Assembly (NCBI GenBank): GCA_029052015.1
Contig: JAIDJW010000005.1
Span: 1-37,745 of the forward strand
Source: Paramuribaculum sp.
GTDB taxonomy: Bacteria; Bacteroidota; Bacteroidia; Bacteroidales; Muribaculaceae
DNA length: 37,745 bases
Direction of reading: 5' to 3'
Within the stretch, counting starts at the first letter, position 1, and the number at the start of each line of letters is the position of its first letter. The notes below the pieces were generated by a model. The model had not been told where the DNA came from. It was given only the letters and a program-made list of their open reading frames with translations, and searched no databases. This document shows, in pieces, positions 1 to 37,745 of this stretch. The position numbers and the translations under genes are program-made.

Positions 1-2
1 GC

Positions 3-3000
3 TATAATATTTCTGTCGAGTCCCCGCACGGCAAGCCCTCTGCCCCCGACCCGGTAAGCAATATGCGTTTTACCAACGGTGAATTTGATGAAAAAGAAAA
101 TACATTTTCGTTCAGAAATCCCGCTACCGCAGGAGTATATTTCGGACTCTCCGACAGAGCGGAAATGATACTTGCCACTCCTGGCACTGTCAGCGCTGAT
201 GTCCTCAAAGTTTACACAGGCACACTGACTTCAACAAATGTCAGCTATGCCAACGACACCAAAGCTCCATCATTTTCCACTACCAAATGGACAGTGATGC
301 CCTCCTACAGATATGCACCTACAACACTCGAAGGTTTATTCGGCAGCAATGTCGCTCCCGATGCCAATACCACCAAACCGCTCAGAGTAGTGGCATGGAA
401 CGGTGCCGGACCGAGCGAGGAAAAGACTATCAACCTGAAATTCATTCCGCTTGACGCCCTCGAAGTCGACGTTGACCAACTCCCCGAAGGCATGGCATAC
501 GATGCCGAATCAAAGCTCATAACATACACCCGCTTCACCCCCGAAACAGCGATACCCCTGAAACTGCCTGAAGGAGCCAACCGCATCTACTATGTTGACA
601 GCAAAACCGCACCCTCAAGCGCCCAATCACCCACCGGCACAAAACCACTCAATGCCCCCGACGACGGCGAAACAACAATATGGCTACCCATAGAATATGA
701 TGTCGCTCCGGTGCACTATCAGCAGAAATACATTTCAGTCACCCCCGCCATATATACTCTGACCCAGAGCAGAATAATTTTCGGTCCCGAATCGTCGCGC
801 CTCACTCTCCTCTGCCGGTTTGTCGGCGGAGAGGAAGGAGCTGTGCCGGCACCCGACATCACCGTGAAGCCCGGCAGCAATGTGCTTGAAAGTGCAGGAG
901 GCATGGTCTCCTTCATCGGCAACAATATGGCATTCGAGGTCAGCTCAAACAACGGCAATACCTCCGAGCCCGTATTCCAGTACCAGTTCCGCGAGCCGGA
1001 TGCAAACGGCGCCTGGGCGCAGAAACCGTCGGAAGTAGCGTGGGAGGACCTGTCTGCGGGGCTCAACAACACTATACACGTATTCAAGAGCGGACGTCTC
1101 TTTGTGCGCGAAAAAGTGAACGGCGAGGCCAATTACTCCTACCGCGACATCCAGAAAATTGAAACCACACAATACTCCACCCTCGCTGCGCTCAAGGCCG
1201 ATGCCGGCGAGGAAGAGATAGTCACCATCACCGGTCCGCTCAGAATCATGGGAGCGTATCGCACCGAAGTCAACGGTCAGGACGGCACAACGCGCTACGT
1301 CTATGTCGTTGACCGTGACGGCAACGCCATAAAACTCGTTGCCGAGCTTGCCGGCGACGGATATGCCTTCCCCGAAAGCTACTACGATTTCAAAGGCAAG
1401 ACACTGGTGATACCCGGAGGAGGAGTCACCGGAGTTTTCCGCGGCAGAGAGAGCGGCTTCAGCGAAATATGGGTCACAACCCCGACAATGAAATACCTCA
1501 GCTTCCTCTCCGAAGCACACGAAAACGAGGGCTTCGGCGATATTCCCGAATATGAACGCACCGAAGTCACCGCCGCCGATTTCAACCGCCTCGTCACAGT
1601 GCGCGGCATGACATGGCTCAACGAATCGGGCAACGCCCTGCGCGACGCTGCCGGAAACATCGTCCCACTCTATGCCCGCCTCAAGGGCACCGAGCCATCC
1701 TTTGCCGACATCATTGCGGCCTTCGGAGGCGAGGACGGCAAGGGCAAGCAGTTTAGCGTCACCGGATTTGTAGGTCAGGCTTCAGGCCGCCTCGCGCTCT
1801 TCCCCGTCGAGATGCCTAAGCCATGCCCCTCCACCCCTGTGCTGCTGGCTCCAAACCCGATATCCACATCCAACGACAATGTCGACGAGCATGGCTACAT
1901 ACTCGCCAATGCCATATCCAACTCAGTGACCCTTGAAGTGGAGGACGCCGCCGAAAGCAGCGAGGATATCACCTACTACATATCCATGACCCTCAGCCCA
2001 GACGGCACCGACCACCCCGTAGAGATGGTAGAGAACGGCATCAAGGGCAGATACACCGTCGACCTCATGAGCGGCGATGCGAAATATATCAAAGTATGGA
2101 CAAAAATAGGCTCGCTGATGTCGGTGACACCCGCAATGGTCAGATTCAACAAAATTCAGGCACGCGAAATCGGCTCCATAGTCGACTTCAAGACCCTGGA
2201 ATTTGGCGAAGGCGACCAGTCCAAACGCGCCACACACTACAAGATGACAGGCAACGCCATTGTGGAGAAACGCACCGAATACTTCCTGTATGTGCGCGAT
2301 TACAACGGCACCTCCACTGCTGCAACAGGCAGCGATGTCGACAACAAATACCGCTATCTGCTCATCTACAACGCCAACACATGGGCCAACCCCATCATCA
2401 ATGACGAGAAAACCCGCGAAAAGCGCTCTCTTGAGTCCGGCGACGTCATTACCGGCTTCGCACTCGTGCCTCAGCCCGACAATGCCGACGACGGTATAGA
2501 CGAGAGCCTGAAGGCCAACCTTATCAGCTACTCCACCGGATTTGCCAGAACATTCCGATTCGTCAATACTGTGCCGGAAGAGGAGACACCTGTTGCTAAA
2601 GTGCAGAAAGTCGACTATGACGATGCCGCGCAAACCGACCACTACTACACCAACATCACCGTAGGAGAGGCCGACAGGATGTCACTCGTCAAGCTCGAAG
2701 GAGTGAGAGTGCTACCACGCGAAACCAATCCTGACGCCGCTCCAGATGCCGCAGACGACACCAAATGGATATACACCCTCAATATCGGCGACCCCGCCAC
2801 CAACCCGGTGCGTCTGACATTCGACATATTCCCCAACACACAGGGCTGGCACGCAATGTACCGCGCCGACACACCATTCAACATCACCGGAGTTGTTGTG
2901 CGTGTCGACAAAAACGGCACCACATCCTACGCACTCGCACCGACAAACATAGAGGCGGCAGAGAGCCTTGACGGAGCGCTGCAGGTTTATCTTGAGGAAA

Positions 3001-4610
3001 CACCCGACGACAAACGCGCCAACGAAGTGCAGGATTTCATCAGCGGCACAGTGGTGATGAACTACCCCGACGATGCCGACGCGGTGATATACTACACCCT
3101 CGACGGCACTGACCCGCGCAACAATCCAGCAGGCAGAGCCGTGTGGAATCCCGCCGAGCCGCTGAAACTCGCCGACAGAAGCATACAGGTAAGGGCATTC
3201 GCCGCTAAACCCGGCGCCAACCCAACCCCCACTGTAAGCCGCACATTCCGCAAACAGACATCCGACGTGCAGTTCATACTCAACTTCCTCGCCACAGCCG
3301 AGCAGGGCAAGACCTACCGCTTTACAGAGCGAGTGAAAATTGTGGCCGCCGCAGGCGAGTATATGTTTGTTGCCGGCTCGGTAGGTCACTTCCTGCCGAT
3401 ATACATGGGCACAGACTGGAATCCTGCCGAATATCCCGCAGAATCATACATCGAAAAATTCAATGTGACATACCGCGTGGATGAATCCGGCAACCGCATG
3501 GGCGACGCAACAGCCTTCGCCGCAACATATCCGGCGGCTATCGCTCCCGAAGACATGACACCCGACCGGCGCTTTGACATCAAGGCCGACTCTGTCACCG
3601 CCATATCAGCAGCAAACGCCCGCCGCCTTGTCAAAATCCACAATGTCAGCCTGCACAAAAGCGGCGACGGCGAAGAAGCCCTCTGGACCGTACGCCAGTC
3701 GACCGGCAGAGAGGAATATCCCCTCGCATTCACCCTCGGCAAGCCTGAGGCGCTCCCCGAGTCACCCCTTGTCGGCAATCTCTGGAATATGACCGGATTC
3801 GTGATGCTCGGCGCCGACGGCGAAGCGCAGCTCTGGCCCGTCGCTCTCGAAGAAGTTGAGCAGGCCGAGCCGGTGACCGTGCGCGTCACCGATGCCGAAG
3901 GAGGTCCCGCCGCCGATGATCCCCTCAGATGGCAGGGCACATTCTATCCCGTCGCAACAGTCACCCTCTCATATCCCCAGAGCCCACGCGCAGTCATCTA
4001 CTACACAGTAGGCGACGAAACCGTTGACCCCGACGCACAATGGTATGTCTACGGACTGCCCATCACAGTTGTCGGCGACATCCACATCCATGCCTACGCC
4101 GAAGTGCCCGGACGCCAGCGCAGCGAGTATATCCACATCGACCTCACCCGCGCCCCCGAGTCTGCCAAAATCAGCGGCAAACTCCGCTTCAAGCCCCAAA
4201 CATTGCCCGGCAAAGTGCTCGTGACCATAGAACCAGAAGAGGATCTCGCACCCGGCTACTCCATCTACTACACCACCAAGGAAGGCATCACCCTCACACC
4301 GGAAACAGGCGAACTATACACCGGACCCGTTGAAATCACCGAGACATCATGGCTCATGGCCATCCTCGTCGAAGAAGGCAAGGAAGCCGGCGAGGTATGC
4401 TACACCAATGTGTTCGTAATCCCTGAAACAACCGCCATAGAGGATATTGACGCAGTCGGAAGCATCACCGTCAGAGGCAACGACATCATCGCCCCGCAAG
4501 GCACACGGATATACGACATAAACGGTCGTCCGGTCAATTCTACCGGTCTCGCACCCGGCATATACATTGTCCGCACCCCGGACGGCAAAGCCCTCAAGGT
4601 GAAAATCTAA
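3..4610 (+). CDS. Very large secreted protein with chitobiase/beta-hexosaminidase C-terminal-like repeats, OB-like repeats and a T9SS type A sorting-like C-terminus (5' truncated by window edge)
   Basis: Frame is open from base 3 (YNISVESPHGKPSAPDPVSNMRFTNG...) to the stop at 4610; 'AVIYYTLDGTDP' chitobiase-C-like motif; C-terminus 'IYDINGRPVNSTGLAPGIYIVRTPDGKALKVKI' is typical of T9SS sorting domains. Confidence 0.9.
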   Translation, partial: YNISVESPHGKPSAPDPVSNMRFTNGEFDEKENTFSFRNPATAGVYFGLSDRAEMILATPGTVSADVLKVYTGTLTSTNVSYANDTKAPSFSTTKWTVMPSYRYAPTTLEGLFGSNVAPDANTTKPLRVVAWNGAGPSEEKTINLKFIPLDALEVDVDQLPEGMAYDAESKLITYTRFTPETAIPLKLPEGANRIYYVDSKTAPSSAQSPTGTKPLNAPDDGETTIWLPIEYDVAPVHYQQKYISVTPAIYTLTQSRIIFGPESSRLTLLCRFVGGEEGAVPAPDITVKPGSNVLESAGGMVSFIGNNMAFEVSSNNGNTSEPVFQYQFREPDANGAWAQKPSEVAWEDLSAGLNNTIHVFKSGRLFVREKVNGEANYSYRDIQKIETTQYSTLAALKADAGEEEIVTITGPLRIMGAYRTEVNGQDGTTRYVYVVDRDGNAIKLVAELAGDGYAFPESYYDFKGKTLVIPGGGVTGVFRGRESGFSEIWVTTPTMKYLSFLSEAHENEGFGDIPEYERTEVTAADFNRLVTVRGMTWLNESGNALRDAAGNIVPLYARLKGTEPSFADIIAAFGGEDGKGKQFSVTGFVGQASGRLALFPVEMPKPCPSTPVLLAPNPISTSNDNVDEHGYILANAISNSVTLEVEDAAESSEDITYYISMTLSPDGTDHPVEMVENGIKGRYTVDLMSGDAKYIKVWTKIGSLMSVTPAMVRFNKIQAREIGSIVDFKTLEFGEGDQSKRATHYKMTGNAIVEKRTEYFLYVRDYNGTSTAATGSDVDNKYRYLLIYNANTWANPIINDEKTREKRSLESGDVITGFALVPQPDNADDGIDESLKANLISYSTGFARTFRFVNTVPEEETPVAKVQKVDYDDAAQTDHYYTNITVGEADRMSLVKLEGVRVLPRETNPDAAPDAADDTKWIYTLNIGDPATNPVRLTFDIFPNTQGWHAMYRADTPFNITGVVVRVDKNGTTSYALAPTNIEAAESLDGALQVYLEETPDDKRANEVQDFISGTVVMNYPDDADAVIYYTLDGTDPRNNPAGRAVWNPAEPLKLADRSIQVRAFAAKPGANPTPTVSRTFRKQTSDVQFILNFLATAEQGKTYRFTERVKIVAAAGEYMFVAGSVGHFLPIYMGTDWNPAEYPAESYIEKFNVTYRVDESGNRMGDATAFAATYPAAIAPEDMTPDRRFDIKADSVTAISAANARRLVKIHNVSLHKSGDGEEALWTVRQSTGREEYPLAFTLGKPEALPESPLVGNLWNMTGFVMLGADGEAQLWPVALEEVEQAEPVTVRVTDAEGGPAADDPLRWQGTFYPVATVTLSYPQSPRAVIYYTVGDETVDPDAQWYVYGLPITVVGDIHIHAYAEVPGRQRSEYIHIDLTRAPESAKISGKLRFKPQTLPGKVLVTIEPEEDLAPGYSIYYTTKEGITLTPETGELYTGPVEITETSWLMAILVEEGKEAGEVCYTNVFVIPETTAIEDIDAVGSITVRGNDIIAPQGTRIYDINGRPVNSTGLAPGIYIVRTPDGKALKVKI

Positions 4611-4632
4611 AAGTTTAGAAACATAGAAGTTT

Positions 4633-4669
4633 GAGGCGGGAGGCTGTGTAGCCTCCCGCCTCTCGTTTT
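4633..4669 (+). terminator. Rho-independent-like terminator hairpin
   Basis: GAGGCGGGAGGCT-GTGT-AGCCTCCCGCCTC perfect 13-bp stem, followed by TCGTTTTA, directly after the stop at 4610. Confidence 0.8.
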
Positions 4670-4758
4670 ATGGCAACATCAAACCATAGCCCCAGGCAGC
4701 GCGTTCTATTGGTGTCAAATCAAAAAAACAAATCAAGTTCAACACAAAAGAAACTATT

Positions 4759-5271
4759 ATGAAAAAGCTTCTTATGAGCATTGTAGCGGCTGTGGCAGTC
4801 GCATTCGGCGCAAGCGCGCAGAGCCCGGAGATACAGCTCGGCTACGGTGGATACACACAGATGGATGCCACCGGCATGCACGACGGACTGGGCAAAGTCA
4901 AAACCGCTTGGGGCGCGCTAAATGTCGGAGTCAACTTCAAGGTCGCCCCCAGATTCTGGGTCGGACCGTCATACACATTTTCAAGCACAAGCACCAAGCA
5001 CGGCGACATCAATGTGTACTACCACGTCATCATGCTCAACGCACGCTATGAATACTGGCGCAACAGCATCGTAACCATGTATGGCCATGCTGCCATCGGC
5101 GCGGACATCACCCACTCCGGACTCGAAGATGCACGCAACAAAGGCTACTTCGCATTCCAGATTTCACCAATCGGCGTGCAGGCAGGAATCGGCAGCGGAG
5201 TATCACTCTTCGGCGAACTCGGTTTCGGAGCCCAGGGTCTGCTCAACGTCGGCGTACGCATCGGCCTCTGA
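4759..5271 (+). CDS. Small outer-membrane beta-barrel-like protein with signal peptide
   Basis: 170 aa; MKKLLMSIVAAVAVAFGASAQ signal peptide; alternating Gly/aromatic beta-strand pattern. Confidence 0.75.
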   Translation: MKKLLMSIVAAVAVAFGASAQSPEIQLGYGGYTQMDATGMHDGLGKVKTAWGALNVGVNFKVAPRFWVGPSYTFSSTSTKHGDINVYYHVIMLNARYEYWRNSIVTMYGHAAIGADITHSGLEDARNKGYFAFQISPIGVQAGIGSGVSLFGELGFGAQGLLNVGVRIGL

Positions 5272-5280
5272 TCATGCATC

Positions 5281-5324
5281 GGCGGTGTCTTTGCAAGCAA
5301 AGCGCTCAGCGATAATCAACCGCC
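5281..5324 (+). repeat. Dispersed intergenic palindromic repeat, module 1 copy A
   Basis: GGCGGTGTCTTTGCAAGCAAAGCGCTCAGCGATAATCAACCGCC, closely related to sequences at 8098-8142 and (reverse complement) 27571-27613. Confidence 0.75.
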
Positions 5325-5358
5325 GCCATCCAATACAAGAATCATAATAGCTATAATC

Positions 5359-5595
5359 ATGTCCGACCGGCTCACTTACGAAGAAAAAAAGGAACTCCCC
5401 GACTCAGCATTCGGACTCCCAGAACGGAGAGAATATCCCATGCCCGACGCCGCACACGTTCGCGCAGCTGAAGCATACTTCAGATACTGCCCTGAAAACC
5501 TCAAGCCACATCTTGCAAAAGCCATACTGCAGCGCGCACATGAATTCGGAGTCGACATCCATAGCCCCGCAGTGCTCGCATACGCTGCCGGATAA
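5359..5595 (+). CDS. 78-aa protein resembling a phage-associated 'LPDSAFGLPERREYPMPDAAHVRAA' domain
   Basis: Complete ORF with coding-like composition, followed by a strong terminator at 5618; motif recalled from phage structural or protease-associated proteins, not searched. Confidence 0.65.
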   Translation: MSDRLTYEEKKELPDSAFGLPERREYPMPDAAHVRAAEAYFRYCPENLKPHLAKAILQRAHEFGVDIHSPAVLAYAAG

Positions 5596-5617
5596 AAGCA
5601 TTTTACCATCACCCCCT

Positions 5618-5651
5618 CCCCGCAGGCACAACACTCCTGCGGGGATTTTTT
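5618..5651 (+). terminator. Rho-independent-like terminator
   Basis: CCCCGCAGG-CACAACACT-CCTGCGGGG followed by ATTTTTT. Confidence 0.8.
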
Positions 5652-5877
5652 GTGCCTGTTATTTATCGTCAAAAGCACTGTTACAAAACACTAATTATTG
5701 TATTTGCACACATCAGTATTTAACACTACGACACCACACCCCCACTCCGCACAGCGCTATCTGCATGGCAATTAACCCCCGCAAACCGCATTTCTGAAAT
5801 TTGCTCACATTTGTTTAATCTTAACCCATTTATTACCAATTGTTAACACACAGCTTGCGTCAGCCTCGCCGGTTGAC

Positions 5878-5885
5878 TAATTTTG
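5878..5885 (+). promoter_or_regulatory. Bacteroidetes-type -7 box (TAnnTTTG), TAATTTTG
   Basis: TAATTTTG about 100 nt upstream of the ATG at 5988; TTG at 5855-5857 lies 20 bp upstream. Confidence 0.5.
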
Positions 5886-5987
5886 CAATGCAAACGATTG
5901 TGCAAAGAAAAAGGATTTGGGACGCGAAGTCCGACTATCCTAAGCCATGAATCTAACACAAATCCTATAATTTCGAACCAACCTACA

Positions 5988-6611
5988 ATGAAAAAGTCAA
6001 TACTCATATCTGTTCTTGTGGCCTTTTGCGCCATATTCTCATCCTTCAAGGCTCAGGCAGTGCCGCCGTTGAAACTCGAATACCTTCCCGCAGCGACATG
6101 GGGCGTGGAAAGCATCGACGACAACATACTCGGCTCAGGCACACTCCTTGCCGACAGCGGCGAAGAGCAGCCCACACTTCAGGACAAACTCGACGCAATG
6201 GTTGAAGAACTCTCACAATACGCCGCCTCATACCTCGGCACACGATACCGCTGGGGAGCCACAGGACCCAAAAACTTCGATTGCTCAGGCTTCACAAGCC
6301 ATGTTTTCCGAAAAGTAGGGGTGGAACTCAACCGCACCTCCCGCATGCAGTACACCCAGGGCCAAAGCGTTGACCGCACAGACCTCAAGCCCGGCGACCT
6401 CATGTTTTTCAGCAGTCCACGCACACGCCGCGGAGTCGTAGGCCATGTGGCGATAGTCGTTGAAGTGTCACCCGACGGCAAAAGCTGCACATTCATCCAC
6501 GCCTCCACCACCAAAGGCATCACATATCAGAAATTTCCCGACGGAGGCTACTTCAGCCGCAACTACATAGGCGCAAAGCGTGTGCTAAGCACCGACAACA
6601 TCGCCGCATAA
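5988..6611 (+). CDS. C40 family peptidase (NlpC/P60), Spr-like, secreted
   Basis: YLGTRYRWGATGPKNFDCSGFTSHVF catalytic Cys motif; GHVAIVVEV His motif; signal peptide begins at MKKSILISVLVAF, so the start is placed at 5988 rather than 5883. Confidence 0.9.
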   Translation: MKKSILISVLVAFCAIFSSFKAQAVPPLKLEYLPAATWGVESIDDNILGSGTLLADSGEEQPTLQDKLDAMVEELSQYAASYLGTRYRWGATGPKNFDCSGFTSHVFRKVGVELNRTSRMQYTQGQSVDRTDLKPGDLMFFSSPRTRRGVVGHVAIVVEVSPDGKSCTFIHASTTKGITYQKFPDGGYFSRNYIGAKRVLSTDNIAA

Positions 6612-6630
6612 AGCGCCGGCGCTTTTTTTT
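6611..6630. terminator. Short hairpin with flanking T tract between convergent genes
   Basis: AAGCGCCGGCGCTTTTTTTT immediately after the C40 peptidase stop and before the convergent helicase end. Confidence 0.5.
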
Positions 6631-8038
6631 ATTCCACCACCTTAACCGCCGGATTGATAAACCACACCTCCTCGCTCGCGCGCGTCACCGCAGTGTACAT
6701 CCAGCGATACAAATCCATCCCGTAAGCCTCCGGAGCGATATAACCCATATCCACAAACACCGTCGGCCACTGACCGCCCTGAGCCTTGTGACACGTCACC
6801 GCGTAGGCATACTTCACCTGCAGCGCGTTGAAATACGGATCGCTCCGCAGCATTCTCATCCTCACCCCGGCAGGAGTATCGGCGGTAAACAGGTCCGGGT
6901 CGCACATTATGCTTGAATAAAGCATCTCTGTCAGATTCGCCGGCAGTCCCGGAGTGTCGCTCGTCAGAGCGTCAAGCATTATCTTGCAGTCAAGCTCGAT
7001 GTCCCTGTCCGGCAGCGTCAGCCTCACATCAGCGAACCGCAGCCCGTACTTCGTCTCCGTGCCATAGATATGGCTCACGTAAGCTATGTCGCCGTTGGCT
7101 ATGAAATCCAGACCCTTGACCTTAGCGCTCCACAGATAATTGTTTTTGGCAACAAGCAGCCTCTCGTCGACACACAGCTCCTCCTCCCTGCCGAGAATCC
7201 TCGACCGAATCGCCAGATTGAAACCCGTAGCCCGCTTGTTTGACCGCGTTATCACTATCGTGTTGTCCACGCCTCCCGAGCTGTACGCATCCTCCAGGTC
7301 CTCCTCAAGCTCCTCGCTGGTGGTAATCACAACATCGTCAAAACCCCTCGTGCGTATCTGCGGCTCAGGCAGCTCAGGCAGCCTCATCGCCTTGCGCAGC
7401 CAGGTGGCATTGTAGAGAATGCCGCTCCGTCTGGCCTGACGCACAACCTCAGTCATCACCGCCTTGCTCACCCTCAGCCCGTAGCTCCGAAGCACACCCA
7501 CATTCATCGCCGGGCTCTCGTCCGTGCCCACCGGAGGCAGCTGCGCCGTATCGCCAACCAGAATCATCCGGCAACCGATGCCGGAGTACACATAATGAAT
7601 CAGATCCTCAAGCAGATTCTCCCTGCCCGAGCTGCCGCCGCCTATCATCGAAGCCTCGTCGACTATAAACACCGCATCTGCCAGCGTATTGTCGGCAACA
7701 GCCCCGAACTCAAACCCGTTGCCCGGACCCGGAGCGCGATATATCCGCCGGTGGATAGTAGATGCCGGATAGCGCGCCAGCGCCCCGAAAACCTTTGCCG
7801 CCCTGCCCGTCGGCGCAAGCAGCACCACCGGAATCTTACACTCCCGCAGCGCCCTCACAAGAGCACCCGTCACCGAAGTCTTGCCAGTGCCCGCATAGCC
7901 GTTGAGAAGAAACACACTGTCGCTCACCGTCTCCGCCGAGCAAAAATGAGCCAGAGCCGCTATCAGCTCCACCTGCTGCGAATTTGGCTCGAAAGCCAGA
8001 TTCAGATATATCCGTTCTGCAAACTCTCTGCTGTCCAT
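6629..8038 (-). CDS. RecD-like ATP-dependent DNA helicase (AAA/UvrD-C type)
   Basis: Walker A GYAGTGKTS; VFIVDEAS; VGDTAQLPPVG; C-terminal 'YAVTCHKAQGGQWPTVFVDM' and 'YRWMYTAVTRASEEVWFI'. Start MDSREF inferred; the longer ORF start at 8119 would lie inside a repeat. Confidence 0.9.
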   Translation of the reverse strand: MDSREFAERIYLNLAFEPNSQQVELIAALAHFCSAETVSDSVFLLNGYAGTGKTSVTGALVRALRECKIPVVLLAPTGRAAKVFGALARYPASTIHRRIYRAPGPGNGFEFGAVADNTLADAVFIVDEASMIGGGSSGRENLLEDLIHYVYSGIGCRMILVGDTAQLPPVGTDESPAMNVGVLRSYGLRVSKAVMTEVVRQARRSGILYNATWLRKAMRLPELPEPQIRTRGFDDVVITTSEELEEDLEDAYSSGGVDNTIVITRSNKRATGFNLAIRSRILGREEELCVDERLLVAKNNYLWSAKVKGLDFIANGDIAYVSHIYGTETKYGLRFADVRLTLPDRDIELDCKIMLDALTSDTPGLPANLTEMLYSSIMCDPDLFTADTPAGVRMRMLRSDPYFNALQVKYAYAVTCHKAQGGQWPTVFVDMGYIAPEAYGMDLYRWMYTAVTRASEEVWFINPAVKVVE

Positions 8039-8074
8039 CTCCACAAATATAGCCAAAAAATCCCAATCACCCAC

Positions 8075-8178
8075 TTCTGCGCGCGGCTTGCTATGGAGCG
8101 GCGATTTCTTTGCAAGCAAGCGCTCCGCGATAATCTACCGCCGTTTTTATCTCCCGTGCGCGGCTTGCCGCGCGTAAA
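8075..8178 (+). repeat. Dispersed intergenic composite repeat, copy B (module 2 tail, module 1, shortened module 2)
   Basis: CTTCTGCGCGCGGCTTGCTATGGAGCGGCGATTTCTTTGCAAGCAAGCGCTCCGCGATAATCTACCGCCGTTTTTATCTCCCGTGCGCGGCTTGCCGCGCG; matches copies A and C. Confidence 0.75.
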
Positions 8179-8210
8179 AATAAGCCTCGGGCACTGCTGC
8201 CCGAGGCTTA
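8176..8210 (-). terminator. Terminator downstream of tsf (possibly bidirectional)
   Basis: TAAGCCTCGGGCA-CTGC-TGCCCGAGGCTTA perfect 13-bp stem; on the minus strand it is followed by TTTTTAC. Confidence 0.8.
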
Positions 8211-8272
8211 TTATTCTTTTTTTCATCCTCTCTCGAAAATCGCCTAAAAGCTCCTTCGAGAGTATGAAAAAA

Positions 8273-9265
8273 TTAGTCCTGATTCAGGTTAACACGCTTG
8301 AAATCAACAACTGTCAGACCGGCAGCACTCTTTGCGAGATACTGACCGATGGTGAGAGTTGCGTCCTTAACAAACTCCTGCTCAAGGAGCACAGACTCCT
8401 TGTAGAACTTGTTAACACGTCCGTCTGCAATCTTCTCGATCATCTGAGCGGGAAGATTTGCAGCCTTAGCCTCAGCGGTTTCCTTCATGATAGCGCGACC
8501 CTTCTCGGCATCCTCGGCTGTAATCCAGCCCTTGGACATATTGCTTTCGATATGGTCCTCGCTGTCAAAGTGGTTGGGGTTGAGTCCGGCTTTCTTGAGA
8601 GCTGCCTCAACAGCCTTCTTCACCTGCTCCTCCTTAGTCTTCTCGATAGCAACGTTGCGCTCGCTCTCAACAACTGCGGCGGGAACGCTCTCGATGCTCA
8701 CTGCAACAGGATTCATCGAAGCCACCTGCATCGCAACATCGCGGCCAACCTGATAGTCTACACCCTCCTGGTTGAAGCCCACGATAGTAGCGAGCTTGTT
8801 GCCGAGGTGATTGTAGCTGGTGGTAGCGGGAGCCTCAATCCACTCGTAGGCGCCGATTTCCATCTTCTCGCCGGTCTTGCCGCTCTCCTCAACCACGAGG
8901 TCCTGGATGCTCTGACCGTCGAGCACTATAGCCTTGAGCTCATCCACGCTCTTGGGCTTGGAGCTCATTGCAGCGTCGAGAATTTTCTTTGTCAGGTCAA
9001 CGAAGCCTGCGTTTTTGGCAACGAAGTCTGTTTCGCACTTCAGGGCCACTACAGCCGCGAAATTGCCCTCGTTATTTGCCAGCACGCAACCCTCTGAAGC
9101 CTCGCGGTCCTCGCGCTTTGCAGCCACTGCCTGACCCTTCTTGCGAAGAATCTCCACGGCTGCCTCTATGTCGCCGTTAGTTTCGGCGAGGGCTTTTTTG
9201 CAGTCCATCAGGCCGGCGCTTGTAAGATTGCGCAGCTTGGTGATTTCTGCCATTGTTACTGCCAT
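8273..9265 (-). CDS. tsf: Elongation factor Ts
   Basis: MAEITKLRNLTSAGLMDCKKALAETNGDIEAAVEILRKKG and 'ALKCETDFVAKN' are hallmark EF-Ts sequences. Confidence 0.98.
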   Translation of the reverse strand: MAVTMAEITKLRNLTSAGLMDCKKALAETNGDIEAAVEILRKKGQAVAAKREDREASEGCVLANNEGNFAAVVALKCETDFVAKNAGFVDLTKKILDAAMSSKPKSVDELKAIVLDGQSIQDLVVEESGKTGEKMEIGAYEWIEAPATTSYNHLGNKLATIVGFNQEGVDYQVGRDVAMQVASMNPVAVSIESVPAAVVESERNVAIEKTKEEQVKKAVEAALKKAGLNPNHFDSEDHIESNMSKGWITAEDAEKGRAIMKETAEAKAANLPAQMIEKIADGRVNKFYKESVLLEQEFVKDATLTIGQYLAKSAAGLTVVDFKRVNLNQD

Positions 9266-9313
9266 ATTGTTCTTTGTTTTTTTGCGTTAGTAAAAAATAT
9301 CACGAGTCGATGC

Positions 9314-10156
9314 TCACTCTGCAGCGGGAGCTTCCTCGGCTGCAGCCTCTTCAGCTGCGGGAGCCTCGGCAGCCTCCTCGTTGCGTGCGCCGCGGCTCAC
9401 TCTGCGACGCTCTCTGCGGGGAGCGCCCTCGCCGTTCTCGCCGGCTGCGGCTGCGTCAACCTTCTCAACCTTGCGCTCTTCGAGGCCTTCTGCCATTGCG
9501 CCGCACACTGTGTCGAGGATAAGCTCGATGCTCTTGCTTGCGTCGTCGTTGGCGGGGATTACGAAGTCAACGTCGTTGGGATTTGAATTGGTGTCTACCA
9601 TAGCGAACACAGGGATACCAAGACGGTTTGCCTCGGCAACAGCGATACGCTCCTTGAGCACGTCAACTACAAAGAGAGCGCTCGGCAGACGGTTCAGGTC
9701 GGCGATAGAGCCGAGAGTCTTCTCGAGTTTGGCTCTCTGACGGGTGATCTGAAGCTTCTCGCGCTTTGACAGATTGTCAAAAGTGCCGTCCTTGGTCATC
9801 TTGTCGATGGCGGTCATCTTCTTGACAGCCTTGCGGATGGTCGGGAAGTTTGTGAGCATGCCGCCGGGCCAGCGCTCGATAACATAGGGCATGCCTACTG
9901 TCTGCGCTTTTTCGGCAACAACTTGTTTGGCCTGTTTTTTGGTCGCTACGAAGAGCACCTTCTTGCCGCTCTTGGCAATGCTCTTCAGAGCGTTGGCGGC
10001 CTCATCCAGCTTGGCGGCTGTCTTGTAGAGGTCGATGATGTGGATACCGTTGCGCTCCATGAAGATATAGGGCGCCATTGCAGGATTCCATTTTCTTTTG
10101 AGGTGACCGAAATGGCAACCTGCTTCTAAAAGTTGGTCAAATGTGGGAGTTGACAT
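9314..10156 (-). CDS. rpsB: 30S ribosomal protein S2 with Arg-rich then Ala/Glu-rich C-terminal tail
   Basis: LLEAGCHFGHLKRKWNPAMAPYIFMERNGIHIIDLYKT; tail 'APRRERRRVSRGARNEEAAEAPAAEEAAAEEAPAAE'. Confidence 0.98.
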   Translation of the reverse strand: MSTPTFDQLLEAGCHFGHLKRKWNPAMAPYIFMERNGIHIIDLYKTAAKLDEAANALKSIAKSGKKVLFVATKKQAKQVVAEKAQTVGMPYVIERWPGGMLTNFPTIRKAVKKMTAIDKMTKDGTFDNLSKREKLQITRQRAKLEKTLGSIADLNRLPSALFVVDVLKERIAVAEANRLGIPVFAMVDTNSNPNDVDFVIPANDDASKSIELILDTVCGAMAEGLEERKVEKVDAAAAGENGEGAPRRERRRVSRGARNEEAAEAPAAEEAAAEEAPAAE

Positions 10157-10266
10157 TATTTCTTTTCGTTTTTTGTTTACGTTCTTTTGGATTCAATCAT
10201 GCGGTAGGGAGAACGATTATCCATCCGCACGATTTAGATTCTAAACACTTGGCACTCGCAGCGTCA

Positions 10267-10653
10267 TTAACGCTTAGAGAACTGGAAGCGCTTGCGGGCC
10301 TTCGGCTGACCGGGCTTCTTACGCTCTACGCTGCGCGGGTCGCGGGTCATGAAGCCTTCCTTGCGCAGAGCGCTCTTGTCTTCCGGATTGATCTTCACCA
10401 GCGCGCGGGCGATTGCAAGGCGAAGAGCCTCGGCCTGACCTTTGTAGCCGCCGCCGTCAAGATTCACCTGGATGTCATACTTCTCGCAGCAGTCAAGAAG
10501 AGCCAGAGGCTGCTTAACGATATACTGCAGGATGCTGCTGGGGAAATAAGCCTCGAGAGCACGACGGTTGATTGTGATTGCGCCATTGCCATCCTTGAGG
10601 ATTACGCGCGCAACTGCGGCCTTACGACGGCCTACTGCATTTACTGGTTCCAT
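10267..10653 (-). CDS. rpsI: 30S ribosomal protein S9
   Basis: AVGRRKAAVARVILKDGNGAITINRR ... DPRSVERKKPGQPKARKRFQFSKR. Confidence 0.98.
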   Translation of the reverse strand: MEPVNAVGRRKAAVARVILKDGNGAITINRRALEAYFPSSILQYIVKQPLALLDCCEKYDIQVNLDGGGYKGQAEALRLAIARALVKINPEDKSALRKEGFMTRDPRSVERKKPGQPKARKRFQFSKR

Positions 10654-10661
10654 ACTCTGGC

Positions 10662-11141
10662 TTATTTAAGTTTGTTAATGTCGATTACCTTCGGATTCTG
10701 AGCTGCGTGGGGGTGCTCGCTTCCGTTATACACGTGCATATTCTCGATGATGCGGCGACCAAGACGGTTCTTCGGCAGCATACCCTTCATGACTTTGATA
10801 AACAAGGGGTTGTAGCCGGGTTTCAGGTGCTTGTTCTGCGCCTTCTTCATCAGCACTTCCGGAGTGGTGGCGCGCTGGCCGCCGGGATAGCCGGTGTATG
10901 ACAGATAAACTCGGTCGGTCATCTTCTTGCCGGTAAGGCGCACCTTGTCGGCGTTGATGATGATTACATTGTCGCCGCATTCCATATTCGGCGAATAGCA
11001 AGGCTTGTACTTGCCGCGGAGGATCTTGGCGACTTTAGCGCAAAGACGGCCAAGAACCTGGTCGGTGGCGTCTACCACCACCCACTCGTGCTCTACACTC
11101 TGAGCATTGGGGGTTACTGTTCTGTAGCTTAAAGTATCCAC
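10662..11141 (-). CDS. rplM: 50S ribosomal protein L13 (GTG start)
   Basis: (V/M)DTLSYRTVTPNAQSVEHEWVVVDATDQVLGRLCAKVAKILRGKYKPCYSP; the family start fits GTG at 11141, not the upstream ORF start at 11282. Confidence 0.96.
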   Translation of the reverse strand: MDTLSYRTVTPNAQSVEHEWVVVDATDQVLGRLCAKVAKILRGKYKPCYSPNMECGDNVIIINADKVRLTGKKMTDRVYLSYTGYPGGQRATTPEVLMKKAQNKHLKPGYNPLFIKVMKGMLPKNRLGRRIIENMHVYNGSEHPHAAQNPKVIDINKLK

Positions 11142-11251
11142 TTTTAAATAATTAATTAATAGGTTTTTAACAGAGCTGCGCGCTGCGCCGACAGGCCAAT
11201 GGCGGCTTAACGCATCGCCCCGATGATTATTCTTACGGGCATAATCGGCTG

Positions 11252-11259
11252 CAAAATTA
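11252..11259 (-). promoter_or_regulatory. TAnnTTTG promoter box for rplM operon (TAATTTTG on minus strand)
   Basis: Plus-strand CAAAATTA about 110 nt upstream of the rplM GTG; followed on the minus strand by CAGCCGA, as at the rplU promoter. Confidence 0.6.
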
Positions 11260-11328
11260 CTAATTATTTGCTTATTACGCAAAACATTTCACCACAACAA
11301 CCCCACTTTTTTATTTCACAAAAAATAC

Positions 11329-11336
11329 TACTTTTG
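11329..11336 (+). promoter_or_regulatory. TAnnTTTG promoter box (TACTTTTG) reading toward the MFS gene
   Basis: TACTTTTGCACC on the plus strand about 200 nt upstream of ATG 11539. Confidence 0.5.
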
Positions 11337-11350
11337 CACCCCGATTCACA

Positions 11351-11526
11351 TAAGTAACCCGCAAAAATTAGCTGCGAGTGATTTTTGAGCTTTGTTCGAG
11401 TGATTTTTGTTTGAAGACGAAGGTTTGTAGCGAGCTACATGCCTGAGGATGAAATCGAAAAGCGCCGCAGTAAACAACGAGTTACCGATGACTTTTAATA
11501 TCAACTAATTTTTTAAGAGTTACTTA
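11351..11526. repeat. MITE-like element or structured leader with ~25-bp imperfect terminal inverted repeats
   Basis: Left TAAGTAACCCGCAAAAATTAGCTG (11351-11374); right CAACTAATTTTTTAAGAGTTACTTA (11502-11526), whose reverse complement is TAAGTAACTCTTAAAAAATTAGTTG; about 20 matches with one gap. Internal hairpin around GTAGCGAGCTAC and a direct repeat CGAGTGATTTTTG. Confidence 0.6.
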
Positions 11527-11538
11527 GCATTATTACAC

Positions 11539-12723
11539 ATGAACAAAGGACTGACAGCACTCGCCCTCGGCACATTCGCCCTCGGCATAGCCGAATTCCT
11601 AATGATGGGCATACTGTCCAACATCGCCGCATCAATGAACATCTCCGTCACCACCGCCGGACACTTCATCTCAGCATACGCCGCAGGAGTGTGCTGCGGA
11701 GCCCCCGCGCTGCTCTTCGCACGAAAAATACCACTGAAAAAACTCATGGCGATACTCGCCGCAACAATAGCCGTCGGCAACCTCTGCGCCGCAATCGCCC
11801 CCACCTACTGGACATTCATGGCTGCGCGATTCATCTCAGGCCTGCCACACGGAGCATACTTCGGAGTCGGAGCAATCGTGGCGCGAAAACTCGCCGCCCC
11901 GGGCAAGCAGGTCAGCGCAGTGTCAATCATGATTGCCGGAATGACAGTCGCAACACTCGTAGGAGTACCCGCCGGCACATTCATTGCCAACACCCTGCAG
12001 TGGCGCGTGGCATTCTACACCGTCGCAGCCGCCGGAATCCTCACCTACATACTTATAAAAGTGTGGGTCAGAGACGTCGGCAAACTCCCCGACATGGGAT
12101 TCAAAGGACAGTTCGGATTCCTCACCACCCTCCCGCCATGGCTGATATTCGGCGGAGTGATATTCGGACAGACAGGCATATACTGCTGGTACAGCTACAT
12201 CGACCCCATGCTCACCAACGCAAGCCGCTTCACCGCCGCCCGGCTCCCATGGCTCATGGCACTCGCCGGATTCGGAATGTTTGCCGGCAACCTCATCGCC
12301 GGACGCCTCAGCGACCGATTCAAGCCCGCAGCAGTAGCCGCGGCAGTAATGGCGGCGGCAATCCCTATCCTCGCGCTCTTCCATCTGCTGGCAGACATTC
12401 AGACAGCCGCCGCGCTGCTAATGATGCTCGGCACAGCCTCACTATTCGGCTCAGGAAGCCCCCTCCAGTCATCAATCGTAGGCTACAGCGCCGGAGGCGA
12501 AATGCTCGGAGCCGCATGCATACAGATAGCCTACAACGCCGGCAACGCAATCGCCGCATACATCGGCGGACTCGTCATCAACGCCACCGGCAGCTACACC
12601 GCACCCTCACTCGCAGGCATACCCATCACCGCCGTCGGAGTAATACTCCTTATTATATTATACCGCCGCAACGAGCGCCCGGGCGCCCTCCACCACCCCT
12701 ACTCCCCGGCGCCGAAGTCATGA
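11539..12723 (+). CDS. MFS transporter, AraJ-like/drug-proton antiporter family
   Basis: 394 aa polytopic protein: LALGTFALGIAEFLMMGILSNIAA, MAARFISGLPHGAYFGVGAIVA, GVPAGTFIANTLQWRVAFYTVAA. Confidence 0.9.
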   Translation: MNKGLTALALGTFALGIAEFLMMGILSNIAASMNISVTTAGHFISAYAAGVCCGAPALLFARKIPLKKLMAILAATIAVGNLCAAIAPTYWTFMAARFISGLPHGAYFGVGAIVARKLAAPGKQVSAVSIMIAGMTVATLVGVPAGTFIANTLQWRVAFYTVAAAGILTYILIKVWVRDVGKLPDMGFKGQFGFLTTLPPWLIFGGVIFGQTGIYCWYSYIDPMLTNASRFTAARLPWLMALAGFGMFAGNLIAGRLSDRFKPAAVAAAVMAAAIPILALFHLLADIQTAAALLMMLGTASLFGSGSPLQSSIVGYSAGGEMLGAACIQIAYNAGNAIAAYIGGLVINATGSYTAPSLAGIPITAVGVILLIILYRRNERPGALHHPYSPAPKS

Positions 12724-12732
12724 CACACACAA

Positions 12733-12767
12733 AAAAAGCGGGCAGCGCATCGCGCTGTCCGCTTTTT
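12733..12767. terminator. Bidirectional terminator between convergent MFS gene and rpmA
   Basis: AAAAAGCGGGCAGCGC-ATC-GCGCTGTCCGCTTTTT. Confidence 0.8.
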
Positions 12768-12785
12768 ATTCTTTCAGATTAGTGG

Positions 12786-13046
12786 TTACGCCTCGGCAGG
12801 AGCCACATTGATAAAGCGGCGACCGTTTTTACCTTCGGTAAACACTACTTTGCCGTCAACGAGAGCATAGATGGTGTGATCCTTACCCATACCCACATTT
12901 TCACCGGGATGGTGCACTGTACCGCGCTGGCGTTTGATGATGTTGCCGGCCTTCGCGTACTGACCACCAAAAATCTTAACACCGAGTCGTTTGCTTTCTG
13001 ACTCGCGGCCGTTCTTTGAACTACCTACACCTTTTTTATGTGCCAT
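12786..13046 (-). CDS. rpmA: 50S ribosomal protein L27
   Basis: [43 protein letters not shown]. Confidence 0.98.
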
Positions 13047-13066
13047 TTCTTTAAGATTTTAGAGGA

Positions 13067-13387
13067 TTAAGCAACAACTTCTTTGATTAACACCTTGGTG
13101 AAATACTGACGGTGACCGTTTTTGCGACGATAGCCTTTACGACGTTTCTTCTTGAAAACAATCACTTTGTCACCCTTCACGAGAGGAACAAGCACCTCGC
13201 AGACAACCTTCGCGCCGTCTACTGTCGGAGCGCCGACCTTTACCGCACCCTCAGACTCGCTGAGAAGAACACGGTCAAACTCTACCTTGTCACCCTCTTT
13301 GGCATTCTCACCAAGATAGTGAACATACAGGAACTTCTCAGGCTCTGCCTTGAACTGCTGTCCTTGGATTTCTACAATTGCGTACAT
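13067..13387 (-). CDS. rplU: 50S ribosomal protein L21
   Basis: [26 protein letters not shown] ... [23 protein letters not shown]. Confidence 0.98.
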
Positions 13388-13489
13388 CCTTATTTATAAG
13401 ATTTTACGGGTTGCATCCCGCAGGCGGCCACGCCACTCACTCTATTGGGCGAAGCACTTTTTCCGGGCCCGACGGGGAAAATTCGGCTG

Positions 13490-13497
13490 CAAAGATA
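13490..13497 (-). promoter_or_regulatory. TAnnTTTG promoter box for rplU-rpmA (TATCTTTG on minus strand)
   Basis: Plus-strand CAAAGATA; implies a leader of about 95 nt before the rplU ATG. Confidence 0.6.
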
Positions 13498-13540
13498 CAC
13501 ATTTATCTCCACCCCCGCAACCCCCAGCCTTTATTTTTAT

Positions 13541-13597
13541 TCCCGACGCGAGCTTCAGCTAACCTATTTGTCGCCTGTGCGCGCAGCCATGGCCGCA
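13541..13597 (+). repeat. Degenerate module 2 copy (E) of the dispersed intergenic repeat
   Basis: TCCCGACGCGAGCTTCAGCTAACCTATTTGTCGCCTGTGCGCGCAGCCATGGCCGC resembles the reverse complement of 32101-32165 (TTTCCCGCCGCGAGCTTTAGCGAGCGAGTTTGTTTTCCGGTGTGCGCGGCTTG). Confidence 0.5.
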
Positions 13598-13693
13598 TTT
13601 ATCTTCCATAGACGCACCTATAACCCCTTTTGTTACACACACATAGTTAAAATTCATTAATTCGCAAAACATCCTGAAAAACGCCCAAATATA

Positions 13694-13725
13694 TTTGCAT
13701 TAATCTGGATAATATCATACCTTTG
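13694..13725 (+). promoter_or_regulatory. Bacteroidetes promoter TTTG-N20-TAccTTTG for efflux operon
   Basis: TTTG at 13694-13697 and TACCTTTG at 13718-13725, spacing 20 bp, 20 bp upstream of ATG 13746. Confidence 0.75.
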
Positions 13726-13745
13726 GCGCAAAGAAATCTATTCCA

Positions 13746-14828
13746 ATGAAAATAACCGGCATAAAAATCATCACAGCAGCACTGATTACCCCCATTATAC
13801 TCGGCGCATGCTCATCAAAAAGCGACAAATCCGACAAGGATTCAAACGACTCAATCGCAACAGTGCTTCCATCGCGAATACCTGAGGTCAAAACCATGAC
13901 TCTCCAGCCCAAAATATTCACACACGAAATTGTCAGCAACGGCAAAGTCAGCGCACACGATTTCGCCGACCTGCGTTTCGCATCATCCGACGCCGTCATT
14001 GACCGCATTTTTGTCAAGAACGGCACACACGTCCGTAAAGGACAAGCTATTGCAGAGCTCGACCGATTCAAACTCGAAAACCAGTTGAAGCAAAACGAAA
14101 ACGACCTCGCAAAAGCAAAACTCGAACTCGCCGACGTGCTTATCGGACAAGGCTACGACCCCGACAAGCCGGAAGCAGTGCCTGCAGAAGTCATGAAACT
14201 CGCACGCCTGCGCAGCGGACTCGACCAGGCGGAAACCGTCATTAAAGCCACACGACGCGACCTTGAATCTTCCACACTCGTTGCCCCATTTGACGGAGTT
14301 GTGGCAAACCTTTTCCAGAAACCCCACAACCGCCCCGATGCCTCCCAGCCCTTCTGCAGAATCGTCGCTTCCGGACAGATGGATGTGGAATTTACCGTTC
14401 TTGAAAGCGAACTCCCGGTTATACGCACCGGCGACGAAGTAAACGTCGGAGCATTCGCATCTACCGACACATACCCCGGACGCGTCACAGAAATCAACCC
14501 CGTTGTCGACGAAGACGGCCTTGTCAAAGTGCGCGCATCCGTCACCGGAGCAAAAGACCTTTTCGACGGCATGAATGTCAAGGTCAGCGTGCGCCGCGCC
14601 CTTGACGAGCAGCTCGTGGTGCCAAAGAGCGCAGTGGTGCTGCGCACTGGCAAGCAGGTAGTGTTCACCGCCGACGGCAACAAAGCCATTTGGAACTACG
14701 TGCACACCGGACTTGAAAACATGAACGAATGCGTCATAGTTGACGGACTCCAGCCCGGCATGGAAGTCATTTATGACGGCAACGTCAACCTGGCCCACGA
14801 AGCACCCATCAAAAAAATCACCGAATAA
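13746..14828 (+). CDS. Efflux RND transporter periplasmic adaptor (membrane fusion) lipoprotein
   Basis: Lipobox-like LGACSS; VSAHDFADLRFASSDAVIDRIFVKNGTHVRKGQAIAELD lipoyl/barrel-sandwich motif; STLVAPFDGVVANL. Confidence 0.93.
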   Translation: MKITGIKIITAALITPIILGACSSKSDKSDKDSNDSIATVLPSRIPEVKTMTLQPKIFTHEIVSNGKVSAHDFADLRFASSDAVIDRIFVKNGTHVRKGQAIAELDRFKLENQLKQNENDLAKAKLELADVLIGQGYDPDKPEAVPAEVMKLARLRSGLDQAETVIKATRRDLESSTLVAPFDGVVANLFQKPHNRPDASQPFCRIVASGQMDVEFTVLESELPVIRTGDEVNVGAFASTDTYPGRVTEINPVVDEDGLVKVRASVTGAKDLFDGMNVKVSVRRALDEQLVVPKSAVVLRTGKQVVFTADGNKAIWNYVHTGLENMNECVIVDGLQPGMEVIYDGNVNLAHEAPIKKITE

Positions 14829-14843
14829 ACCAATCTCCTTAAT

Positions 14844-14866
14844 ATTATAGCTATCATAGCTATAAT
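14844..14866. repeat. Perfect 11-bp inverted repeat with 1-bp spacer
   Basis: ATTATAGCTAT-C-ATAGCTATAAT in the adaptor-RND permease intergenic gap. Confidence 0.8.
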
Positions 14867-14889
14867 GCTATCATCTGCTACCTTAGATT

Positions 14890-17800
14890 ATGGTCAAATT
14901 CCTGCTAAAGCGCCCAATAGCCGTCATAATGGCATTTCTGGCATGCGTGATTGTCGGGCTCGTCACATACTTCTCCCTGCCCGTGTCGCTGCTGCCGTCG
15001 ATTGCCATACCGCATATCACCGTGCAGATTTCCGGCGACAACACCGGAGCGCGCGAACTTGAAAGCAATGTCACCTCCATAGTGCGCCGACAGCTCCTGC
15101 AAGTGGGAGGACTCAACGAAATCCGCAGCGAAACACGCGACGGCATGGCGGTGATTCACATGGAGTTTGAGTACGGCGTCAACACAGACCTCGCTTTTAT
15201 AGAAGTCAACGAAAAAATTGACGCCGCGATGAACAGCCTGCCGAAGGACACCAAACGCCCCAAAGCCATCAAGGCGAGCGCAACAGACATCCCGGTGCTC
15301 TACCTCAACATGACCCTGCGCAACAATATCCCCTTCACAAAGCCTGACGAAGCACACTTCCTACAGATGTGCGACCTCGCGGAAAACGTTGTGCGCCGAC
15401 GCATAGAGCAGCTCCCGCAGATTGCTATGGCCGACATCACAGGCATTCCCGGCAGAAGACTCACCATCGTGCCTGACGAAGGCAAGATGAAGGTGTCGGG
15501 AATCACAGTAGAGGATATAGAGAGCGCACTCGCCGCAAACAATGTGGAGCCGGGCACCATGACCGTGCGCGACGGATATTATGAATACAAAGTGCATATC
15601 TCCAACCAGCTACGCACCGTGGAGGATGTGCAGAACATCCGTATGCGCTCCGGCGAGAAGATGGTGCGCCTCGGCGACTTCGCAACAGTGTCGATAGTGG
15701 CCGACAACGAGGAAGGCTACTCATATTCCGACGGCAAACGCGCCGTAACACTCGCCATCATCAAGCAGAGCGAGGAAAATATGGACGACATGAAGAAGGC
15801 ACTCGCCGAAACCACGGAGTACTTCGCCGAAATATATCCCGACATTGAGTTCACACAGTCACGCAACCAGACCGAGCTGCTCGACTACACCATCAGCAAC
15901 CTCGTCCAGAACCTCATACTCGGATTCATACTCGTGTTTATCGTCACAGCCATATTCATGGGCGAGGCACGCTCATCAATAATAATAGGCTCCAGCATCA
16001 TTGTGGCGATAATCATCACATTCCTGCTATTCTACCTATTCCATGTGTCGCTCAACATCATCTCACTCTCTGGCCTCATCCTCGCCGTCGGCATGATGAT
16101 TGACAACTCGGTGATTGTCACCGAAAACATCACACAGTACCGCCACCGCGGCCTGTCGCTCATGCGCTCATGCGACCTCGGCACATCGGAGATGATTACC
16201 CCCATGCTCAGCTCGTCGCTCACCACCGTAGCCGTGTTCGTGCCCCTCATATTCATGAGCGGCATAGCCGGAGCCATATTCACCGACCAGGCATTCTCTA
16301 TCACCGCCGGGCTCGGAGTGAGCTACATCGTAGGCATTATGCTGCTGCCGGTAATATATATGCTCGTCTACCGCCGCAAGGCATCAAAGCATAAAAACGC
16401 CGTGCGCGCCGAGCACACCGGCAAGACCGCCACACGCATCAACGACTGGATGGACAAGTGGTACACACACATCATCGACTTCGTTTTCGCCCGCAAATGG
16501 GTATTTCTCACCATCATAGCACTCATCCTGCCGCTGTGCGTGGTAATGTTCTATGTGCTGCCGGTCGAGAGAATGCCCAAAATCGACCAGAATGAAACAA
16601 TCGTCAAGGTGGAATGGAACGAAAACATCAATGTTGATGAAAACGCGGCGCGAGTCAACAAACTGACAAGCGTGCTCGACTCCACTGTCACATTCCACTC
16701 CGCATACATCGGCCTGCAGGACTATCTGCTTGATGCCGGCAGCGAACTATCCCCCTCCGAATCCGAAATTTATATCAAAACCGCCTCGACAACGGACATC
16801 GCGCCGCTTCAGGAGCATATTTCGGCCACCCTCGCGCAGAAATATCCCAAAGCCATCGCAACATTCGCTCCCCCGGAAAACATTTTCGAGAAAATATTCT
16901 CCTCATCCGAGGCCGACCTTGAGGCACGCCTCCACTCCTCCGACAAAGCCGCCACGCAGGACATCGCGACCTTGCTCAAGCTCTCGGGCGACATCGACGC
17001 CGCCACCGGAATGCTTTCGACCGGAATCGCGCTGCGCGACCGCGTCAACATAGTAATCGACCGCGAGAAGCTGCTCGTGTACCGCGTTGACTACACCTCC
17101 GTTGCGCGCGCGCTCCGCACCGCCTTCAAGAGCAACACAGTATCAACCCTCCGCTCATACCAGCAATATCTCCCCATCGGCATCAGCGGCGAGGGACACA
17201 CAGTGGACGCCATACTCTCCACCACCCTCATCGAGACCCGACCCGACAGACAGGGCAACACAAGCATGATACCGCTCAAAAATCTTGTGAGCGTGGTGCG
17301 CGACCAGGACCTCAAGAACATCTCAGCCGGACGCAACGGCGAGTTTGTGCCGCTCGACTACTATGACATCAGCGATCCCGACCGCACAATCAGCGAAATC
17401 CGCACCACAGTCGACGAAGCACCGGGCTGGGAAGTAGAATTTACAGGCAGCATATTCTCCAACGCCAAGATGATGAAAGAGATGGTGGTGATTCTCGCCA
17501 TATCAATCCTGCTGATGTACTTCATCCTCTGCGCGCAGTTCGAGAGCTTCCTCCAGCCCCTCATAGTGCTCCTCGAGATACCTCTCGACATAGCTTTCGC
17601 GCTGATAACACTATGGCTGTTCGGCCACACCCTCAACCTCATGAGCGCAATCGGCATTATCGTCACCTGCGGTATCGTGGTCAACGACTCAATCCTCAAG
17701 CTCGACGCCATCAACGAGCTGCGCAAGGCAGGCACCCCCCTGCTCGAGGCGATACACACCGCCGGCCTGCGCCGCCTGCGCCCGATTATCATGACATCGC

Positions 17801-17991
17801 TCACAACCATCTTCGCCATGGTGCCCACCCTGTTCACCCACGACATGGGCTCAGAGCTGCAGCAGCCGCTCGCCATAGCCATGATAGGCTCGATGGTTGT
17901 AGGCACAATAATCAGTATCTTCATGATACCGCTCGTTTACTGGCTCATATACCGCCGCCACGACAAAAAGACATACCCTGAAGCTATATAA
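14890..17991 (+). CDS. Efflux RND transporter permease subunit (AcrB/MexF-like superfamily)
   Basis: 1033 aa; VKFLLKRPIAVIMAFLACVIVGLVTYFSLPVSLLPSIAIPHITV; GLILAVGMMIDNSVIVTENI. Confidence 0.96.
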   Translation: MVKFLLKRPIAVIMAFLACVIVGLVTYFSLPVSLLPSIAIPHITVQISGDNTGARELESNVTSIVRRQLLQVGGLNEIRSETRDGMAVIHMEFEYGVNTDLAFIEVNEKIDAAMNSLPKDTKRPKAIKASATDIPVLYLNMTLRNNIPFTKPDEAHFLQMCDLAENVVRRRIEQLPQIAMADITGIPGRRLTIVPDEGKMKVSGITVEDIESALAANNVEPGTMTVRDGYYEYKVHISNQLRTVEDVQNIRMRSGEKMVRLGDFATVSIVADNEEGYSYSDGKRAVTLAIIKQSEENMDDMKKALAETTEYFAEIYPDIEFTQSRNQTELLDYTISNLVQNLILGFILVFIVTAIFMGEARSSIIIGSSIIVAIIITFLLFYLFHVSLNIISLSGLILAVGMMIDNSVIVTENITQYRHRGLSLMRSCDLGTSEMITPMLSSSLTTVAVFVPLIFMSGIAGAIFTDQAFSITAGLGVSYIVGIMLLPVIYMLVYRRKASKHKNAVRAEHTGKTATRINDWMDKWYTHIIDFVFARKWVFLTIIALILPLCVVMFYVLPVERMPKIDQNETIVKVEWNENINVDENAARVNKLTSVLDSTVTFHSAYIGLQDYLLDAGSELSPSESEIYIKTASTTDIAPLQEHISATLAQKYPKAIATFAPPENIFEKIFSSSEADLEARLHSSDKAATQDIATLLKLSGDIDAATGMLSTGIALRDRVNIVIDREKLLVYRVDYTSVARALRTAFKSNTVSTLRSYQQYLPIGISGEGHTVDAILSTTLIETRPDRQGNTSMIPLKNLVSVVRDQDLKNISAGRNGEFVPLDYYDISDPDRTISEIRTTVDEAPGWEVEFTGSIFSNAKMMKEMVVILAISILLMYFILCAQFESFLQPLIVLLEIPLDIAFALITLWLFGHTLNLMSAIGIIVTCGIVVNDSILKLDAINELRKAGTPLLEAIHTAGLRRLRPIIMTSLTTIFAMVPTLFTHDMGSELQQPLAIAMIGSMVVGTIISIFMIPLVYWLIYRRHDKKTYPEAI

Positions 17992-17997
17992 ATAACA

Positions 17998-19479
17998 ATG
18001 AAACGCATATCAATAATACTTCTCACCCTCATAGCGGCTTCGGCAACCTTTGCGCAGCGCAAAATCACTCTTGACCTGCGGCGCACAATCGAAATTGCCG
18101 GCGACAGCTCGCTCCAGGCATTCCGCAACCAGAATCTCTACATGAGCGGCTACTGGGAATACCGCGCCTTCAGAGCCGAGCGTCTGCCGAGCCTCACGCT
18201 CAACCTCACTCCGGCGAGCTACAACCGCTACATCACCCAGCGCTACAACTACGAGGAAAATATCGACGTGTACCGCGCCCAGCAGATGTACTCAGCGAGC
18301 GGAGGCCTGCGCATCAACCAGAACTTCGACCCTCTCGGCGGCACCTTCTACCTCGAGACAAGCCTCAACTATATGCGCAACTTCGGCGAAGTCAAGTCCA
18401 CTCAGTTCTCGACTATTCCGGTGCGCATAGGCTACACGCAGCAGCTTCTCGGATTCAACCAGTTCCGCTGGGACAGACGCATCGAGCCGGTGAAGTACGA
18501 GAGAGTAAAGAAGGAATTCCTTTATAATATGGAGGCTGTAAGCGAGGATGCGGTTAAAAACTTCTTCGCCCTGGCCCTCGCACAGGCGGAGTACCGTCTC
18601 GCCAAGGACAACCTCGCCTCCTGCGACACGCTCTACACCATCGGCGAGCGCCGCTTCAAAATCGCCGCCATATCGCAGGCCGACCTGCTGACCCTCAAGC
18701 TCGACCGCGTGAACGCGCAAAACACTCTCGAAAACAGCCGGATAGCGCTCAAACGCGCGATGTTTACCCTCGCCACCTATCTGGGCATGGAGAAGGACAC
18801 CGAAATAGAAGTGATACTTCCCGGGGTGCCTCCCGCAAAAAACATCTCTGCGGACATGGCGCTGATTCACGCCAAGGACAACAATCCCACCCTGCTGCAG
18901 CACAAGCAGAACATCCTCGAGGCCAAGCGCGAGGTGAACCGCACCAAAGTAGAGCAGCGATTCAACGCCAACCTCAACGCCAGTGTCGGCTACAACCAGG
19001 TTGCCGGCGAATTCAGCCAGGCATACCGCAATCTCCTGCGCCAGGACCTTGTTTCGCTCACGCTCGCCATACCGCTGGTTGACTGGGGTGTGCGCAAGGG
19101 CAGGCTGAATATGGCCAAAAACAACCTCAACGTGATTGAAATCCAGGCTCGTCAGGACGAAATCTCCATTGAGGAGGATGTGATAATGACTGTGAGCGAC
19201 TTCAACATCCAGCAGCGCCTGGTGGAGAGCGCTGACGAGGCTCTCACCCTCGCCGAGACCGCATACTCTCAGACTCTCCAGCGGTTTATAATCGGCAAAG
19301 CCGACCTCAACACGCTCACCCTTTCGCTCAACCGTCAGCAGGACGCCAACAAAAATTATGTGTCGTCGCTGCAAAACTACTGGCTGAGCTACTACAAGCT
19401 GCGCAAGCTCACTCTGTTTGACTTCGACACCAATATGCCGCTGTCAAACAAATTTGACCTGATGAACAGCGTAAGATAA
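17998..19479 (+). CDS. TolC family outer membrane efflux protein
   Basis: Signal peptide; two OEP-like halves (LSSCDTLYTIGERRFKIAAISQADLLTLKLD; ALTLAETAYSQTLQRFIIGKADLNTLTLS). Confidence 0.93.
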   Translation: MKRISIILLTLIAASATFAQRKITLDLRRTIEIAGDSSLQAFRNQNLYMSGYWEYRAFRAERLPSLTLNLTPASYNRYITQRYNYEENIDVYRAQQMYSASGGLRINQNFDPLGGTFYLETSLNYMRNFGEVKSTQFSTIPVRIGYTQQLLGFNQFRWDRRIEPVKYERVKKEFLYNMEAVSEDAVKNFFALALAQAEYRLAKDNLASCDTLYTIGERRFKIAAISQADLLTLKLDRVNAQNTLENSRIALKRAMFTLATYLGMEKDTEIEVILPGVPPAKNISADMALIHAKDNNPTLLQHKQNILEAKREVNRTKVEQRFNANLNASVGYNQVAGEFSQAYRNLLRQDLVSLTLAIPLVDWGVRKGRLNMAKNNLNVIEIQARQDEISIEEDVIMTVSDFNIQQRLVESADEALTLAETAYSQTLQRFIIGKADLNTLTLSLNRQQDANKNYVSSLQNYWLSYYKLRKLTLFDFDTNMPLSNKFDLMNSVR

Positions 19480-19507
19480 CGCACCACCCAATCCATCCTG
19501 CCGCACA

Positions 19508-22500
19508 ATGAACAAGCTGTCGTCATTTACCATCATCGTTTCCTTCATAGCGCTCGCCATAGTCGGCGCGGCTCTGGTGCCGCTGCTGCCTGTCAAGCTG
19601 TCGCCGAGCCGCTCTCTGCCGAGCCTCACCGTGTCGTTCAGCATGGAAAACAATTCGGCGCGCGTAATCGAGAGCGAGGTCACGAGCAAGCTCGAATCAA
19701 TGCTTGCGAGAGTGCAGGGTGTCAAGGAAATAAGCTCCACTTCGGGCAACGGCTACGGCAACATCACCTTAGGGCTCGACAAGCACGCCGACATTGAGAA
19801 CGTGCGCTTCGAGGTGAGCACAATTGTGCGCCAGGCGTGGTCGCAACTGCCTGACGGAGTGTCGTATCCTCAGATATACGCGCGGCAGGCCGACAAGCGT
19901 TCGGGCAGACCGTTCATGAGCTATACCTTCAATGCTCCCGCCACTCCTTTTGAAATCCAGAACTATGTGGAGGAGAACATCAAGCCTGCCATCGGTCAGA
20001 TAAGGGGTGTGAACAAGGTAGACCTCAGCGGGGCGATGCCTATGGAGTGGAAACTCGAGTACGACAGCGACAAGCTTCACTCATTAGGGCTTACTCCCGA
20101 CAACATACGCACGGCGATATATGAAAACGCCAATTCACAGTTTCTCGGCATCGCCGAGATTAACAACGAGTGGCTGAGGGTCAGCGCGGTGACCTCCGCG
20201 CAGGACACCGTTTTCCATGCGTCGGAGATATTCCTGACTACCAACGACGGCACTATGATTCCTCTCGACCGTCTGGTGACCGTGAGCTTCGAGGAGTCGC
20301 AGCCCACAAGCTATTTCCGCATCAACGGACTCAACTCGATATACTGTAACATCACGGCCGACGACGACGCCAACCAGATTAATCTTGCCAAAGAGGTGAA
20401 GGCGAAGATGGAGGAGCTCAAGCTCAAGATGCCGCAGGGCTATCAGACGATACTGCGCAGCGACGCTACCGAGAGCATCAACGAGGAGCTGAGCAAAATC
20501 TATTTCCGCTCGGGTCTCACATTCCTTATACTGCTGGTGTTCGTGGCGCTCATCACTCTCAATCTGCGCTATATGCTGATTATCACCATATCGCTGATAA
20601 TCAACCTCACAGTGGCTGTGATATTCTACTATATCATCGGCATAGAGATACAGCTCTATTCGCTCGCAGGCATCACGATTTCACTCAACCTCATCATCGA
20701 CAACATCATCGTGATGACTGACCATATCACCCACAAGGGCAATCTCAAGGCCTTTACCTCGGTGCTTGCGGCCACGCTGACCACCATCGGCGCGCTCGGC
20801 ATAGTGTTTTTCCTCAACGAGGAGGTGAAGCTGAGCCTTCAGGACTTTGTGGCCGTGGTGATAATCAACCTGGCGGTGTCGCTGTTTGTGGCGCTCTTCC
20901 TCGTGCCTGCTCTCATCACCAAAATCGGATTGAAGCTGCGCCACCGCCGCAAGCGTCGCGGCAGCCGGTTTGCGGTTCTTTTCACCCATTTTTACGCCCG
21001 CTTCATCCTCTTCTGCAGGCGCTTCAGGGTTGTGCTGATAGTACTGCTTGTGCTGCTGTTCGGATTGCCGGTGCATATGCTGCCGGAGAAGGTTGATGGC
21101 GAATCGAAGTGGGCGTCGGTCTACAACTCCACTTTCGGCAGCAAGAAGTACAAGGAGAAGTGGAAACCGATAGTCGACAAGGCTCTTGGCGGCACTCTGC
21201 GGCTGTTTGCTGTAGATGTGTACAGCGGCGCTTATTTCAACCGCGGCGGCGAGCGGGAGCCGGTGCTGAGTGTCACCGCCACTCTGCCCAACGGCGCGAC
21301 TATCGACCAGATGAACGAGCTGATAATCAAGATGGAGAGCTTCCTGACGACCTTCCCGGAGATACGCCAGTTTCAGACCTCCATCACCAGCGCCAACAAT
21401 GGCAATCTGACGATATATTTCACCAAAGCGGCGCAGCACGGCGCATTTCCCTACCGGCTGAAGAGCGACATCATATCGAAGGCTCAGACTCTCGGCGGCG
21501 GAAGCTGGAGCGTGTACGGTCTGGAGGACCAGGGCTTCAACAACGATGTGCGCGAGAGTAGCGGCAGCTACCGAGTGAAGATGCTGGGCTACAACTACGA
21601 CGAGCTTGAGCAGTGGGCTGACAGTCTGTCGGCGCTTCTTCTGACCCACCGGCGCATCAAGGAGGTGAATGTGTCGAGCGAGTTCAAATGGTACAAGGAG
21701 GACTACAGCGAGGTGTTCCTCGACATCGACAAGGAGAGGCTGAGCAAGGAGAATCTGAGTGTGCAGCAGCTCTTCAGCGCGCTGTCGCCGATATTCGGCA
21801 GAGACATCTATGCCGGCGACATCAAGGGGGAGAAGGGCAACGAGCGCATACTTCTGCACAGCCGCCAGGGATTTGACTACGATGTGTGGGGTCTGATGAA
21901 CATGCCAATCTCCATAGGCGACAGGTCGCTGAAGCTGGCCGACTTCGCCACTATGGAGCGCCGCAACGCTCCCGCCACTATCTCCAAGGAGAACCAGCAG
22001 TACCGCCTGTGCCTGCAATACGAGTACATTGGCTCGAGCACGCAGGGCAACAAGATACTTGAAGCTGACCTGAAAATCCTCAACGCCAAGATGCCGATGG
22101 GCTACACTGCCCAGACCGAGGGGTGGTACTGGCGCTTCGGCAAGGACGACGGCACCTCGTACTGGCTTCTGCTGCTGGTGATAATCATCATATTCTTCAC
22201 CACGAGCATATTATTCAACTCTCTTGCGCAGCCGCTTGCTATTATCTTCACGATACCGATATCGTTTATCGGTGTGTTCCTGATGTTCTATTTCACGAAG
22301 GTGAACTTTGACCAGGGGGGCTTCGCTTCGTTCATCCTTCTGTGCGGCATCACGGTTAACGCCTCCATATATGTGCTCAACGAGTTCAACACCCTGCGCG
22401 AGCGCTATCCTAAGCGCAACAGCCTGCAGCTGTATATCAAGGCGTGGAACACCAAGATACTTCCTATTTTCCTGACAGTGGTGTCGACTATTCTGGGCTT

Positions 22501-22711
22501 TGTGCCGTTTATGATCGGCACGGGCAAGGAATCGTTCTGGTTTCCGATGGCTCTTGGCACCATAGGCGGATTGCTGATGTCGATATTAGGTCTTTTCGTG
22601 TATCTGCCGATATTCGCGCTGCGTCTTCCGAAGCATAAGCATAATGGTGTAGAAAAAAAGGCAAAACGTAGGCTCAGACTACCGAAAATTCTGAAATGGC
22701 GCAAGCGATAG
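19508..22711 (+). CDS. Second, divergent efflux RND permease subunit
   Basis: 1067 aa RND architecture; MNKLSSFTIIVSFIALAIVGAALVPLLPVKLSPSRSLPSLTVSF; GITISLNLIIDNIIVMTDHI. Confidence 0.94.
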   Translation: MNKLSSFTIIVSFIALAIVGAALVPLLPVKLSPSRSLPSLTVSFSMENNSARVIESEVTSKLESMLARVQGVKEISSTSGNGYGNITLGLDKHADIENVRFEVSTIVRQAWSQLPDGVSYPQIYARQADKRSGRPFMSYTFNAPATPFEIQNYVEENIKPAIGQIRGVNKVDLSGAMPMEWKLEYDSDKLHSLGLTPDNIRTAIYENANSQFLGIAEINNEWLRVSAVTSAQDTVFHASEIFLTTNDGTMIPLDRLVTVSFEESQPTSYFRINGLNSIYCNITADDDANQINLAKEVKAKMEELKLKMPQGYQTILRSDATESINEELSKIYFRSGLTFLILLVFVALITLNLRYMLIITISLIINLTVAVIFYYIIGIEIQLYSLAGITISLNLIIDNIIVMTDHITHKGNLKAFTSVLAATLTTIGALGIVFFLNEEVKLSLQDFVAVVIINLAVSLFVALFLVPALITKIGLKLRHRRKRRGSRFAVLFTHFYARFILFCRRFRVVLIVLLVLLFGLPVHMLPEKVDGESKWASVYNSTFGSKKYKEKWKPIVDKALGGTLRLFAVDVYSGAYFNRGGEREPVLSVTATLPNGATIDQMNELIIKMESFLTTFPEIRQFQTSITSANNGNLTIYFTKAAQHGAFPYRLKSDIISKAQTLGGGSWSVYGLEDQGFNNDVRESSGSYRVKMLGYNYDELEQWADSLSALLLTHRRIKEVNVSSEFKWYKEDYSEVFLDIDKERLSKENLSVQQLFSALSPIFGRDIYAGDIKGEKGNERILLHSRQGFDYDVWGLMNMPISIGDRSLKLADFATMERRNAPATISKENQQYRLCLQYEYIGSSTQGNKILEADLKILNAKMPMGYTAQTEGWYWRFGKDDGTSYWLLLLVIIIIFFTTSILFNSLAQPLAIIFTIPISFIGVFLMFYFTKVNFDQGGFASFILLCGITVNASIYVLNEFNTLRERYPKRNSLQLYIKAWNTKILPIFLTVVSTILGFVPFMIGTGKESFWFPMALGTIGGLLMSILGLFVYLPIFALRLPKHKHNGVEKKAKRRLRLPKILKWRKR

Positions 22712-22733
22712 GGAGTGTTTCGCAAAGAATTGC

Positions 22734-22741
22734 TATCTTTG
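22734..22741 (+). promoter_or_regulatory. TAnnTTTG promoter box (TATCTTTG)
   Basis: TATCTTTG 20 bp upstream of ATG 22761. Confidence 0.6.
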
Positions 22742-22760
22742 CAGTTCTATCACACATCGC

Positions 22761-23822
22761 ATGACCATATCAAAAATCATAGATTCTGACATAGCTGCGG
22801 CAGCGAAACGTCTTATCGATAACAGCCGTCGAACAGTGATTACCTGCCACAAGACTCCTGACGGCGATGCCATCGGCTCAAGCCTCGGGCTTGCGGCGGT
22901 GCTTGCAGACGGCAAGCGTCAGGTGCATGTGATAACTCCCGACACTCCTCCGCGCAATCTTCATTTCCTGCCGGGGTTTGACAATGTTGTGATAGCGTCG
23001 CGTTTTACCGAAAAGGCGCGCTGCCTGCTGGCAAACGCCGACCTGGTGTTTTGTCTTGACTATAATTCGCTGCAGCGCATTGACCGTCTTCAGCCGCTTG
23101 TTGAGGCTTCGACAGCTCCGCGCATAATGATTGACCACCATCTGGACCCGGAGCCTATAGCGGCTGTGACAATCTCTCACCCGGAGGTGTCGAGCACCTG
23201 CGCTCTGCTCTATCACTTTCTGTACGAAACCGGTATGTCGGGAATGGTTGACCGCGCGGCTGCGGAGTGTATCTACACCGGCATGCTTACGGACACCGGC
23301 AACTTTTCGTACAACTCCAACGACCCGGACCTTTACCTCATCATCGCCCGTCTGCTCGAAACGGGTATGAACAAGGACGAGATATATACCCGTGTGTGGA
23401 ACACCAACAGCTCCAACCGCCTGCGGATATGCGGCTATGCGATTTACCGCAAGATGCAGCTTATACCGGAGCACAGCATGGCGCTGATTACCCTTACGCG
23501 CGAGGAACTTAATGAGTTCGATTATGTGAAGGGTGACACGGAGAGCCTTGTTAACCAGCCTCTGAGCATACCGGGGGTTGTGTGGAGCGTGTTCATGCGC
23601 GAGGATGAGCCTGACTTTGTGAAAGTGTCGACTCGCAGCGTCGGCGAGTTTCCTGTCAACATTGTGTGCGAGGACCTTTTCGGCGGCGGCGGTCACCGCA
23701 ATGCTGCCGGAGGAGAATTTCACGGCAGCCTCGCAGCCGCAGTCGACTTCCTCATGAGCCATGCGGGCGACTATGACGGGGCGCTGCCTGAAAGCCAAGA
23801 GAACAAAGAGAATAAACAATAA
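22761..23822 (+). CDS. DHH/DHHA1 family phosphoesterase (NrnA/pAp-phosphatase-like)
   Basis: TCHKTPDGDAIGSSLGLAAVL; IMIDHHLDPEP; YTGMLTDTGNFSYN; FGGGGHRNAAGGEF. Confidence 0.94.
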   Translation: MTISKIIDSDIAAAAKRLIDNSRRTVITCHKTPDGDAIGSSLGLAAVLADGKRQVHVITPDTPPRNLHFLPGFDNVVIASRFTEKARCLLANADLVFCLDYNSLQRIDRLQPLVEASTAPRIMIDHHLDPEPIAAVTISHPEVSSTCALLYHFLYETGMSGMVDRAAAECIYTGMLTDTGNFSYNSNDPDLYLIIARLLETGMNKDEIYTRVWNTNSSNRLRICGYAIYRKMQLIPEHSMALITLTREELNEFDYVKGDTESLVNQPLSIPGVVWSVFMREDEPDFVKVSTRSVGEFPVNIVCEDLFGGGGHRNAAGGEFHGSLAAAVDFLMSHAGDYDGALPESQENKENKQ

Positions 23823-23836
23823 GCAAATAATCATAT

Positions 23837-24415
23837 ATGAAATCAATATTATCAAAACTTGCAATAGCAGCAATGGCTGTGCTGGCGATGTGCGCTGCGC
23901 AGGGATGCAGCGACAAGAAGAGCTATGCCGAGCTTCTGGAGGACGAGAACAAGGCTGTGAACCGTTTTCTTGCCGACCAGAAGGTAATCGGCAGTAAGCC
24001 TGCTGACGACAACTTCATCGAGGGTGCCGACGCTCCTTTCTATCAGATAGACGAGGAGGGCAACCTGTACATGAGAGTAATCAAAAAGGGCGACGGCGAG
24101 ATGGTTGAGGACAACCAGCTTGTGTACTTCCGCTTCACCCGCTACAACCTGATGTACTATACCGGTCCGGACAACGAAATGACGGGTGAAGGCAACAGCG
24201 ACAACCTGGAGTTTGGCGACACGAGCTTCCGCTATGGCAACACAACTCTTGAATCGTCGACCACATGGGGCTCAGGTATTCAGGTGCCTCTGTCGATGCT
24301 TCCTCTTGGCAGCGAGATAGAACTCGTTGTGAAGTCGCAGTTCGGCTTCTACAGCGAAATCTCATACGTTCAGCCTTTTCTGTACCATCTGAGATATTAT
24401 CCAAGCATGATATAA
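23837..24415 (+). CDS. DUF4827-like lipoprotein
   Basis: Lipoprotein signal ALCAAQGCSDKKSYAELLEDENKAVNRFLADQKV; overall resemblance to Bacteroides DUF4827/FKBP-like lipoproteins from memory. Confidence 0.7.
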   Translation: MKSILSKLAIAAMAVLAMCAAQGCSDKKSYAELLEDENKAVNRFLADQKVIGSKPADDNFIEGADAPFYQIDEEGNLYMRVIKKGDGEMVEDNQLVYFRFTRYNLMYYTGPDNEMTGEGNSDNLEFGDTSFRYGNTTLESSTTWGSGIQVPLSMLPLGSEIELVVKSQFGFYSEISYVQPFLYHLRYYPSMI

Positions 24416-24438
24416 TTCAACCTTAAAATATTTATCCA

Positions 24439-25827
24439 GTGTCATTAATCAAGTCAATATCGGGTATCCGCGGCACAATCGGCGGTGCCCCGGGCGAGGG
24501 ACTTTCGCCTCTCGACATTGTGAAATTCACAGCGGCATACGCCACATTCATCCGCCGCACCACTACCAAGAGCAGCAATGTGATAGTAGTTGGCCGCGAC
24601 GCGCGCCTGAGCGGCGAAATGGTGAGCGGCATCGTGGTGTCGACTCTCTGCGGCATGGGCTTCGATGTTGTCAACATCGGCCTTGCGTCCACCCCCACAA
24701 CCGAAATAGCGGTGACCGGCGAGAACGCCTGCGGCGGCATCATCATCACCGCAAGCCATAATCCGGTGCAGTGGAATGCCCTGAAGCTGCTTAACGAGAA
24801 TGGAGAATTTCTCAACGACGCTCAGGGCAAAGAGGTGCTTGCCATAGCGGCAGCGGACTCCTACGAGTTTGCCCCTGTGATGGAGCTCGGCCACGAGCAA
24901 ATCAACACCACCTACAACCGCCGTCACATCGACAGCGTGCTCGGCCTTGACCTTGTTGACACCAAAGCTATTGCGGATGCCAATTTCACTGTTGCCGTGG
25001 ATGCGGTCAACTCAGTTGGCGGCACCATCATACCGCAGCTTCTGCGCGCCCTCGGCGTGAAAAACATCATAGAGCTCAACTGCGAGGCAACAGGCAAGTT
25101 TGCCCACACTCCTGAGCCTATCCCCGAAAACCTGACCCAGATCAGCGACCTTATGAAGAGCGGCAAGGCAGATGTTGGCTTTGTGGTTGACCCGGATGTT
25201 GACCGTCTGGCGATAGTGATGGAAAACGGCGAGATGTTTGTGGAGGAGTACACCCTCGTGGCGATAGCCGACTATGTGCTCAGCCAGACTCCCGGCTCTA
25301 CAGTGAGCAACCTGAGCTCCTCGCGCGCGCTCCGCGATGTGACCGAGCGCCACGGCTGCAGCTACAGCGCAAGCGCGGTAGGCGAGGTGAACGTGACCAC
25401 CAAAATGAAGGAGACGGGCGCGGTAATCGGCGGCGAGGGCAACGGCGGCGTAATATATCCCGCAAGCCACTACGGCAGAGACGCTCTCGTTGGCGTGGCT
25501 CTCTTCCTGACCCTGCTCGCCAAGAGCGGCAAAAAGGTGAGCGAGCTTAAGAAGACCTATCCGGCCTACGCTATTGCCAAGAACAAGATAGAACTTACTG
25601 CGGAAATAGACGTTGACGCGATACTCGCCGAGGTGAAGAAGCGCTACAGCAACGAGACCATCACGGATATAGACGGCGTGAAGATAGACTTCGCCGACTC
25701 ATGGGTGCACCTGCGCAAGAGCAACACCGAGCCTATCATCCGCATCTACTCCGAGGCCGCCACAATGGAAGCCGCCGACGAGCTGGCAAACCAGATCAAG
25801 GCGGTCATAGCCTCCATGACAGCGTGA
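24439..25827 (+). CDS. glmM: Phosphoglucosamine/phosphohexose mutase (GTG start)
   Basis: SISGIRGTIGG; GIIITASHNPVQWNALKLLN catalytic Ser; DPDVDRLAIV; GEGNGGVIYP; KSNTEPIIRIYSEA. Confidence 0.93.
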   Translation: MSLIKSISGIRGTIGGAPGEGLSPLDIVKFTAAYATFIRRTTTKSSNVIVVGRDARLSGEMVSGIVVSTLCGMGFDVVNIGLASTPTTEIAVTGENACGGIIITASHNPVQWNALKLLNENGEFLNDAQGKEVLAIAAADSYEFAPVMELGHEQINTTYNRRHIDSVLGLDLVDTKAIADANFTVAVDAVNSVGGTIIPQLLRALGVKNIIELNCEATGKFAHTPEPIPENLTQISDLMKSGKADVGFVVDPDVDRLAIVMENGEMFVEEYTLVAIADYVLSQTPGSTVSNLSSSRALRDVTERHGCSYSASAVGEVNVTTKMKETGAVIGGEGNGGVIYPASHYGRDALVGVALFLTLLAKSGKKVSELKKTYPAYAIAKNKIELTAEIDVDAILAEVKKRYSNETITDIDGVKIDFADSWVHLRKSNTEPIIRIYSEAATMEAADELANQIKAVIASMTA

Positions 25828-26774
25828 AAGCGACAATACTGACCCTGCTACTGCCCCTGGCGCTGCAGCTGAATGCTGCCGCTCCGGGGGCAGTGCCGTC
25901 ACATATAGTCAGCATCCCGACGGCATGCGTGCGCGGCAGCAGCGCCCACTCCAGCGAGCTGGTGAGCCAGGCGCTGATGGGCACTCCTGTGGCGATGACC
26001 GACAGCGTTGGCGAGTGGATAGGCGTGGAGCTGCCTGACGGCTACCGCGGCTATATCAACCGGTCGGGTCTGCGCAGACTTGACGGGGAATCCCTCGCCG
26101 ACTGGAAGAGGAGCGCGCGGCTCGTTGCCACCTGCGCTGAAACGGCAGGGGTGATGAGCGACTCCACGACCCACGGCCACAGGCTGAGCTATCTGGTGAA
26201 CGGGGCCATAGCGCAGGGTGAGATTCCTGCAGGAGGCGAATGGGCGCGGGTGACGCTGCCGGACGGCACAAACGGCTTTGTGGAGGCGAAGCATGTAGCT
26301 CCGCTCGAACAGGTTGCACATGGAGGCACCGACACAGGCCTCATCATATCCACCGCACTGGCAGCCGCTGGCGCACCATATCTGTGGGGCGGCACCACCC
26401 TGCTCGCCCCCGACTGCTCGGGGCTTGTCAAGAGAGCGTTTTTCGCCACGGGACTCATACTGCCTCGCGATGCCTCGCAGCAGGCGCTGACAGGTATAGA
26501 GCTGCCGGCAAACAGGCCGGACCTGTGGATTGCGGGCGACCTGCTCTTTTTCGGCTCGGAGAGCCCGGGAGCCGACCCGCAGCGCATAACCCATGTGGGA
26601 GTGTATATGCGCGACGGCAGATTCGTCCACTCAAGCGGCAGGGTGCTGACATCAAGCGTGAGCGCCGTCGACCCGCTGTTTATCAACCGCCCGGTAGTCA
26701 AGGCCGTGAGAATACTCGGCTGCGAAGACACCCCGGGTATAATTCGATTATCTTCACATCCATGGTATTTCTGA
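25824..26774 (+). CDS. C40 (NlpC/P60) peptidase with SH3-like domains (GTG start overlapping glmM stop)
   Basis: GAPYLWGGTTLLAPDCSGLVKRAFF; ITHVGVYMRDGRFVHSSGRV; N-terminal signal VKATILTLLLPLALQLNAAA begins at GTG 25824. Confidence 0.88.
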   Translation: MKATILTLLLPLALQLNAAAPGAVPSHIVSIPTACVRGSSAHSSELVSQALMGTPVAMTDSVGEWIGVELPDGYRGYINRSGLRRLDGESLADWKRSARLVATCAETAGVMSDSTTHGHRLSYLVNGAIAQGEIPAGGEWARVTLPDGTNGFVEAKHVAPLEQVAHGGTDTGLIISTALAAAGAPYLWGGTTLLAPDCSGLVKRAFFATGLILPRDASQQALTGIELPANRPDLWIAGDLLFFGSESPGADPQRITHVGVYMRDGRFVHSSGRVLTSSVSAVDPLFINRPVVKAVRILGCEDTPGIIRLSSHPWYF

Positions 26775-27379
26775 AACGCATGGCGGCGGTCATCGTCATG
26801 GTCGCCGCTTTTTGTCAGGGGGTTATCGGTCAGGACATCAACACTACCCCCAAGGCGAGGCATTATGCTGTCGACGACATCGGTCAGTTTGTGCCCGCGC
26901 TGATGATTCCCGCAGTCGGTCTCTGCGGGGTGAAGGGGCGTCATGACTGGCGCGAGCGCATAGCTGTTGCCGCCACAGCCTTTATCATCAACGAGGGGCT
27001 GACGCAGACTCTCAAGCACACTATCCACAGCACGCGGCCTGACGGCACCGACCGCCACTCCTTCCCGAGCGGCCACAGCAGCCGCGCTTTTGCGGGCGCG
27101 GAGATTGTCCGCGCCGAGTACGGCTGGGGCTGGGGTGCCGGCGCCTACGCGGTAGCGGCGGGTGTCGGCGCGCTGCGCATCCATCACCGGCGCCATAGGT
27201 TCGGTGATGTTGCGGGTGGAGCTGTAGTCGGTTTTCTTAGCGCCCGCGCTGCGTACCTTCTTCTCCCGGTAGAGCGCCGCCTTTTCGGGTGGGAGAAAAC
27301 AGGTGTAACGGCAGTGGCGGTTCCAAATATCGACCTTGTGGAACGGAGTGCCGGTATAAGCGCGTGTGTGATTTTCTGA
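26762..27379 (+). CDS. PAP2 superfamily phosphatase
   Basis: KHTIHSTRPDGTDRHSFPSGHSSRAFAGAE ... RIHHRRHRFGDVAGGAVVG motif set; start at 26762 or 26780. Confidence 0.88.
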   Translation: MVFLKRMAAVIVMVAAFCQGVIGQDINTTPKARHYAVDDIGQFVPALMIPAVGLCGVKGRHDWRERIAVAATAFIINEGLTQTLKHTIHSTRPDGTDRHSFPSGHSSRAFAGAEIVRAEYGWGWGAGAYAVAAGVGALRIHHRRHRFGDVAGGAVVGFLSARAAYLLLPVERRLFGWEKTGVTAVAVPNIDLVERSAGISACVIF

Positions 27380-27450
27380 GTGCGGTGTGTTCATGATTGT
27401 GCAAAGTTAGGTGGCGCCGGAGGGGAATTTTCTGCGAAAATGCATACTTT

Positions 27451-27613
27451 GGCGCGGCATGCCGCGCACACAGAAGACTAATAGGCTCGCGGGAGAAAAC
27501 GGCGGTTGAAAACCGCCGACCCATAGGCAAGCCGCGCACACAGAAGACTAATTGGCTCGCGGGAGAAAACGGCGGTTAATTATCGCGGTTTCTTTGCTAG
27601 CAAAGAAACCGCC
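27451..27613 (-). repeat. Dispersed intergenic composite repeat, copy C: 70-bp tandem duplication of module 2 plus full and shortened module 1
   Basis: GCCGCGCACACAGAAGACTAATAGGCTCGCGGGAGAAAACGGCGGTT (27461) and GCCGCGCACACAGAAGACTAATTGGCTCGCGGGAGAAAACGGCGGTT (27531) differ at one base; 27571-27613 reverse complement is GGCGGTTTCTTTGCTAGCAAAGAAACCGCGATAATTAACCGCC (module 1). Confidence 0.85.
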
Positions 27614-27658
27614 AATCCATATATAATTATAAATCAATCAAATAATACAGGAGTGTTT

Positions 27659-30600
27659 ATGAAAAAGTTATTCGCATGGCTGATGAGTGCAGCATTAGCG
27701 CTTATGCCACAGGTGGCGAATGCGGATGTCATTGAGTTTAATCTCACCGAGGCATTCGACAATCGTGACATGACAGGTTATTTTTATAACTATGATCCTA
27801 ACGATGAGACCAAAGGCAAATTCTTTATTGAAACAAACGGGCTGCTGCCTTCAATCGGAGCTCCGAGAACCTTGAGCCGCGTATTTACAGCGAGCAACGG
27901 CAAAGAGTACAGACTTGTATTGGACTTTAAAAACAGAGACCAGTATCCTAATAATATAAGTGTTTCAAGCAACACGTATTCCGGATCAATATATATATCA
28001 TTCAAAGACAATATTGTATTTGATATTTATATCTTAAACAAGGTTGGCAAAAAGGCTGCAAACCTCAGTCAAATATGGCTTTATCCTGTAGGCAGCTATA
28101 TAAATTCTCAGGCACCAAACATATTGATACAGGATGGTGTGACTAACCAGCAAAAAGATATTCAAAACGCCAATTCATCAAGCGCATACGTGCGCTGGTA
28201 TCCCAAAAACGGTACAAAATCCGACATCGCCAATCTAAAAATCGGAAATACTGAGATAACAAGTTTTGGAGACACAAGATTCTATCTGGGAAAAACCAGA
28301 GTAATCTACACTTTGTTGCCGACGGAGCCGGAGGCGCCGGTGCTGAGCGCGGTGAGCGGCAAGAAGCCGGACAAGGACGGGGTAATAAATTTCGTAAATT
28401 CGATTGATATCCAGGCGAGTATCAACGAACTTGACGAGGGTAACGGCATAGAGCTGTATGGCGAGGAAGTGGAGACGGGCAGCACCAAGCAGCAACCGGA
28501 CGTCACCGACGCCAACAAAGTGGACGACAAGGCTATAATAAGCATAGCCAATAGCTGCCGCTATATGCTCATGGCAAAGAATCCTGCGGGAACAGACCTG
28601 ACAAGCCCGGTGACGGAGCTGACATTCAACCGCCTGGAGGCTAAGGGCTACGAGAGCATCAGAGCGCTGACAGGCATCACTCCGGGGGCAACTCCGCCGA
28701 CTTCCAACAGCAATGACCGCGAGGTGGTGACTTTCAGCCGCCCGCTGCTTGTGGAGGGCGTGTATGCTACAAATCAAAACAATATCACCTTCATATATCT
28801 GCGCGACAGCGCGGGCGACATGATTCGCGCTGTGTGTGCCAGCAACGCTATGCCCGGGGGCATCTACGCCGGAGAGTATCTGCCGGCAAACGGCTTTGCA
28901 GGACGCTATATCCACAACGCGGGCATGCCTGAAATCGAAGTGAGCGATTTCACCAAGTATTTTTGCCCGACGACAGCGACAATAAATGGTGTGGAGGGTT
29001 TTCCCGCCACCGAGGAGCGCATGAACAGCGAGCTTGAGGCAGGCAAGCGCATTGTGAGCGAGAGCGATTTCAACAGGCATCTGCTGCTGAGCCATCTGAC
29101 ATACGCGGAGAATAACAGGGTGACCGATGCCAACGGCAACAGCTACCAGCTGTATCCCCGCTTCCAGGATTATGAGGTGGAGAGCCACGAGGCGGGCACT
29201 GCGGTGTATCTCGACTGCTATGTGGGCAAGACTGCCGACGGCATCATGCTCATACCGGTGAAGACGCTCGTGTGCGCGCCGACACCGATAGCGCGCTTCA
29301 AAAACGGCAACCGGATAAGCGGCGATGTGCATATAGTGAAGGTTGACGCGCAGCATCCCATCGAGTGGGAACTAATCAAACCGGAAAACGGCAACTACAG
29401 CTATCTGTGCAATGTTGACGGCTACAACTGGATGGCAGCCCCGCAGCCGGTTAATTTCAGCGACTTCAAGGGCACTCTGCCAGACGGCAGAAAGTATTGC
29501 GACCTGGTAATCTCCGCCAATATCGGCGGGGAATATAATCCGCTGACCTCTACTGTCGAGAAGATACGCTTCATCATAGAGAAGGCGCGCGAAGCGGGAA
29601 GCATCAAGGATTTCAAGGACGCGCTGCTCGACAGCGAGGGCAATGTGAAGATAGACGCCCGAATGAGCGACTATTACCTGATAGGCGGCAATGTGGTAAT
29701 CGAAGCGAAGACAGACTATTATCTGTATGTGCGCGACAATGTTGAGAACGCGAGCTCGCGCAACCATCTGCTGATATACAACCCCAACAAGTGGGACAAT
29801 CCTCAGATCGTGGACTCCAAGGGCCAGAGCCGCAGCCTGGCTGTCGGGGATGTGATAAGCGGATTCGTGATGAAGCCCGACCTTACTCCTCAGGGCAACC
29901 TGCGTGGGCGAGGCGAGGGATTTGCCCGCACCTATGGCGTGGTGACAGCCCCCGGCACAGTGCAGCCCGCCACCCTGACCGAGGTTGAGGTGTGTCAGTG
30001 CGAGGGTCAGCCCGGTGAGGAGCCTCACGAGAGCTATTACAAGAACTTCACCTACACCGGTGCAGACCGGATGATGCATTTCCGCTTCAAGAACGTGACT
30101 GTGAGCAACCGCCCGAATCCGGCATACGCCGACGCGGAGGAGCTTGAGGACGGCACGAGGGTGGATGAAAACGGTGAGATTGTCGACGAGCTGATATACA
30201 CTCTCGAGCTGGGCACTCCGCTGGATATGCGCTTCAATGTGTTTACCAGCCGTCGCGGCGGCTGGGTGACGAGCTACACCGAGGGCGTGCAGTACACCAT
30301 CGAAGGTGTGCTCGTGCAGGACAAGCTGCGGAGCCCGAGCGGCTTCTCGCTGGCGATGATAGATTTCAGCACCGCAGACCAGGCTCTTGCCCCTGCAAGG
30401 ATATATATGGAGGGACTCGAGGATGCTACTCCCGACTCCAACGGCGAGATAGGCTATATCAGCGCGGGCAAAGTGTTTATCGACAAAGCCGAGGGCGCGC
30501 GGGAGAATGCGGTGATTTACTACACTCTCGACGGCAGCGACCCCAAAACCAACAGACACCGCTCGGTGTATGACGCTACGCAGGGCATAGCGCTGCCTGA

Positions 30601-32098
30601 CAACATGAAGGTTGTGAGCGTGAGAGCATATGCTGCATGGCCCGGAGCGAGCCCGAGCGCAGAAAAGAACATGAAATTCCGCCGCGAGTCGGAGGAGTTT
30701 ACCTATATTCTCAACTTCCTGAGCCAGGCGCAGGAGGGACTGCCATATCACTTCAACGGACATGCGAGAGTAGTTGCCATCGGCGGCGAATATATGTTTG
30801 TGCGCGGCACCCAGGGCCATTATCTGGCGCTCCACCGTCCCGGCGGCGACTGGAGCGGCTATAAGCAGGGCCAGTATGTGAGCGACCTGGTTGTTGCCGT
30901 GGAGAAGGTGGGCGCAGACAAGATTGTTCGCGGCGCGATTGTCAGCGACGCATACGCTCCGTTCCTCACCCCCGGCAGCGCTGCCAAACCCGACGGACTG
31001 AAAGAAGAGATAGCGGTGACCCAGCGCGAGATAGCCGACCAGATAGACGAGGTTAGCGCAGCCAATGCGCGGAGGCTTGTGACAGTGCGCAATGTTGCTC
31101 TGGATGGAGTGGAGTTTGAGGCTGAGATAAGCTCCCAGGTCACGGAGTGGACTCTGATTCCCAACCAGGGACATGACATAAGCAAAGCTGTGAGAATCAA
31201 CTACAGCGTGCTCGCGTTTGAAATGCCTGAAAAGGGCACCGAAGGAAGGTATTACAATGTGACAGGCTTTGTGATGCTTGACGAGAACGGCATCCCTGAG
31301 ATATGGCCCACGGCGATAGACCGCATCGAAAACGCGGACGCACCGGCAGTGAGCGCCGACAGCGAGTCGTTGCTGACACAGACGGGGGTAAATTCCTATG
31401 TTCTGGAATTTTATCCGAGCGCGGTAGTGAGCCTCAACTACAACGGCAAGAACGCTTCAAAAGCCACTATCCGCTACATATTCACCAGAGACGAGAGCGC
31501 ACCGGACGAAAACGCGCGGTGGAATGTGTACGGCCAGCCCTTCAGCGTGAGCGGCAACGGCTATATCCACGCATACGTGGAGGTGGCCGGCATGGAGGCG
31601 AGCGGCCACACCCACATAGAGCTTGTCAGGACGCAGAAGCATATCAGCGGCGGCGTGACCTACAGCATGATAAAGGATGGCGAGGGAAGCGCTAAGGTTG
31701 AGCTGAAACCTATCGACAATCTGACCGCGGGCAGCTATGCGATATACTATTCGACTGACTACAACACCGCTCCGGCAGTGAGCGAGGCTATGCGCTACAC
31801 AAGCCCGTTTGCCGTGCCTGAGAGCGGAGTGGTGCTTGCGATACTTGTCGAGGAGGGCAAGCGCCCGAGCGAGGTGCAGACCATGAATGTGTGGCACTTC
31901 GGCGAATCGACCGGCATTGACGGCATCAGCGGCTCCGAAGGAGAGAGTGAAGTGAGAGTTGACGGCGACAGCATCATCGCTCCGCAGGGCAGCGAGGTGT
32001 ATGACCTGAGCGGCAGACGGGTGCAGCCCGGCGGTCTTGCAAGCGGGGTGTATGTGGTAAGACTCCCCGGCGGCAAGGCTGTGAAGGTGAGAATCTGA
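27659..32098 (+). CDS. Very large secreted protein paralogous to the first CDS; chitobiase-C-like and OB-like repeats, T9SS sorting-like C-terminus
   Basis: Signal MKKLFAWLMSAALALMPQVANA; AVIYYTLDGSDP; GEYMFVRGTQGHYLAL parallels GEYMFVAGSVGHFLPI of the first CDS; C-terminus DSIIAPQGSEVYDLSGRRVQPGGLASGVYVVRLPGGKAVKVRI. Confidence 0.93.
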   Translation: MKKLFAWLMSAALALMPQVANADVIEFNLTEAFDNRDMTGYFYNYDPNDETKGKFFIETNGLLPSIGAPRTLSRVFTASNGKEYRLVLDFKNRDQYPNNISVSSNTYSGSIYISFKDNIVFDIYILNKVGKKAANLSQIWLYPVGSYINSQAPNILIQDGVTNQQKDIQNANSSSAYVRWYPKNGTKSDIANLKIGNTEITSFGDTRFYLGKTRVIYTLLPTEPEAPVLSAVSGKKPDKDGVINFVNSIDIQASINELDEGNGIELYGEEVETGSTKQQPDVTDANKVDDKAIISIANSCRYMLMAKNPAGTDLTSPVTELTFNRLEAKGYESIRALTGITPGATPPTSNSNDREVVTFSRPLLVEGVYATNQNNITFIYLRDSAGDMIRAVCASNAMPGGIYAGEYLPANGFAGRYIHNAGMPEIEVSDFTKYFCPTTATINGVEGFPATEERMNSELEAGKRIVSESDFNRHLLLSHLTYAENNRVTDANGNSYQLYPRFQDYEVESHEAGTAVYLDCYVGKTADGIMLIPVKTLVCAPTPIARFKNGNRISGDVHIVKVDAQHPIEWELIKPENGNYSYLCNVDGYNWMAAPQPVNFSDFKGTLPDGRKYCDLVISANIGGEYNPLTSTVEKIRFIIEKAREAGSIKDFKDALLDSEGNVKIDARMSDYYLIGGNVVIEAKTDYYLYVRDNVENASSRNHLLIYNPNKWDNPQIVDSKGQSRSLAVGDVISGFVMKPDLTPQGNLRGRGEGFARTYGVVTAPGTVQPATLTEVEVCQCEGQPGEEPHESYYKNFTYTGADRMMHFRFKNVTVSNRPNPAYADAEELEDGTRVDENGEIVDELIYTLELGTPLDMRFNVFTSRRGGWVTSYTEGVQYTIEGVLVQDKLRSPSGFSLAMIDFSTADQALAPARIYMEGLEDATPDSNGEIGYISAGKVFIDKAEGARENAVIYYTLDGSDPKTNRHRSVYDATQGIALPDNMKVVSVRAYAAWPGASPSAEKNMKFRRESEEFTYILNFLSQAQEGLPYHFNGHARVVAIGGEYMFVRGTQGHYLALHRPGGDWSGYKQGQYVSDLVVAVEKVGADKIVRGAIVSDAYAPFLTPGSAAKPDGLKEEIAVTQREIADQIDEVSAANARRLVTVRNVALDGVEFEAEISSQVTEWTLIPNQGHDISKAVRINYSVLAFEMPEKGTEGRYYNVTGFVMLDENGIPEIWPTAIDRIENADAPAVSADSESLLTQTGVNSYVLEFYPSAVVSLNYNGKNASKATIRYIFTRDESAPDENARWNVYGQPFSVSGNGYIHAYVEVAGMEASGHTHIELVRTQKHISGGVTYSMIKDGEGSAKVELKPIDNLTAGSYAIYYSTDYNTAPAVSEAMRYTSPFAVPESGVVLAILVEEGKRPSEVQTMNVWHFGESTGIDGISGSEGESEVRVDGDSIIAPQGSEVYDLSGRRVQPGGLASGVYVVRLPGGKAVKVRI

Positions 32099-32100
32099 CG

Positions 32101-32165
32101 CCGGCGCGACAAGCCGCGCACACCGGAAAACAAACTCGCTCGCTAAAGCTCGCGGCGGGAAACAA
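32101..32165 (-). repeat. Dispersed intergenic repeat, module 2 copy D
   Basis: CCGGCGCGACAAGCCGCGCACACCGGAAAACAAACTCGCTCGCTAAAGCTCGCGGCGGGAAAC; shares the CGCGCACAC...CTCGCGG(C)GGGA core with copy C. Confidence 0.65.
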
Positions 32166-32176
32166 ATGAAGGACAA

Positions 32177-32224
32177 AAGGCAGCTGCCTTAGCTTTTATA
32201 GCTGAGGTAGCTGCCTTATTTTAT
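32177..32224 (+). terminator. Rho-independent-like terminator
   Basis: AAGGCAGCTGCCTTAGCT-TTTAT-AGCTGAGGTAGCTGCCTT, near-perfect 18-bp stem, followed by ATTTTATGG. Confidence 0.75.
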
Positions 32225-32246
32225 GGGTTGTTTGACAAAAAAAAGC

Positions 32247-32254
32247 TATATTTG
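32247..32254 (+). promoter_or_regulatory. TAnnTTTG promoter box (TATATTTG) for ileS operon
   Basis: TATATTTGCAC 30 bp upstream of ATG 32284. Confidence 0.65.
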
Positions 32255-32283
32255 CACTTTAAAATGGAAAAGCATTTGAGAAA

Positions 32284-35200
32284 ATGAGTAAATTCACTGA
32301 GTACGACCGTTTTAACCTGTCGGATATAAATAAGGAAGTGCTGGGCAAATGGAATGCCGAAGGGCTTTTCGAGCGCAGCGTAAAAGAGAGGGAGGGTTGC
32401 CCTTCATTTGTGTTTTACGAAGGTCCTCCTTCTGCCAACGGTATGCCGGGAATCCACCATGTGATGGCGCGCACCATCAAGGATATATTCTGCCGCTACA
32501 AGACAATGAAAGGCTTTCATGTCAAGCGCAAGGCGGGTTGGGACACCCACGGACTGCCTGTTGAGCTGGGCGTAGAGAAGAGCCTGGGCATCACCAAGGA
32601 GGATATCGGCAAGAAGATTTCGGTGGATGACTACAACGCGGCATGCCGCAGCGAGGTGATGAAGTATACCCGCGAGTGGGAGGCTCTCACCAATTCTATG
32701 GGCTACTGGGTGGATATGACCGACCCTTACATCACTTACGACAACAGATATATCGAGAGCGTGTGGTGGCTGCTGAAGCAGCTCTACGACAAGGGCTATC
32801 TCTACAAGGGCTACACCATACAGCCCTACTCGCCGGCAGCCGGAACGGGCCTGAGCTCGCACGAGCTGAACCAGCCGGGATGCTACCGCGATGTGAAGGA
32901 CACCACCTGCATAGCGCAGTTTGAGGTCACAAGCCCAACCCCGGCGATGACCGGCTGGGGCAAGCCTTATTTCCTGGCATGGACAACAACTCCGTGGACT
33001 CTGCCGAGCAACACCGCCCTGGCTGTGGGCCCGGCAATCAAATATGTCATAGCACGCACCTACAATCCCTACAGCGGAGAGAAGGTGACCGTTGTGCTCG
33101 CCGAGGAGCTGGTCAGCAGCGTGCTCGGCGGCAAGGGCGCGGATGTCGCGCTTGACGAGTACAAGAAGGGGGACAAGGTTGTGCCCTACCAGATTGTCGG
33201 CACCGCAACTGGCAGCGAGCTCACCGGCATCACTTATAAGCAGCTCATACCGTGGGTAAATCCGGGCGAAGGCGCCTTCCGCGTTATTCCCGGCGACTAT
33301 GTCACCACCGCGGACGGCACGGGCATAGTGCATATCGCCGGCACTTTCGGCGCGGACGACCTGCGCGTGTCGAAGCAAAACGGCGTGCCGCCGCTGCATC
33401 TCATTGACCGCGACGGCAATATCCGCCCGATGGTTGACCTCACCGGCCGCTTCTACCGCATAGAAGACCTCAGCCCCGAGTTCGTGAAAACCAATGTAGA
33501 TGTCGAGGCCTACACCCCCTGGGCGGGCAAGTATGTGAAAAACGCATACAATCCGGACGCAGCCGAAAATGCCGAGACTCTTGATGTTGAGCTGTGCATG
33601 ATGCTCAAGCAGCAGGGTCTCGCATTCAAGATAGAGAAGCATACCCACAGCTATCCCCACTGCTGGCGCACCGACAAGCCGGTGCTGTACTACCCGCTCG
33701 ACAGCTGGTTTATCCGCACCACGGCGGCGCGCGAAAAGCTGATGGACCTCAACACCACCATCAAGTGGAAGCCGCAGAGCACCGGCAGCGGCCGCTTCGG
33801 CAAGTGGCTGGAAAATCTTCAGGACTGGAACCTGAGCCGCAGCCGCTACTGGGGCACTCCCCTGCCGATATGGCGCACCGAGGACGCCGCTGAGGAGATA
33901 TGCATCGACAGCGTGGAGAGTCTTTTCGCCGAGATAGACAAGGCTGTGGCTGCGGGAGTGATGAAGAGCAATCCTTACCGTGACCGCGGATTCACTCCGG
34001 GCGACTACTCCAAGGCTAATTATGAGAAAATTGACCTGCACAGACCTTACGTCGACGATATAGTGCTCGTGTCCCCCTCCGGCAAGCCGATGAGAAGGGA
34101 GAGCGACTTGATTGACGTGTGGTTTGACAGCGGCTCGATGCCCTACGCGCAGATTCACTATCCGTTCGAAAACAAGGAGGCGTTTGACTCCGGCGAGCTT
34201 TTCCCCGCCGACTTCATTGCCGAGGGCGTCGACCAGACCCGCGGCTGGTTCTTCACGCTCCACGCGATTGCGGGCATGGTGTTCGGCGACAAGGCATACA
34301 AGGCAGTTGTGAGCAACGGACTCGTGCTCGACAAGGAGGGCAACAAGATGTCGAAGCGTCTCGGCAACGCCGTCAATCCCTTCGAAGCGATAGAGAAATT
34401 CGGCAGCGACCCGCTGAGATGGTACATGATTGCCAACTCGTCGCCATGGGACAACCTGAAGTTTGACGAGGCGGGAGTGCAGGAAGTTGCCCGCAAACTG
34501 TTTGCAACCTTATATAATACATATTCATTCTTCGCGCTCTACGCCAATGTCGACCAGTTTGACCCGACTGCCGAGCAGATACCTGTGAGCGAGCGCCCGG
34601 AGATTGACCGCTGGATACTGTCGCTGCTCAACAGCCTCATCAAGGAGGTTGACGAGTCGCTTGATGACTACGAGCCCACAAAAGCTGCCAGAGCCATCAA
34701 TGAATTTGTGTGCGACAACCTGAGCAACTGGTATGTGCGCCTCAACCGCAAGCGCTTCTGGGGCGGCGATATGGATGCCGACAAGCTGAGCGCTTACCAG
34801 ACACTCTACACCTGCCTGCGCACCGTGGCGCTGATTATAGCGCCGATAGCGCCCTTCTTTGCCGACCGGCTGTTCTGCGACCTCACCGCTGCCGCGGGCG
34901 AGAGCAAGTCGGTGCACCTCACCCTCTTCCCCGAGTCAGACTCCGCACTGATAGACAAGGCTCTGGAGGAGCGTATGCACCTTGCGCAGACCATCACCTC
35001 GATGGTGCTCGCGCTGCGCCGCAAGGCCAACATAAAGGTGCGCCAGCCGCTGCAGGCAATCATGGTGCCCGCGCTCAACGACTCTATGCGCAGCGCGCTC
35101 GAAAGCATCAAGCCTCTGCTGCTCGGCGAGGTAAACGTTAAGGAGCTGCAGATTGCCGACGGAAGCGGCGACGGCATCCTCGTCAAGAGAGTGAAGCCCG

Positions 35201-35709
35201 ACTTCAAGAAGCTCGGCCCGAAATTCGGCAAGGCCATGAAGCAGGTGGCTGCCGCCGTGCAGGCCATGAGCCAGGAAGCCATAGCGCGCCTGGAGAGCGA
35301 CGGCAAGGTAGAGCTCGACGCTGCCGGCACTCCGGCTGTGATAGAGCTGTGCGACGTGGAAATCATCTCGGAAGACATCCCCGGCTGGCTTGTTGCCAAC
35401 GAAGGAGCCGTGACTGTTGCTCTCGATGTCACAGTCACAGAGGAGCTGCGCCGCGAAGGCATTGCGCGCGACATTGTCAACCGCGTGCAGAACATCCGCA
35501 AGAGCCGCGGATTCGACATAACCGACCGAATCACCCTTGTGTTCGAGCCGAATGCCGAGACCGATGCCGCTGTGAGCGAATATGCCGGCTATATTGCGCG
35601 TCAGGTGCTTGCAGACAGCGTGGTTACAGCTCCAGTGGATGAACTTGCCGGGGTAGAGAACCTTGACCTTGACGGCACCGTTGTAAAGGTAGCAGTCAAT
35701 AAAGTATGA
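32284..35709 (+). CDS. ileS: Isoleucine--tRNA ligase
   Basis: YEGPPSANGMPGIHHVMART (HIGH-like), GWDTHGLPVELGVEKSLG, DKEGNKMSKRLGN (KMSKS). Confidence 0.98.
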   Translation: MSKFTEYDRFNLSDINKEVLGKWNAEGLFERSVKEREGCPSFVFYEGPPSANGMPGIHHVMARTIKDIFCRYKTMKGFHVKRKAGWDTHGLPVELGVEKSLGITKEDIGKKISVDDYNAACRSEVMKYTREWEALTNSMGYWVDMTDPYITYDNRYIESVWWLLKQLYDKGYLYKGYTIQPYSPAAGTGLSSHELNQPGCYRDVKDTTCIAQFEVTSPTPAMTGWGKPYFLAWTTTPWTLPSNTALAVGPAIKYVIARTYNPYSGEKVTVVLAEELVSSVLGGKGADVALDEYKKGDKVVPYQIVGTATGSELTGITYKQLIPWVNPGEGAFRVIPGDYVTTADGTGIVHIAGTFGADDLRVSKQNGVPPLHLIDRDGNIRPMVDLTGRFYRIEDLSPEFVKTNVDVEAYTPWAGKYVKNAYNPDAAENAETLDVELCMMLKQQGLAFKIEKHTHSYPHCWRTDKPVLYYPLDSWFIRTTAAREKLMDLNTTIKWKPQSTGSGRFGKWLENLQDWNLSRSRYWGTPLPIWRTEDAAEEICIDSVESLFAEIDKAVAAGVMKSNPYRDRGFTPGDYSKANYEKIDLHRPYVDDIVLVSPSGKPMRRESDLIDVWFDSGSMPYAQIHYPFENKEAFDSGELFPADFIAEGVDQTRGWFFTLHAIAGMVFGDKAYKAVVSNGLVLDKEGNKMSKRLGNAVNPFEAIEKFGSDPLRWYMIANSSPWDNLKFDEAGVQEVARKLFATLYNTYSFFALYANVDQFDPTAEQIPVSERPEIDRWILSLLNSLIKEVDESLDDYEPTKAARAINEFVCDNLSNWYVRLNRKRFWGGDMDADKLSAYQTLYTCLRTVALIIAPIAPFFADRLFCDLTAAAGESKSVHLTLFPESDSALIDKALEERMHLAQTITSMVLALRRKANIKVRQPLQAIMVPALNDSMRSALESIKPLLLGEVNVKELQIADGSGDGILVKRVKPDFKKLGPKFGKAMKQVAAAVQAMSQEAIARLESDGKVELDAAGTPAVIELCDVEIISEDIPGWLVANEGAVTVALDVTVTEELRREGIARDIVNRVQNIRKSRGFDITDRITLVFEPNAETDAAVSEYAGYIARQVLADSVVTAPVDELAGVENLDLDGTVVKVAVNKV

Positions 35710-35713
35710 TACT

Positions 35714-36100
35714 ATGAGCGAAAAAAAGACAAGATACAGCGACGAAGAGCTCCAGGAGTTCAAGACTCTCATTCTGGAGAAACTTGAGAAGGCACAGCAC
35801 GACTACGAGCTGCTCAAGGCCGATGTGACCAACAACGAGGGCAACGACATTGCCGACACCTCGCCGACATTCAAAATCCTTGAAGAGGGTGCGAGCACTC
35901 TCGGCAAAGAGGAGGCCGGACGCCTGGCACAGAGGCAGATGAAATTCATCCAGCACCTTCAGGCAGCTCTCGTGCGCATCGAAAACAAAACCTACGGCAT
36001 CTGCCGCGCTACCGGCGAGCTCATACCCAAGGAGCGTCTGCGCGCGGTGCCCCACGCCACTCTCGGCATAGACCAGAAGACCCAGAACACCAAGCATTGA
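35714..36100 (+). CDS. TraR/DksA C4-type zinc-finger-like protein (Cys-depleted)
   Basis: NKTYGICRATGELIPKERLRAVPHATLGID is the DksA/TraR C-terminal signature with only one Cys. Confidence 0.9.
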   Translation: MSEKKTRYSDEELQEFKTLILEKLEKAQHDYELLKADVTNNEGNDIADTSPTFKILEEGASTLGKEEAGRLAQRQMKFIQHLQAALVRIENKTYGICRATGELIPKERLRAVPHATLGIDQKTQNTKH

Positions 36101-36729
36101 TGAAATCTCATAAAGGACTACTCGCCCTGGCGGTGATACTGGCCGTGGTTGTCATCGACCAGTTTATAAAAATCTGGGTAAAGACCCACTTCTATCTCGG
36201 AGAGGACTACCGGATAACCGACTGGTTTCAGCTTGTGTTCGTGCAGAACAACGGCATGGCTTTCGGCATGGAAATGGGCAGCAAACTGTTTCTGAGCCTG
36301 TTTCGCATCGTTGCAGTCTGCGGTCTCATATGGCTGATAGTGAGGATTCGCAACCGCTCATGGGTGAGTTGCGGCTTCATGGCGTGTCTGGCGCTCATCA
36401 CCGCCGGAGCAGCCGGCAATATAATCGACTGTGTGCTCTACGGCCTGATATTCAACAATCCTATGCCCCCCGAAGTGGCGGTGATGTTTCCCGAAGGCGG
36501 CGGATATGCACCGGTGTTTCACGGCATGGTGGTTGATATGTTTTACTTTCCGCTCTTCAGCTTCACCTGGCCCGACTGGATGCCATGGGTCGGCGGCGAC
36601 CGGTTTCTGTTCTTTCAGCCGGTGTTCAACTTCGCCGATGCAGCCATCTCAGTCGGCATGATAGTGATGCTGATATTCTACAGCAAGCACCTCACAACCG
36701 ACCACCATAGCGATAACGCTGCCGACTGA
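36100..36729 (+). CDS. lspA: Lipoprotein signal peptidase
   Basis: VVIDQFIKIWVKTHF; VQNNGMAFGM; GAAGNIIDCVLYG; VFNFADAAISVG catalytic Asp motifs; start ATG 36100 (ORF track start is TTG 36097). Confidence 0.95.
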   Translation: MKSHKGLLALAVILAVVVIDQFIKIWVKTHFYLGEDYRITDWFQLVFVQNNGMAFGMEMGSKLFLSLFRIVAVCGLIWLIVRIRNRSWVSCGFMACLALITAGAAGNIIDCVLYGLIFNNPMPPEVAVMFPEGGGYAPVFHGMVVDMFYFPLFSFTWPDWMPWVGGDRFLFFQPVFNFADAAISVGMIVMLIFYSKHLTTDHHSDNAAD

Positions 36730-37541
36730 TGAAAACCATAGTGCCACACCTCCTTGCTATAGTCCTGCTGCTTGGCGCGGCGGGATGCTCGTCGCGTCCC
36801 GGCGGTGTGCTCGGCAAGGAAAAGATGGCGCGAGTGGTCGCCGACCTCACTGTGGCCGACGGGATTGTGGAGAGCGACCCGAGGAGTTTTCCAAACGACT
36901 CCGTAAAGCTGCTTTTCAAGCAATCCATCTACAAAAAACATGGTGTGACGCCAGAAGAAGTAGACTCATCCCTGAGGTGGTACGGCTACCACATGGACAA
37001 ATATCTGGAGGTATATGACCGCGCTATAGAGATTGTGGAGGAAAACATAGCAACAACCACTGCAAACGCCGGCGCCGTGAAAAGCACAGAGACCGTCAAG
37101 AGCATCTACGCTACCGAGGGCGACTCGGTTGACGTGTGGCCCGGTCAGCGCCTGAGACTTTTCGCTGCCAACCAGCCGAGCGACCTTATCATATTCAATG
37201 TGGCGAGCGACCGCAACTGGGAAGCCGGCGACGTGTACACCCTGCGCACACGCGCAACCGGAATACGGCGCCCGATGCGCCTCGAGCTGACAGCGGAATA
37301 TCAGGACGGCACACGCGACTACATCAGCTCCGACAACAGCGGAGACGGCTGGCAGCAGCTTGACCTGCCACTCAATCCCGACAAAACCGCCTCCCAGGTG
37401 TATGGCTATATAAGCTACACCCCCGGCGCAGGCGAATATGCCATAGCCGACTCGATAAGCCTTGTGCGCCGCAGGGCATCTGCCGTCACAGAGCCTATGC
37501 GCGCCGCAGTCAAGAGTTTCAGCTCATCCTATGGCAGATAA
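36729..37541 (+). CDS. DUF4296-like lipoprotein
   Basis: Lipobox LLGAAGCSS; MARVVADLTVADGIV ... LLFKQSIYKKHGVTPEEVDSSLRWYGYHMDKYLEVYDRAIEIVEENI; ATG overlaps lspA TGA. Confidence 0.8.
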   Translation: MKTIVPHLLAIVLLLGAAGCSSRPGGVLGKEKMARVVADLTVADGIVESDPRSFPNDSVKLLFKQSIYKKHGVTPEEVDSSLRWYGYHMDKYLEVYDRAIEIVEENIATTTANAGAVKSTETVKSIYATEGDSVDVWPGQRLRLFAANQPSDLIIFNVASDRNWEAGDVYTLRTRATGIRRPMRLELTAEYQDGTRDYISSDNSGDGWQQLDLPLNPDKTASQVYGYISYTPGAGEYAIADSISLVRRRASAVTEPMRAAVKSFSSSYGR

Positions 37542-37745
37542 AACCATTGTCCTGGAACCCGGTCAGCGGGTAATGGCCCACAAAATCATCTACAATGGCA
37601 AGGAATACCCTATGTCCGTAGCTGGCATTGACACGCATGGCGAAGTGAGTGTAGCGCCCTTTGAGCGCGAAATACCCGGCACCGTATTCGTCAACGGCAC
37701 CATCCGGCTCCTCCCCTCCGCCAATCCCCCCGCCCTCGCCTACCG
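37531..37745 (+). CDS. Hypothetical protein, 3' truncated by window edge
   Basis: ATG at 37531 overlapping the preceding stop; open to the end: MADKTIVLEPGQRVMAHKIIYNGKEYPMSVAGIDTHGEVSVAPFEREIPGTVFVNGTIRLLPSANPPALAY. Confidence 0.6.
   Translation, partial: MADKTIVLEPGQRVMAHKIIYNGKEYPMSVAGIDTHGEVSVAPFEREIPGTVFVNGTIRLLPSANPPALAY

Follow-up and report, generated by a model that had tools for sequence, protein, structure and literature searches.

We have characterized a 176-bp element in the genome of a Paramuribaculum sp. and interpret it as an IS630-type MITE that carries a hairpin module spread across the order Bacteroidales and most likely working as RNA; the probability of this overall reading is, in our estimate, roughly 0.68. 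MITEs are usually viewed as internally deleted kin of one parent, and one would accordingly expect interiors that are free of constraint and parent-specific. In the present case, conservation is highest in the interior, which is common to MITEs with unrelated ends across a gut-dominant order. The conserved hairpin in otherwise unrelated elements suggests an undescribed RNA module common to small transposons.

The element and its repeat family

The window, meaning the whole stretch of DNA that was analysed (37,745 nucleotides), contains one copy of the element at 11351-11526 on the plus strand, with limits based on the other copies in the same genome and on an alignment of their ends. The left TIR, TAAGTAACCCGCAAAAATTAGCTG (11351-11374, plus strand), includes the TA of the target duplication, and the right TIR (11502-11526, minus strand; reverse complement TAAGTAACTCTTAAAAAATTAGTTG) includes the second TA. 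The inverted arms are 82% complementary between 11351-11367 and 11510-11526, and 92% between 11363-11374 and 11502-11513. They enclose a direct repeat of CGAGTGATTTTTG at 11375-11387 and 11397-11409 (plus strand, 22-nt spacing), which is a duplicated outer-stem strand spanning 11375-11409, and a AGGTTTGTAGC-GA-GCTACATGCCT hairpin at 11421-11444. Upstream of the element, a TACTTTTG box (11329-11336, plus strand) fits the Bacteroidota -7 consensus TAnnTTTG and is a putative promoter, judged on sequence only. The gap from this box to the element is 14 bp, and 12 bp separate the end of the element from the ATG at 11539 of an MFS transporter gene (11539-12723, plus strand; PF07690), whose best NCBIfam score is AraJ-like and lies below the cut-off of that model. 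The MITE makes up almost the entire 5' leader of this gene. The arms, the hairpin, the 22-nt-spaced repeat and the distances to the box and the ATG had been given in a preliminary description of this DNA, and all of them were present when the sequence was read. Elsewhere in the window, positions 63-4610 and 27653-32098 encode two large secreted-looking proteins of 1515 and 1481 aa, whose C-terminal tails are alike (GIYIVRTPDGKALKVKI and GVYVVRLPGGKAVKVRI) and resemble type IX secretion sorting signals.

The genome (2.35 Mb in 210 contigs, about 87% complete) holds 11 full-length copies and about seven partial ones, and the ten other full-length copies are 73-88% identical to the window copy. 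Since both the ends and the interior recur in these copies, the element is real and not a chance arrangement, and we regard its identity as a MITE as almost certain. A scan for the TIR returned 31 ends, against 1 for a reversed control pattern. Several copies lie at the ends of contigs, where a repeat that interrupts the assembly would be expected. Intact copies measure 195-197 bp by end alignment, compared with which the window copy is missing about 20 nt in its right half, and no ORF of at least 100 aa lies inside the elements of 176-197 bp. Two single-copy derivatives of about 83 and 73 bp (L015 and L016, on C15 and C115 of this genome) have lost the core, each through a different deletion. 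About 30 copies are present in the genome G078. An exact 35-mer from the window copy had no match in the genome contig collection, and the element had no match in the plasmid records.

Other insertions in the same genome are located between cydA and cydB, upstream of sufE and of the gene of an LMW phosphatase, and elsewhere. Read by eye, several of them are placed at a TA within a TATG start context or just past a TAnnTTTG box, and therefore the placement of the window copy as a near-complete leader is not unique. At sufE (L011, 1502-1698), the mutated last base of the element seems to give the first base of the GTG start codon, in which case the end of the MITE would belong to the translation start.

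We searched 34 genomes of the genus for the joined flanks of ten copies. Two insertions, L003 between cydA and cydB and L011 before sufE, correspond in congeners to an uninterrupted site with a single TA, in place of the TA-element-TA of this genome, and Pfam confirmed the genes flanking both. The single TA at these two empty sites indicates that the target duplication is TA. For the window insertion, no syntenic empty site was found among the genomes examined. The preliminary description had judged the outermost TA on each side to be compatible with a TA duplication and had stated that many TIR-bounded copies together with empty-site orthologs would support a MITE. The duplication is borne out at the empty sites of two other copies, the 11 full-length copies and the cydAB and sufE sites supply the expected support, and IS630-family elements with similar ends in the same bacterial family agree with the MITE reading.

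A potential partner transposon was found when DDE_3 was searched in 16 genomes. The genome G092 (one contig) carries a 1114-bp element in two identical copies, which have different flanking sequences and are bordered by TA on either side. Their product is an IS630-family transposase (NF033545, 117.2 bits; PF13358). The ends of this element, TAAGTAAGTCGTAAAAATTAATTTATACTAA and TAAGTAGATGTTGAAAATTAGTTTATATCAA, agree with the MITE end of the copy L007 at 26 and 25 of 31 positions, and they agree less well with the window copy's own ends (20-21 of 30-31). Homologs of this transposase occur in 37 of 397 Muribaculaceae genomes. In the window's own genome, which is incomplete, neither a DDE_3 transposase nor a tblastn match was found, and an autonomous element with exactly TAAGTAACTC ends was found neither there nor in any search. 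Accordingly, the movement of the window MITE subfamily in trans by an IS630-group transposase of relatives is only inferred, without transposition data. At L114 of G092 (1384-2497), the IS630-family transposase seems to be split over two frames: the ORF at 2007-2333 (minus strand) has a part resembling a helix-turn-helix, and the ORF at 1411-2490 (minus strand) has the DDE part. This arrangement suggests either a programmed frameshift or decay of the junction.

The core in elements with unrelated ends

BLAST searches in relatives matched either whole elements or just the central 70 nt, and reading of the 70-nt loci revealed the same core within elements of quite different ends. In G092, the core lies within elements that have the TIR AGAGATTGTCTAAATTT and TTA or TAA duplications, adjoining an intact IS5-family transposon of the same TIR. 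This intact IS5-family transposase, next to core-bearing MITEs of TIR AGAGATTGTCTAAA and with the same ends, was identified by NF033580 (178.7 bits), PF13340 and PF01609. Elements with the TIR AGACCCCGTTCCCCAATATTTG also have the core, most of them with TAA duplications, and one of them, with the TIR AGACCCCGTTC, holds a remnant of an IS5-type transposase (PF13340). The duplications of the IS5-type core-bearing MITEs are TNA, and Prevotella and Hoylesella elements with the ends GGCTGGTTCTATAAATTA carry the core with apparent 4-bp duplications. We consider it highly probable that one structured core is shared by MITEs of the IS630 and IS5 types, and thus of no fewer than two transposase families.

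Two further observations concern the organization of these elements. A near-identical GGCTGGTTCTATAAATTA-ended MITE is shared across Prevotella and Hoylesella (L267, L295, L297, L299, L303, L307, L311, L312 and L326), which hints at recent interspecies spread and at a third transposase type. At L225, L235, L241, L243, L249 and L251, longer elements contain two opposite cores about 160-190 nt apart, with their purine strands facing each other.

The distribution of the core was determined with a covariance model, R1, built from 26 cores, against which the window core scores 82.2 bits. At E-values up to 1e-4, R1 matched 211 of 397 Muribaculaceae genomes, in 19 of 30 genera. Among 393 genomes sampled across the order it matched 10, of which six belong to families other than Muribaculaceae and one has at least 12 copies, and among 396 sampled across the phylum only two, both Bacteroidales; the core was not found in the other Bacteroidota orders sampled. 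The per-genome scoring covers 12 candidates, so that copy numbers are minima. With a DNA pattern of the inner part, named genomes gave at least 117 matching stretches, nearly all from Bacteroidales, with hosts in Prevotella, Hoylesella, Alloprevotella, Alistipes, Barnesiella, Bacteroides and Muribaculaceae. Single oddities labelled Phaeodactylibacter, Paenibacillus and Rickettsiales may be binning errors; in the MAG labelled Rickettsiales, a weak form of the core (L263 and L298) may reflect contamination or a distant relative. One viral contig matched as well. No Rfam family matches the element, and no description of the core was found in the open-access literature, subscription journals being outside the scope of the search. 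Likewise, no open-access paper was found that ties MITEs to Muribaculaceae in substance or has the core strings in a relevant context.

Structure and strand constraint of the core

In the window copy, the core is a 70-nt hairpin (11398-11467, plus strand) consisting of an outer stem, a tandem G.A helix and an inner stem GUAGC/GCUAC. The core forms a long helix in which the middle places GA-N-GAAGGA opposite GACTGA-N'-GA, and tandem G.A/A.G steps alternate with Watson-Crick pairs. This reading of the internal loop is an inference from pairing without a solved structure. According to the column tables, the putative G.A helix of the window copy has GAAGACGAAGGT (11413-11424) as its 5' side and CCTGAGGATGA (11442-11452) as its 3' side, and it carries the inner stem-loop GTAGC-GA-GCTAC (11427-11438), all on the plus strand. 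Its near-invariant pair step is G11419.A11446 and A11420.G11445. The inner G.A step of this copy is swapped for other pairs, G-C among them, and in other copies the whole inner stem is altered as a unit (GTAC in L226 and L241).

Pairing holds for 90.2% of the cells in an alignment of 96 distinct sequences, and two-sided changes occur in 23 of 25 pairs. The covariation score is 0.549, against 0.168 for the shuffled control and at most 0.132 for slid registers; as a caveat, the covariance-model alignment leans to its own structure, and the sequences are related. The N-N' position takes all four pairs (U-A 36, A-U 22, C-G 20 and G-C 10), outer stems of quite different sequence still pair, and the central GA/GA step is near invariant on either side (93-94 of 96 rows).

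The mismatches are distributed unequally between the strands, with 173 G.U against 45 A.C and 135 G.A against 7 C.T among the off-pair cells. In the outer stems of loci found via the inner motif alone, the corresponding counts are 77 to 23 and 87 to 3, and for representatives of the same stems with less than 80% identity they are 43 to 16 (p 6e-4) and 43 to 1 (p 5e-12). Considering that a pure DNA palindrome would give strand-symmetric mismatches, this asymmetry points to a function as RNA or, less likely, as single-stranded DNA. In predicted RNA folding, the purine strand was more stable in 90 of 93 cores, and the window core had a z-score of -2.79 on the plus strand and -0.38 on the minus strand; in this copy, the purine strand coincides with the coding strand of the MFS gene. 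We lean towards the view that the core acts as RNA, in the absence of expression or probing data.

A simpler explanation is that the element is an ordinary MITE. The core would then be a fossil of one ancestor whose arms had been exchanged through nested insertion and recombination, and the hairpin would merely reflect the usual palindromic character of MITEs, without further function. MITEs commonly give hairpin transcripts (review PMC10969869), and class E MITEs nested at IS5 ends offer a plausible route for the exchange of TIRs. However, a neutral palindrome does not predict such strongly one-stranded off-pair changes, correction of a palindrome would erase the G.A steps that are nearly invariant here, and the pairing is kept in outer stems of divergent sequence. 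Accordingly, we find this explanation unlikely.

With regard to orientation, sense exceeded antisense by 50:25 (p 0.005) in tandem gene pairs under loose gene calls. The ratios under stricter gene calls were 40:27 (p 0.14) and 29:22 (p 0.40), so that a robust sense bias relative to the flanking genes was not established. This outcome would be compatible with a core that acts as single-stranded DNA in transposition or replication, for example as a one-strand site for a host or transposition factor. Strand-specific folding fits single-stranded DNA and RNA equally, and tandem G.A steps are stable in DNA too. However, the DDE transposons of IS630 and IS5 move as double-stranded DNA, and we know of no single-stranded DNA step common to both; a role as single-stranded DNA therefore appears improbable to us.

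If, as we prefer, the core acts as RNA, it could still be a trans-acting small RNA gene travelling within MITEs. The one-strand constraint, the order-wide spread and the many copies per genome would all suit such a gene, but no conserved promoter or terminator was found beside the core in the aligned elements, and many near-identical copies in one genome would be redundant, which leaves it with little support. An MFS-specific cis-regulatory RNA (an attenuator or riboswitch), attractive only in that the element is nearly the whole leader of the MFS gene, can be practically dismissed, because the element is absent upstream of the MFS orthologs of four congeners (L148-L151), the copies of its own genome lie before other genes, and no Rfam match was obtained at E up to 5. 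The preliminary description had considered an undescribed cis-regulatory RNA as the alternative to a MITE, and its structural half survives in the form of a covarying, strand-specific hairpin; the tie to the MFS gene does not, as this hairpin belongs to MITEs order-wide. The core occurs in different kinds of transposon and beside many different genes, which makes the regulation of one particular gene an unlikely role for the module. More simply, it may act, through a host factor, in any transcript that runs across the element.

Proposed mechanism and comparison with known systems

In the mechanism that we propose, an IS630-type MITE would have inserted at a TA between the promoter and the start codon of the MFS gene, mobilised in trans, as we infer, by an IS630-group transposase of relatives. 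Transcription from the neighbouring promoter would read through the element, and in the transcript the purine-rich strand may form a long helix in which tandem G.A pairs are interleaved. A host factor, either an unknown protein or an RNase, is inferred to recognise this helix, and its recognition might make the insertion tolerable or useful; this benefit is likewise an inference. On a wider scale, we consider the chances evenly balanced that, throughout Bacteroidales, MITEs moved by unrelated transposases (IS630, IS5 and probably a third type that leaves 4-bp duplications) have a single RNA module as their interior, which is kept by selection at the transcript level. If the core acts as RNA, it would represent an RNA family not described before, found in about half of the Muribaculaceae species sampled and in many gene leaders, and the persistence of MITE interiors would become a testable question.

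Among known systems, the IS630/Tc1-mariner-type MITEs, such as the Correia elements and RUP, are alike in being short, TIR-bounded, multicopy and intergenic, with a TA duplication and a partner IS630-family transposase in relatives. The element described here differs in its Bacteroidales hosts and in a hairpin that is common to MITEs of another transposase family. The ERIC elements share a short palindromic intergenic build with a conserved central hairpin and are said to insert at TA, but they belong to enterobacteria and are unrelated in sequence; we know of no ERIC core common to several TIR classes. Tandem G.A steps are also found in the box C/D kink-turn RNAs, one subclass of which reads GUGAUGA...CUGA. 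In the core, however, the position that separates the G.A steps behaves as a covarying Watson-Crick pair, and thus the helix is symmetric and lacks a three-nucleotide bulge; a kink-turn or box C/D RNA was set aside on this ground.

The BrickBuilt MITEs of Porphyromonas gingivalis (PMC4596501) are also from Bacteroidales and have internal direct repeats, of 23 nt there and 22 nt here. They differ in their IS5-type TIRs GAGACCTTCGCA and long minisatellite arrays, and a covarying G.A core is not described in the part of that paper considered here. We rejected the window element as a BrickBuilt MITE, since its TIRs are not GAGACCTTCGCA and it has only two 22-nt-spaced units in place of 23-nt arrays. 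Lastly, the pneumococcal BOX elements (review PMC10969869) resemble the present family as mobile repeats with structured, transcribed interiors, and differ from it in their modular boxA/B/C build, their host phylum and their unrelated sequence.
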